Shown here piece after piece: positions 1-46,555 of a stretch of 46,555 bases of DNA. Each line of letters starts with the position of its first letter. Position 1 is the first letter of the stretch. The notes beneath the pieces were generated by a model. That model did not search any database. It was not told where the DNA came from and saw only the letters and a list, made by a program, of their open reading frames with translations. Both the position numbers and the translations under genes were made by a program. Origin of the DNA: Lachnospiraceae bacterium (lineage in GTDB: Bacteria > Bacillota_A > Clostridia > Lachnospirales > Lachnospiraceae); the NCBI GenBank assembly GCA_017516285.1, contig JAFXDD010000034.1, forward strand, positions 1 through 46,555, read 5' to 3'.

Positions 1-140
1 ACACCGCAGCTGAGGTTAGTACCGCTGCAGCCTTTCACTGAGCGAGAGCGGGTTCTAAAAGAACTTATAGCGCTGCCCTTAGCAAAACATAGTTTAACCG
101 GGAGGGAGCAATTATTCGTCACCCCCACAAACCGGAATTT
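1..140 (+). ncRNA. Structured repeat element, copy E1 (left-truncated by window edge)
   Basis: This is one of three related elements in the window (E2 at 26950-27146, E3 at 46357-46548). The window begins inside its central hairpin, at ACACC. It then carries the conserved block TTAGTACCGCTGCAGCC at 16-32 and a GC-GAGA-GC tetraloop hairpin at 42-49, equivalent to GC-GCAA-GC in E2 and GC-GGGA-GC in E3. The segment at about 51-120 is unlike the other copies and is presumably the copy-specific right arm, whose partner lies outside the window. It ends with an 18-base block (123-140) shared with E3 that runs into the glf stop codon. A structured RNA or mobile hairpin is inferred; transcription is not shown. 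Confidence 0.6.
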
Positions 141-1236
141 ACATCTCCGCCACTAATGCCAGCGCAGCTTCAATAGTCTTATCCATATCGTAATATTTGT
201 AATTACCCAGTCTTCCGCCAAAGAAGACCTTTGTTTCCTTATCTGCCAGCTCACGATATCGTGCAAAAAGCGCTCCGTTCGGGTCATCATTAATCGGATA
301 ATAAGGCTCCATGCCCGGCTTCCATTCGGTCGGGTACTCGCGGCTGATTACGGTCTTGTCCTGTTTGCCGAACTCAAAGTGCTTGTGTTCGATGATACGT
401 GTGTAAGGCACCTCTCTCTCCGTATAATTGACCACTGCATTTCCTTGATAATTTGGCATATCCAGTACCTCTGTCTCGAAGGAAACTGTACGATACTGCA
501 GCGGACCATAACAGAAATCATAATACTCGTCAATCATACCGGTATAAATCACACAGTCTGCCACATCCTGATTATCAGCTATAAACTGTTTAAACTCGGT
601 ATCTAATAAAATATCAGTCCCCTCAAACATCTTTTCAATAATGGCAGTATAACCACCTATAGGGATACCCTGATAACGGTCATTGAAGTAATTATTGTCA
701 TAGGTGAAACGAAGCGGCAGACGCTTGATAATAAAAGCCGGTAAATCCTTGCAATCTCTGCCCCACTGCTTTTCCGTATAACCCTTTACAAGCTTTTCAT
801 ACACATCCACTCCAACCAAAGACAGTGCCTGCTCCTCTAAGTTCTGCGGCTCTTTAATATCAAGCTTAGCAATCTGCTCCTTAATCCGCTCCTGAGCCTC
901 TGCCGGGGTACGGATGCCCCATAATTTACTGAAGGTATTCATATTGAACGGCATATTATACAGCTCATCCTTATACACGGCAATAGGAGAATTTATGTAA
1001 TGATTAAACTCAGCAAACTGATTAATATACTCCCAGGTTGCTTTGTTGGAAGTATGAAAAATATGAGCACCATATACGTGCACCTGAATATCTTCCATCT
1101 CCTTTGTGTAAATATTGCCGCCAATGTGGCCACGTTTGTCAATAGCGAGACATTTCTTGCCCTGCTTTGTCATTTCATGAGCAAAAACTGCTCCAAACAA
1201 ACCGGTACCTACAATTAAATAATCATATCTCTTCAT
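139..1236 (-). CDS. glf: UDP-galactopyranose mutase
   Basis: This flavoenzyme interconverts UDP-galactopyranose and UDP-galactofuranose in the cytoplasm, supplying galactofuranose for surface glycans. The 365-residue protein has the usual family length. It opens with an FAD-binding Rossmann motif (GTGLFG at about residues 11-16) followed by DKRGHIGGN, and carries YTEKQWG and the C-terminal FFGGRLGNYKYYDMD typical of the family. ATG at 1236 is chosen because it places the dinucleotide-binding strand right at the N terminus; the ribosome site is weak. It lies 26 bases downstream of a glycosyltransferase gene on the same strand, so the pair is probably co-transcribed for polysaccharide synthesis. 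Its stop codon abuts the E1 element. Confidence 0.95.
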   Translation of the reverse strand: MKRYDYLIVGTGLFGAVFAHEMTKQGKKCLAIDKRGHIGGNIYTKEMEDIQVHVYGAHIFHTSNKATWEYINQFAEFNHYINSPIAVYKDELYNMPFNMNTFSKLWGIRTPAEAQERIKEQIAKLDIKEPQNLEEQALSLVGVDVYEKLVKGYTEKQWGRDCKDLPAFIIKRLPLRFTYDNNYFNDRYQGIPIGGYTAIIEKMFEGTDILLDTEFKQFIADNQDVADCVIYTGMIDEYYDFCYGPLQYRTVSFETEVLDMPNYQGNAVVNYTEREVPYTRIIEHKHFEFGKQDKTVISREYPTEWKPGMEPYYPINDDPNGALFARYRELADKETKVFFGGRLGNYKYYDMDKTIEAALALVAEM

Positions 1237-1262
1237 AATTATTAAACCATATACTTTCTGTT

Positions 1263-2279
1263 TTAATTAAAACCATATATTTTCTGGGCAATTTTATAAA
1301 CAACTACTGCCAGCTTTCGCCCTATACTGCCCGGTAAATTTACACCGATACCAAGAATTGTATAACGAAGCTTCCTATATAAAGCCTTATCCATTTCCTT
1401 AAAATCTGCCCAAAGCTCTTTCTTCATGGCCAGATGTTCCTCTGTCCCGCTTTTAATAGCCAAAATAGAGGAAACCGTAGTAATAATGGACAAATAGTTA
1501 AACATGTATTTCTGCAAGTAGACATTACTCACATCATGCTTTAGATAGGACTCTGCCATAATTCGATTTACACGCATCTGCTGGTCCAATCTGCGTATCA
1601 TGACCTTTTCATTTACAGACTGATCATCCCGGCCGATAAAATATCGGTAAAAGTCCACATTCAAATAATACATGCGCTTGACGCTCGGCAGTGGATCAAA
1701 TACAAAAATATTATCCACATAGAAGGTATGCTTTGGCAACTCTAATCCACATGCCCGTAACATATCTGTCTTGTATATAACCGAATGCATCAGCAAATAC
1801 TTTCCAATCGGGAAAGGCTTCATATCATCCCAGTCAAATACGCAGTTTATCGGTAAATATCTGGAGTACTCCATCACCTTTTTGTGCTTGGCCCCCTGCT
1901 TCTCGTAAACGAAATTGCTAATCAAAAGCTCAATCTCATCCTGATAAACCTCAAGTGTATCCAACACCTGTGTCAGAGCTCCCTCATCTACCCAGTCGTC
2001 ACTGTCCACAACCTTAAAGAACTTGCCTGTAGCATTACGAAGACCTGCATTTACTGCCTCTCCGTGTCCCCCATTTACCTGATGAACAGCCTTTACCATA
2101 GTGGGATACTTAGCTGCATAAGCATCCGCAATCTCTCCTGTTCTATCCTTGGAGCCATCATTGACCACCAAAATTTCCACACGCTCTCCACCGGTAAGCA
2201 AAGTCTCAATACAATGCTCCATATACGCTTCTGAATTGTAAGATGGAATAGCCACACTTAATAATTTCTGTGTACTCAT
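1263..2279 (-). CDS. Family 2 glycosyltransferase
   Basis: This is a GT-A fold inverting glycosyltransferase of 338 residues. The N-terminal catalytic domain begins SVAIPSYNSEAYMEHCIETL and contains VNDGSKD (about residues 40-46) and the metal/nucleotide-binding VDSDDWVD (about 91-98). The C-terminal half resembles the extended region of lipopolysaccharide or capsule glycosyltransferases, with a basic and hydrophobic end that may touch the membrane. It lies just upstream of glf, so a galactofuranose-containing surface polymer is a reasonable product, but donor and acceptor cannot be read from sequence. Start ATG 2279 has a GGAGAAA ribosome site about six bases upstream. Confidence 0.88.
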   Translation of the reverse strand: MSTQKLLSVAIPSYNSEAYMEHCIETLLTGGERVEILVVNDGSKDRTGEIADAYAAKYPTMVKAVHQVNGGHGEAVNAGLRNATGKFFKVVDSDDWVDEGALTQVLDTLEVYQDEIELLISNFVYEKQGAKHKKVMEYSRYLPINCVFDWDDMKPFPIGKYLLMHSVIYKTDMLRACGLELPKHTFYVDNIFVFDPLPSVKRMYYLNVDFYRYFIGRDDQSVNEKVMIRRLDQQMRVNRIMAESYLKHDVSNVYLQKYMFNYLSIITTVSSILAIKSGTEEHLAMKKELWADFKEMDKALYRKLRYTILGIGVNLPGSIGRKLAVVVYKIAQKIYGFN

Positions 2280-2356
2280 ATCATTTCTCCATAAATGTAA
2301 AGATAAATATAAATTTATAATACTATATTTTTAGAAAACATTCCATTATTTTTTTC

Positions 2357-3217
2357 TTAAAAATCTTTAAGAGCGCGGTTTTTGGCAATCCACTCTTTAT
2401 GATACTCCTCTGAAATCATTTCATTTTTAAGAAATTGAAAAACCTCCGCTGCCTTTGCTACCGAATATTCTAACATTGCTCCGGCAATGCGCTCGTTCAT
2501 CCCTTCATGACTGTCTCCTGCATAAGAATTTGGATAATCCGCCATCCAGGCAAAGGGAGAGTTGATTTTGCGCTTTGAAAATTCATCGAATCTATGGGTA
2601 CTTTTCCCACTCTCTGCATCGATTTTATCCAGACGTACCAACTCCGGATGCGTCGCATAAATCCATCCGGTCTCAATAAAACATGCATGTCCATAACGCT
2701 TTTTCGCAACTACATAAGACTTCAAAACCTCTCTATCCTCTACGGTCAGTTTACCATAATTACCGCTTAACAGCTTGTTTGGCGTCGGAAAATCGCTGCC
2801 CGGAGCATAATCATATACCATATACCCCTTCGTTCTATAAAGGGTATTTCTGGCAAATTGTGAAATCATAGCCTGATTACCGCCATGTCCATTAAATATG
2901 AGGATCTTTTTAAAGCCGTTTCTATGAATCTCGTCACAAATTTCCTCCAGCATACGTAGCCGTAGCTCACTTGAAAAAATCACCGTTCCCGCAAATTCTC
3001 CTGCTCCGGTCTTCTCACCGAAATGCATGGTTGGAAACACTACTACCGGCTCCCTTTCGGCCGCACGTCGCACAATTTCCGTTGCTAAAATAGAATCCGT
3101 ACCGATTGGCAGATGCTGCCCGTGCTTTTCCATGCAGCCCACCGGCACCACGCAAAGTCCCTTTGACTGTTCTATTGCCTCTTTAAATTCTTCTTCTCTT
3201 AAATATTCCCAGTTCAT
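2357..3217 (-). CDS. Creatininase-family metal-dependent amidohydrolase
   Basis: The 286-residue protein has the metal-site signature of the creatininase/MftE/ArfB family. GCMEKHGQHLPIGTDS (about residues 27-42) supplies Glu, His and Asp ligands, and FNGHGGN (about 108-114) and a later Glu complete the set. Members hydrolyse cyclic or linear amides (creatinine, formylated flavin precursors, mycofactocin peptide). No mycofactocin, riboflavin-type or creatine pathway genes are nearby, so the substrate is unknown. It is read in the same direction as the glycosyltransferase and glf, with 77 bases between, so it may be co-transcribed with them. Confidence 0.85.
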   Translation of the reverse strand: MNWEYLREEEFKEAIEQSKGLCVVPVGCMEKHGQHLPIGTDSILATEIVRRAAEREPVVVFPTMHFGEKTGAGEFAGTVIFSSELRLRMLEEICDEIHRNGFKKILIFNGHGGNQAMISQFARNTLYRTKGYMVYDYAPGSDFPTPNKLLSGNYGKLTVEDREVLKSYVVAKKRYGHACFIETGWIYATHPELVRLDKIDAESGKSTHRFDEFSKRKINSPFAWMADYPNSYAGDSHEGMNERIAGAMLEYSVAKAAEVFQFLKNEMISEEYHKEWIAKNRALKDF

Positions 3218-3305
3218 CCCATTTATCCTTCATTCATATAAAGTGTTTCATCAAGCGGTTGATTATCTGCAAGCAATTCCTCTACTTTTTTACCAAGTCT
3301 TTTCT

Positions 3306-3334
3306 ATTATACCACACCCTATTCATATTTCCAA
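3306..3334 (-). promoter_or_regulatory. Sigma-A-type promoter of the creatininase gene
   Basis: On the minus strand TTGGAA (3334-3329) and TATAAT (3311-3306) are separated by exactly 17 bases. The leader to the ATG at 3217 is about 80 bases. The other half of this 249-base divergent region (about 3335-3460) should hold the ABC-F promoter, but I could not pick a convincing one. Confidence 0.6.
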
Positions 3335-3466
3335 TATTATAACACTACGCAAACAAACATAAATTTTCCTTTTTTATAAATAAACACTTGCATTTCCATG
3401 TAATATCTGCCAAAATAGAAATAGTGTGTAAAATTAATTTCTTAATGATAGCAAAGGAGTTTTTTG

Positions 3467-5125
3467 ATGATTAGTGCAAATAATGTAACTTATCGTGTGG
3501 GCAAAAAAGCCTTATTCGAAGATGTTAATATTAAATTTACAGAAGGTAACTGCTACGGCCTCATTGGTGCAAATGGTGCCGGCAAGTCCACCTTCTTAAA
3601 AATTTTATCCGGCAAGCTGGAGACCACCAAGGGTGATATCACTATCACTCCGGGTCAGAGACTTTCTGTTTTGGAGCAGGACCACTTCAAGTACGAAGAC
3701 TGCGTGGTTATGGACGTAGTTATTATGGGTAATGAGCGTCTTTTCCAGATTATGAAAGAAAAGGAAGCTATTTATGCCAAGGAAGACTTTACCGACGAGG
3801 ACGGTATCCGTGCTTCAGAGTTAGAGGGCGAATTTGCTGAATTAGACGGATGGGAGGCAGAATCCAATGCTGCCATGCTGTTAAACGGTCTTGGTATTGA
3901 TACTGCTATCCATTATGCTATGATGAGTGACCTTACCGGTAATGACAAGGTGAAGGTGTTACTTGCCAAGGCTTTATTTGGTAATCCGGACATTTTGCTT
4001 CTGGACGAGCCTACCAACCATTTGGATTTGGATGCCATCGCATGGCTTGAGGAATTTTTGATTAACTTTGAAAATACCGTTATTGTAGTATCCCATGACC
4101 GTTATTTCCTGAATAAAGTATGTACCCATACTGCTGATATTGACTACGGCAAAATTCAGCTTTATGCTGGTAACTATGACTTCTGGTATGAATCCAGCCA
4201 GTTACTGATTAAGCAGATGAAGGAAGCTAACAAAAAGAAAGAGGAAAAGATTAAGGAATTACAGGAATTTATTTCCCGTTTCTCCGCAAATGCTTCCAAG
4301 TCTAAGCAGGCTACCAGCCGTAAACGTGCTTTGGAAAAGATTGAGTTGGATGAAATCAAGCCATCCAGCCGTAAGTACCCTTACATTGATTTCCGTCCTG
4401 ACAGAGAAATCGGTAACGAAGTCCTTACTGTTGAAGGAATTTCCAAGACTATCAATGGTGAAAAGATTCTGGACAATATTTCCTTTATCGTAGGCCATGA
4501 TGACAAGATTGCTTTTGTAGGCAGCAATGAAATTGCAAAAACCACACTGTTTAAGATTTTAATGGGTGAAATGGAACCGGATGAAGGAAGCTTCAAATGG
4601 GGCGTTACTACTTCTCAGGCTTATTTCCCGAAGGACAATACCGAAGAGTTTGACAATGACTATACAATTGTTGACTGGCTTACCGGCTACTCTCCTGTGA
4701 AGGATGTAACATATGTACGTGGCTTCCTTGGACGTATGCTCTTTGCCGGTGAAGACGGTGTAAAAAAGGTAAATATTCTTTCCGGTGGTGAAAAGGTTCG
4801 CTGTCTCTTATCCAAGATGATGATTAGCGGAGCAAACTGCCTGATTTTTGACGAACCAACCAACCACTTAGACATGGAATCCATTACTGCCCTAAACAAC
4901 GGCGTAATGAAATTCCCGGGTGTCATCCTGTTCTCCTGCCACGACCACCAGTTTGTACAGACTACTGCAAACCGTATTATGGAAATCCTTCCTAACGGCT
5001 CTCTGGTAGACAAGATTACTACCTACGACGATTACCTTGCAAGCGATGAAATGGCTCGTAAACGTACTGTTTATAACGCGGATGCTGCTAAGAAGGCTGA
5101 CGAGGAAGCTCAGCAGGATAATTAA
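3467..5125 (+). CDS. ABC-F family ATPase (YbiT/YkpA-like)
   Basis: This is a soluble tandem-ATPase protein of the ABC-F type, whose members bind the ribosome and relieve stalled translation or protect it from drugs. It has no membrane segment. The first nucleotide-binding domain has Walker A GANGAGKST (about residue 35) and DEPTNHLD. A charged linker with KKKEEKIKELQEF follows. The second domain has LSGGEKVR and DEPTNHLDMES, but its Walker A is the degenerate GSNEIAKTT, and the first domain's signature is LTGND instead of LSGGQ. The 552-residue length fits the YbiT subgroup rather than antibiotic-resistance members. ATG 3467 is preferred over TTG 3464 because AAAGGAG lies seven bases upstream of it. 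Confidence 0.9.
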   Translation: MISANNVTYRVGKKALFEDVNIKFTEGNCYGLIGANGAGKSTFLKILSGKLETTKGDITITPGQRLSVLEQDHFKYEDCVVMDVVIMGNERLFQIMKEKEAIYAKEDFTDEDGIRASELEGEFAELDGWEAESNAAMLLNGLGIDTAIHYAMMSDLTGNDKVKVLLAKALFGNPDILLLDEPTNHLDLDAIAWLEEFLINFENTVIVVSHDRYFLNKVCTHTADIDYGKIQLYAGNYDFWYESSQLLIKQMKEANKKKEEKIKELQEFISRFSANASKSKQATSRKRALEKIELDEIKPSSRKYPYIDFRPDREIGNEVLTVEGISKTINGEKILDNISFIVGHDDKIAFVGSNEIAKTTLFKILMGEMEPDEGSFKWGVTTSQAYFPKDNTEEFDNDYTIVDWLTGYSPVKDVTYVRGFLGRMLFAGEDGVKKVNILSGGEKVRCLLSKMMISGANCLIFDEPTNHLDMESITALNNGVMKFPGVILFSCHDHQFVQTTANRIMEILPNGSLVDKITTYDDYLASDEMARKRTVYNADAAKKADEEAQQDN

Positions 5126-5138
5126 TATTTCAATAGCT

Positions 5139-5169
5139 CAGGTGTGTATGCCGAACGCATACACACCTG
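5139..5169 (+). terminator. Perfect 13-bp hairpin after the ABC-F gene
   Basis: CAGGTGTGTATGC and GCATACACACCTG form a perfect 13-base-pair stem with a five-base loop, 13 bases after the ABC-F stop codon. The following bases (TATTAACATC) are not a real U tract, so it may be a weak terminator or an mRNA 3'-end stabiliser. Confidence 0.6.
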
Positions 5170-5204
5170 TATTAACATCCTTGATTGAAAAGAGGTAATT
5201 TACA

Positions 5205-6059
5205 ATGGGACCTGTAGACTTACATGTTCATTCCAACAAATCTGACGGCAGCAAAACTCCTGAAGAATTGGTACACCTGGCTATAGAAAAGGGGCTTTCC
5301 GCCTTTGCACTGACTGACCATGACACCGTGGATGGCATTGACGAAGCCATGGCCTGTGCTGACAGACTGCGTTCAGAAGGTGTGCCAAATGTGCCGGAGG
5401 TCATTCCCGGCATTGAGCTCTCCACCGAATATCAAGGAAAGGATATTCATTTGGTAGGCTTATATATCGACCATCACTCAGCTGCATTCCGCACTTATTT
5501 ACAGGAATTTGTAGACTCCCGCACGGAACGCAACCGCAAAATGTGTGCTCGCCTTACCGAAGCAGGCATCGACATTTTTTATGAAAAATTAGTGGCTGAA
5601 TTTCCGGACAGTGTGCTAACCCGTGCCCACTATGCAGTGTATCTGGTAAATCACGGATATTCTCTCAGTAAGGAGGATGCCTTCAGCCAGTACCTAGGCG
5701 ACCATACCAAATACTTCGTTCCACGTGAGAAAATCACACCGGAAATGGGTGTTTCACTCATCCTGCAGGCCGGCGGCAATCCTATACTGGCCCATCCGGT
5801 GCTTTACCGCATGTCAGATAAACGCCTGAACGAACTGGTTGCCCGCCTTCAAAAGGCAGGCCTGGTGGGTATCGAAGCTATTTATGCTACCTACAATCAG
5901 GCTGAGGAACACCAGATGCGTAAGCTGGCTGCCAAGTACGATTTGTGCATATCCGGCGGCAGTGATTATCATGGTGCAGCCAAGCCCGGACTGGAAATGG
6001 GTACCGGATATGGCGGATTGTTTGTGCCTGAGGATGTGTTGGAACAATTTATAAAATGA
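5205..6059 (+). CDS. PHP-domain phosphoesterase (RNase AM / TrpH-like)
   Basis: The 284-residue protein is a stand-alone PHP metallo-phosphoesterase. Metal-binding motifs appear in the family order: DLHVHSNKSDGS near the N terminus, TDHDTVDG (about residues 37-44), GIELST (about 67-72), AHPVLY (about 194-199) and GGSDYHG (about 249-255). Relatives of this size (YciV/RNase AM, TrpH) remove nucleotides from RNA 5' ends or hydrolyse 3',5'-bisphosphates. An AGAGGTAA ribosome site precedes ATG 5205. It follows the ABC-F gene by 79 bases with a hairpin between, so read-through is possible. Its stop codon sits at the start of a repeat that recurs at 6413. Confidence 0.88.
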   Translation: MGPVDLHVHSNKSDGSKTPEELVHLAIEKGLSAFALTDHDTVDGIDEAMACADRLRSEGVPNVPEVIPGIELSTEYQGKDIHLVGLYIDHHSAAFRTYLQEFVDSRTERNRKMCARLTEAGIDIFYEKLVAEFPDSVLTRAHYAVYLVNHGYSLSKEDAFSQYLGDHTKYFVPREKITPEMGVSLILQAGGNPILAHPVLYRMSDKRLNELVARLQKAGLVGIEAIYATYNQAEEHQMRKLAAKYDLCISGGSDYHGAAKPGLEMGTGYGGLFVPEDVLEQFIK

Positions 6060-6079
6060 TTAAAGCGGAGGTAAACCTC
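6054..6079 (+). repeat. Direct repeat, left copy (partner 6413-6438)
   Basis: AAATGATTAAAGCGGAGGT is identical at 6054-6072 and 6413-6431. After two changed bases (AA versus TT) the match resumes with ACCTC. The left copy includes the PHP stop codon. The right copy forms the terminator of the toxin gene. The two copies bracket the IS66-like short element, which suggests a local duplication. Confidence 0.75.
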
Positions 6080-6080
6080 T

Positions 6081-6149
6081 GTGAATGCCGAAGCCGAGGT
6101 CGCACGTTTAAAGGCTTTGTTAGCTGAGCAAGGTATTAATATACAGTAA
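6081..6149 (+). pseudogene. Truncated 22-codon gene start interrupted by an IS66-like end
   Basis: A GGAGGT ribosome site is followed eight bases later by GTG and 22 codons reading MNAEAEVARLKALLAEQGI then NIQ and TAA. The amphipathic helix looks like the beginning of a longer protein. The stop codon (6147-6149) lies inside the GTAAGCGC inverted-repeat end at 6146, so the reading frame appears to be cut by the inserted element. No continuation was found to the right of it. Identity is unknown; similar helical N termini occur in transposon and helicase/primase proteins. Confidence 0.4.
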
Positions 6150-6180
6150 GCGCTAAATAATAATGCGGTATCATATAACA

Positions 6181-6225
6181 AGACCGTTCCTTTTACAACA
6201 ACGTGTAAGGAGGAACGGTCTTTTG
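6181..6225 (+). terminator. Intrinsic terminator inside the MITE
   Basis: AGACCGTTCC (6181-6190) pairs with GGAACGGTCT (6212-6221) around a 21-base loop that can extend the stem, and is followed by TTTT. It could stop transcripts coming from the PHP gene. Confidence 0.6.
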
Positions 6226-6366
6226 CTACATACCATCTATCTTTTTATTATGCAGTTGTGTCACTGCACACCTTCCTAATCATAATGCACCACATCCTCC
6301 CTGCACAGTGCAGTGGTAACACACATAAAAAGGGGGTGATTGTAGTTATACTCCATTATGAAAGTA

Positions 6367-6394
6367 AAGGTGACGGACATCAATCCGTCACCTT
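6367..6394. terminator. Perfect 11-bp hairpin near the right end of the MITE
   Basis: AAGGTGACGGA and TCCGTCACCTT form a perfect stem with a six-base loop. It is followed by TATTTAG, a poor U tract, and lies directly against the right terminal repeat. Confidence 0.5.
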
Positions 6395-6412
6395 ATTTAG
6401 CGCTTACTTATG

Positions 6413-6442
6413 AAATGATTAAAGCGGAGGTTTACCTCCGCT
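6413..6442 (-). terminator. Terminator of the zeta-toxin operon and right copy of the direct repeat
   Basis: AGCGGAGGT (6423-6431) and ACCTCCGCT (6434-6442) form a perfect nine-base-pair stem (effective loop TTTA or shorter). On the minus strand TTTAATC follows. It sits ten bases past the toxin stop codon. Positions 6413-6438 are the second copy of the repeat at 6054-6079. Confidence 0.65.
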
Positions 6443-6452
6443 CCAAAATTGC

Positions 6453-7010
6453 TTAAAGTTCTAGCAATGTAAACCAACGCGGGCTATCATCAGCCAAATT
6501 GCAAAGTTCTCCATCCTTAAAAACGGCAAATCTCTTAAATACATCTGTGTTGTCATACAAAATTGCCATATCACAAATACCAAGAATCTCTTTTAATTGC
6601 TTATAACTTTCTATATATCTTCGTTCAACATCTACATCCGGAATACCATGTCCACCTTGCGAAACACGATAAGCAATACGCTCTTTAGCAATTTCCACTG
6701 TATCGACACTAACATAATGGAGTTCAATACAATAACCCAAAGATTTTGCCTTATTAATATTTTGGATAATGCTTGTACCGCAGAGCGTTGTCTCTTGATT
6801 AAAAGTAATCCCTTTAGTCAAATATTCGTTTATCCTTTTTACAGCTATTTTTCCAGCTTTAACAACATCACTTGCATTTCGCCAATCTCCAAAGCTCCTA
6901 ACAATTTCATCTGTGTTAATTCTGGGCATATCTGCTAAGGCAGTAAGAGTCTGATATAAAGTAGATTTACCGGCACCATTCACACCAGCAATCAAAATAT
7001 ATTTTTTCAT
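6453..7010 (-). CDS. Zeta-toxin-family P-loop kinase
   Basis: The 185-residue protein belongs to the zeta/PezT-like P-loop kinase group, whose toxic members phosphorylate UDP-N-acetylglucosamine-type sugars and block wall synthesis. Walker A is GVNGAGKST at about residues 8-16, followed by NTDEIVR (about 36-42), the lid-type segment RIAYRVSQGGHGIPD and a C-terminal YDN. It is shorter than classical zeta toxins (about 270 residues), so it may be a compact relative with another target. ATG 7010 overlaps the stop of the upstream 59-codon gene as TGATG, which indicates translational coupling; TTG 7013 is a less likely alternative. It sits in an island between IS66-like ends. Confidence 0.8.
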   Translation of the reverse strand: MKKYILIAGVNGAGKSTLYQTLTALADMPRINTDEIVRSFGDWRNASDVVKAGKIAVKRINEYLTKGITFNQETTLCGTSIIQNINKAKSLGYCIELHYVSVDTVEIAKERIAYRVSQGGHGIPDVDVERRYIESYKQLKEILGICDMAILYDNTDVFKRFAVFKDGELCNLADDSPRWFTLLEL

Positions 7011-7189
7011 CAAAAGAGATTCCTTTCAATTACCTGTCTCTGCCTTTGCTGAAGCAAAAAATTGCCAACCATTCTATAGAACGCCTGCTCATCCCGACTC
7101 TCTGCCTCCAATACAAGTTGCAAAGTATCTTCCGGCTCTAATTTTTTAATATCTTGAAACAATTTAGAATACTTTTTCACATCGCACAT
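7010..7189 (-). CDS. Small partner of the zeta-type protein, candidate antitoxin
   Basis: A 59-residue frame starts at ATG 7189 with a GGAGG ribosome site eight bases upstream and ends in a TGATG overlap with the kinase gene. The protein begins MCDVKKYSKLFQDIKKL, is rich in Glu, Gln and Arg, and is predicted to be mainly helical. The classical epsilon antitoxin is about 90 residues, and I see no resemblance to epsilon or to the PezA helix-turn-helix protein. Position upstream of the toxin, tight coupling and a palindrome in the promoter argue for an antitoxin or repressor. This function is inferred from context only. Confidence 0.6.
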   Translation of the reverse strand: MCDVKKYSKLFQDIKKLEPEDTLQLVLEAESRDEQAFYRMVGNFLLQQRQRQVIERNLF

Positions 7190-7242
7190 AACAGTCCTCC
7201 TTCATGAGATGTTATAAACATATTCACGTAAGTTATATTATC

Positions 7243-7271
7243 ATTATACACGCATTCGCGTGATTTTACAA
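7243..7271 (-). promoter_or_regulatory. Promoter of the toxin-antitoxin pair with operator-like palindrome
   Basis: On the minus strand TTGTAA (7271-7266) and TATAAT (7248-7243) are spaced by 17 bases. The spacer contains the palindrome CACGC-N4-GCGTG (7249-7262), placed where a bound repressor would block RNA polymerase. This fits autoregulation by the partner protein. Confidence 0.7.
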
Positions 7272-7314
7272 CTCATATTTCACATCTCTGGAAATTTGTA
7301 GTTTCCCGTATAAG

Positions 7315-7360
7315 GTAAGCGCTAAATAAGTTAATACATGGCAACGCATTATTATTTAGC
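7315..7360. mobile_element. Remnant of the IS66-like short element
   Basis: GTAAGCGCTAAATAAG (7315-7330) copies the terminal repeat at 6146. GCATTATTATTTAGC (7346-7360) is the exact reverse complement of 6152-6166. The two ends lie 15 bases apart, so this looks like an internally deleted copy that has also lost the outermost bases of its right end. It marks the right border of the toxin island. Confidence 0.5.
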
Positions 7361-7376
7361 AAATCCCCAAACACTA

Positions 7377-7403
7377 GGGCGCACATCGCTAGGATGTGCG
7401 CCC
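7377..7403 (-). terminator. Hairpin after the adhesin gene
   Basis: GGGCGCACATC and GATGTGCGCCC form a perfect 11-base-pair stem with a five-base loop, 17 bases past the adhesin stop. On the minus strand the tail CTAGTGTTTGG is only partly U-rich, so termination efficiency is uncertain. Confidence 0.6.
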
Positions 7404-7419
7404 CGTATTTTATGAAGTC

Positions 7420-10400
7420 TTACTCTTCATGTTCATCTTTTTTCTTAAATTTGATTAACAGAACTGCAATGCCTGCCAGTGCAATCAATGCTACTACTGC
7501 TATAATACCGAAGAGTGCCAAATTGGAATCATCACCCGTCTTAGTACCATTTGCACTAACTGAACCAACATAGGTATTCGTCACGGTGTGGATCTCCTGA
7601 TTGTAGGATGCGGTGTAGCCTGCCGGTACATTTTTCTCCTCAATAGTCCATACAACCTCTTCGCCGTCGTTTATAGACATTAATATCAAGCCACAAGTCC
7701 AGTTATTTGCTTCGCAAAGCTCGATATCGGATGCGTAAATGCCGTTACAATACAAGCTTACCATAATGCTACTTGGACGCTTGCCTGCTGCATTGTTGTT
7801 GTCATCCCAAATCTTGGTGAAGATGTGAATCTTGTGTTCATCACCCGGTTCCGGATCAGGTTCTGCCGGTACTCCTGGATTTGGAGTCGGTGGTGTGTAA
7901 GTATTTTCAAATACCGGTTCACTCTGGTACTCTACATTTGCTACAAGATTTCCCATCAAATTGTCCTCTACAACTACCTTCACAGTAAATTCTGTGGTAT
8001 CGTAGGTTACATGTTCGATGTTACCCTTCACTTCGCGAATACTGTATTGGTACTCTCCTGCCTTATCAAACATCTGTGGTGCAAAGGTAATATTACCTGT
8101 CGCATCATTTGTTGCCGTTGCTACAACCTTACCGCTTGCGTCAACCAGCTCGAATTCGAAGGCATTTGCTGTAAGCTCTGCATTATGGAGCACCTTCTTT
8201 GCGGAGATGATTGCAGGTGCTACTGACGGATTGTAGGTATTTATAAATACAATTTGGTCATTTGCACTAAGAGTCGTTACCGTTTCATTGCCTTTATCAT
8301 CATAGGTAACCTTGGATATTTCTTTTACATTTCCAATTAATTCTGCACTTGAACCTGCTGTTACCTCAACAATTACACGATATTCCGTATTATCATATGT
8401 AACACCTGTCAATGCATCCTTAGCACTTTCCTTAATTACATAATAATATGTGCCTGCCTTATTTACATCAGAAATATTAAATGTAAATAAATTACCCTGA
8501 TTCTCTACACTATCTTTTAAAGTGCCGATTGTCCATTTATCAGCTGCAGTATTTACAGTAGCTTCATACAATTCAAATGTAAACTTATCATCTTCTACTG
8601 CCATATTTGCACCCGTTGTATTCTGGAATACTTTATGGCCCTTCAAAGTAAACAATGCATTACTTAACTTATAAGTATTATCAAAAGTAATATCCGTTAC
8701 TGAAACTGGATTATCCAATTTCACGCCATTTGCTCCGATAATCTTCGTGATATTCTGTGAAGCAGTCAGTGTCGGATTTGTCGGATTCGTTGTTTTATCA
8801 TAGGTTATTGTTACATCTACTTTATATACTGACTTATCATAAATCATGCCCGGGATTGCAGATGCCGGAATGATTTCCGCTACATAATAAGTATCTACCT
8901 TTGATGTTACGGTAGTACCCAGGAAGGAATCGTTGTACTGGAAATAGAAGGATGCATCTCCGTTCATATCTGCCATACTGGTCACTTCAACACCTTCAAA
9001 CGTAGCCGGAACTGTACATGCTTCATCAGTAAATAATCCGAACTTGAAGGTATCCATTGAAATTTCAACACCTGTTTCATTTGTAAATTCCTTCTTAACA
9101 CGGATAATATCATCAGCATATACCGTAGTATGAATATTTCTGAAGGAAGCACTATCATTTACTCTACCGTTTACATATACACTGCCTCTAAGCTCTCCGG
9201 TACCATAGTCGGTAACTGTGACCATAATATGATGTTCCGTACTATCATAACTGATTGTATGATCCTCTAACGGCAATTCCTTAAATACATAGTAGAAGGT
9301 ACCTGCTGCATTATAAGTAGGTAATACTACCTCTACAGCATTTTTATCAGATGCACTTGCTGTAATAGCGGGTGTACTATTTGTAATTTCATACTTATCA
9401 TTTGCCTCATAAAGTGCAAACTGGAATCCGCCAACCGGCCATGTAGTAATATCGGTATTCGTTGCATTCTCAATAAATGTCTTGGTGAAGTTAAACTTCA
9501 GTCCGGTTACATCAGTCGGATCGTATACATTAGTAAACTTCAAATCTGCTTCTGCGCTTTCACCAACTTTGGTAATAGATTTTGTTGCAGATAATACACC
9601 CTGACCATTATCGGTCACAGTAATCACTACCTGATATACAGTCGAATCGTAACTCATGGTTCCGATTACTTTTTCACCTTCTTTGTACTCAATCTCACCC
9701 GGAATTTCCTTGATGTAGTAAGTATATGTTCCTGTTGAAGCATACTCAAAGTCAAAGGAGAATGCACCGGAAATTGCTGCAGATTTTGCTTCCGTCTTTC
9801 CGGTTGCATCTGCTACCGGTGTTGTACAGGAATCATCATTGTATAAACCGAAAGTAAACTCATCCGCTGTTATGTTCTTTCCTGTCACATCCTTGTCACC
9901 ATTAATAGTGATCTTTGCTTTTTCACGGATTGTGTAAGTATTTTCAAATGCAATCTGATTACCGGTTCCACCAACTTCGTTGATGGTGATAGATTTAATT
10001 ACCAATTTTGCTTGTGCTGTTTCACCTTCTTGAAGTGCTTCTTCATGAGGTACTACATGCACTGTCACATGATATTCTGTATCATCATAGGTTATAGCCG
10101 GATTTGTACCAGGCACTTCCTTTACTACATAGTAGTAATGACCAACTTTGGTATATCTTTCTACATCTGTAAATTTAATACTACCAGCGTTGTTATTTAC
10201 GGTCTGTAATGCTGTTGCATTATTTGCTACTGCAAAATCAGCATTTGTCTTATAAATAGCAAAAGCAAAATCCTTTGCCATACTAGCAGGACCGTTAAAC
10301 ACCTTTGTACCTGTGATTTCTACAGGAGTTGCTACCGTATCCAAAGCATATGTATTGTCAAATACTGCAACGTTCCCAGCAACTGCTGTCCAAGATTCTC

Positions 10401-13400
10401 CGACCTTTTCTTTAATTGTCGTAGCAGCAGTAAAACCAATAGCATCATCACCTGTTACATTTATTTCAACCTGATATATGGTTGGATCGTAAGTCATACC
10501 GACTATATCACCCGCTATTTCTTTCAGATAATATATATGTGGTTCTACAGTTGTCGAATTATACACTCTGTTGATAACCGCAGTACCACCCACACCAGAA
10601 GATACCGTCACCGGATCAGGATTAGGGCCATCAAACACCTTTTGCTCACAAGCTTCATCTATGTATAAACCAAATACAAAATCACTCTTACTGATTTCTA
10701 CACCTGTTTCATTTATCAAGTTCTTACTGATATTAATCGTTGCTACTGCCTGATGATAAATATTTGTAAAGTTTGCATTATTTAATGTAATTGTATATGC
10801 ATCACCAGTTCCACTTACTGTTACAATATCACTTGCCGTAACTTCCAAATATCCATCCATGTCAGCATCTGCTACAGTAACACGGAAATTATAGACAGTA
10901 TTGTCATATGCCATACCAGCAATTTTATGCTCTGCGTCCGGTTCCACTTCAATAACTCTGTAATAATGGATACCCGGAGTAGCATACTCAAAAGTCGTAT
11001 TGATACTGAAATTCGAATTTGTCTTGGTTGCAGTACCTGTTGCACCTTCAACATTCTGCCAGCCGCTTACATACTCCTGTAACTGGAATGCGAAACTATC
11101 CGCATCCTCCCATTCCCTGCCAGAGATCGTTTTTGTTCCAGTAATACTAAGTGTAGTAGCATTCTTATCACTTACAGTATATTCATTCACCAAATCAGCC
11201 CGTACCGTTTGGTCAGAAATAATTGTTCCAGTCAGGCTAGCTGTATCTGTCTTCTGTTCGAAACCTGTAGGTATTTTATCTACTGTCTCTGTAACCGTAT
11301 ACTCTGTATTTTCCGGGATTCCCTTAATAGTTACAGAATCTTCATGCCCTAATTCCAGTGTAATTTTTCCGCTGCCGTCTGTTGTTAATTTTCCAGCAAC
11401 AGCAGTACCATTATTTACAGTACCGGTTGCATCAAATTCTTTAGATGCATTACCAGCACCTAACTCTACAACAACTTCAAATACTTTCTTCGGAACTACA
11501 TACTCATCACCATAGTCATGAGTAACAGTCTTAGTAACCACCAAATCACCCATATGAGAACTTGCAGTATTTACAAAGGTAACCGGATTTAAAGTATACT
11601 CTATAATAGTTCCACTTGCTGTGCCTGTAACTTCTTTCACGCGATAGCTCTCGTGCCTCTGCTCTGTTACTGTATAGGTAGTACCGGTCTCTAATCCTAT
11701 AATATAAATAGTTTCAGCGTTTTTTACATCAACAGTGACAGTTTTATTATCAGTACTCACTACGTGTCTACCAACTAATTCTTTACCATCTGCATCAAGA
11801 ATTTTTAGCGTAGCAGGTACTTCCTTATTTGTTAATGTAATATCAAACTTAAACGTCTCCGTTCCTGCTGCCACCGCAGCATCATCAATCGTCTTGGAAA
11901 GCTTGATGCCCTGCGCAGAATACATTATCAAACGTCCATTATTACCAAGAAAATCATAAATATGATAATCCTCTGATGCACTAGTCGGATGAATTAACAC
12001 CGGATAATCATAATAGGTAAGGGTACCTGTTATATTATCGTTATTTTCAGCAATATCTTTTTTCTCAACACGATGGCGTGCAATCTGCTGATAAATCTGA
12101 CCGGCAGGAATATACCAGCCCTTGTCATCCTTTGTAATCGCAAGATCTCCTGTCGCAGCCAGTACGGCGGAGTCAACCGGAACGTATTTATAGCTTATCT
12201 CAGCATTTGTAGAACCGGATACCGTTGTCTTTATAATTCTGTATCTGTGATAATACCCGTCGCCTGTAGGTGCTGCCGTACCTGTATATAAAGTACCGCT
12301 TTCATCAGAATAAATGTAACTGTCTTCTGTATAATAATATCTCTCATTTTCTAATGAAGGATGGTAATGAGAAACTACTGCCAAATGGTTGTTCGGATCC
12401 AGTTTATCTGTTACACCGCTGCCATCCAGAATATGTCCTACACCCCAACGGTTAGAATAAAAAGCATATCCTACTGTATTGTTATTGCCGTCCTTAACCG
12501 GATGCGTATGGCTCTCTTTTGCCATATACTTCATGAGGTTAATTTCATTAATTTCATCTAAGATTCCTACTTCAAACAATAAACGGATAGGTGACTCTTC
12601 GTCCATTGTAAGTTTCACTTCTGTTGCAGTATCGAAACTGTTACTATTTACTTCTACCGTATATTTCGTCATCGGCACCAGACTTGCTGGAACCTTGAAA
12701 ATCACACATTCTTCACCGGTCGTAATATCTTTATGAACCTGGACGATAATATACATCATGTCGCCACCTTCTACATGGCCGTATTCCTCATCCAATTCTC
12801 CATAGAAGAAATAGCACTTATTCAAATACTTTGTGCCTTCCGGGTAGTTCAATGCAGTATGTGCTTTTGTATCCCAGTGTCCCAAATAATTGCCGGATGC
12901 ATCTGCATACCATCCAATAAAATGATCCTGTGTAAGCTGATTGTCAGTTGAACGCCATGCCGTTGCAAGAAGTGCTCTCGCCTGATCATTTCTGATGTTC
13001 AAACGCTCCTGTACTGATACCAAAAACTCTTCACCGTATTCAGTCCAGGTAGAAGCATTACCAAATTTGTCTGTTTGTGTCAATGCATTGGTAAATGCAG
13101 CACCGGTAAACAATACCTCTCCGATTACAAGGCCCTTCATGCTCTTTACTTCCACATACCTGCCAAGTTCATCTTCAAAAGTAATGTAGCCGTCCAACTC
13201 ATATTCTCCGCTTTCTACCAAGGTAGGATAATACTTGGACTGAATTACAATCTGTGAAACAATTTTATCAAAAGCTTCTAACAATCCGCTTGTATTAGAA
13301 GCCGGAAAATACTGATCTGAATAATATCTATTGGCAGTTAATGTATCCGTAGCAGATTCTACACGGGTAATTGTATTATTACCATAACTATAATCGGCTA

Positions 13401-14580
13401 TCTGACTGTTTACAGCAGTACTCTCATACTTTGTCCACCATCCGCTTACTGTATCGGAGGTATTATTCAAAGGGTCAAGCACTCGTCTTGCTTCCGCATG
13501 TTCCACATCATAACCCAGTGTATAAAACAGACTTTCCCGACCATACTTCTTTTCAATCTGACTACGTAAATGTGCAGCAGTAAGCTGTGCCGGAAATACC
13601 AAATAATCACTAATACTGTTGGCGGTTCCGTTACCGAGATTTCGGTTATTATTCGTAGCCTGTGTATAGTTTGTAGCACCACGGGTAGGTGCACCGTCAG
13701 ACATCAGTACTACAATTGGAATACGCTTAGTACCCCCCTGAATCAGACCGGTTTCAATCTCTGTGTCTTCAACAGCTTCAAACAAAGTCTCTGCCTGATA
13801 CATACCGCCCTGAATATAGGTTGAACCACCGGTATTAATATATCTGTTTACTGTATTATTGCTACTATCTGTTACATTATAGGTTGTACTACCATAACCA
13901 CCCCAGCTTATGGTTCTGGCTGTACGAATCTGTCTACCTGTCTGCGGACCGTAACTTTGATTACTCGCAATTTCTAAATAAACATTATATGCGTCCTCTC
14001 CGTATCCTGCTGTTTTGGTTGTGGTATAACGATCAATCGGAAGCAGTACACTGGCATCCGTACCATACACAACTACACCAACTCTATTGTGCAAGTTTAA
14101 ATTTAATAACTCATCAATCGCCTTATTTGTTGCCTCTACCATTGAAGTCAATTCACTGGATTCCATACTGTTGGAAACATCAAGAATCAAAACAGTATCA
14201 GAAGGCAAATTAGAATAACCCAACACCTCTTTTGTAGCCCCCAGTGCCGACAAAGATACAAGGAAATTATCATCTGCAATAGAAATTGTAGCATCTGCAC
14301 CTGTACTGTCTTTGCTTATTTCGAACTTACTTGTTAAAGAATCACTCTTTGTAAATACAGATTTATCTGTCCATACCGCTCCGGCATACTCTGTACTATC
14401 TGATTTAAAGTAATCCTTGTAGCTCCAAATTGCATCGGCATCGGCAATATACTCCTTACCGGCTACACTGCTTAATGCCACATCATGACTTACTGCATCT
14501 GCATATACCGGCATTACACTTGTCGGTATCATGCTGACAAGCAGCGCCAATGATAAAATTGTTGAAATGATTTTTTTCAT
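7420..14580 (-). CDS. Giant cell-surface adhesin: VWA domain plus repeated pilin-type isopeptide domains
   Basis: The 2386-residue protein has a signal peptide (about 1-30, ending VYADA). A von Willebrand A domain follows with MIDAS motif DVSNS at about 135-139. Then comes a long array of Spy0128/Cna-B-like beta domains. I count about ten, each starting with a motif such as ITGTK, INGDK or ISAKK, containing F-x-F-x-L-Y, then YYxxKE, and ending near F-x-N-x-Y. Those Lys, Glu and Asn positions usually form internal isopeptide bonds. A Pro-rich stretch, a last Cna-B-like domain, a membrane helix (about 2354-2377) and a KFKKK tail end it. The expected LPxTG is replaced by NGTKTGD. A LuxR-type gene lies 68 bases upstream. 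ATG 14580 suits the GGAGGGG site better than ATG 14583. Confidence 0.9.
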   Translation of the reverse strand: MKKIISTILSLALLVSMIPTSVMPVYADAVSHDVALSSVAGKEYIADADAIWSYKDYFKSDSTEYAGAVWTDKSVFTKSDSLTSKFEISKDSTGADATISIADDNFLVSLSALGATKEVLGYSNLPSDTVLILDVSNSMESSELTSMVEATNKAIDELLNLNLHNRVGVVVYGTDASVLLPIDRYTTTKTAGYGEDAYNVYLEIASNQSYGPQTGRQIRTARTISWGGYGSTTYNVTDSSNNTVNRYINTGGSTYIQGGMYQAETLFEAVEDTEIETGLIQGGTKRIPIVVLMSDGAPTRGATNYTQATNNNRNLGNGTANSISDYLVFPAQLTAAHLRSQIEKKYGRESLFYTLGYDVEHAEARRVLDPLNNTSDTVSGWWTKYESTAVNSQIADYSYGNNTITRVESATDTLTANRYYSDQYFPASNTSGLLEAFDKIVSQIVIQSKYYPTLVESGEYELDGYITFEDELGRYVEVKSMKGLVIGEVLFTGAAFTNALTQTDKFGNASTWTEYGEEFLVSVQERLNIRNDQARALLATAWRSTDNQLTQDHFIGWYADASGNYLGHWDTKAHTALNYPEGTKYLNKCYFFYGELDEEYGHVEGGDMMYIIVQVHKDITTGEECVIFKVPASLVPMTKYTVEVNSNSFDTATEVKLTMDEESPIRLLFEVGILDEINEINLMKYMAKESHTHPVKDGNNNTVGYAFYSNRWGVGHILDGSGVTDKLDPNNHLAVVSHYHPSLENERYYYTEDSYIYSDESGTLYTGTAAPTGDGYYHRYRIIKTTVSGSTNAEISYKYVPVDSAVLAATGDLAITKDDKGWYIPAGQIYQQIARHRVEKKDIAENNDNITGTLTYYDYPVLIHPTSASEDYHIYDFLGNNGRLIMYSAQGIKLSKTIDDAAVAAGTETFKFDITLTNKEVPATLKILDADGKELVGRHVVSTDNKTVTVDVKNAETIYIIGLETGTTYTVTEQRHESYRVKEVTGTASGTIIEYTLNPVTFVNTASSHMGDLVVTKTVTHDYGDEYVVPKKVFEVVVELGAGNASKEFDATGTVNNGTAVAGKLTTDGSGKITLELGHEDSVTIKGIPENTEYTVTETVDKIPTGFEQKTDTASLTGTIISDQTVRADLVNEYTVSDKNATTLSITGTKTISGREWEDADSFAFQLQEYVSGWQNVEGATGTATKTNSNFSINTTFEYATPGIHYYRVIEVEPDAEHKIAGMAYDNTVYNFRVTVADADMDGYLEVTASDIVTVSGTGDAYTITLNNANFTNIYHQAVATINISKNLINETGVEISKSDFVFGLYIDEACEQKVFDGPNPDPVTVSSGVGGTAVINRVYNSTTVEPHIYYLKEIAGDIVGMTYDPTIYQVEINVTGDDAIGFTAATTIKEKVGESWTAVAGNVAVFDNTYALDTVATPVEITGTKVFNGPASMAKDFAFAIYKTNADFAVANNATALQTVNNNAGSIKFTDVERYTKVGHYYYVVKEVPGTNPAITYDDTEYHVTVHVVPHEEALQEGETAQAKLVIKSITINEVGGTGNQIAFENTYTIREKAKITINGDKDVTGKNITADEFTFGLYNDDSCTTPVADATGKTEAKSAAISGAFSFDFEYASTGTYTYYIKEIPGEIEYKEGEKVIGTMSYDSTVYQVVITVTDNGQGVLSATKSITKVGESAEADLKFTNVYDPTDVTGLKFNFTKTFIENATNTDITTWPVGGFQFALYEANDKYEITNSTPAITASASDKNAVEVVLPTYNAAGTFYYVFKELPLEDHTISYDSTEHHIMVTVTDYGTGELRGSVYVNGRVNDSASFRNIHTTVYADDIIRVKKEFTNETGVEISMDTFKFGLFTDEACTVPATFEGVEVTSMADMNGDASFYFQYNDSFLGTTVTSKVDTYYVAEIIPASAIPGMIYDKSVYKVDVTITYDKTTNPTNPTLTASQNITKIIGANGVKLDNPVSVTDITFDNTYKLSNALFTLKGHKVFQNTTGANMAVEDDKFTFELYEATVNTAADKWTIGTLKDSVENQGNLFTFNISDVNKAGTYYYVIKESAKDALTGVTYDNTEYRVIVEVTAGSSAELIGNVKEISKVTYDDKGNETVTTLSANDQIVFINTYNPSVAPAIISAKKVLHNAELTANAFEFELVDASGKVVATATNDATGNITFAPQMFDKAGEYQYSIREVKGNIEHVTYDTTEFTVKVVVEDNLMGNLVANVEYQSEPVFENTYTPPTPNPGVPAEPDPEPGDEHKIHIFTKIWDDNNNAAGKRPSSIMVSLYCNGIYASDIELCEANNWTCGLILMSINDGEEVVWTIEEKNVPAGYTASYNQEIHTVTNTYVGSVSANGTKTGDDSNLALFGIIAVVALIALAGIAVLLIKFKKKDEHEE

Positions 14581-14651
14581 CATTTACCCCTCCTTTTAAA
14601 TTTCTTAAGTATAATAATTAAATCATTTTTATCCTGTGTTATTAAAATTTG

Positions 14652-16121
14652 TTATTTCTTCGGTTCAATCAACCCATACTCCACCGCCTTATCCACGGCC
14701 TGGTGTCGGTTTTTGACCTCCAGCTTGGCGAAGATATGCTTGCAATGCTTTCTGGCAGTTTCCTCAGCCATTCCTGTAATTTCGGCAATTTCACCATTGG
14801 TACGAAAATCTGCCAAGAGTCTCAACACCCTCATTTCCGTCTCGGTCAGAGCCGGTTGCTTGGGAAGCTGACTCTTTAAATATCTCGGATGAATAGCCGC
14901 TACCTTTTCTGTCATGGCAATCACCTTGTCCAGATAAGGGTGCTTGCCCTTTAGGCCCTTGGTCTTTTGATATTGCTTCAACACCTCCAAGACACGAGGT
15001 CCTTCATCTGCCAGCAGGCGGTCATATCTGTACTGCTCGGAAAGTGCCAAAGCCTTTTCCATATGCGCAAATGCTTCTTCCTTTCTGCCGTCTGCGTAAT
15101 CGCTCATAGCCCATATAACATGAAGCTCGCAGGTGTTCATATAACACTTCCCAGCCTCCAGCAATGGCAGCAAGCGGTTTGCAAGTGCTGTCACCATCAG
15201 GTATTTGCCTTGAATAATGTAGGCCTTCATCTTAACCATGTATCGAAACAAATCCAGCATACAAAACTTGCTGTACTCGTCCGGTGCCGCTTCTCGCATC
15301 CACTTGGTCACTTGAGCATAATGACCATCATACATGGCTGCCCAGGCTTCCAGAGCATCAATATTAGGCAAATAAGCCTCCAGGCCTACCTCCTTAATCT
15401 GCTGCCGCAGATTTTTCATCAGGGGCTCAACCACAGCCGCCTGACCATTTAAAACTAATATGTACATTTCTAAGGTCAGAGCTACAAACAAAAGTCGCAT
15501 GTCCTTTTGCTCTCTGAGAAGTGGTATAACACCAACCACATGTACCAGTGCCGTGTAACAATCATCCTCCCAGTATAGCTTCTCCGCCATAGCCACCTCG
15601 AAAATATTTGAGGCCTGCTCACCATACAGGGCCTCTATCAGCTCAAGCGTACCTTCTTTGTCCTCGATAAGCTTTGCCGACTGTGGGGTCACATCCCATA
15701 TACCATTCAAAACGCTGGGACGCCCGGCTGTCAAAGTAAGTCCCGGTCTATAATACTCCCGTTCCTTCAACTCCTTAATAATATCTGCCAATTCCTCATT
15801 GGTAATCCCCGGCACCGTCATCTTGGTCATATACCAATATATACTCCTGTCGGGTATTTTGTCCAGCAACGCACGTGCCTTCTCCAAGTCGCCTTGCAAC
15901 AACAACATTTGTGCCAGCCCACACAATAAAGCCGGGTCCTTCACAAGCTGCTCTTCCGACAATTGCAGAAACCATTTCCGATACTCCCACAAGGCCTGTA
16001 ACGTATACTGACGTCGCCGCAAAACACTTCCCAAAATATCTGCTATAAGATTTTCATCAGTGGTGTGTCTTAATATGCGCAGGTTCTGTCTGTCCTCTAA
16101 GGATAAATATTTAATTTTCAG
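14652..16121 (-). CDS. LuxR-type regulator with TPR-like N-terminal region, probable CTG start
   Basis: The C-terminal 65 residues form a LuxR/FixJ helix-turn-helix (ALTETEMRVLRLLADF, then EIAEITGMAEETARKHCKHI). The rest is a helical TPR-like region like the regulatory part of MalT proteins, with no P-loop ATPase domain. The first standard start in frame is TTG 16034, which lacks a ribosome site. The frame stays open to CTG 16121, which has AGGAGG nine bases upstream, and TAA lies immediately before that site. The CTG start gives 489 residues beginning MKIKYLSLEDRQNLRILRH. It is read toward the adhesin gene and may control it; this link is inferred from position. An alternative is that TTG 16034 is used. 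Confidence 0.75.
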   Translation of the reverse strand: MKIKYLSLEDRQNLRILRHTTDENLIADILGSVLRRRQYTLQALWEYRKWFLQLSEEQLVKDPALLCGLAQMLLLQGDLEKARALLDKIPDRSIYWYMTKMTVPGITNEELADIIKELKEREYYRPGLTLTAGRPSVLNGIWDVTPQSAKLIEDKEGTLELIEALYGEQASNIFEVAMAEKLYWEDDCYTALVHVVGVIPLLREQKDMRLLFVALTLEMYILVLNGQAAVVEPLMKNLRQQIKEVGLEAYLPNIDALEAWAAMYDGHYAQVTKWMREAAPDEYSKFCMLDLFRYMVKMKAYIIQGKYLMVTALANRLLPLLEAGKCYMNTCELHVIWAMSDYADGRKEEAFAHMEKALALSEQYRYDRLLADEGPRVLEVLKQYQKTKGLKGKHPYLDKVIAMTEKVAAIHPRYLKSQLPKQPALTETEMRVLRLLADFRTNGEIAEITGMAEETARKHCKHIFAKLEVKNRHQAVDKAVEYGLIEPKK

Positions 16122-16186
16122 AGGCTCTCCCCTCCTTTAATCCCAAACTATGTAAATAGAATATCCCATGCTTTCTATTCTTTCTT

Positions 16187-16216
16187 ATCTTACCACCCTA
16201 TACTATAATATGTCAA
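16187..16216 (-). promoter_or_regulatory. Promoter of the LuxR-type gene
   Basis: On the minus strand TTGACA (16216-16211) and TAAGAT (16192-16187) are separated by 18 bases. Just upstream of the -35 is ACCCTTTTGGGGT (about 16217-16231), an imperfect palindrome that could be an operator. Nothing else is evident in 16233-16302. Confidence 0.6.
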
Positions 16217-16302
16217 TAACCCCAAAAGGGTATATAAAAATCCATTAAAACATTGATATTATTGAATTTTATTATCATACAGAAAATTCTTTTTTAAAAT
16301 TT

Positions 16303-16351
16303 TTAAAAAAAATACCGACACACTTATTTCCTGATAAGCATGTCAGTATTT
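16303..16351 (-). terminator. Intrinsic terminator of the murQ-murP operon
   Basis: On the minus strand AATACTGACATGCTTAT pairs with ATAAGTGTGTCGGTATT with few mismatches around a short loop. A run of eight T follows (16303-16311). It lies 38 bases past the murP stop. Confidence 0.85.
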
Positions 16352-16388
16352 TGTAGACTTTAACTATTTTATTAATCGCTTTATTTTA

Positions 16389-17852
16389 TTACGCCTCAGC
16401 AACCTCTTCCGGCTTAATGGCGATATTGGTAATCACATAACCCATTACATAACTGATAACCAAAGCGATGGCATAGTAAATCACGCTCCATACAGGACCA
16501 TTCGGACCACCTGTCATAACTGCCAGTGCAATCACACCGGACGGTCCCCAGGTGGTAGAAGCAACCTGCATTGCCATTGCAAAAGCACCACCAAAGCCTG
16601 CTCCAAGACCTGCTGTGATAAACGGTTTACCCATTGGAAGCGTTACACCATAAATAAGGGGTTCACCTACACCAAGCACGCCGGCTGGAAGGGCACCTCT
16701 GATAACAGACTGCATTCTCTTATTGCCCACTTTTTTGGCTTTCCTATAAATCGCAATAGCTGCACCAACCTGACCTGCGCCTGCCATAGCCAGCGCCGGA
16801 TACAGTGTTACAAAGCCCAGACTCTCTAACTGTACCGTATACAAGGCAACCAGACCATGGTGCATACCCATAGCAACCATTGGAAGGAACAACAGAGAAG
16901 CAATATAACCTGCAATAATACGAACGAAAAGAGATTCACTCATACATACAATTTCCACAATCCAGCAAAGGAAGGTAGATACATAACCGGTAGCCGGCAT
17001 AATAAGGAAGATGTATGGTACCAACACGATAATCATTGTTAACAGTGGTGTAACTACAATATCCAGTGCATCCGGAACACGCTTGCGAACCCATTTTTCT
17101 ACCTTTGCAAGCACAAATACGCCAATTACAGCTGCAAGCACACCGCCACGGCCGCTTCTTAAAATAGAATTTAACGGTTGCTCCATATCATACAGGCCAA
17201 CTGTCTTTGCGATGGTGTCAATACCGCCCAATGTGGTAATCATACCAAGCATACCACCCAGGATAGGTGTGGCACCAAATTTTTCAGCCGCACGATAGCC
17301 TGCCCATGCAGTCAGATAGGTCAGGAAGGCCTGATTAATCAAGGTCAATATACTGTGAATGCTCGTCAAAACTGCATTATCGGTATATGTAGGTACTAAC
17401 TGAGCAAGTAACGTTGCCAGACCGGAACAAATACCTGCTGCAATAACACCCGGAATAAGCGGAACAAATATTTCTCCAAAGGTCTTTAACAAGTTCTTGA
17501 ATTTGCTCTGCTTCTGGCCTGCCTTTACAGCCGCCTTATTCGTCTGCCAATCATTCTGAGTAGAAGTGGCATTCGCTGTACCTTCTGCATCTGCAGAAGC
17601 CGGTATACCCATGGATGCACAAATATCAGCGCATTTTCTGCATTTTCCGGGTCCTACTACTACTTCTACGTAGCCAGTCTTATCATGGACAATACCCATA
17701 ACACCTTCAATACCTTTTAATGCCGCATCATTAATCCCGGCATCCTCCTTCACATCAATGCGAAGTCGTGTCATACAATTGGTAGCAGCCAAAACATTAT
17801 CTCTGCCACCCACTTTTTCAAGAATTACTTTTACAAGCTCTTCGTTCGTCAT
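16389..17852 (-). CDS. murP: PTS enzyme IIBC, probable N-acetylmuramic acid transporter
   Basis: This is a membrane phosphotransferase permease that imports and phosphorylates its sugar. An EIIB domain comes first, with the phosphorylated Cys in TNCMTRLR at about residue 26. A linker and a polytopic EIIC domain of the glucose/sucrose superfamily follow, with the substrate-region motif GVGEPLIYGV. No EIIA domain is fused, so a shared EIIA is needed, as for MurP. Substrate assignment rests on the overlapping upstream murQ, which acts on N-acetylmuramate 6-phosphate. Starts at GTG 17858 (overlapping the murQ stop) or ATG 17852 are possible; ATG 17852 has better spacing from AAGGAGA and gives 487 residues. 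Confidence 0.85.
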   Translation of the reverse strand: MTNEELVKVILEKVGGRDNVLAATNCMTRLRIDVKEDAGINDAALKGIEGVMGIVHDKTGYVEVVVGPGKCRKCADICASMGIPASADAEGTANATSTQNDWQTNKAAVKAGQKQSKFKNLLKTFGEIFVPLIPGVIAAGICSGLATLLAQLVPTYTDNAVLTSIHSILTLINQAFLTYLTAWAGYRAAEKFGATPILGGMLGMITTLGGIDTIAKTVGLYDMEQPLNSILRSGRGGVLAAVIGVFVLAKVEKWVRKRVPDALDIVVTPLLTMIIVLVPYIFLIMPATGYVSTFLCWIVEIVCMSESLFVRIIAGYIASLLFLPMVAMGMHHGLVALYTVQLESLGFVTLYPALAMAGAGQVGAAIAIYRKAKKVGNKRMQSVIRGALPAGVLGVGEPLIYGVTLPMGKPFITAGLGAGFGGAFAMAMQVASTTWGPSGVIALAVMTGGPNGPVWSVIYYAIALVISYVMGYVITNIAIKPEEVAEA

Positions 17853-17854
17853 AA

Positions 17855-18760
17855 TCACATTTCTCCTTTTAATTTTATTGCTTCACGCACATGACCATTT
17901 GCTTTTTCTAACAGCTCTATAGCTGCTGCCGCATCACAGTCAGCCAGAATCATCGTAATGGCAGTCTTCACCTTACCATCTGCCGCATCGATAGTCTGTC
18001 TTGCCAATGCTCTTTCCACACCGGTGGCATCCATTACGATATTCTCTGCTCGTGTGCGCAATTTTTCATTGCTCTGCACTACATCAACCATTAAGTTCTG
18101 ATATGCTTTTCCAATTCTGACCATAGACGCTGTAGAAAGCATATTTAAAATTAACTTTTGCACAGTACCGGCCTTCAGTCTGGTAGAGCCGGTCAGCACC
18201 TCCGGACCGGGCTGTGCTTCGATAGCAAGACCGGCTGCCCGCCCAATCGCACTGCCTGCATTACAGGAAATAGCAATGGTTTTGCAATGTATTTCATTTG
18301 CATATTCCAAGCCTCCCAATACATACGGAGTACGACCGCTGGCCGCAATCCCTACCACAACATCCTTTGCACGCAATCCATGCTCCATCAAGTCCTGTCG
18401 ACCCAGCTCACGGCTATCCTCTGCACCTTCCACAGCCTTGATAAAAGCCTTTTCACCACCTGCGATCAGTCCCACTACCATACCCGGATCCACACCATAG
18501 GTAGGCGGACACTCAGATGCATCCAGAACACCGAGTCTGCCGCTGGTTCCTGCGCCCATGTAAAACAGACGCCCACCTTCCATAAAGGCATGCTCAATGA
18601 TAGAAACTGCTTCTGCAATCTGTGGAAGCACCTTCTCTATAGCAAGGGGCACTTGCTTGTCCTCCTCATTCATCACAGTGACAATTTCAAGGGGCGTCAT
18701 CTCATCCAGATTCATGGTTCTTTGGTTTCTGCTCTCTGTGGCAAATTTCTTTAAATCCAA
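17855..18760 (-). CDS. murQ: N-acetylmuramic acid 6-phosphate etherase
   Basis: MurQ removes the lactyl ether from N-acetylmuramate 6-phosphate, giving N-acetylglucosamine 6-phosphate and D-lactate, in cytoplasmic recycling of peptidoglycan sugars. The 301-residue length is standard. The SIS-domain phosphosugar motifs FYMGAGTSGRLGVLDASECP (about residues 64-84) and later ISCNAGSAIG and TGSTRLKAGTVQK are clear family marks. The start is TTG 18760, with GGAGGT seven bases upstream. It is first in a two-gene operon with murP, behind a consensus promoter. Confidence 0.95.
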   Translation of the reverse strand: MDLKKFATESRNQRTMNLDEMTPLEIVTVMNEEDKQVPLAIEKVLPQIAEAVSIIEHAFMEGGRLFYMGAGTSGRLGVLDASECPPTYGVDPGMVVGLIAGGEKAFIKAVEGAEDSRELGRQDLMEHGLRAKDVVVGIAASGRTPYVLGGLEYANEIHCKTIAISCNAGSAIGRAAGLAIEAQPGPEVLTGSTRLKAGTVQKLILNMLSTASMVRIGKAYQNLMVDVVQSNEKLRTRAENIVMDATGVERALARQTIDAADGKVKTAITMILADCDAAAAIELLEKANGHVREAIKLKGEM

Positions 18761-18825
18761 TTGTTACACCTCCATTTTCCATATTTTGTATTTTGTACAA
18801 CCTCGAAACTTATAGTACGCATTTG

Positions 18826-18854
18826 ATTATACATGTTGCACAATATATTGTCAA
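18826..18854 (-). promoter_or_regulatory. Consensus sigma-A promoter of murQ-murP
   Basis: TTGACA (18854-18849) and TATAAT (18831-18826) on the minus strand both match consensus perfectly and are spaced by 17 bases. The spacer carries TTGTGCAA and the leader has TTGTACAA (about 18793-18800). Both are short palindromes that could serve a repressor, such as an RpiR- or GntR-type protein. With so strong a core promoter, repression is expected. Confidence 0.75.
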
Positions 18855-18954
18855 TTCATTCTTTGTTTTGTTCGTTAATTTCTCCATTTTTATCCGACAT
18901 TATTTGGCAATATTTTACATTTCTGTATTTTCCTTCCATCCCATAGAAAACACA

Positions 18955-19021
18955 AATTGAGCGGCCAAAAGCTTATTCGATTTTACCCTCGTAATCCAAA
19001 TAAGCTTTTGGCCGCTCAATT
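18955..19021. repeat. Perfect 23-bp inverted repeat with 21-base loop
   Basis: The arm at 18955-18977 (AATTGAGCGGCCAAAAGC onward) is the exact reverse complement of 18999-19021; the loop is 18978-18998. It lies 31 bases beyond the ispF stop, at the end of the com operon, and about 100 bases upstream of the murQ promoter. On the minus strand it is followed by TGTGTTTTC, a weak U tract. It may be the operon terminator, but the loop is large. No other gene is visible in 18855-19052. Confidence 0.75.
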
Positions 19022-19052
19022 CTATTCCGTATCCTTGTATATCATTACCACA

Positions 19053-19595
19053 CTAAGCTCTGGTACATCCACCACAGCCTGCGCAGCCTCTTTCCACTCC
19101 CACTTCCATAGTAGCCATACTCCGTGGACTTGTTAAAAGGCAAATTGCCTGAGACGAAATCCCTTCACCGGTACCGGTAAAGCCCAGCCCCTCCTCTGTG
19201 GTAGCTTTGACATTTACCTGTGAGATATCAATGCCCAGAGCCCCGGCGATATTGGACCTCATTTCATCGATGTAGGGCCTCATTTTGGGTGCCTGTGCAA
19301 TAATAGTTGCATCAATATTTTCGACAAAAAAACAATTTTCCTCCAACAGTTCCCCTACATGATCCAAAAGCTTCATGGAAGAAATCCCCTTATATTGCGG
19401 GTCTGTATCCGGAAAATGCTTACCGATGTCACCAAGCGCAGCCGCTCCCAGTAAAGCATCCATAATTGCATGCAGCAGCACATCTGCATCAGAATGTCCT
19501 AAAAGCCCCTTTTCGTAAGGAATTCTCACCCCTCCCATGATTAAATCTCTATCCGGCACAAGTCTGTGCACGTCATAACCCATACCTATTCTCAT
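19053..19595 (-). CDS. ispF: 2-C-methyl-D-erythritol 2,4-cyclodiphosphate synthase with Cys-rich tail
   Basis: IspF makes the cyclic diphosphate intermediate of the non-mevalonate isoprenoid pathway as a zinc-dependent trimer. The metal ligands are in GYDVHRL (Asp8, His10) and [12 protein letters not shown] (about residue 42). The C-terminal domain has [17 protein letters not shown]. At 180 residues it is about 20 longer than usual. The extra tail ends in CAGCGGC, three Cys in a CxxCxxC pattern that does not belong to the catalytic fold. Its ATG overlaps the holA stop (ATGA), so it is co-translated with the com genes. Confidence 0.93.
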
Positions 19596-20599
19596 ACTGT
19601 ATCCCTTCCACTGACTGCCTCTTTCTCAGTCAATTCAAAAATCAATAATTCCACACTCATTTTATCCTGTAGTGTGCCCGTCTTAATGGCTTCATCTGCC
19701 TGAATGCACCGCTCCAGTGCCTGCTTTAACTGTGCGCTCTTATACAAGCCTGCCTGCTTCAAATACTTACCTACCGAAAAAGGCGGCACTCCAACCTTGG
19801 CAGCCATGGTTTTGTTATCCACACCGCGTTTTTTTAAATCCTTTATCTGCAGCAAGATATTCATATGTCTCCCTATCAAAAAAAGAATACGAATAGGCGG
19901 TTCTCTAAGCGCCTGCAGCTCATTGTATAACGCCAGCGCTTTTCTGCGGTCACGAATACCAATGGCATCCACCATATCAAAAATATGGCTGGTAATACGG
20001 GTAATACACACGGCTTCCACATCTGTTCTTTCGATGACAGCCTTCTCCATGGTGTAGCACAAAAGTTTTTCTAATTCCAGACGTATAATATTCATGTCTG
20101 TGCCCGTCTTTTCTAAAAACAGCTCCAGCGTCTGGCCTGTAATTTGCTTGCCCTCACGTCCTATCATACCCAGAATCCACTTTTTTAAGGTCGCCTCATC
20201 CTGTGCCCCAAACTCCACACAAAGCCCGGCTTTATCACAAGCCTTAAAAAGCTTGCTTCTTTTATCACATTCACTTTCCACCAAAATCCATGTGGTAGTA
20301 TCACAAGGCGCAGCAAAATATTCTGCCAGCCCATCAGCACCGCCTTTCAGCACACCGGTTCCTTCCATCACAATAACCCTGCGTTCTGCCAAAAAAGGCA
20401 TAGTTTCTGCAAAATCAATTAATTGCGGAATGGAATACTCCTTTCCCTGCACATGCCAGAAATTCATGGTATCCCCTTCCCCAATCAATGCCGTAACCAG
20501 CTTATCCCGGTATTGTTTTTGTAAATATGCTTCCTGTCCATACAAAACATATACATTACGGAAGCCTCCGCTTTTGATATCCTCTAAAATGCGCTTCAT
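19592..20599 (-). CDS. holA: DNA polymerase III delta subunit
   Basis: HolA is the clamp-loader subunit that opens the sliding clamp. The 335-residue protein has the family N terminus ([19 protein letters not shown]), the degenerate ATPase-like domain, and the C-terminal helical domain with [11 protein letters not shown] and [11 protein letters not shown]. Position after comEC matches B. subtilis and many Clostridia. GTG 20602 and ATG 20599 are adjacent; ATG is chosen. It overlaps ispF by four bases and follows comEC by about 107 bases. Confidence 0.92.
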
Positions 20600-20706
20600 C
20601 ACTCTTGTACCGGCCCTTTTATAGCCTCTCCTTTAAAGCACTGTCCTGCCGCCTTATCCAAAAGACTTGCCCGACATATCCAGTATACAAAAAATTGCCC
20701 CTCCCG

Positions 20707-23019
20707 TCAACGAAAAGGAAAACTTTCCATAATCAGGTTATCGCCTGTTAAGATGCATTGAACTGCACCCACCCGGCCTGTATACCAGAGCCTTGCCCCC
20801 ACTGCCTCCATGCGTGCCACTGCCGCCTTGTGGGGATGTCCGTAACTGTTGCCCACACCATACGAAAGTATAACATGCTTTGGACTGCAATTTTTCAAAA
20901 AAGCCTCTGTACTGGAATACTTTGAGCCATGATGAGCCGCCTTGAGGAGTACAATGTTTTTCCCCTGTACCTTTAAAAGAAGCTCCTCTTCCTGTTTTTC
21001 TCCAATATCCCCCGTCATAAGTACCCCCTGCCCCCCATAGCTAAACAAAAGCACCTGGGAATATCCATTGGCATCCTCTGTATCACTGCAGTTCTTTACC
21101 GGATGCAGCACTTCTATGCCCAGCTCCTTTTTTTCTCTCATGCTCAAAAAGCCCGGCCAGCCTTCTGCCCGTAATGACAGCTTATCTCCGGCTCCCAGCG
21201 TGGCAACCGATACTCCGGCCGCTTCTGCCAATCCTAATAATTCTCCAAACTCCTGCTGTAAAGCCTCCTCTGCCAATTCCGGCAGTATAAGCAATTCAAG
21301 CTCTACATGACTATGCTCATAATTTTCCAGCCACTGCACAATCCCATTCATATGGTCCCCATCTGCATGACTCAAAAAAACGCCATTCACCTTGGAAACA
21401 CCGTAATACTTCAAGCAGGGCAATAAAATCTGTGTTCCCACATTGCTCTTACTGGTACTGCCACAGTCAACGATATAGGTTTCCTGACCATATTGCAGGA
21501 TGGCACAATCTCCCTGCCCTACGCTAAGGAAACGGCAAGTCAGCCCTTTTACAGGACGCCAGAACAAACAGCATACGGACACGGCAAAACAAGAAAGTAT
21601 CATACCTTTGATTAATCTCTCCCCAGCCAGTTTCTTATTTGTAATGCCAAACACACCCACCAAGCATCCATAATACAAGACTATCTGCCACGCCTTTGGA
21701 GCCCCCAATACCAGACTATGACAAGGCAGCCGCTGACTCCATTCACAAATCCACCGGTATGCTCCCAAAAGCCACTCACAGCCTGTCACAAAAGGCACCG
21801 CCGCCACCGAAATCACACCGGGTACTGCCAGCACCACCGCCCCAAAGCCTACAATAAAAGGCAGTATCGGCAGGACTATGACGTTTATCAGTATACTGTA
21901 TAACGGATATTCGTAGTAAAAATATAATTGTATTGGAAGCGTACACAACAGTATACCGATACCTCCGGAAAACCATTTTCCTATATACTCTGCCACAACG
22001 CCCTTCTCTTTGCACCAACGCTCCACTACAGGAGAAAACACCGTCACACCTAGCACTGCACCAAAGGACAACAGAAAACCGCTATAAAAAACATACATAG
22101 GCTCTTCCAGCAAGAGCAAAATGGCTGCTATGGCCAACCCCGTCAGTCGGTCATAGGTTCTTCCCAGCAAAACAGCCGCCATCTGCATAACAAACATACA
22201 GATAGCACGAAAGGTTGCTGCCTGAGTACCTATCATCATACCATAAAAAATCACTATAACAAGTCCTATAATAGCAGCCGGCCTATGGGCCACTCCCAAT
22301 CGTCTAAGCAGCCGAAAGCAGCCCATCCCAAGCATACTGATATGCAGTCCCGAAATAGTCAAGATATGCAAAATACCGCCTTCCTGAAACAGCTGCTTTA
22401 ATTCTTTGTCTAAGTCTGTCTTATCCCCCAAAAGAATGGTTTTCATCACACCACCATAAAGAGGTGTAAAATAGCCATCTATTTTTTCCGCAAAATAGTT
22501 TTTTACATGATACAAGGTATCCGACAAAATATCTTTGCCATCGTCACTCCAGATAAACCTGCCCTCTCGTAGACTACCGCCTATCCCCTGCACATGATAA
22601 AAAAGCTGACTGTCAAATTGCCCGGGATTTTCAGCCGCCTCAAAGGGCATAAAGCTGCCATAAAACCAAACCCAGGCACCAATATGTATTTGTATATCCG
22701 TATGAGAAATATAACAATAGATTTTGTCATGAACATACTGTATATGCTCTGCTTCTTTTGTATTTTGAACCGAAATGCTTTTATCAGAAAAGTAACCAGA
22801 AACTGCGCTGCTCTCCCTTAAGGAAGTCCTTGAAATCGTATATACCGTTTGCAACTCCCCATTGATTTCCTGTACCTTAACCCCTTGAACCTGACCGCAT
22901 GCATATACCTCCCGCCCTTTTAATGTACTATAATCAGGCAGCTTGGGTGGGAAGCATACATAGAACAATCGTATAAACAGGACGAAGAACAGGCAGGCAC
23001 ACCCAAATGGTCGCTTCAT
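20707..23019 (-). CDS. comEC: DNA internalization protein ComEC/Rec2
   Basis: ComEC is the membrane channel that brings single-stranded DNA into the cytoplasm during natural transformation. The 770-residue protein has all three parts: an N-terminal membrane segment and extracellular OB-like DUF4131 region; the polytopic competence domain, with ILHILTISGLHISMLG at about 210-225; and a C-terminal metallo-beta-lactamase domain (from about 505) with VGQGDCAIL, LSHADGDHMNG and KAAHHGSKYSS. It appears intact. It lies in one operon with comEA, but comEA is separated from it by a two-component system and a GerMN lipoprotein. ATG 23019 directly precedes the first hydrophobic segment. Confidence 0.95.
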   Translation of the reverse strand: MKRPFGCACLFFVLFIRLFYVCFPPKLPDYSTLKGREVYACGQVQGVKVQEINGELQTVYTISRTSLRESSAVSGYFSDKSISVQNTKEAEHIQYVHDKIYCYISHTDIQIHIGAWVWFYGSFMPFEAAENPGQFDSQLFYHVQGIGGSLREGRFIWSDDGKDILSDTLYHVKNYFAEKIDGYFTPLYGGVMKTILLGDKTDLDKELKQLFQEGGILHILTISGLHISMLGMGCFRLLRRLGVAHRPAAIIGLVIVIFYGMMIGTQAATFRAICMFVMQMAAVLLGRTYDRLTGLAIAAILLLLEEPMYVFYSGFLLSFGAVLGVTVFSPVVERWCKEKGVVAEYIGKWFSGGIGILLCTLPIQLYFYYEYPLYSILINVIVLPILPFIVGFGAVVLAVPGVISVAAVPFVTGCEWLLGAYRWICEWSQRLPCHSLVLGAPKAWQIVLYYGCLVGVFGITNKKLAGERLIKGMILSCFAVSVCCLFWRPVKGLTCRFLSVGQGDCAILQYGQETYIVDCGSTSKSNVGTQILLPCLKYYGVSKVNGVFLSHADGDHMNGIVQWLENYEHSHVELELLILPELAEEALQQEFGELLGLAEAAGVSVATLGAGDKLSLRAEGWPGFLSMREKKELGIEVLHPVKNCSDTEDANGYSQVLLFSYGGQGVLMTGDIGEKQEEELLLKVQGKNIVLLKAAHHGSKYSSTEAFLKNCSPKHVILSYGVGNSYGHPHKAAVARMEAVGARLWYTGRVGAVQCILTGDNLIMESFPFR

Positions 23020-23038
23020 GCCTTTTCTCCCAAAGAAT

Positions 23039-23992
23039 TTAATCAGAATGTTGTTGAATATAATCTAAATCACGACTGAATACCGTAGTAAGCGGTATCA
23101 TCTCGCGAAACATCACTTCAGACTTACCATCCACAAATATTTGCACCCGGTCTATGCCGGAAAGCTCACACAGAGAATTTACGATACTGTAAATAGCAAT
23201 CTCCGCCTTCACCTCATACACCTGCTTCAAAAAAGTACTGTCAAAATTTACATAGCAGGTATTGTCCTTCACTAATGTACTGATAAGCTTGGTTTCCGGA
23301 TTAATCGTAGGGTAAACGCCCTGAGTCTCAGGTCCCTTTAACAGCTCCTCCACCACAAACTTGTCCAATGAAATATTGGTATTATAAGCCTTGCTCCTGT
23401 CTACTGCCACCAAAGCATCTCCGGCCTCATTGGCAAAATAAAGACGCACTGTCACCTTATCGTAGGTACTGATTTCTTCACCTGCATTATCGATAAACAT
23501 CTCTGCACTCATAGCACCGATAGGCTTTTCCAAACTGTCCCTCAGAGGCTCTCCGTCAATATGAATGGTTACCTTATCTATCCCTTTCACCTGAGTAAGA
23601 CTCTTTACCAAAGATGCCCTGGTAAGAATCTCCATCGTAGGATTTAACTGCTTATATTCCGCAGAAAGATTTAATACCAGAGACTGATTGGTCAGATTCG
23701 TGGTAAGCACTGTAATCCCCTGCGCAAGCGGCACATGATACTCCAGCTTGGAAGATGGCGTCGCAAGCAGATTAAGCACCTCCTTTAGCTGCTCCTCTGT
23801 ATCTTCGCCGACCAAATATGCAGTCTTTTCAATTATTTTGGTGCTCTGGGAGCTGATATATGACATCACCACAGGTGTCCCCTCTTCTTCCTTGCTGCCA
23901 CAGCCAAAAAGGCAGACAAAAAGCACCGCAAAACAAAGCATCACTACCACTTTGCTTATGAAATTGTATCCACATAATTTATCACTTTTCAT
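23039..23992 (-). CDS. GerMN-domain lipoprotein
   Basis: The 317-residue protein has an N-terminal hydrophobic segment with lipobox LFGC (Cys at about residue 31), so it should be anchored outside the membrane. It contains two tandem GerMN-type repeats of about 120 residues, the first around LNLSAEYKQLNPT and the second around VNFDSTFLKQ. B. subtilis GerM takes part in sporulation and germination; other GerMN lipoproteins lie beside histidine kinases such as LpqB in actinobacteria. Here too it follows a sensor kinase with an 11-base overlap, so a role in modulating that kinase is plausible. The exact function is unknown. Confidence 0.85.
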   Translation of the reverse strand: MKSDKLCGYNFISKVVVMLCFAVLFVCLFGCGSKEEEGTPVVMSYISSQSTKIIEKTAYLVGEDTEEQLKEVLNLLATPSSKLEYHVPLAQGITVLTTNLTNQSLVLNLSAEYKQLNPTMEILTRASLVKSLTQVKGIDKVTIHIDGEPLRDSLEKPIGAMSAEMFIDNAGEEISTYDKVTVRLYFANEAGDALVAVDRSKAYNTNISLDKFVVEELLKGPETQGVYPTINPETKLISTLVKDNTCYVNFDSTFLKQVYEVKAEIAIYSIVNSLCELSGIDRVQIFVDGKSEVMFREMIPLTTVFSRDLDYIQQHSD

Positions 23993-25496
23993 TGCTTCCT
24001 ATCCCTGCCTGACAATTCAATGGAATTTTGACGGTAAAAGTACTTCCTACTCCCATTTCACTTTCCAGTGAAATAGTTCCTCTATGCATGATAATAGCAC
24101 TGCGCGTAATTGCTAACCCAAGTCCTGTACCACCTATTTCTCTGGAATGAGACTTATCCACACGATAAAACCTCTCGTAAATATGCTCCGCATCCTCCTT
24201 TGGAATACCGATACCGGTATCAGATACACTTACCCAAAAATCCTTATGGTCTGCATCCAATGTAACCGTCACACTGCCATGCTCCACATTATATTTAATA
24301 GCGTTCTCAATAAGGTTGGTAAACACCAGGTTCATTTTCACTTCATCAAGCCATGCCGTAACCGGGCGTATACATGCCAGTATCAGCTCCACGTCCTTTT
24401 TCCTTGCCAGCGGACGCAGGCGCTTTAGCACCAGCTCCAAAAGCTCTGCCACATCTATGGTATCTATCACCAGCTCAGCTGCTTTTTTGTCCATCTTAAC
24501 CAAAGCAAGCAGGTCTGTAATAATCTGGTTTTCTCTATCAATCTCCACAGTGATATCATTAAAAAACTCTTCGTACAGCTCTACAGGAGCATTTCCGCCC
24601 ATGCCGGCAATAGCATCTGCAAGAACCTTCATTGAGGTTAATGGAGTCTTTAGCTCGTGACTTACGTTTGCAACAAATTCCTGTCTGGAATCATTTAGTA
24701 CTCTCATACGCCCCATCAACTCTGAAAAGGCCTCTGATATCTGCCTGGTCTCCACGTACGTATCAACAGGCACAAAATCATCAAAATATCCATTCTTGGT
24801 ATTACGAATAGACGCACACAAACGTTTAAAAGGCAGCACCATAAAGCCTGACAACAAAAATGCCACCGCTACCATAATCACCAAGGAAAAAGTAAGCAGC
24901 GTATAAGCCCTACGGCTAAGTGCCTCCAACGTATCTACAATATCGCTGTTGGAAATACTGGTAAACATAACTCCGGTCACAACCTCCTGCTCTTCCAGCC
25001 CCTGCTCGCCCAGCACCGTGACCTTTCTCTTGATAGGCGTAGTCATTTCAATATAACCATCCACCTTGTCATAGCGTACAATACTCTCCCCATGAAAACA
25101 TTTGATAATTTCCTCTGAGAGCATATATTTTCCCTGACTGATGGAATAGGTATCCTTGATGATTTCATAATTTTCGGAAATAATCAGCACACGCCCTTCA
25201 TACAGGTTGGAAATCATTTCTAATTCAGCACTGATTACATCAGAATCGGTATTTTCCAGATAATTGTAAGTGACCAGATGATTAGACAGCACCTTTAACT
25301 GATTTTGTACGGTATTGGCCCGAATTTCCACAGCCTTGTTTTCATAATTCTGCAAAATACCTACATACAAAATCAGCGCCGGTACTACACCTGCTATTAA
25401 CATAATAATATAAATAACGGTTCTGATACTGATTAATGACCTGAAAAAGGAGCTTATATAACGTTTGATTTGCTCTAAATTTTTTATCTTTTTCAT
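23982..25496 (-). CDS. Membrane sensor histidine kinase
   Basis: The 504-residue protein has one transmembrane helix near residues 24-45, an extracellular sensory region of about 150 residues, and a second helix near 198-220. A HAMP segment follows, then the dimerization/phosphoacceptor helix FVANVSHELKTPLTS (His at about 281) and a HATPase_c domain with NLIENAIKYN, DTGIGIPKED and GTGLGLAI. This is the PhoR/WalK-like layout but without a cytoplasmic PAS domain. It should phosphorylate the response regulator encoded nine bases upstream. The stimulus cannot be read from sequence; the adjacent GerMN lipoprotein may be a partner. Confidence 0.93.
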   Translation of the reverse strand: MKKIKNLEQIKRYISSFFRSLISIRTVIYIIMLIAGVVPALILYVGILQNYENKAVEIRANTVQNQLKVLSNHLVTYNYLENTDSDVISAELEMISNLYEGRVLIISENYEIIKDTYSISQGKYMLSEEIIKCFHGESIVRYDKVDGYIEMTTPIKRKVTVLGEQGLEEQEVVTGVMFTSISNSDIVDTLEALSRRAYTLLTFSLVIMVAVAFLLSGFMVLPFKRLCASIRNTKNGYFDDFVPVDTYVETRQISEAFSELMGRMRVLNDSRQEFVANVSHELKTPLTSMKVLADAIAGMGGNAPVELYEEFFNDITVEIDRENQIITDLLALVKMDKKAAELVIDTIDVAELLELVLKRLRPLARKKDVELILACIRPVTAWLDEVKMNLVFTNLIENAIKYNVEHGSVTVTLDADHKDFWVSVSDTGIGIPKEDAEHIYERFYRVDKSHSREIGGTGLGLAITRSAIIMHRGTISLESEMGVGSTFTVKIPLNCQAGIGSNEK

Positions 25497-25505
25497 ATTG
25501 CCTGC

Positions 25506-26198
25506 CTATTTGCAAAGGAAATAATAACCCACACCCCACTTAGTATGCACATACTTGGGCTCACTTGGATTTTTTTCGATTTTTTCACGAAGTCTGCGGA
25601 TGTGTACATCCACAGTTCGTACATCCCCCGGATAATCCGCGCCCCAAATTAGAGTAAGCAGCTTTTCACGGCTGTAAACCTTGTTAGGATTAGAAACTAA
25701 AAGTTCAATAAGCTCATACTCCTTGGCCGTAAGATTCATCTCCTGCCCCAAAATATAACAGCGACGACCGCTTTTTTCCAAACGCAAGTCACCGTTTTCC
25801 AGAACATCCTCGTCCTGCACCTTCTCATCCTTCTGAGAGGTACGACGCATAATCGCTTTCATGCGTGCCTTTACTTCTAAAATATTAAATGGCTTGGTAA
25901 TATAATCATCTGCACCATACTCCAGTCCCAAAATTTTATCCATGTCATCGCCTTTTGCCGTGAGCATCAAAATAGGCACCTGCGAAAACTCACGAATCTG
26001 CTGACATACATCAAAGCCGCCCAGTTTAGGCAGCATCACATCCAGCAAAATAATATCGTATTCCTTAGCTCTGGCCATTTCCAAGGCTTCCTCACCGTCA
26101 TATGCGGCATCCACCTCCATTCCTTCCTGCTCCAGACTAAAGCGGATACCCTTTACAATTAACTTTTCATCATCTACTACCAATACCCTTTTTGCCAT
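25506..26198 (-). CDS. OmpR/PhoB-family response regulator
   Basis: The 230-residue regulator has a receiver domain with acidic pocket VVDDE, phosphorylated Asp in LLDVMLPKL (about residue 53), Thr in LTAKGDD and Lys in ITKPF. A winged-helix DNA-binding domain follows, with DVRTVDVHIRRLREKIE and a C-terminal WGVGYYF. It resembles WalR/PhoP regulators. It lies between comEA (eight bases upstream) and the kinase (nine bases downstream), in the same operon. Its targets are unknown. Confidence 0.95.
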   Translation of the reverse strand: MAKRVLVVDDEKLIVKGIRFSLEQEGMEVDAAYDGEEALEMARAKEYDIILLDVMLPKLGGFDVCQQIREFSQVPILMLTAKGDDMDKILGLEYGADDYITKPFNILEVKARMKAIMRRTSQKDEKVQDEDVLENGDLRLEKSGRRCYILGQEMNLTAKEYELIELLVSNPNKVYSREKLLTLIWGADYPGDVRTVDVHIRRLREKIEKNPSEPKYVHTKWGVGYYFLCK

Positions 26199-26206
26199 AT
26201 GAACTC

Positions 26207-26848
26207 CTACTCTATGTAAACACTGTTTTTTATCTGATTAAAAAGACTGTCCCCAATGCCTGATACTTCCTTCAACTGCTCAATACTGCCAAACCTGCCT
26301 ATTTCCTCTCTGTATGCCAGAATAGCCTCCGCCTTGGCCTCTCCGATGCCGCTTAGAGTGCATAGCTCCGCTGCAGTGGCTGTGTTGATATTTAAAAGCC
26401 CGCTCTCTTCACATTTCAGCGCCTCTTCACCAGCCACAAAGCTCTCCTTGTCCGGCACTGTTATCTGCATGCCGTCCTGAATAGGCTCAGCCAGATTTAC
26501 CGCCTCCATAACAGCCTCCGGTAAAAAACCGCCCGCTGCCTCGACAGCCGCCACAATGCGGCTATCCGGAGCCAACTTGTAAACACCGGGCTTTGCCACC
26601 GCACCACACACATACACGTAGCAAAGCCTTTCCTCAGAGGCAGTCTGTAAAACGTCTGTCCCAACCTGCCCCTCCGTGGAGACCCCCGATAGGTTCCCGG
26701 ATTCAACAGCCTTTATAGCTCCTTCTGTACTGTTTTCTGCTGCATACAGTGCCTCCTCCAGTGAAATATTTCCGTCGGTACTACAGCCAAACAGCACAAG
26801 CATGCTCCCCATAAGCAATAGAGAAATTATATTTCTAAAACCAATCAT
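26207..26848 (-). CDS. comEA: ComEA-type DNA receptor lipoprotein
   Basis: ComEA binds incoming double-stranded DNA at the outer face of the membrane and passes it to ComEC. The 213-residue protein has a signal segment with lipobox LFGC (Cys at about 22), a low-complexity region, an SLBB domain (VYVCGAVAKPGVYKL), and a C-terminal helix-hairpin-helix pair (LLNINTATAAELCTLSGIG and LKEVSGIGDSLFNQIK) that contacts DNA. B. subtilis ComEA has a transmembrane anchor; here the lipobox suggests a lipid anchor. It is first in the operon, behind a promoter at 26891-26919. Confidence 0.9.
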   Translation of the reverse strand: MIGFRNIISLLLMGSMLVLFGCSTDGNISLEEALYAAENSTEGAIKAVESGNLSGVSTEGQVGTDVLQTASEERLCYVYVCGAVAKPGVYKLAPDSRIVAAVEAAGGFLPEAVMEAVNLAEPIQDGMQITVPDKESFVAGEEALKCEESGLLNINTATAAELCTLSGIGEAKAEAILAYREEIGRFGSIEQLKEVSGIGDSLFNQIKNSVYIE

Positions 26849-26890
26849 CGTATCATCCCTTCCGGGTCAGCCTCTTATGATACACCTTAC

Positions 26891-26919
26891 ATTTTATGCC
26901 AAATTACCCGCAAACGCAA
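26891..26919 (-). promoter_or_regulatory. Promoter of the comEA operon
   Basis: On the minus strand TTGCGT (26919-26914) and TAAAAT (26896-26891) are separated by 17 bases, about 40 bases upstream of the comEA start. It lies between comEA and element E2, so the operon has its own start downstream of E2. Confidence 0.6.
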
Positions 26920-26949
26920 GTACTTATTGAAATATATTTATGTCATTGT

Positions 26950-27146
26950 TAAGCATTCAACCTTGTTGTAGGACATCGAACCGAAGCACAGTGCCTTTGA
27001 ATGCCTTCTAGCGAGCGTCGGTCCTTAGCGAAGCAAGGTGTTAACACCGCTGCTGAGCTTAGTACCGCTACGTGAGCTTAGAGCGCAAGCGTGCTGAAAA
27101 GGCACTGTGCTTCGGTTCGATACCCTATAGCAAGGTTGAATGCTTA
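26950..27146 (+). ncRNA. Structured repeat element, copy E2 (complete)
   Basis: This 197-base element fills the gap between the YdcZ-like gene and comEA. The outer arms 26950-26998 and 27098-27146 are inverted copies of about 49 bases with few mismatches. Inside are CGGTCCTTAGCGA (27019-27031), a hairpin AGC-AA-GGTG-TTAA-CACC-GCT-GCT (27032-27053), TTAGTACCGCT (27059-27069) and a GC-GCAA-GC GNRA-loop hairpin (27083-27090). The same parts occur in the same order in E3, and partly in E1, with paired base changes in the stems. Orientation is defined by TTAGTACCGCT. It could be a non-coding RNA, a mobile hairpin or both. The outer palindrome may also stop transcription from the arginine operon. 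Confidence 0.65.
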
Positions 27147-27149
27147 CCA

Positions 27150-27581
27150 CTACTCCCATTTAAAAATCACAATACCCACAATAGCAATGCCCATGCCAAG
27201 TATTTTGCGCCATGAAAAGCCCGTTTTATCCATGCCAAACATTCCAAACACTTCGATTACATAAGCCACAATCAGCTGGGAAATCACAATCAGCATAGCT
27301 GCCTTTGCCGGTCCCAGACTACTCATACTCTGAATAACCGTATAAGTAATAAAAGCTCCGATAGCGCCTCCTAACAGCATATACTTTGGCTGTACGGTAA
27401 ATACCTGCAGTAAAGGCTGTCTTTCAAAAAGCGCCCATGCCCCCAGACATACCAAAAGTGCTGAAAATTGTACAAAGGCTGCTGCTGCCCAGATACCACT
27501 AGCTTTTGTAACCTGAGTGTTAAATACACCCTGAACGCTCATAAGCGCTCCTGAAATAACCGCAATTAAAAATCCAATCAT
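27150..27581 (-). CDS. YdcZ/DUF606-family membrane protein (DMT superfamily)
   Basis: The 143-residue protein has five predicted membrane helices and the family pattern: N-terminal MIGFLIAVISGALMSVQGV, a middle helix with PKYMLLGGAIGAFITYTVI and a short C-terminal helix. YdcZ proteins are half-size members of the drug/metabolite transporter superfamily and probably work as dimers; the substrate is unknown. It lies 65 bases after the solute-binding protein gene on the same strand, at the end of the arginine operon. Its stop codon is only three bases from the arm of element E2. Confidence 0.85.
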   Translation of the reverse strand: MIGFLIAVISGALMSVQGVFNTQVTKASGIWAAAAFVQFSALLVCLGAWALFERQPLLQVFTVQPKYMLLGGAIGAFITYTVIQSMSSLGPAKAAMLIVISQLIVAYVIEVFGMFGMDKTGFSWRKILGMGIAIVGIVIFKWE

Positions 27582-27646
27582 TGCATATGACCCTCACTTT
27601 CTTTCTCTTTAGTCATATCCACTCTGATTGGATTTTAGTACAATTA

Positions 27647-28990
27647 TTATTCAGGAATTTGATTTTTTAAGCGTTCCTCTAACTTTTCGAAGGTAGCGCC
27701 GGAATCCCCACCATCCCAGATTTCATTAAATGCATTTTCCAAAAGCATCCAAAAATTACTGGTAACCATATAGTTTGGCATAGACGCAGACTCTGCATAT
27801 TCCATTTTAAAGACTTTTTCCATGTTGCTCGAAACACTTGCATGCTCATTAGACGAAATATAGCCTGTTTTGTCATATAGCTGATCTATGCAGGTACTGC
27901 TCATGGTAAGAAATTCTGCAAACTCTGTAGCTGTATTTGAGTGAGCCGCGTAACCATTTACCACTACTACGTTGGTTACAGACAGCGGACGGCCATAAAG
28001 CTCATCACTTGGATTTGGTATCAGAGCATAATCATATTCAAAACCAAGCTCCCCGGCTTCCTTGGCAGCCTCTAACTTTACAGCTGAGTCAGAATCCAAT
28101 ATGGTAAACAGCACACTGCCTGACATAAATTCCTGCAAAATGCTCTCTGTGGAAACCGTTTCTGCATCCATATAAAAATACTCTGTCAGGTGCTCAAAAA
28201 CCTCCATGCAGGCTGCTGTGTTCTCATTATAAATATCAATTTCACTGCCGGACAGCTGGATATATTCGCCCAGATAAAAGTAGTTAAAGAAAACGTCATT
28301 AATATTCCACTTAAACACCGTCTCCAAGCCCTCGGGAGCTTCCAGATTGTTGGAAAAAGTAATCAGCTCGTCAATAGTTTCCGGAATCATAATCTGAACA
28401 AGGTTGTCTATTTTTTCCTGCTCCACGGTGATGGACTCAGGATTGGCCACCCCCTCTGCCTCTGCAGCGATGCGGAACTGGTCATAAGCAATTTTCTCTA
28501 AAAGCGTCTTGTTGTACACCAGGGTACTGGTGTCAAAATACAAAGGATACCCCAGTAAATTCCCCTCATAGGAGGCCGCCTCTATGGCCACCTCCGGAAA
28601 CTGTCCGCGCACCTTACCTTCCTCCTCTACAGGAATGGTAAGTCCGGACAAATAAGCCTTTTCCATAGCATCGCTGGTAACTACATAAATATCAGGATAT
28701 TCCTCCCCTTTGATAGAAGCCTGATATATATGCTCCAGATACTCCTTGGCTGTCACAAGCACAGGTACTACATCTGCTCCACGGTGACGCTTATTAAAAA
28801 CACTTGCCACATTATTGTAATAACCTGTCATGTTTTCATTGGTGTACCAAAAATAAGCAGTACCTGACTCGTAGCTTTCTATCAGGGAATGATATCCCAT
28901 ACCATTTAACCCTATGTAGCTCAGGGCACCTACACCCAACACCATAACAGCCAACACGACTACCAAAAACTTATGTCGAATTTTCTTCAT
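27647..28990 (-). CDS. Extracellular solute-binding protein (family 1), apparently orphan
   Basis: The 447-residue protein resembles sugar-type ABC solute-binding proteins: LLGYPLYFDTSTLVYNKTLL, the insertion SGSVLFTILDSD, and DYALIPNPSDELYGRPLSVTN. The N terminus MKKIRHKFLVVVLAVMVLGVG is hydrophobic, but no lipobox Cys follows, so it may be a membrane-anchored or secreted form. No ABC permease or ATPase is nearby. It begins 12 bases after argD, so it is probably co-transcribed with the arginine genes; the ligand is unknown. AGGAG lies about nine bases before ATG 28990. Confidence 0.82.
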   Translation of the reverse strand: MKKIRHKFLVVVLAVMVLGVGALSYIGLNGMGYHSLIESYESGTAYFWYTNENMTGYYNNVASVFNKRHRGADVVPVLVTAKEYLEHIYQASIKGEEYPDIYVVTSDAMEKAYLSGLTIPVEEEGKVRGQFPEVAIEAASYEGNLLGYPLYFDTSTLVYNKTLLEKIAYDQFRIAAEAEGVANPESITVEQEKIDNLVQIMIPETIDELITFSNNLEAPEGLETVFKWNINDVFFNYFYLGEYIQLSGSEIDIYNENTAACMEVFEHLTEYFYMDAETVSTESILQEFMSGSVLFTILDSDSAVKLEAAKEAGELGFEYDYALIPNPSDELYGRPLSVTNVVVVNGYAAHSNTATEFAEFLTMSSTCIDQLYDKTGYISSNEHASVSSNMEKVFKMEYAESASMPNYMVTSNFWMLLENAFNEIWDGGDSGATFEKLEERLKNQIPE

Positions 28991-29002
28991 GTATGATAAC
29001 TC

Positions 29003-30193
29003 CTAACACTCTGAAAAACATTCATCCAAAACAGCAATCATAGCATCCACGTCCTCTTTGGAAATCACCAAAGGCGGAACAAAACGAATAATATTGGTAC
29101 CTGCATTAATCAGTATAAGCCCTTTTTCAATAGCCTTACTGATAATCGGACCTACCGGACAGCTAAGCACCAGTCCCCGCATCAGTCCCATACCTCGCTG
29201 ACTCTGGATAAAGTCATACTTCTCTACTAATACATTTAATTTCTCTTCTAAGTATGGAGCAATTACCCTCACATTGTCAAGTATCTTCTCATCTTCAAAC
29301 ACATCAATAACCTTGGAAATTGCCGCACACGCCAAAGGATTACCACCATAGGTAGTGCCATGATCCCCCGGAACCAGACTTTTTACAGCTACCTTTTCAG
29401 TCATGGCAAAGGCACCCACCGGCACACCATTGCCGATAGCCTTGGCTGTAGTCAGAATATCCGGTTTCACACCATACTGCTCATACGCATACATAGAACC
29501 CGTACGGCCCATACCACATTGAATTTCATCCAAAATCAGAAGGATACCCTTTTCATCACAGAGTGTGCGAACCTGTCTGATAAATGCAGGGTCTGCCGGA
29601 TATATTCCGCCTTCTCCCTGTACGGTCTCCATAATAATGGCACAAGTCTTGTCGGTCACTTGAGCTAAAACACTGTCAAAATCATTAAATGTAGCAAATC
29701 TTACACCACCAATCAATGGCTCAAAGGCTTCTCTGTAATGTGCATTTCCTGTTACAGAAAGAGCACCCATAGTACGTCCGTGGAAGGAATGCTCCATGGC
29801 AATAATCTCGTGGTCGGTAGTGCCATCCATCGTATAAGCATACTTTCTGGCCGCTTTAATCGCGCCTTCTACTGCTTCCGCACCGGAATTGGTAAAGAAT
29901 ACCCTATCCATACCGGTCACCTTTTTGAGCTTACGTGCAGCCTCTACAGCAGGTACGTTATAATAATAATTGGAGGTATGAGTAAGCTTATCAATCTGCG
30001 CCTTTAACGCGTCATTGAAGCCCTTGTGACCGTAGCCTAAGGCAAATACCGCAATACCTGCACAAAAGTCCAGATATTCCTTGCCATCCAAATCATACAA
30101 ATGTACGCCCTCGCCTCTGTCTAAAACAATCTGATAACGATTATAGGTATGAAGCAGATCCTTCTCTGCCTGCTCAATATATTCCTTCATCAT
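29003..30193 (-). CDS. argD: Acetylornithine aminotransferase
   Basis: ArgD converts N-acetylglutamate semialdehyde to N-acetylornithine with PLP and glutamate. The 396-residue protein is full length for class III aminotransferases. It has [16 protein letters not shown] near the N terminus, [13 protein letters not shown] (about residues 98-110), [11 protein letters not shown] (about 220-230) and the PLP-binding Lys in TTAKAIGNG (about 249). The ATG overlaps the argB stop codon (ATGA). It is the last biosynthetic gene in the argC-J-B-D series. Confidence 0.95.
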
Positions 30194-31080
30194 AGCATAT
30201 GCTCCTTTTCATGGTCAGCTACAATAGCTGTACCTACACCCTTATTGGTAAATACCTCCAAAAGCAGGCTGTGCGGTGTGCGTCCATCCAAAATATGTAC
30301 ACGATTTACACCGTTTCTGATGGCATCGGTGCAATTGCCCAGCTTCGGAAGCATGCCGCCTCCAATCATACCACTGTCAATCAGCTCCTGTGCCTCTGTA
30401 GCAGATAATCTGGAAATAAAACTGGACTTGTCATTAAAGTCTCTGTAAAGCCCCTCGATATCCGTTAAAAACGCCAGTTTCTCAGCTCCAACAGCCTTTG
30501 CTATGGCACATGCAGCATCATCTGCATTGATATTGTAGGTCTGGAACTCATTATCCAGACCGATTGGTGCAACGATTGGCAGGAAATCCTTCTCCAACAT
30601 ATCATAAAGTACCTTTGGGTTTACTTCGGTAATATTACCTACGAAACCAATATCCTGGCCGTCAGCATATTTCTTTTCTACTTTTAAAAGACCACCGTCC
30701 TTGCCACTTAAGCCTACCGCCTGTACTCCCAACTCTTCTACCATGGTAACCAGACGCTTATTCACTTTATTCAGAACCATTTCAGCAATTTCCATGGTAT
30801 CTGCGTCGGTTACACGAAGACCATTTACAAAGCGAGCCTCCATGCCTACCTTGCCTACCCACTTGCTGATTTCCTTACCGCCGCCATGTACGATAATCGG
30901 CTTAAAACCAACCAGCTTCAAAAGCACAACGTCCTTAATAACGTTTTTCTGCAGTTCTTCGTTGCTCATGGCAGAACCGCCGTACTTTACAACTACTATT
31001 TTACGATTAAATTTTTGGATATATGGTAAAGCCTCGATTAAAACTCCGGCCTTTTCCAATGCGGTTAAATGTTCTATCAT
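30190..31080 (-). CDS. argB: Acetylglutamate kinase
   Basis: ArgB phosphorylates N-acetylglutamate, the second step of the arginine pathway and usually the point of feedback inhibition by arginine. The 296-residue protein has the amino-acid kinase motifs VVKYGGSAM (about residues 30-38), [10 protein letters not shown] (about 62-71), and [13 protein letters not shown] (about 180-192). The N-terminal extension of about 25 residues ([20 protein letters not shown]) resembles the helix of arginine-sensitive hexameric enzymes, so feedback inhibition is likely. It starts ten bases after argJ and overlaps argD by four bases. Confidence 0.96.
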
Positions 31081-31090
31081 GTTTTCCTCC

Positions 31091-32317
31091 TTAAGACCTA
31101 TAATCCGCGTTAATCTTTACATAGTCATAGGTCAAATCACAGCCCCAAGCGGTAGCCGTTGCTTCACCCATTTTCATGTCAACTACTACAGTAACCTCCG
31201 GCTCTGATAAAATCTTTGTAGCCTCTTCTTCACTATAATCGGTACCGCAGCCATCCTTGTAAAGCTGTATCTGCCCTGCCTTAGACTTAAAGAACAGCTC
31301 CACATTCTCCGGGTCAAACTGTACGCCTGAATATCCAAGGGCACAAAGGATACGTCCCCAGTTTGCATCATGCCCGTAAATCGCTGCCTTAGTAAGAGAA
31401 GAACAAATAACACTCTTTGCCAGAATTCTGGCGTTTTCCTTGGTATCTGCATGAATGACAGTCGTTTCAAACAAGGCTGTTGCACCTTCTCCGTCTCCTG
31501 CCATTTTCTTTGCCAAAGTCTCATTTACATAATGCAGTGCCTCTACAAACTTGTCATAAGCTTCGCCCTTTTCGGTAATTTCTGCATTGCCGGCCATGCC
31601 GTTTGCAAGCACCAGAAGGGTGTCATTGGTGGAAGTATCACCATCCACGGAAATCATATTGAAGGTATCTACCACATCAGCCTTCACTGCCTCTGTCAGA
31701 AGCTCCTTACTGATAGCAATATCTGTAGTCACAAAGCCGAGCATGGTACACATATTCGGATGAATCATACCGGAGCCCTTGCACATACCGCCTACAGTCA
31801 CGGTTACACCATCTACATCAAACTGCACTGCAACCTCTTTGGATACGGTATCCGTAGTCATAATTGCCTTGGCCGCCTGATGACCGGCTTCTAAAGTAGC
31901 CTCCTTTGCTGCTGCCAGCTTTCCTACACCTGCTTTTAACTTGTCCATTTTAAGCTGCATACCGATAACACCGGTGGATGCCACCAGTACGCTTTCCTTC
32001 GGTATATGTAAGGCCTCGGAAACTGCCTCTGCTGTTTCCAGACAATAACCATAACCAATCTTACCGGTACATGCATTGGCAATACCGCTATTTACTACAA
32101 CTGCCTGTGCAAAAGGGCTGTTCTCAACCACTTCCATATCCCACAAAACCGGAGCCGCCTTTACCACATTGCTGGTAAAGGTACCTGCCGCTTTACATGG
32201 TACCGTACTGTAAATCATAGCCATATCCAGTCTGTTTTGATATTTGATACCGGCTTCGGCACCTGCTGCCTCAAAGCCTTTTGCTGCGGTAACACCGCCT
32301 GTAATTATTTTCATCAT
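31091..32317 (-). CDS. argJ: Bifunctional ornithine acetyltransferase / N-acetylglutamate synthase
   Basis: ArgJ moves the acetyl group from N-acetylornithine to glutamate, recycling it; bifunctional forms also use acetyl-CoA. The 408-residue precursor cleaves itself at a conserved Thr. Here the site is NMCTMLGF (Thr at about 193), with Cys in place of the common Ala before it. KGSGMIHPN just upstream and DGDTSTNDT (about 233) are family motifs, and the C terminus ends [11 protein letters not shown]. Two ATG codons at 32317 and 32314 follow an AGGAG site; the second has the better spacing. A GNAT gene lies directly upstream. Confidence 0.95.
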
Positions 32318-32337
32318 TTTCTCCTCTTCCTCTTTCC

Positions 32338-32814
32338 TTATGGGATGAAATTTGTAACATTCTCTACGTTTAAATTTTCCTCGTAATAATTACAATCCTC
32401 TCTGTGCTTCCAGTTTAACCTCTGCCAGAATTGATTGCCCACTGCATTACTCTTAAATGCAATTAAATTAATTTTATTCACGCCTTCCTTCCGAAGGGCC
32501 TCTTTACAACACGCTACCATATCCTGACCGATACCCAGCATACGATATTCCTTAAGTACACACACATGGTATAAGCAGCCTCTTCTGCCATCATGACCAC
32601 AAAGTATACCGCCTACAATCCTGCCTTCATGAAGTGCTACCACACTTAACCCCGGATTACGTGTAATAAACCGATGAATCCCTTCCCTGGAATCGTCCAC
32701 AGTGCGAATACCAAAGCCTGAAATGGACTGCCACATATCGAACACTTCGTCATAATCCTCCATGGTCATAGGCCGAATCAATATTTCTTGTTTTTTAATT
32801 TTTTTTGCTTCCAT
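32338..32814 (-). CDS. GNAT acetyltransferase in the arginine operon
   Basis: The 158-residue protein is a single GNAT domain. It has IRPMTMEDYDEVFDMW at the N terminus, LYHVCVLKEYRMLGIGQDMV (about residues 84-103, the acetyl-CoA pyrophosphate loop with R-x-x-G-x-G), and FWQRLNWKHRED near the end. It lies between the HD-domain gene and argJ in the arginine operon, 20 bases before argJ. A short GNAT protein here could be an N-acetylglutamate synthase that primes the cycle, or a protein or antibiotic acetyltransferase. Position is the only support for the former. Confidence 0.82.
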   Translation of the reverse strand: MEAKKIKKQEILIRPMTMEDYDEVFDMWQSISGFGIRTVDDSREGIHRFITRNPGLSVVALHEGRIVGGILCGHDGRRGCLYHVCVLKEYRMLGIGQDMVACCKEALRKEGVNKINLIAFKSNAVGNQFWQRLNWKHREDCNYYEENLNVENVTNFIP

Positions 32815-32864
32815 TGTATTCCTCTAATGTCTATTGAACGTAACAGCTTATCACCCAACTCATT

Positions 32865-33524
32865 TTATATCAGCTGCTGACCGTTTATATTTAATCGAAA
32901 CTCCAGTCCCAGCTTCCCGGCTGCTCTTCTGCAAAGCTTCATACGTCCCAAGAAAATCTCAAAATAGTCCATAACCACACACTCCTTGGTATCTATGGTC
33001 AGTGTCAACGTGATATGCTCACCCTTACTATAAGTAAGTTCAGATTTTTTTACCGCAAAATTCACACTGTCGTGTATATCAAAGCTGGATCGGTCAATAT
33101 TGCGCACACGGGTATAACGTACATCCGTCTTGTCCGCAATAATTAAGGCTGCCGCAATAGGATTTACCGGAAACGCGGTGGACTCGTCATGATTACCGAT
33201 TGCCGTTACAATCGTGGCAATATCCTCTGCATCAGCCCCCATCTTGTCCAAAATACGAAAGGCCATGACTGCACCGCTCTGGGCATGATCCACACGATTG
33301 ATTACATTGCCGATATCATGCAGATATCCCGCAATACGTGCCAGCTCTGCTTCTCTCTCACTATACCCAAGTGCCAACAGAATATCCGCTGCAGTCTCTG
33401 CCACCTTGGTTACATGGGCAAAGCTATGCTCTGTATAGCCCAGAGCAATCAAAGACTCATCTGCCTTCTGAATATATGTTTTAATTGCTTCGTTATTTTT
33501 TACATCCTGATATGTTATCTTCAT
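32865..33524 (-). CDS. HD-domain phosphohydrolase
   Basis: The 219-residue protein has an HD metal-dependent phosphohydrolase core: HSFAHVTKVAETA (His about 37), YLHDIGNVINRVDHAQ (the HD pair at about 68-69) and AIGNHDESTAF. The C-terminal third (LTYSKGEHITLTLTID) is an added beta-rich region. HD proteins of this size hydrolyse nucleotides or signalling nucleotides; the substrate is not evident. ATG 33524 is preferred to GTG 33530 because GAGG lies five bases upstream. It starts 12 bases after argC, so it is within the arginine operon. Confidence 0.82.
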   Translation of the reverse strand: MKITYQDVKNNEAIKTYIQKADESLIALGYTEHSFAHVTKVAETAADILLALGYSEREAELARIAGYLHDIGNVINRVDHAQSGAVMAFRILDKMGADAEDIATIVTAIGNHDESTAFPVNPIAAALIIADKTDVRYTRVRNIDRSSFDIHDSVNFAVKKSELTYSKGEHITLTLTIDTKECVVMDYFEIFLGRMKLCRRAAGKLGLEFRLNINGQQLI

Positions 33525-33535
33525 ATACACCTCAT

Positions 33536-34591
33536 TTACGGGAACATCGGCACTAAATTCAGTCCCTCGTCCTCTGCAAAGCCAAACATCAGATTCATAT
33601 TCTGAACCGCCTGACCGGCTGCTCCCTTTACTAAATTGTCAATGGCACCCATCATAATGACGCGGCCTGTTCTTTCATCTATGACAAAATTTACATCCAC
33701 ATAATTGGACCCTTCTACCCATTTTGTCTCAGGACAGACACCCTTATCCAACACACGCACAAACTTCTCATTTGCAAAATATTTATTATAAGCCGCACGT
33801 ACCTCAGCCTCTGTCGGCAGACTACCATCGGCTTTCGCCTTTAACTTTGCATAAGCAGTTGCCAGAATACCACGGTTCATAGGCACCAGATGAGGCGTAA
33901 AGTTTAAGGTCACCTGACAATCACCTGCATAGCCAAGCTGCTCCTCAATTTCAGGAGTGTGTCTGTGACTGGCCACACCGTACGCTTTGATATTTTCATT
34001 CACCTCGCAATACAAATTTGGAAGCTTAGCACCACGACCTGCACCGGAAGTACCTGACTTAGCATCAATAATCAAGGTGTCCACATCAATCAACCCTTCC
34101 TTTACCAAAGGATAACAGGTCAAAATAGAACATGTGGTGTAACAGCCCGGGTTAGCCACCAGTCTGGCTCCCTTTACATCCTCACGGTTCACTTCACAAA
34201 GACCATACACTGCCTCCGGAATAAACTGCGGAGACTTGTGCTCAATACCATACCACTTCTCATAGGTAGCCACATCCTTAATACGATAATCTGCAGATAA
34301 ATCTACAAACTTGGCCTTCTGTAAAAGCTCCTCCGTCAAAATACCTGCCAGATACCCCTGTGGTGTGGCAGTAAATACCACATCCACCTGGTCCACCAAC
34401 TCTTCAATATTATCATCAAAACACTTGTCCTCTACGATTTCAAAAAAATTGCGATATACATCACTATATTTCTGGTCTACATAACTGCGTGAACCATACC
34501 ATTTAAGCTCTACCTCTTTGTGATTCATCAAAATACGAACCAGCTCACCGCCTGCATAACCTGTAGAACCGATAATACCAACTTTAATCAT
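33536..34591 (-). CDS. argC: N-acetyl-gamma-glutamyl-phosphate reductase
   Basis: ArgC reduces N-acetylglutamyl phosphate to the semialdehyde with NADPH. The protein has the nucleotide-binding GIIGSTGYAGGELVRIL at its N terminus, the catalytic Cys in VANPGCYTTCSIL (about residue 150) and KSGTSGAGRGAK. An upstream start at 34618 is open in frame, but ATG 34591 has a GGAGGAG site six bases away and gives the normal 351-residue protein beginning MIKVGIIGSTG. It is the first gene of the operon, preceded by two candidate ArgR-binding palindromes. Confidence 0.95.
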   Translation of the reverse strand: MIKVGIIGSTGYAGGELVRILMNHKEVELKWYGSRSYVDQKYSDVYRNFFEIVEDKCFDDNIEELVDQVDVVFTATPQGYLAGILTEELLQKAKFVDLSADYRIKDVATYEKWYGIEHKSPQFIPEAVYGLCEVNREDVKGARLVANPGCYTTCSILTCYPLVKEGLIDVDTLIIDAKSGTSGAGRGAKLPNLYCEVNENIKAYGVASHRHTPEIEEQLGYAGDCQVTLNFTPHLVPMNRGILATAYAKLKAKADGSLPTEAEVRAAYNKYFANEKFVRVLDKGVCPETKWVEGSNYVDVNFVIDERTGRVIMMGAIDNLVKGAAGQAVQNMNLMFGFAEDEGLNLVPMFP

Positions 34592-34730
34592 AATACTCCT
34601 CCTGCTCCTCAAGGGCATACTCGCCCAGTCTTTTCCATTTTACTTTAAATCGACAAAAAATACAACCTTTTATAAAAATTTTAGTACACGGTATATTTAT
34701 ACACCATTTATACATGTTTTTCAAGTGTTT

Positions 34731-34780
34731 TATGCAAATATTTTGCATAATTTTTGATTAATGTTGCATTTTTATGCATT
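34731..34780 (-). promoter_or_regulatory. Candidate ARG boxes upstream of argC
   Basis: Two palindromic sites lie here: TATGCAAATATTTTGCATA (34731-34749) and TTGCATTTTTATGCATT (34764-34780). On the minus strand the second reads AATGCATAAAAATGCAA, close to the B. subtilis ARG box CATGAATAAAAATKCAAK. The same 17-base sequence occurs upstream of argG at 36293. ArgR/AhrC binding is inferred. The second box lies one base from the stop codon of the DUF4143 ATPase gene. Confidence 0.75.
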
Positions 34781-34781
34781 A

Positions 34782-36083
34782 TTACTCTATCCCCTCAATA
34801 TACTGGCTAAGCATAAATAATGGTACATTGGTCATCCATTCCTCTTTTCTGTAATTCGACATAGAAGATCTAATAGCTATTTCCGGCTGATATTTACTGC
34901 AAAATGCCCGAAGACTTTTTGACTGAAGATTTTCCTCAGCTTTTACTTCTATAGGTATGCAATACATTTCCTTTTGCACTATAAAATCAATTTCTCCGGA
35001 AGAATTATCACTGGACATATAATATAGCTCCTGACCGCCAGCCATTAACTGCTGTGCTACAAACTGCTCTGTCAAGGCACCTTTAAATTCTTCAAAAACT
35101 CTTGTTCCTTCCAACAAAACCTTAGCTGAAAGATTTCCTTTTGCAGCCAATAATCCCACATCCAACATAAACAACTTAAAATTGTTCATTTCTACATATG
35201 CAATTAACGGCATACCCGGCTTATTAATACGATAATTTTTTATAATGAGACCCGCATCTTTTAACCATTGTATAGCCAGCTCAAAATCCTTTGCTCTGGC
35301 TCCTTCACGAATAATACCATAAATAAATTTTCTATTTTCTTTGGCAAGCTGTGCAGGAATCGAATTCCAAACCATCTGTATCCGGGGAATAATCTCCTTC
35401 GGCGCATGCTTAGAAAAATCCTCCTCATAATACTTCAACAGCCCTTTCTGAATTTCCCGCACCTCATATAAATCATCTGTATCAAGATAGGTTTGTACAG
35501 CTTCCGGCATACCTCCAATATAATAGTATTTTTTCAAAAGGTCCTTATATTTTGCTGCATAAGCATTGATTAATGTATAGTCTTTAGAATTAAGAGCTTC
35601 AGCTAATCCTTCTTCCCCCATAGCGTATAAAAATTCATAATAATTCAATGGATATAATTGTAAAAAATCAACCTTCCCAACCGGAAATGAAGTTCCCTCA
35701 TGCAACGCCACCCCCAACAAAGAACCTGCCGAAACAATTGCGTACTGGGGCGCATTTTCGTAAAAATATTTTAATGCACTAAGTGCTTTTGGTGCTTCCT
35801 GTATTTCGTCAAATATCAATAGGGTGTTATCTGCCTCGAAGCCACTTCCATACTCTATTTTAATTGCCGAGATAATCCTTTTTATATCATAATCTAGATC
35901 GAACACAGACTTCATATGTTCATTATTATCAAAATTTATATAAACTACATTTTGAAAATATCTTTTACCAAACTCCTTCATTATCCAGGTTTTTCCCACC
36001 TGACGTGCTCCCTGTATAATTAACGGTTTACGCTTTGATTTATTTTTCCAGTGCTCCATTTTTTTTAATAATAATCGTTCCAT
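34782..36083 (-). CDS. AAA-14 / DUF4143 ATPase
   Basis: The 433-residue protein has an N-terminal AAA-type ATPase domain with Walker A GARQVGKTW (about residues 25-33) and Walker B LLIFDEIQE (about 87-95). The middle has the LYPLNYYEFL motif, and the C-terminal DUF4143 domain has EIDFIVQKEMYCIPIEVKAE, a segment resembling PD-(D/E)xK nuclease folds. Such genes are scattered and strain-variable, with unknown role (defence or transcription control has been suggested). ATG 36083 is chosen over GTG 36092 because AGAGGT lies seven bases upstream. It lies between argC and argG, opposite to argG, with its own promoter and upstream repeats. Confidence 0.85.
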   Translation of the reverse strand: MERLLLKKMEHWKNKSKRKPLIIQGARQVGKTWIMKEFGKRYFQNVVYINFDNNEHMKSVFDLDYDIKRIISAIKIEYGSGFEADNTLLIFDEIQEAPKALSALKYFYENAPQYAIVSAGSLLGVALHEGTSFPVGKVDFLQLYPLNYYEFLYAMGEEGLAEALNSKDYTLINAYAAKYKDLLKKYYYIGGMPEAVQTYLDTDDLYEVREIQKGLLKYYEEDFSKHAPKEIIPRIQMVWNSIPAQLAKENRKFIYGIIREGARAKDFELAIQWLKDAGLIIKNYRINKPGMPLIAYVEMNNFKLFMLDVGLLAAKGNLSAKVLLEGTRVFEEFKGALTEQFVAQQLMAGGQELYYMSSDNSSGEIDFIVQKEMYCIPIEVKAEENLQSKSLRAFCSKYQPEIAIRSSMSNYRKEEWMTNVPLFMLSQYIEGIE

Positions 36084-36121
36084 AGACTTCACCTCTGCAT
36101 CATGTAACTTTCACAATTACT

Positions 36122-36150
36122 ATTATATTATATTTTTTTATTTTATACAA
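36122..36150 (-). promoter_or_regulatory. Promoter of the DUF4143 ATPase gene
   Basis: On the minus strand TTGTAT (36150-36145) and TATAAT (36127-36122) have a 17-base, almost pure A/T spacer. The -35 overlaps the first of three direct repeats. Confidence 0.65.
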
Positions 36151-36235
36151 CACTTTTCATGCGCACTTTTTCTTATTTACAACACTTTTCATGCGCACTT
36201 TTCTCTTTTCATTCACACTTTTCATGCATACTTTT
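36147..36235. repeat. Three direct repeats, about 24 bp each, spaced 32-33 bp
   Basis: ACAACACTTTTCATGCGCAC plus TTTT is identical at 36147-36170 and 36179-36202. A third, diverged copy at 36213-36235 reads TCACACTTTTCATGCATAC plus TTTT. The 32-33-base period equals about three helical turns, so all copies face the same side of DNA. They extend upstream from the -35 of the ATPase gene. They look like stacked protein-binding sites; three copies without cas genes do not make a CRISPR array. Confidence 0.75.
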
Positions 36236-36250
36236 ATTACATTTCCATTT

Positions 36251-36311
36251 TATGCATATCACATGCATAATAATGAATATTTTCCATTTATTTTGCATTT
36301 TTATGCATTTT
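36251..36311 (+). promoter_or_regulatory. Candidate ARG boxes upstream of argG
   Basis: TATGCATATCACATGCATA (36251-36269) is a palindrome, and TTGCATTTTTATGCATT at 36293-36309 is identical to the box at 34764-34780 before argC. Both precede the argG promoter at 36326-36354. ArgR control of argG is inferred. Confidence 0.72.
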
Positions 36312-36325
36312 ATTTAAAATAATAC

Positions 36326-36354
36326 TTGCAATTATATGCAAAAAGGTGTAATAT
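36326..36354 (+). promoter_or_regulatory. Sigma-A promoter of argG
   Basis: TTGCAA (36326-36331) and TAATAT (36349-36354) are separated by 17 bases. TGCAATTATATGCA over the -35 is another TGCA-type half-site pair, so ArgR could compete directly with RNA polymerase. Confidence 0.7.
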
Positions 36355-36388
36355 CTCCTTTAGAAACAAAACTTATTTCTAAGGGAGA
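36354..36388 (+). promoter_or_regulatory. Inverted repeat covering the argG ribosome site
   Basis: TCTCCTTTAGAAA (36354-36366) pairs with TTTCTAAGGGAGA (36376-36388) over 13 positions, with one G-U pair and a nine-base loop. The right arm contains the AGGGAG ribosome site of argG. If transcription starts near 36361, only part of the left arm is in the mRNA, so this is either a DNA operator or a translational lock for a longer transcript. Confidence 0.55.
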
Positions 36389-36396
36389 TACATATT

Positions 36397-37614
36397 ATGA
36401 AAGAAAAAGTTATTTTAGCATATTCCGGTGGTCTTGATACCACAGCTATTATTCCATGGTTACAGGAAAATTACGACTACGAAGTTATCTGCTGTTGCAT
36501 CGACTGCGGTCAGGGTGAAGAGCTTGATGGCTTAGAGGAAAGGGCAAAGTCCTGCGGCGCTACCAAGTTATACATTGAAGATGTTATTGATGAATTCTGC
36601 GATGAATACATTATGCCATGTGTAAAGGCTAATGCTGTTTACGAAAATAAGTACTTATTAGGTACTTCCATGGCTCGTCCTGTTATTGCAAAGAGACTGG
36701 TAGAGATTGCTCGTAAGGAAGGCGCTGTTGCTATCTGCCACGGTGCTACCGGCAAGGGTAATGACCAGATTCGTTTTGAATTAGGTATTAAGGCTCTGGC
36801 TCCAGATTTAAAGATTATTGCTCCTTGGAGAGATGACAAGTGGGGCATGGATTCTCGTGAAGCTGAGATTGAATACTGCAAGGCTCACGGCATCCACTTA
36901 CCATTCTCTGCAGACAGCTCCTACAGCCGTGACCGTAACTTATGGCACATCAGCCATGAAGGTCTGGAATTAGAGTTCCCAAGCCAGGAACCAAACTACG
37001 ACCATTTACTGGTACTCAGTCAGTCTCCTGAGAAGGCTCCGGATGAAGGCGAGTACGTTACCATGACCTTTGAAGCAGGTGTTCCAAAGACCTTAAACGG
37101 CAAGGCTATGAAGGTTTCTGAGATTATCGCTGAATTAAACGTTCTTGGCGGCAAGCATGGTATCGGTATCATTGATATCGTTGAGAACCGTGTAGTTGGT
37201 ATGAAGTCCCGTGGTGTTTACGAGACTCCGGGCGGTACTATCCTGATGGAGGCTCATCAGCAGTTAGAGGAGTTAATCCTTGACCGTGACACTTACACAT
37301 TAAAGAAGGAAATGGGCAATAAATTTGCTGACTTAGTATATGAAGGCAAGTGGTTTACACCAAAGCGCGAAGCAATTCAGGCATTTATCGATGTAACCCA
37401 GAAGTACGTTACCGGTGAAGTAAAGTTCAAGCTTTACAAGGGTAATATTATCAAGGCCGGCACCACTTCTCCATACTCTCTTTACAATGAGAGCCTTGCT
37501 TCTTTCAAGACCGGTGATTTATATGACCACCATGATGCAAGCGGTTTCATCAACCTGTATGGTCTTTCTTTAAAAGTTCGTGCTATGAAAATGGCAGAAG
37601 TTGAGGGTAAATAA
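36397..37614 (+). CDS. argG: Argininosuccinate synthase
   Basis: ArgG condenses citrulline and aspartate with ATP to argininosuccinate. The 405-residue protein is full length, with the N-type ATP-pyrophosphatase loop AYSGGLDTT (about residues 8-16), [15 protein letters not shown] (about 114-128) and [14 protein letters not shown]. The usual partner argH is not in the window, and the following gene is a DUF1294 protein. Transcription is likely from the promoter at 36326-36354 under ArgR control. AGGGAG lies about eight bases before ATG 36397. Confidence 0.97.
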
Positions 37615-37908
37615 TTGGAGTTTCAGTTAGGATATATTATTCTGACATACTTCGCTGTGATTACGATTGTTGCCTTTACCCTGATGGGTGTTGACAAGCA
37701 CAAAGCCAAAAAAGGGGCCTTCCGGATTTCGGAGGCCTCTCTGTTTATCACAGCACTCATGGGCGGCAGCATCGGTTCTGTGGCAGGTATGTTAGTTTTT
37801 CATCACAAAACCAATCACTGGTATTTTCAGGCTTTTATGCCTCTTATCACACTATTGCAAATGACCGGTGTACTTTTATGGGCTATTATTAAAATGGGGT
37901 GGCTATAA
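37615..37908 (+). CDS. DUF1294 small membrane protein
   Basis: The 97-residue protein has three hydrophobic segments and the DUF1294 pattern: MGVDKHKAKKGAFRISEASLF, then a Gly-rich helix GGSIGSVAGMLVFHHKTNHWYF. The function of this family is unknown. The frame opens with TTG 37615 directly after the argG stop; GAGG in the end of argG lies about nine bases upstream, so coupling to argG translation is likely. A terminator overlaps its stop codon. Confidence 0.8.
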   Translation: MEFQLGYIILTYFAVITIVAFTLMGVDKHKAKKGAFRISEASLFITALMGGSIGSVAGMLVFHHKTNHWYFQAFMPLITLLQMTGVLLWAIIKMGWL

Positions 37909-37916
37909 TGCCACCC
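37897..37916 (+). terminator. Terminator of argG-DUF1294
   Basis: GGGTGGC and GCCACCC form a perfect stem around TATAAT, followed by TGTTTC. The DUF1294 stop codon is inside the loop, so ribosome release and termination are superimposed. Confidence 0.65.
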
Positions 37917-37968
37917 TGTTTCATATACAAGCCATGAACCTCTATATATCATTTTCCGTTACCTTGTT

Positions 37969-39259
37969 TTACCACTGTACCCTGACGGATGCCTTATCAA
38001 AATATCTGGCAATCTTTTGATTTGTGACATCTACTGCATCCGGTCCCATACTCCCACATATACCATATCGGGCTGATGTTTAAAAGGCATAAACGTCACA
38101 TCTGTTATCGTCGAATCTTCCAAAACACGCAAACGCTCTTGATACTCCTCATGGTAAGCCTGCACTTCTCCACTTGCCAACAAGTTTATTGCTTTTCCAA
38201 CGGTCAGCTGTGAAGCACTTCCGGATATGATTTGTACCCCAACCAATACCACTACCATTGCTGCAGCAATGCACTTTATCTGTAATTTCCACTGCATAAG
38301 CTTCTCATACAGCCCCTTCTCCTCCGTCAAGCGATGAAGATACCCCAACAAGTACCCATAACTGCCAAAGGTAAACAATATAAAGGCATAATATACGATA
38401 TCCACTGCACGTGCCGGACCAGTTGAATTCATAGTATAAAACATAGGGCATGACATGGAGCAGAAAATACCATACGCCAGTCCCACAAAAATCAGTGGGT
38501 ACTGAAAGCGAAAGGTTATGTTCTTAAATGCTTTCCACAGAAAAGGCGTCAGTATTATCGCTGCTATCATCCACCATGAACCTATCCACGCAAATAAGTA
38601 CCTCACGCCTTGAAGCAAGGACTTTATAATTGCCTTTGGTGCTGATATGCTCCACATATTACTCTGGTGCACCGTATTTCCGGGAGCTGTTATACTGATT
38701 AACAGACAAATCAGCAATACTATGGTCACACATGCACTTACTGTGACAGCCTTTGATTTTTTCAAATACAATCCTAAGGTTAATAAAGCAAAAATAAGTA
38801 TCGTGGCCAGAAGCGAAAGGAAATTACCTCCTCCCACAACTACAGCCATGGCTAAGAGGATTGGCACGTGATACTTACGCGGTCTTACCAGATACCTGAG
38901 CATAACTCCAATCAAGAAAAGCGTCAACGCATAAAATCCGGTATAATACATGGTATCATGACAGGTGTTACAAAACGATACGCTGTAAGCCCAAAGATAT
39001 TAGGCGTCATAAACATCAAAAAGATAGCTGCATATGTACCCTGCCAGTTGAAATACTGGTCTATGGTTCCCTTGCCGGCCTCGGCCAGGACTGCTATGAG
39101 ACTCCCTGTCTCCTCCCAGACATGTATCGTCTCTGCACCATAAACATAATCATCACCGGTAGGATAATTATATCGCCCTAAATACATAACCGGCAAAAGG
39201 CTTAATATAGTAAGACATACCAAAATATAAACCACTGCCTTTTCTCTTTTCGTATACAT
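37969..39259 (-). pseudogene. Decayed DUF6056-like membrane protein gene
   Basis: Three frames join into one protein. The start (ATG 39259) encodes a membrane helix, then PTGDDYVYGAETIHVWEETG and YFNWQGTYAAIFLMFMTPN, and ends at 38924. The middle (from 38951) resumes in another frame with MYYTGFYALTLFLIGVMLRY and VVVGGGNFLSLLATI and stops at 38031. The natural C terminus continues in a third frame: DAVDVTNQKIARYFDKASVR, ending at TAA 37971-37969. About 60 residues normally found between the first two parts seem missing, so there is an internal deletion with a frame change plus a second frameshift near 38045. The layout resembles DUF6056 surface-polysaccharide-type membrane proteins. Family name from memory; decay is seen directly. 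Confidence 0.75.
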
Positions 39260-39374
39260 TCCTAATCCCTCTCGTTTTCAGCTTTTATCTACTGGTAATA
39301 TGAAACAAGCTACTTTTATTATAAAGTATATCCATAATTTGTCAAGAAATGTAGAAAATATAATAAATCTCCCC

Positions 39375-39404
39375 TTTACACAAGCTCCCTCGTTTTGCTA
39401 TACT
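39375..39404 (+). promoter_or_regulatory. Promoter of the DUF5721-like gene
   Basis: TTTACA (39375-39380) and TATACT (39399-39404) are separated by 18 bases, 34 bases before the ATG. Confidence 0.5.
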
Positions 39405-39437
39405 ATATAAAAATCTTTCAAAAGGACCGATACACGC

Positions 39438-39932
39438 ATGATTGCATTACAAATCACAGAATTAAAGCCATTTATGGCAAGGCTCTTAGGCAGTAATACC
39501 TTTGATGACTTTTTATTGCAGGAGGCTACCCTGCAAATGGGTATCAGCTATGTCATTGATGGGCATATCAACGAAGCCTTTTATCAGACGGATGAGGAAA
39601 CTGCCACTGTGGCTGACCGACCACCTTTTATTTCTTATGGAGAAGTACGTAATACCCTTTTTGAACTAATAAAAGGAAAGCGCACACCACTTGGTTTTCA
39701 AGTAGTTTTGCAGCTTTCCCCTAAGAGATGCGATATTTTATTTCCCGAGGGTCTGGATGCCCACCTGATTAAAGGTCTATTAATTAATATTCGCTTTGAC
39801 GGAAGCCGTGCCATGATTACTTCCGGCATCAGTTATTATTCCTTTTCTCTGGACAAAGCACCGGAGCTTATCTGGGACGAAGCCCTGATGAATTTCTTAA
39901 AAAATGTCGGCATTGCTTTCGAACAGATTTAG
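39438..39932 (+). CDS. DUF5721-like conserved protein
   Basis: The 164-residue protein is soluble with no signal or recognised catalytic motif. It looks like the Lachnospiraceae family DUF5721 (MIALQITELKPFMARLLG at the start and YYSFSLDKAPELIWDEAL near the end). It is predicted alpha/beta with conserved Phe and Leu residues. No function is known. It is convergent with spoVAE, whose stop lies 32 bases away. The ATG is preceded by AAAGGACCG, a modest ribosome site. Confidence 0.7.
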   Translation: MIALQITELKPFMARLLGSNTFDDFLLQEATLQMGISYVIDGHINEAFYQTDEETATVADRPPFISYGEVRNTLFELIKGKRTPLGFQVVLQLSPKRCDILFPEGLDAHLIKGLLINIRFDGSRAMITSGISYYSFSLDKAPELIWDEALMNFLKNVGIAFEQI

Positions 39933-39964
39933 TTTCCAAATATTGAGACTACTGCAAGGCCAAC

Positions 39965-40321
39965 TTAATGCTTTAGCTTTGGCTTAAAGATAAAGGCCGC
40001 TATTAACCCAAATATCAGAGCCGCACTGCACCCCACAGCTGCGGCTTTAAAGCCGCCTGTGAAAAGGCCCATAAAACCTTCACTGTCTACCGCTTCCTTC
40101 ACGCCTTTCATCAAAATATGACCAAACCCCAAAAGCGGCACACTAATACCTGCACCGGCAACTTCCTGTATTGGTTCAAATACCCCGATAAAGCTAAGTA
40201 TGGCACCTGATACTACTAACAGCACCATAATGCGCCCCGGCATCAGCTTAGTCTTTTCCATCAAAATCTGCACCAGAGCACAAATCACACCGCCAAACAA
40301 AAAAGCATTAATATATTCCAT
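39965..40321 (-). CDS. spoVAE: Stage V sporulation protein AE
   Basis: SpoVAE (AEb type) is part of the SpoVA channel that moves dipicolinic acid into the forming spore and out at germination. The 118-residue protein has about four membrane helices and the family motifs FGGVICALVQILMEKTKLMPGR, then PLLGFGHILMKGVKEAVD and GLFTGGFKAAAVG. SpoVAC and SpoVAD, normally just upstream, are absent here. The upstream neighbours on this strand are a small unknown gene and a Mur-ligase gene, so spoVAE is separated from its usual partners or is a second copy. Confidence 0.9.
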   Translation of the reverse strand: MEYINAFLFGGVICALVQILMEKTKLMPGRIMVLLVVSGAILSFIGVFEPIQEVAGAGISVPLLGFGHILMKGVKEAVDSEGFMGLFTGGFKAAAVGCSAALIFGLIAAFIFKPKLKH

Positions 40322-40396
40322 AAAACGTCTCCTTATACATTTTCCTCTAGTATGTGGACTTTCAGGAAATATATGCTTGCCATAACAAAACTTCTA

Positions 40397-40636
40397 TTAG
40401 CTTTCTTCCTCAAATTCGCAGGTTACATAATAACCTCGAGGACTATTTTTAATATCTGTCACTACGCCTTTTCTGGCTAACATTCTTTCCCTGAAGGGAA
40501 AATTACCTGACATAGCAAGGGATGGATCAATGGTATAATAATAGTTACTTGGGAGCACGCCTTCCGTCACAGTTATTTCCTGTCCTACTTCCAAAAGGCC
40601 TTGTCGTTCCATTTTAAATTCCATGAGTCGTTTCAT
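40397..40636 (-). CDS. Small conserved-looking protein of unknown function
   Basis: A 79-residue frame starts at ATG 40636 in the gap between the Mur-ligase gene (38 bases upstream) and spoVAE. It begins MKRLMEFKMERQGLLEVGQE and has a region around NFPFRERMLARKGVVTDIK, ending with acidic residues. Predicted mainly beta strand, SH3-like in pattern, without signal or metal motif. An AACTTATGAAACG context gives no strong ribosome site. It is probably real because it fills the space on the same strand and has protein-like composition. I do not recognise it. Confidence 0.6.
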   Translation of the reverse strand: MKRLMEFKMERQGLLEVGQEITVTEGVLPSNYYYTIDPSLAMSGNFPFRERMLARKGVVTDIKNSPRGYYVTCEFEEES

Positions 40637-40673
40637 AAGTTATCTTTCCTCTCTGTAGACATTGCAGTCGTTT

Positions 40674-42083
40674 TCATCTCTCCAGCAGCCTCGGAGTTGC
40701 CGCCAGCAATTTTACATCCGATATCAGGGAGGTAGTACCCAAAATCACAATCGGCCTATCCCAGGCTTCCTCATCTGCCATGTATTCCCTTGCCGTTTGA
40801 ATAGCTTCCGCTATGTGGTCGGCCCACTCAGCTTTTATACCTGCTTGCTCTAAAGCATCCACCTGCTCCGTGCCAAATTTATAATGTGCATTCTGACTCT
40901 TTGTCAAAATCATATGCTCGGACACACTTGCCATAGCCTCTGCCACACCAAGATAGTCCTTGTCTGAAGGAATACCGATAATAGTAGCCACTTTACCGGT
41001 ACCCAGATGTGCTAAAGCCTCTAAAACATTGGTACAACTGGCTCTGTGAATACAGGCATCCAAGAGCATCAAGGGGCCTGCACTCAGCACCTCCAGACGA
41101 CCCGGCCATTCCAAAAATTTCAATGCGTGCCTGATTCCGTCTTTATCCATGCTACCACACTCTGTCCGACATGACATGCCGGATGCTTCGTTCACGCCAA
41201 CACTGTCTGCAGCTTTTCCCCGCAAGTCACCAAGCACCGCTTCACAAACCGCCACCGCCAATGCACAGTTTTCCGCCTGATAGGTGCCCAATAATGGAAT
41301 CTGCAAATCCACATATCTATGCTTTGCAGTTACCACGTCAAAACGCATCCCCTGCTCCGTGTATCGCACATCCTCGCACCAGAAATCTCTGCCATATTGA
41401 TACAATGGTGTCTGACAAGCTTCTGCTCTGTTACGCAATACCTTTAACACCTCCGGAGACTGCTCACTGGTAAAAACTGCTGCTTGGTCACCCGTAATAA
41501 TGGCTGCTTTATTCTCTGCGATTTCCTCTAAAGACTGCCCCAACTCTCTGGTATGCTCCGGGAAAATACGATTAATCACAGCATACGCGTGCGGCACATT
41601 GTTTACATCATCATAGGCTACGCCCTTGCCACATTCCATTACCTGAAAATCCACACCGGAGGCTCTAAAAATCTCCAGTGCGACTGCTGCCTGAATCCCC
41701 ATAGGGCTGATATATTCTTTTTCAGAAAGCGTCTTCTTCACGGCATCAAATTCGGGCTTCACTGCGGCTATCGCCTCTGCCAGCACTGCATCGCTGACAG
41801 GCTCTCCCTGCACCTGAATACGCTCGTTAAATTTGAGAATGTGGGGACTTGTCATCAATCCCACCTTGCAGTGCACCCCCATCATTTCCGCAATCATTTT
41901 GGACACAGAGCCCTTACCCTTACTGCCTGTTACCAGTACCGTGGGAAGACCTGCTCTTTTCTCAATAATCTGTCGGCTGAATGCAGGATTTCGCTTCTCG
42001 CTATCGGGAGCATTGTAATCCATATGAGGCTCTGCCTTCAAATAAGACGCATATATATAATCAATTGCATGCTCAATGGTCAT
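40674..42083 (-). CDS. Mur-ligase family protein (FolC-like)
   Basis: The 469-residue protein is an ATP-dependent amide ligase of the Mur superfamily. Its P-loop is VTGSKGKGSV (about residues 51-60), followed by GLMTSPHILKFNERIQVQG, the folylpolyglutamate-synthase-like segment. ECGKGVAYDDVNN occupies the place of the EVGLGGRLDATN motif and is altered, so a folate role is doubtful. The central and C-terminal Mur domains are present, with GTYQAENCALAV and LEWPGRLEVL. It overlaps the ATP-grasp gene by 11 bases, so the two products probably act together, making a peptide-like linkage as in cyanophycin synthetase, where both domains are fused. Substrate unknown. Confidence 0.8.
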   Translation of the reverse strand: MTIEHAIDYIYASYLKAEPHMDYNAPDSEKRNPAFSRQIIEKRAGLPTVLVTGSKGKGSVSKMIAEMMGVHCKVGLMTSPHILKFNERIQVQGEPVSDAVLAEAIAAVKPEFDAVKKTLSEKEYISPMGIQAAVALEIFRASGVDFQVMECGKGVAYDDVNNVPHAYAVINRIFPEHTRELGQSLEEIAENKAAIITGDQAAVFTSEQSPEVLKVLRNRAEACQTPLYQYGRDFWCEDVRYTEQGMRFDVVTAKHRYVDLQIPLLGTYQAENCALAVAVCEAVLGDLRGKAADSVGVNEASGMSCRTECGSMDKDGIRHALKFLEWPGRLEVLSAGPLMLLDACIHRASCTNVLEALAHLGTGKVATIIGIPSDKDYLGVAEAMASVSEHMILTKSQNAHYKFGTEQVDALEQAGIKAEWADHIAEAIQTAREYMADEEAWDRPIVILGTTSLISDVKLLAATPRLLER

Positions 42084-42930
42084 CCTTAAAATCTCCTATA
42101 ATCGTATCCATAATAGCACCGGCCACATTTACCCCTGTAGCACGCTCCATGCCCTCTATACCCGGCATCACATTAATCTCACAAAAATACGGCTTGTCTT
42201 TACCGAAAAGCAAATCAATGCCCAGAAAATCTAAGCCCGTCTGCTCATAAATATCCTTTGCGGCCTGCCTGATATCGTCATCAATGGGATACTCCCGGAC
42301 ACCGGCCCCCAGTGCCACATTGGCCTTAAAGCCCTTCACAGCCTCTCTGGTCATGCAGGCAATTACCTCTCCACGAACACTGTAAAAACGAATATCCCTG
42401 CCGTAACTCTCCGAAACATATTCCTCAAACAAGTACTCCTTCTCCGGAGCATATTTTTCCTTTAACGCCTGAAAGTCACACACATTCTCTATTAGAAATA
42501 CCTCTGCCCCCTGAGAACTCTCTAACCCTTTTGCCACAAAAGGCTCTCCCAATTTATCAATTATTGCCTGATAGTCGTTAAATCCGGTTCCCAGCATATA
42601 TTTAGGCATTAGAACCCCCTCTGACTTCAAATGCTTCACCTGTAAATATTTATTTATGTATATACTAAACGCTGCCGCATCATTATAAGTACGCCTTGCC
42701 AAAGCACCAATTTCATCCTTGATATGCCCATACTTGTAGCGGTTAATCACAAAATCGCAAGGTGCCAGACACTCCGCCTTGTGATACACACCATCCTCAC
42801 AGACCACTACATCCGCTATACCTATGATACGTAAGTCCACACCTCGCTTAAGCGCCTCCTTCACCAGACGATTGCACGTATAAGCCCCCGTCATGCGGCT
42901 GTATTTTTCGATAATGTATCCTGTTAACAT
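42073..42930 (-). CDS. ATP-grasp ligase, RimK-like
   Basis: The 285-residue protein has the RimK/glutathione-synthetase ATP-grasp layout. An N-terminal preATP-grasp region is followed by YLQVKHLKSEGVLMPKYMLG, a lysine-bearing FVAKGLESSQGAEVFL, then FEEYVSESYGRDIRFYSVRG and the metal-binding GLDFLGIDLLFG with CEINVMPGIEGME. Relatives add amino acids (often glutamate) to carboxylates on proteins or small molecules. It is upstream of, and overlaps by 11 bases, the Mur-ligase gene, which suggests a shared pathway. ATG 42930; the upstream site is poor. Confidence 0.85.
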   Translation of the reverse strand: MLTGYIIEKYSRMTGAYTCNRLVKEALKRGVDLRIIGIADVVVCEDGVYHKAECLAPCDFVINRYKYGHIKDEIGALARRTYNDAAAFSIYINKYLQVKHLKSEGVLMPKYMLGTGFNDYQAIIDKLGEPFVAKGLESSQGAEVFLIENVCDFQALKEKYAPEKEYLFEEYVSESYGRDIRFYSVRGEVIACMTREAVKGFKANVALGAGVREYPIDDDIRQAAKDIYEQTGLDFLGIDLLFGKDKPYFCEINVMPGIEGMERATGVNVAGAIMDTIIGDFKDDH

Positions 42931-43043
42931 AACCTTATCCCCATAAGGCTGACCTCATACCCAGCAGTCAGACCATTTCTGTTTTTTATAAATACTATTT
43001 TAGCACTATACACTTTTTTTGTGAAGTGCATAGTGCCATATTT

Positions 43044-44189
43044 TCACCACGATTTATTAATCTCAAAATTCTCACTGAGCAGTAACCAATTTGCCCGAAA
43101 CCATTGCATAATCTGCCAGTAACCACAACCCCGCAAATTAAATTCCTTTATTAAATCAAACTTAGCCTGGAGACTTCTTACATCCTCAAACCAGACTTCA
43201 TGCTCTACGCCTGTGGCAGCATCGGTATATCGAAAATAAGGACTCTGCGCCAGCTCATCATAAAAAATTTCTGCGCCTTCGCGAATAGCAATCTGTACTG
43301 CCTGCACATGATTGATGGTTGCAGCCTGAGTTATGCCGCGCTCAAAAGGTAAGGGCCAGTCATATCCATAATTCGGAATACCCAAATCAATTTTTTCCCT
43401 TGGTATTTCCGTCACCGCATACTCTACTACCCTTCGCACCTGATTAATGGGTGCCACTGCCATGGGCGGTCCGTAGGTGTAACCCCACTCATAGGTCATG
43501 AGCAGCACAGAATCTGCAGCTGCTCCAATGGCTGCATAATCTTTTCCTTCATATAATACGCCACGTTGCTGTGCAGAGGTCTTGGGTGCAAGGGCTACGG
43601 ATGTGCGATAACCATTAGCCCTCATTGCCTGTGCCGTCTGTTCCACAAAGGCAGTAAAAGCATCCCTGTCCGTTGCCAAAATATACTCAAAATCAATATC
43701 CAACCCACGGTATCCCTTCTGCCCCATTGTATTTAAAAGATTACTAATCAGATTATTGATAGAGGTCTGATTATTCACCACCGCACTGATTAACTGATTG
43801 TTAAACTGCCCATCCGGTCCAAAAGGTGTCAACACCAGCACCGGAACAACGCCATTCATCTCGGCCGCTTCAATCAGAGGCTCATCATCCCACATAGGCG
43901 GTATCAACTGTCCGTCACTGGTAAAACCATATGAAAAAACAGGCAGATTGGACAGATACGGCAGAGTTTGCTCCAGCACCCATGTATTAATAAAAGGATA
44001 AGCGTAACCGCTGACATAAATACTCTTATCCGGCATGCGCTCGTCTCCCCGAATAAAGAGTGCCTGCCCGACAGCAAGCGTATACGGATATATTAATTGA
44101 TTGTCATATATAATCTGTGAAGACTCCAGCCCATAAAAGGCTGCAATGCCATTCACAGTATCCCCTGCCTGAACTACATAAATGTCCAT
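43044..44189 (-). CDS. LysM-GH18 spore-type glycosidase (SleL/YaaH-like)
   Basis: The 381-residue protein has one LysM domain (about residues 2-47, IYVVQAGDTVNGIAAFYG) and a glycoside hydrolase 18 domain with the catalytic DIDFE (Glu at about 168) in GYRGLDIDFEYI. This is the layout of SleL/YaaH spore cortex-lytic enzymes, which act on muramic-lactam peptidoglycan during germination. Those usually have two LysM domains; here there is one. No signal peptide is present, as expected for a protein made inside the mother cell and placed on the spore coat. It is transcribed away from trxA. Confidence 0.88.
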   Translation of the reverse strand: MDIYVVQAGDTVNGIAAFYGLESSQIIYDNQLIYPYTLAVGQALFIRGDERMPDKSIYVSGYAYPFINTWVLEQTLPYLSNLPVFSYGFTSDGQLIPPMWDDEPLIEAAEMNGVVPVLVLTPFGPDGQFNNQLISAVVNNQTSINNLISNLLNTMGQKGYRGLDIDFEYILATDRDAFTAFVEQTAQAMRANGYRTSVALAPKTSAQQRGVLYEGKDYAAIGAAADSVLLMTYEWGYTYGPPMAVAPINQVRRVVEYAVTEIPREKIDLGIPNYGYDWPLPFERGITQAATINHVQAVQIAIREGAEIFYDELAQSPYFRYTDAATGVEHEVWFEDVRSLQAKFDLIKEFNLRGCGYWQIMQWFRANWLLLSENFEINKSW

Positions 44190-44261
44190 GATATTACTTT
44201 CAATCTCTTTAGGAGCAATATATGATAAATTTATAAAAAATGTGATTTTACTTTAATACTT

Positions 44262-44276
44262 TGTGATTTTGTCACA
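44262..44276. promoter_or_regulatory. Crp/Fnr-like palindrome upstream of trxA
   Basis: TGTGATTTTGTCACA has perfect TGTGA/TCACA arms. Its centre lies about 46 bases before the expected trxA start site, an activator-like position. A half copy (TGTGATTTTA) lies at 44241-44250. A Crp/Fnr-type gene is just downstream of trxA. Confidence 0.6.
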
Positions 44277-44299
44277 GATAATTTTTTTCTTTTGGTATA

Positions 44300-44308
44300 T
44301 GATATAAT
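44300..44308 (+). promoter_or_regulatory. Extended -10 promoter of trxA
   Basis: TGATATAAT is an exact extended -10 (TG-N-TATAAT). No good -35 is visible at the right spacing, which fits a promoter helped by an upstream activator. The leader is about 75 bases long. Confidence 0.6.
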
Positions 44309-44388
44309 CGTAAACAAAAAAGAAAGCAAGTCCTTCTCACGAAGAAGCGCTTGGACCATTATAAAATTTAGCATCAGGAGGAAATAAC

Positions 44389-44694
44389 ATGTCTGCATTA
44401 AAAATTACAAGTGAAAATTTTGAAAAAGAAGTATTAAATAGTGACAAGCCTGTCCTTTTGGATTTCTGGGCAAGCTGGTGCGGTCCATGCCGTATGATGG
44501 GACCTATTATTGATGAAATCGCAGTAGAACGCCCGGATATAGTAGTGGGCAAGGTAAACGTAGATGAGGAAGCAAATCTGGCTGCACAGTTCCATATTAT
44601 GAGCATCCCTACCTTAGTAGTCATTAAAAATGGTGAAGTGGTAAATCAGGCAGTCGGTGCCAAACCTAAGGCTCAGGTACTGGAAATGCTTTAA
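44389..44694 (+). CDS. trxA: Thioredoxin
   Basis: The 101-residue protein is a classical thioredoxin, reducing protein disulfides in the cytoplasm. The active site WCGPC is at residues 30-34, within LDFWASWCGPCRMMGPI. The cis-Pro is in SIPTLVVIKNGE. Full length for the family, with an AGGAGG site nine bases before ATG 44389. It is convergent with a Crp/Fnr gene and shares a terminator with it. Confidence 0.96.
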   Translation: MSALKITSENFEKEVLNSDKPVLLDFWASWCGPCRMMGPIIDEIAVERPDIVVGKVNVDEEANLAAQFHIMSIPTLVVIKNGEVVNQAVGAKPKAQVLEML

Positions 44695-44713
44695 AACAAT
44701 ATTCATGTAAACG

Positions 44714-44738
44714 CAGCCCATGGTCACTCCATGGGCTG
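44714..44738. terminator. Bidirectional terminator between trxA and the Crp/Fnr gene
   Basis: CAGCCCATGG and CCATGGGCTG make a perfect ten-base-pair stem with loop TCACT. TAAATTATTCT follows on the plus side and CGTTTACATG on the minus side. It lies 19 bases after trxA and four bases after the Crp/Fnr stop. Confidence 0.75.
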
Positions 44739-44742
44739 TAAA

Positions 44743-45399
44743 TTATTCTAACAAATCCTCTAACTTCCCAAAATCCAATATCTCTATAACACCTCTGCCC
44801 AATCTGACCATGCCTTCGCTTTGAAAATACTTAAGCATTCTGGTAACCACTTCTCTGGCCGTGCCCATATGATTGGCAATCTTTTCATGGGTAATTCTCA
44901 GATATGATGTTTGTTCCAAAATACTTTCTATCAAAAGAAAATCAGCAAGCCTCTCGTCAAAGCTCTTCCACATGATCTGCTCCATCAGCCACATGGCCTC
45001 TGAAAACCTGCTCGCCAATAATTGATTAGCGTAATTTGCCATAACTGCAGAGCTCTCCATTACCTCCTTAAAAGTAGCTGCAGGAATAATCCAAACCTCT
45101 GAAGCCTTTTCCGCCTCGATAGTAATTGGAAACTGAATATTCTGCATCATACAGGAAGCCGACAACAGACAAACATCCATATCAAACAGACGATAGATTG
45201 TCACTTCCCTGCCTTCCTCCGAAGTGACATAGGCGCGCAGCTGTCCGGTACGGATTAGTAAAAGACCCAGACAATCATCAGAACCACTATGTAATACAGT
45301 ACCTTTTGATACTTTTTTAAATCGTGCAGCTTTTACAAGCACTTCCTGCTCCTTGGAAGTCAGCTTGTCCCAAACGGGAATATATTTTACAAATTCCAT
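44743..45399 (-). CDS. Crp/Fnr-family transcription regulator
   Basis: The 218-residue protein has an N-terminal cyclic-nucleotide-binding-type beta barrel (GTVLHSGSDDCLGLLLIRTGQLRAY), a dimerization helix and a C-terminal winged helix (ITHEKIANHMGTAREVVTRML, then FQSEGMVRLGRGVIEI). It lacks the N-terminal Cys cluster of true Fnr, but has Cys in the barrel (MDVCLLSASCM), so redox sensing through those is possible but not shown. The cAMP-contact residues are not preserved. It follows the metallo-hydrolase gene on the same strand by 49 bases, and similar palindromes occur upstream of that gene and of trxA. Confidence 0.9.
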   Translation of the reverse strand: MEFVKYIPVWDKLTSKEQEVLVKAARFKKVSKGTVLHSGSDDCLGLLLIRTGQLRAYVTSEEGREVTIYRLFDMDVCLLSASCMMQNIQFPITIEAEKASEVWIIPAATFKEVMESSAVMANYANQLLASRFSEAMWLMEQIMWKSFDERLADFLLIESILEQTSYLRITHEKIANHMGTAREVVTRMLKYFQSEGMVRLGRGVIEILDFGKLEDLLE

Positions 45400-45448
45400 A
45401 AGTATACCTCTCTCATATTTTTTAGTATAATATATCTTCTCCCGAATG

Positions 45449-46240
45449 TCAAATAGTAACTGTTTCCCCTGTGGAAAAATATTCTAATTGTTCCCCCATA
45501 ATATCCTTTAAAAATTCATACTGCCCTACGCCTGTACAATGCCCCGTATAATACCGTGTATCATATTTCATGAGTTGCCTTGCTGCCAGCTTGAGAATCT
45601 CCGCGCCATCTCCGGCCGGATCCAGCTTCATAAAATGGAAACCACCTACCAATACGTCCGGCTCAAACCAGCTTACTATATTTAAAATACCCTTGTGTGA
45701 ACAACCGCTAAGAAGTACCTTCTTGTCATCCTCACAAATCATCAGATACTGCTCATGCCTAAAATCATCCGGCATCAATATCCCCTTCTCCAACATATTA
45801 AGGCCAAAACTATCAAAAGCATACAACCTTTTTTTGTCATTGCAGGAATACAGCCGCATTTCAGAGTTAATCTCTAAAACATCCTCCGTAAACACCAGAC
45901 GCTTGCTCTTTTTTAACTCCTCCGCAAGTCCAATATACTTCTCAGAACCATTGTAATGCGGCATAAAAGCATAACGACTGATGTAAACCGGAGCCTTACT
46001 GTTTATTTCCAAAAATCGCGTAAGCCCTCCCCCATGATCATAATGACCATGTGACAAAATTGCAATATCCACCTCAGAAAGGTCAATACCCAACCGCCCC
46101 GCGTTCTCCGCAAAAGCCTCAGTTTGCCCCATATCAAAAAGTATTTTATGCTTCCCCGTCTCTACATATATACTCAGCCCATGCTCCGCCTGTAAATCCT
46201 CACGCTTCGTTGTATTTTCTACTAAAACCTGTATCTTCAT
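45449..46240 (-). CDS. Metallo-beta-lactamase-fold hydrolase
   Basis: The 263-residue protein has the two-metal motif LSHGHYDHGGG (about residues 63-73), with further ligands in LLSGCSHKGILNI (about 171-183) and YTGHCTGVGQYE (about 237-248). It resembles the archaeal and bacterial group annotated as dihydropterin-methyl-ribofuranosylaminobenzene-phosphate synthase, but substrates in bacteria are unknown. Its gene precedes the Crp/Fnr gene and has a strong promoter with an operator-like palindrome. It is preceded by a distance of about 115 bases by element E3. Confidence 0.88.
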   Translation of the reverse strand: MKIQVLVENTTKREDLQAEHGLSIYVETGKHKILFDMGQTEAFAENAGRLGIDLSEVDIAILSHGHYDHGGGLTRFLEINSKAPVYISRYAFMPHYNGSEKYIGLAEELKKSKRLVFTEDVLEINSEMRLYSCNDKKRLYAFDSFGLNMLEKGILMPDDFRHEQYLMICEDDKKVLLSGCSHKGILNIVSWFEPDVLVGGFHFMKLDPAGDGAEILKLAARQLMKYDTRYYTGHCTGVGQYEFLKDIMGEQLEYFSTGETVTI

Positions 46241-46283
46241 TAAAATATTCCAATCCTTTAATCTACCTTCTCTTGTTCCATCC

Positions 46284-46340
46284 AGTGTAAACTACACTAC
46301 ACTTGTCTACCAGTATAAGATAACTGTCCTTGCAAGTCAA
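46284..46340 (-). promoter_or_regulatory. Promoter and operator of the metallo-hydrolase-Crp/Fnr operon
   Basis: On the minus strand TTGACT (46340-46335) and TATACT (46317-46312) are separated by 17 bases. AGTGTAAACTACACT (46284-46298) is a palindrome with one central base and lies just after the expected start site, at about +7 to +21, a repressor-like position. Its GTG-N7-CAC frame equals that of the palindrome before trxA. Confidence 0.65.
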
Positions 46341-46356
46341 ACATTTCTGCATTGGA

Positions 46357-46555
46357 AAATTCCGGTTTGTGGGGCTGCGGCCACCCCAGTTTTCAATAAA
46401 GGAAGGTATCACAGGCTCATTTTTGGGGACGCTCCCGCTCAACGAAAGGCTGCAGCGGTACTAACCTCGACTTCGGCACCTATGCCTCGTCTCGCTAAGG
46501 ACCGGCGCCTTTCAATGCCCCATAAACGAGCGTGTGATACCTTCCTTTTCTGTAG
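46357..46555 (-). ncRNA. Structured repeat element, copy E3
   Basis: Read on the minus strand it contains an outer arm (46548-46518), AAAGGC, GGTCCTTAGCGA (46503-46492), a hairpin GAC-GA-GGCA-TAGG-TGCC-GAA-GTC, TTAGTACCGCTGCAGCC (46464-46448), GCCTTT pairing with AAAGGC, a GC-GGGA-GC hairpin (46438-46431), and the second outer arm (46428-46398). The outer arms are inverted copies of about 31 bases with four mismatches and are unrelated to those of E2. It ends with the 18-base block shared with E1 (46374-46357). The arms reach close to the window edge, so the element may extend further. Confidence 0.65.

Follow-up and report, generated by a model that had tools for sequence, protein, structure and literature searches.

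E1, E2 and E3, three related copies in the window (the whole stretch of 46,555 nucleotides analysed here), are probably members of a mobile hairpin family, non-coding and non-autonomous, with elements of ~180-250 bp that would be mobilised in trans and whose arms and core would be reshaped by template switching. Members of the family are dispersed in multiple copies, are present at some orthologous sites and absent from others, are flanked by target-site duplications in two genomes, have cores that are inverted between relatives, and keep their pairing without a preference for G-U. The family occurs in gut and rumen bacteria of Lachnospiraceae and their relatives.

The first-pass annotation had described three copies of a structured element with shared motifs. 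E2 (26950-27146, plus strand) and E3 (~46394-46552, minus strand) are both complete copies of one such element. They have GGTCCTTAGCGA and TTAGTACCGC in common, separated by exactly 27 bases in each, and the motif pair with this spacing gave 0 matches in 100 shuffles of the window. On re-reading the sequence, the stem changes quoted for E2 and E3 and the tetraloops GAGA, GCAA and GGGA were all correct. E1 holds the 3′ half of the element, with TTAGTACCGCTGCAG and the GC-GAGA-GC hairpin plainly readable, but it is only half a copy, cut at the window edge. The covariance model R1 gives a remnant match on E1 at 11-51 (11.2 bits, E 0.48), a low score because the 5′ half falls outside the window. 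The features of the three copies are as follows.

1-51, plus strand: 3′ half of the E1 core, read from the sequence, with the small hairpin P3 at 42-49 (GC-GAGA-GC).
26950-26999, plus strand: 5′ outer arm of E2, partner of 27098-27146 (fold, z -14.6).
27009-27092, plus strand: core of E2, comprising the stem P2 with conserved sides CCTTAGCGA / GCTTAGTACCGC, a tip hairpin and the small hairpin P3 (R1 match of 65.0 bits, E2 being part of the R1 training set).
27083-27090, plus strand: P3 mini-hairpin of E2, GC-GCAA-GC, read from the sequence.
27098-27146, plus strand: 3′ outer arm of E2 (fold).
46516-46552, minus strand: 5′ outer arm of E3, limits approximate (fold, z -6.3).
46429-46514, minus strand: core of E3, with P3 at 46431-46438 (GC-GGGA-GC) (R1 match of 68.4 bits, E3 also being part of the R1 training set).
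46394-46428, minus strand: 3′ outer arm of E3, limits approximate (fold).

E2 and E3 each cap long self-complementary arms, a feature absent from the earlier annotation, and shuffles as stable as these folds (z-scores of -14.6 and -6.3) were found in 0 of 200 cases. The outer arms of E2 are unrelated in sequence to those of E3, and the genes adjoining the window copies are unrelated to one another. The stop codon of a YdcZ-like gene (27150-27581, minus strand) lies 3 bases from the end of the 3′ outer arm of E2. Both ends of the window lie in or beside element copies, as would be expected if the assembly broke at the repeat. The same 18 bases, CCCCACAAACCGGAATTT, follow E1 (123-140, plus strand) and E3 (46357-46374, minus strand); they are absent elsewhere in the window, and therefore from E2, and from all collected element loci. 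The window also contains a repetitive ORF of 2387 aa (7420-14583, minus strand), which is surface-protein-like by eye.

The elements share a plan of variable outer arms, a three-way junction, the stem P2 and the small hairpin P3 (GC-GNRA-GC). P2 contains conserved mismatches, including a U-U mismatch, and a 2-base bulge, and its sides are invariant in the common form; 26 columns are invariant among 60 representatives. P3 is a hairpin of two pairs with a GNRA loop. Since the alignment A2, on which R1 was built, was chosen by a pattern demanding a GNRA-like loop, the loop counts were drawn from other sets. The loop is GNRA as aligned in 58 of the 60 representatives, a set not chosen for the loop, and inspection of the other two by eye indicates that the loop of L013 is also GNRA once a register shift is allowed for, whereas L048 truly departs from the rule. 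A second count, which required the 2-pair stem and left the loop free, gave GNRA in 129 of 150. In alignment A1, the P3 columns are paired in 97.5% of cells, with 6 double changes. Among the genomes that R1 picked up, G122, G179 and some relatives have other helices in place of the inner P2 sequence, with P3 kept. Tip sequences differ widely between copies, and the arms are nearly unique to each copy, with little common sequence across copies. Across 96 copies, the median pairing score between the two arms of one copy is 17, compared with 7 for pairing with the arms of other copies. These 96 copies remained of the 124 pattern hits in the window and 122 loci after 16 were set aside by judgement (8 as chance, 4 as a related variant, L021/L046/L096/L112, and 4 as members with off-consensus or cut flanks), together with 12 more that lacked a flank. 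At L050 (~3794-3870), an extra hairpin-like sequence breaks the P2/P3 junction of a copy.

In public genome contigs of bacteria and archaea, the motif pair occurs in at least 119 stretches, 6 of which were judged to be chance matches. According to the record titles of the motif-pair stretches, more than half come from Lachnospiraceae and most others from Bacillota or Clostridiales, with animal guts as the main source. One copy, at L073, is in the record of Lachnospiraceae bacterium FE2018, which is not a MAG. Exact-pattern copies number 1 to 25 per genome (18 genomes, reached via 20 of the loci). With a looser pattern, 13 of 101 genomes of one sampled genus match, and the sister genomes G001 and G002 have 28 and 30 matches. 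In one order, an R1 search (E up to 1e-4) matched 12 of 196 sampled genomes, with up to at least 23 copies per genome; at most 23 candidates were scored in each, a ceiling that three genomes reached. The element behaves as a mobile repeat and not as a fixed RNA gene. The patchy and high-copy distribution is the profile of a mobile repeat; we note that many of the copies are related to each other, so that the counts do not represent independent events. The surrounding genes, called with a crude ORF caller, are convergent at 33, tandem at 42 and divergent at 12 of 87 sites, which we do not take as proof. E2 has no match in the phage and plasmid collections, and the two pattern hits on viral contigs were judged non-members; carriage by phages or plasmids was therefore dropped as an explanation.

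Orthologous sites with and without the element were compared in two settings. Among 397 sampled genomes of the host's taxonomic family, the closest relative at the E2 neighbourhood is G005, where DNA identity is 71-79% over three syntenic blocks, and E2 and both its arms are absent from the syntenic site. Between G001 and G002, 24 queried flanks yielded 20 sister-site comparisons, the other 4 having no separate sister site. The element is kept in 8 of the 20 comparisons (7 loci), and 2 sister sites are clean and empty, with the element and its arms missing (those of L117 and L034). Remnants of a deleted copy are left at 3 sister sites (those of L012, L072 and L097), TwoAYGGAY fills 2 others (L164 and L168), and the remaining 5 are too rearranged to classify (L005, L048, L060, L090 and L094). 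For 20 further, more distant sites, the analysis consisted of the Rfam scan. Absence at a site may reflect loss, as three sister sites carry the remnants of deletion.

In G005 and G035, the elements have a common outer terminal repeat, TAGGYNATTGCGAAACTC, which at up to 2 mismatches occurs 69 times in G005 and 88 times in G035, compared with 0 and 6 times for the reversed pattern. With the ends fixed by TAGGYNATTGCGAAACTC, elements containing the core are mostly 203-206 bp long. Direct repeats of 8-13 bp (at least 8 bp, at most 1 mismatch, end offsets of 0-3 bases) are located at the ends of 15 of 55 elements bounded by this repeat, whereas shuffling gave a mean of 0.96 and a maximum of 4. Ten of the 15 duplications are 11-13 bp long, a length that resembles the duplications of some IS4-family transposons. 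Duplications anchored in this way are confined to G005 and G035, the two genomes in which TAGGYNATTGCGAAACTC was recognised; no shared terminal repeat was recognised in the other genomes. Without fixed ends, direct repeats of at least 9 bp are found near 12 of 111 copies, compared with 20 of 551 control pairings, which is a modest excess; four of these twelve are exactly at the element ends, all in G005 (L066, 14 bp; L088 and L114, 11 bp; L091, 9 bp). G005 also contains short hairpins of ~48-54 bp (L285, L286 and L290) that consist mainly of the terminal repeat and are missing the core, and the terminal repeat has 28 single hits in viral contigs.

Among the candidate domains searched, we found no mobiliser or autonomous partner. 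The Y1 transposase domain (PF01797) is over the cut-off in 3 of 8 genomes and was not found over it in the carriers G035, G005, G002 and G104, which are draft genomes and may be incomplete. The DDE_Tnp_1 domain is present in 3 of 6 genomes, and the reverse transcriptase domain in 7 of 12 carriers and 7 of 14 genomes with no element match. None of the three tracks the presence of the element in the genomes searched, and the link to reverse transcriptase was dropped, as the last two proportions indicate no association. Pairs of copies ~130-1,100 bp apart are found in several genomes (L299-L305), mostly pointing outward, with the L303 pair pointing inward. A composite transposon was considered and dropped because the long-spaced pair L299/L300 encloses a gene that by eye is polysaccharide-deacetylase-like.

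Flank alignment at 20 orthologous loci revealed that the core is inverted at 7 and keeps its orientation at 13. The inverted loci are L007/L163, L036/L057, L051/L116, L104/L179, L115/L180, L070/L074 and a four-genome locus at which L013 and L045 stand against L049 and L054. The same orientation is found at L002/L078, L010/L089, L011/L068, L022/L052, L059/L101, L067/L173, L102/L119 and L099/L178, and also at the variant locus L021/L096/L112, L299/L300 (two loci), L306/L309 and L307/L310. At L115/L180 and L104/L179, the core is turned with the arms in place and the flanks unchanged. Template switching between inverted repeats is described as homogenising the arms and inverting the spacers in the parts of PMC8604942 and PMC8794818 that we draw on. 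Arm homogenisation and spacer inversion thus being a described outcome of template switching, covariation above shuffles is no proof of RNA.

The first-pass annotation had read the paired changes as the mark of selection on RNA structure, and the rival explanation that this reading implies is a gene for a structured non-coding RNA, or a regulator acting at the RNA level, that was spread by duplication and whose pairing is selected in the transcript. Covariation is indeed above the shuffled background on most measures, with 126 double-change cells compared with 38.6 in A2 and 26 compared with 4.2 in A1; one of the five measures, further pair types, has no excess over shuffles (36 vs 33.7 in A2 and 5 vs 6.1 in A1). 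Of the two mismatch types, G-T alone can still pair in a sense-strand RNA (as G-U), and selection for pairing would therefore tolerate G-T above A-C. The outer arms have 103 G-T and 114 A-C mismatches in 92 arm pairs (92 of 136 copies, those with an arm score of at least 14), P2 has 71 and 63 in 134 cores, and P2 of the other lineages has 13 and 11 in 23 cores. Core flipping weakens this test for the arms and leaves the P2 test unaffected, and transcription of both strands would also even out the counts. With G-T showing no excess over A-C in the arms or P2, as template switching on DNA predicts, the paired changes are no proof of selection on RNA, and the pairing looks to be kept at the DNA level instead. 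An RNA role does draw support from P3, with its GNRA loops in 58 of 60 and 129 of 150 copies of sets not chosen for the loop and its near-complete pairing and double changes in A1, and from the 26 invariant columns. These loops suggest some RNA-level constraint on P3. However, mini-hairpins of DNA are also very stable when they have a GNA or GNNA loop and at least two G-C pairs, as stated in the part of PMC4686876 consulted. This DNA rule does not account for the purine at the third position of the P3 loop in nearly every copy, a feature that remains the strongest hint at an RNA role. Core inversion relative to the neighbours at 7 of 20 loci and the patchy copies, some lost by deletion, also argue against an RNA gene or regulator, which we consider unlikely as the main explanation.

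The inversions with unchanged flanks, such as L115/L180 and L104/L179, would also fit an inverton-like switch, with a dedicated recombinase turning the core around between the arms and so altering expression of the neighbouring genes. We regard such a switch as improbable: recombination would have to take place at the arms, whose sequences have little in common from copy to copy, the genes adjoining the window copies are unrelated, orientation is kept at 13 of the 20 orthologous loci, and template switching gives inversion with no enzyme. The near-uniqueness of the arms, and their position directly after a terminator-like hairpin at several G001/G002 loci (by eye), might instead indicate that the core alone inserts, with the arms being terminator hairpins of the host or target sequence. 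This is very improbable, as both arms are missing at the clean empty sites, what is left after a deletion is part of an arm joined to part of the core, and the duplications are found at the outer ends of the arms. For a mobile hairpin mobilised in trans, we infer that the element would move as a unit via an enzyme reading the terminal repeats or the folded hairpin, and that template switching between the arms during replication would then keep them complementary and flip the core. Outside G005 and G035, copies with near-identical cores have differing arms; this weighs against the explanation, since such copies would not be expected if a fixed unit simply transposed.

The first-pass annotation could not assign the element to an RNA family, and the Rfam comparison agrees, with 0 matches in the window at the gathering score. 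Looser scans gave no credible match over a copy at seven loci (E up to 0.1) and eight sister-site loci (E up to 1), and a MIR1437 hit on L180 was rejected as chance (E 0.82; 26.1 bits compared with a gathering score of 168). The literature search, which covered few subscription journals, found no paper on the E1-E3 element family. TwoAYGGAY RNA (RF01731), for which a table in PMC2864571 gives 'y' under RNA and 'n' in the two columns that follow, is alike in several respects. It is dispersed in high copy number (matches in 4 of 16 genomes, with 19, 18, 30 and 13 copies), and its self-complementary arms, which are unique to each copy, lie outside the Rfam model (median pairing score of 24 within a copy and 7.5 with the arms of other copies, from 29 of 30 loci). 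It also has no wobble excess (40 G-T and 61 A-C), and it fills sister sites of the E1-E3 family at L164 and L168. On one contig of G024, it has 30 matches (L202-L231). Its core and loop motifs are different, and the RF01731 model has no match over any E1-E3 family copy scanned. These similarities suggest that TwoAYGGAY is mobile DNA too.

REPINs and REP doublets mobilised by RAYT are, like the E1-E3 family, short, non-autonomous, palindromic extragenic hairpins with compensatory changes along the hairpin, as described in the consulted part of PMC3116915. Unlike these systems, the E1-E3 family has a three-way junction and, in two genomes, duplications of 8-13 bp, and 5 of the 8 genomes searched, including four carriers, have no Y1 transposase domain over the cut-off. 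MITEs such as ERIC, Correia/NEMIS and RUP resemble it in having ~100-200 bp, no transposase gene and long stem-loops, and some have terminal repeats and target-site duplications, according to the portion of PMC2229807 used here. As MITEs are, the E1-E3 family is small, multi-copy and too short for a transposase gene. Terminal inverted repeats with target-site duplications were found in G005 and G035 only (15 of 55 elements, shuffled mean 0.96). Judged by the descriptions of these MITEs, it is set apart by its per-copy arms, inverting core and GNRA mini-hairpin. We judge the best reading to be a new family of MITE/REPIN-like mobile hairpins with a lifestyle in common with TwoAYGGAY.

An abundant repeat family unmatched by Rfam is now described, and it is linked to TwoAYGGAY, an Rfam 'RNA' that appears to be mobile DNA as well. 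In palindromic repeats, processes acting on DNA can produce covariation, which should be read with caution; comparing G-T with A-C counts helps to separate the cases. The family also provides a natural set of hairpins for measuring arm homogenisation and spacer inversion. Tentatively, and with considerable doubt, we propose that the E1-E3 family and TwoAYGGAY could be separate lineages within one hitherto unrecognised class of mobile DNA hairpins, which would compete for the same sites and be recognised by an enzyme through their fold (bulge, mismatches and GNRA mini-hairpin) and not their sequence. If such recognition by fold is true, the arms, and even the sequence of P2, would be free to drift.
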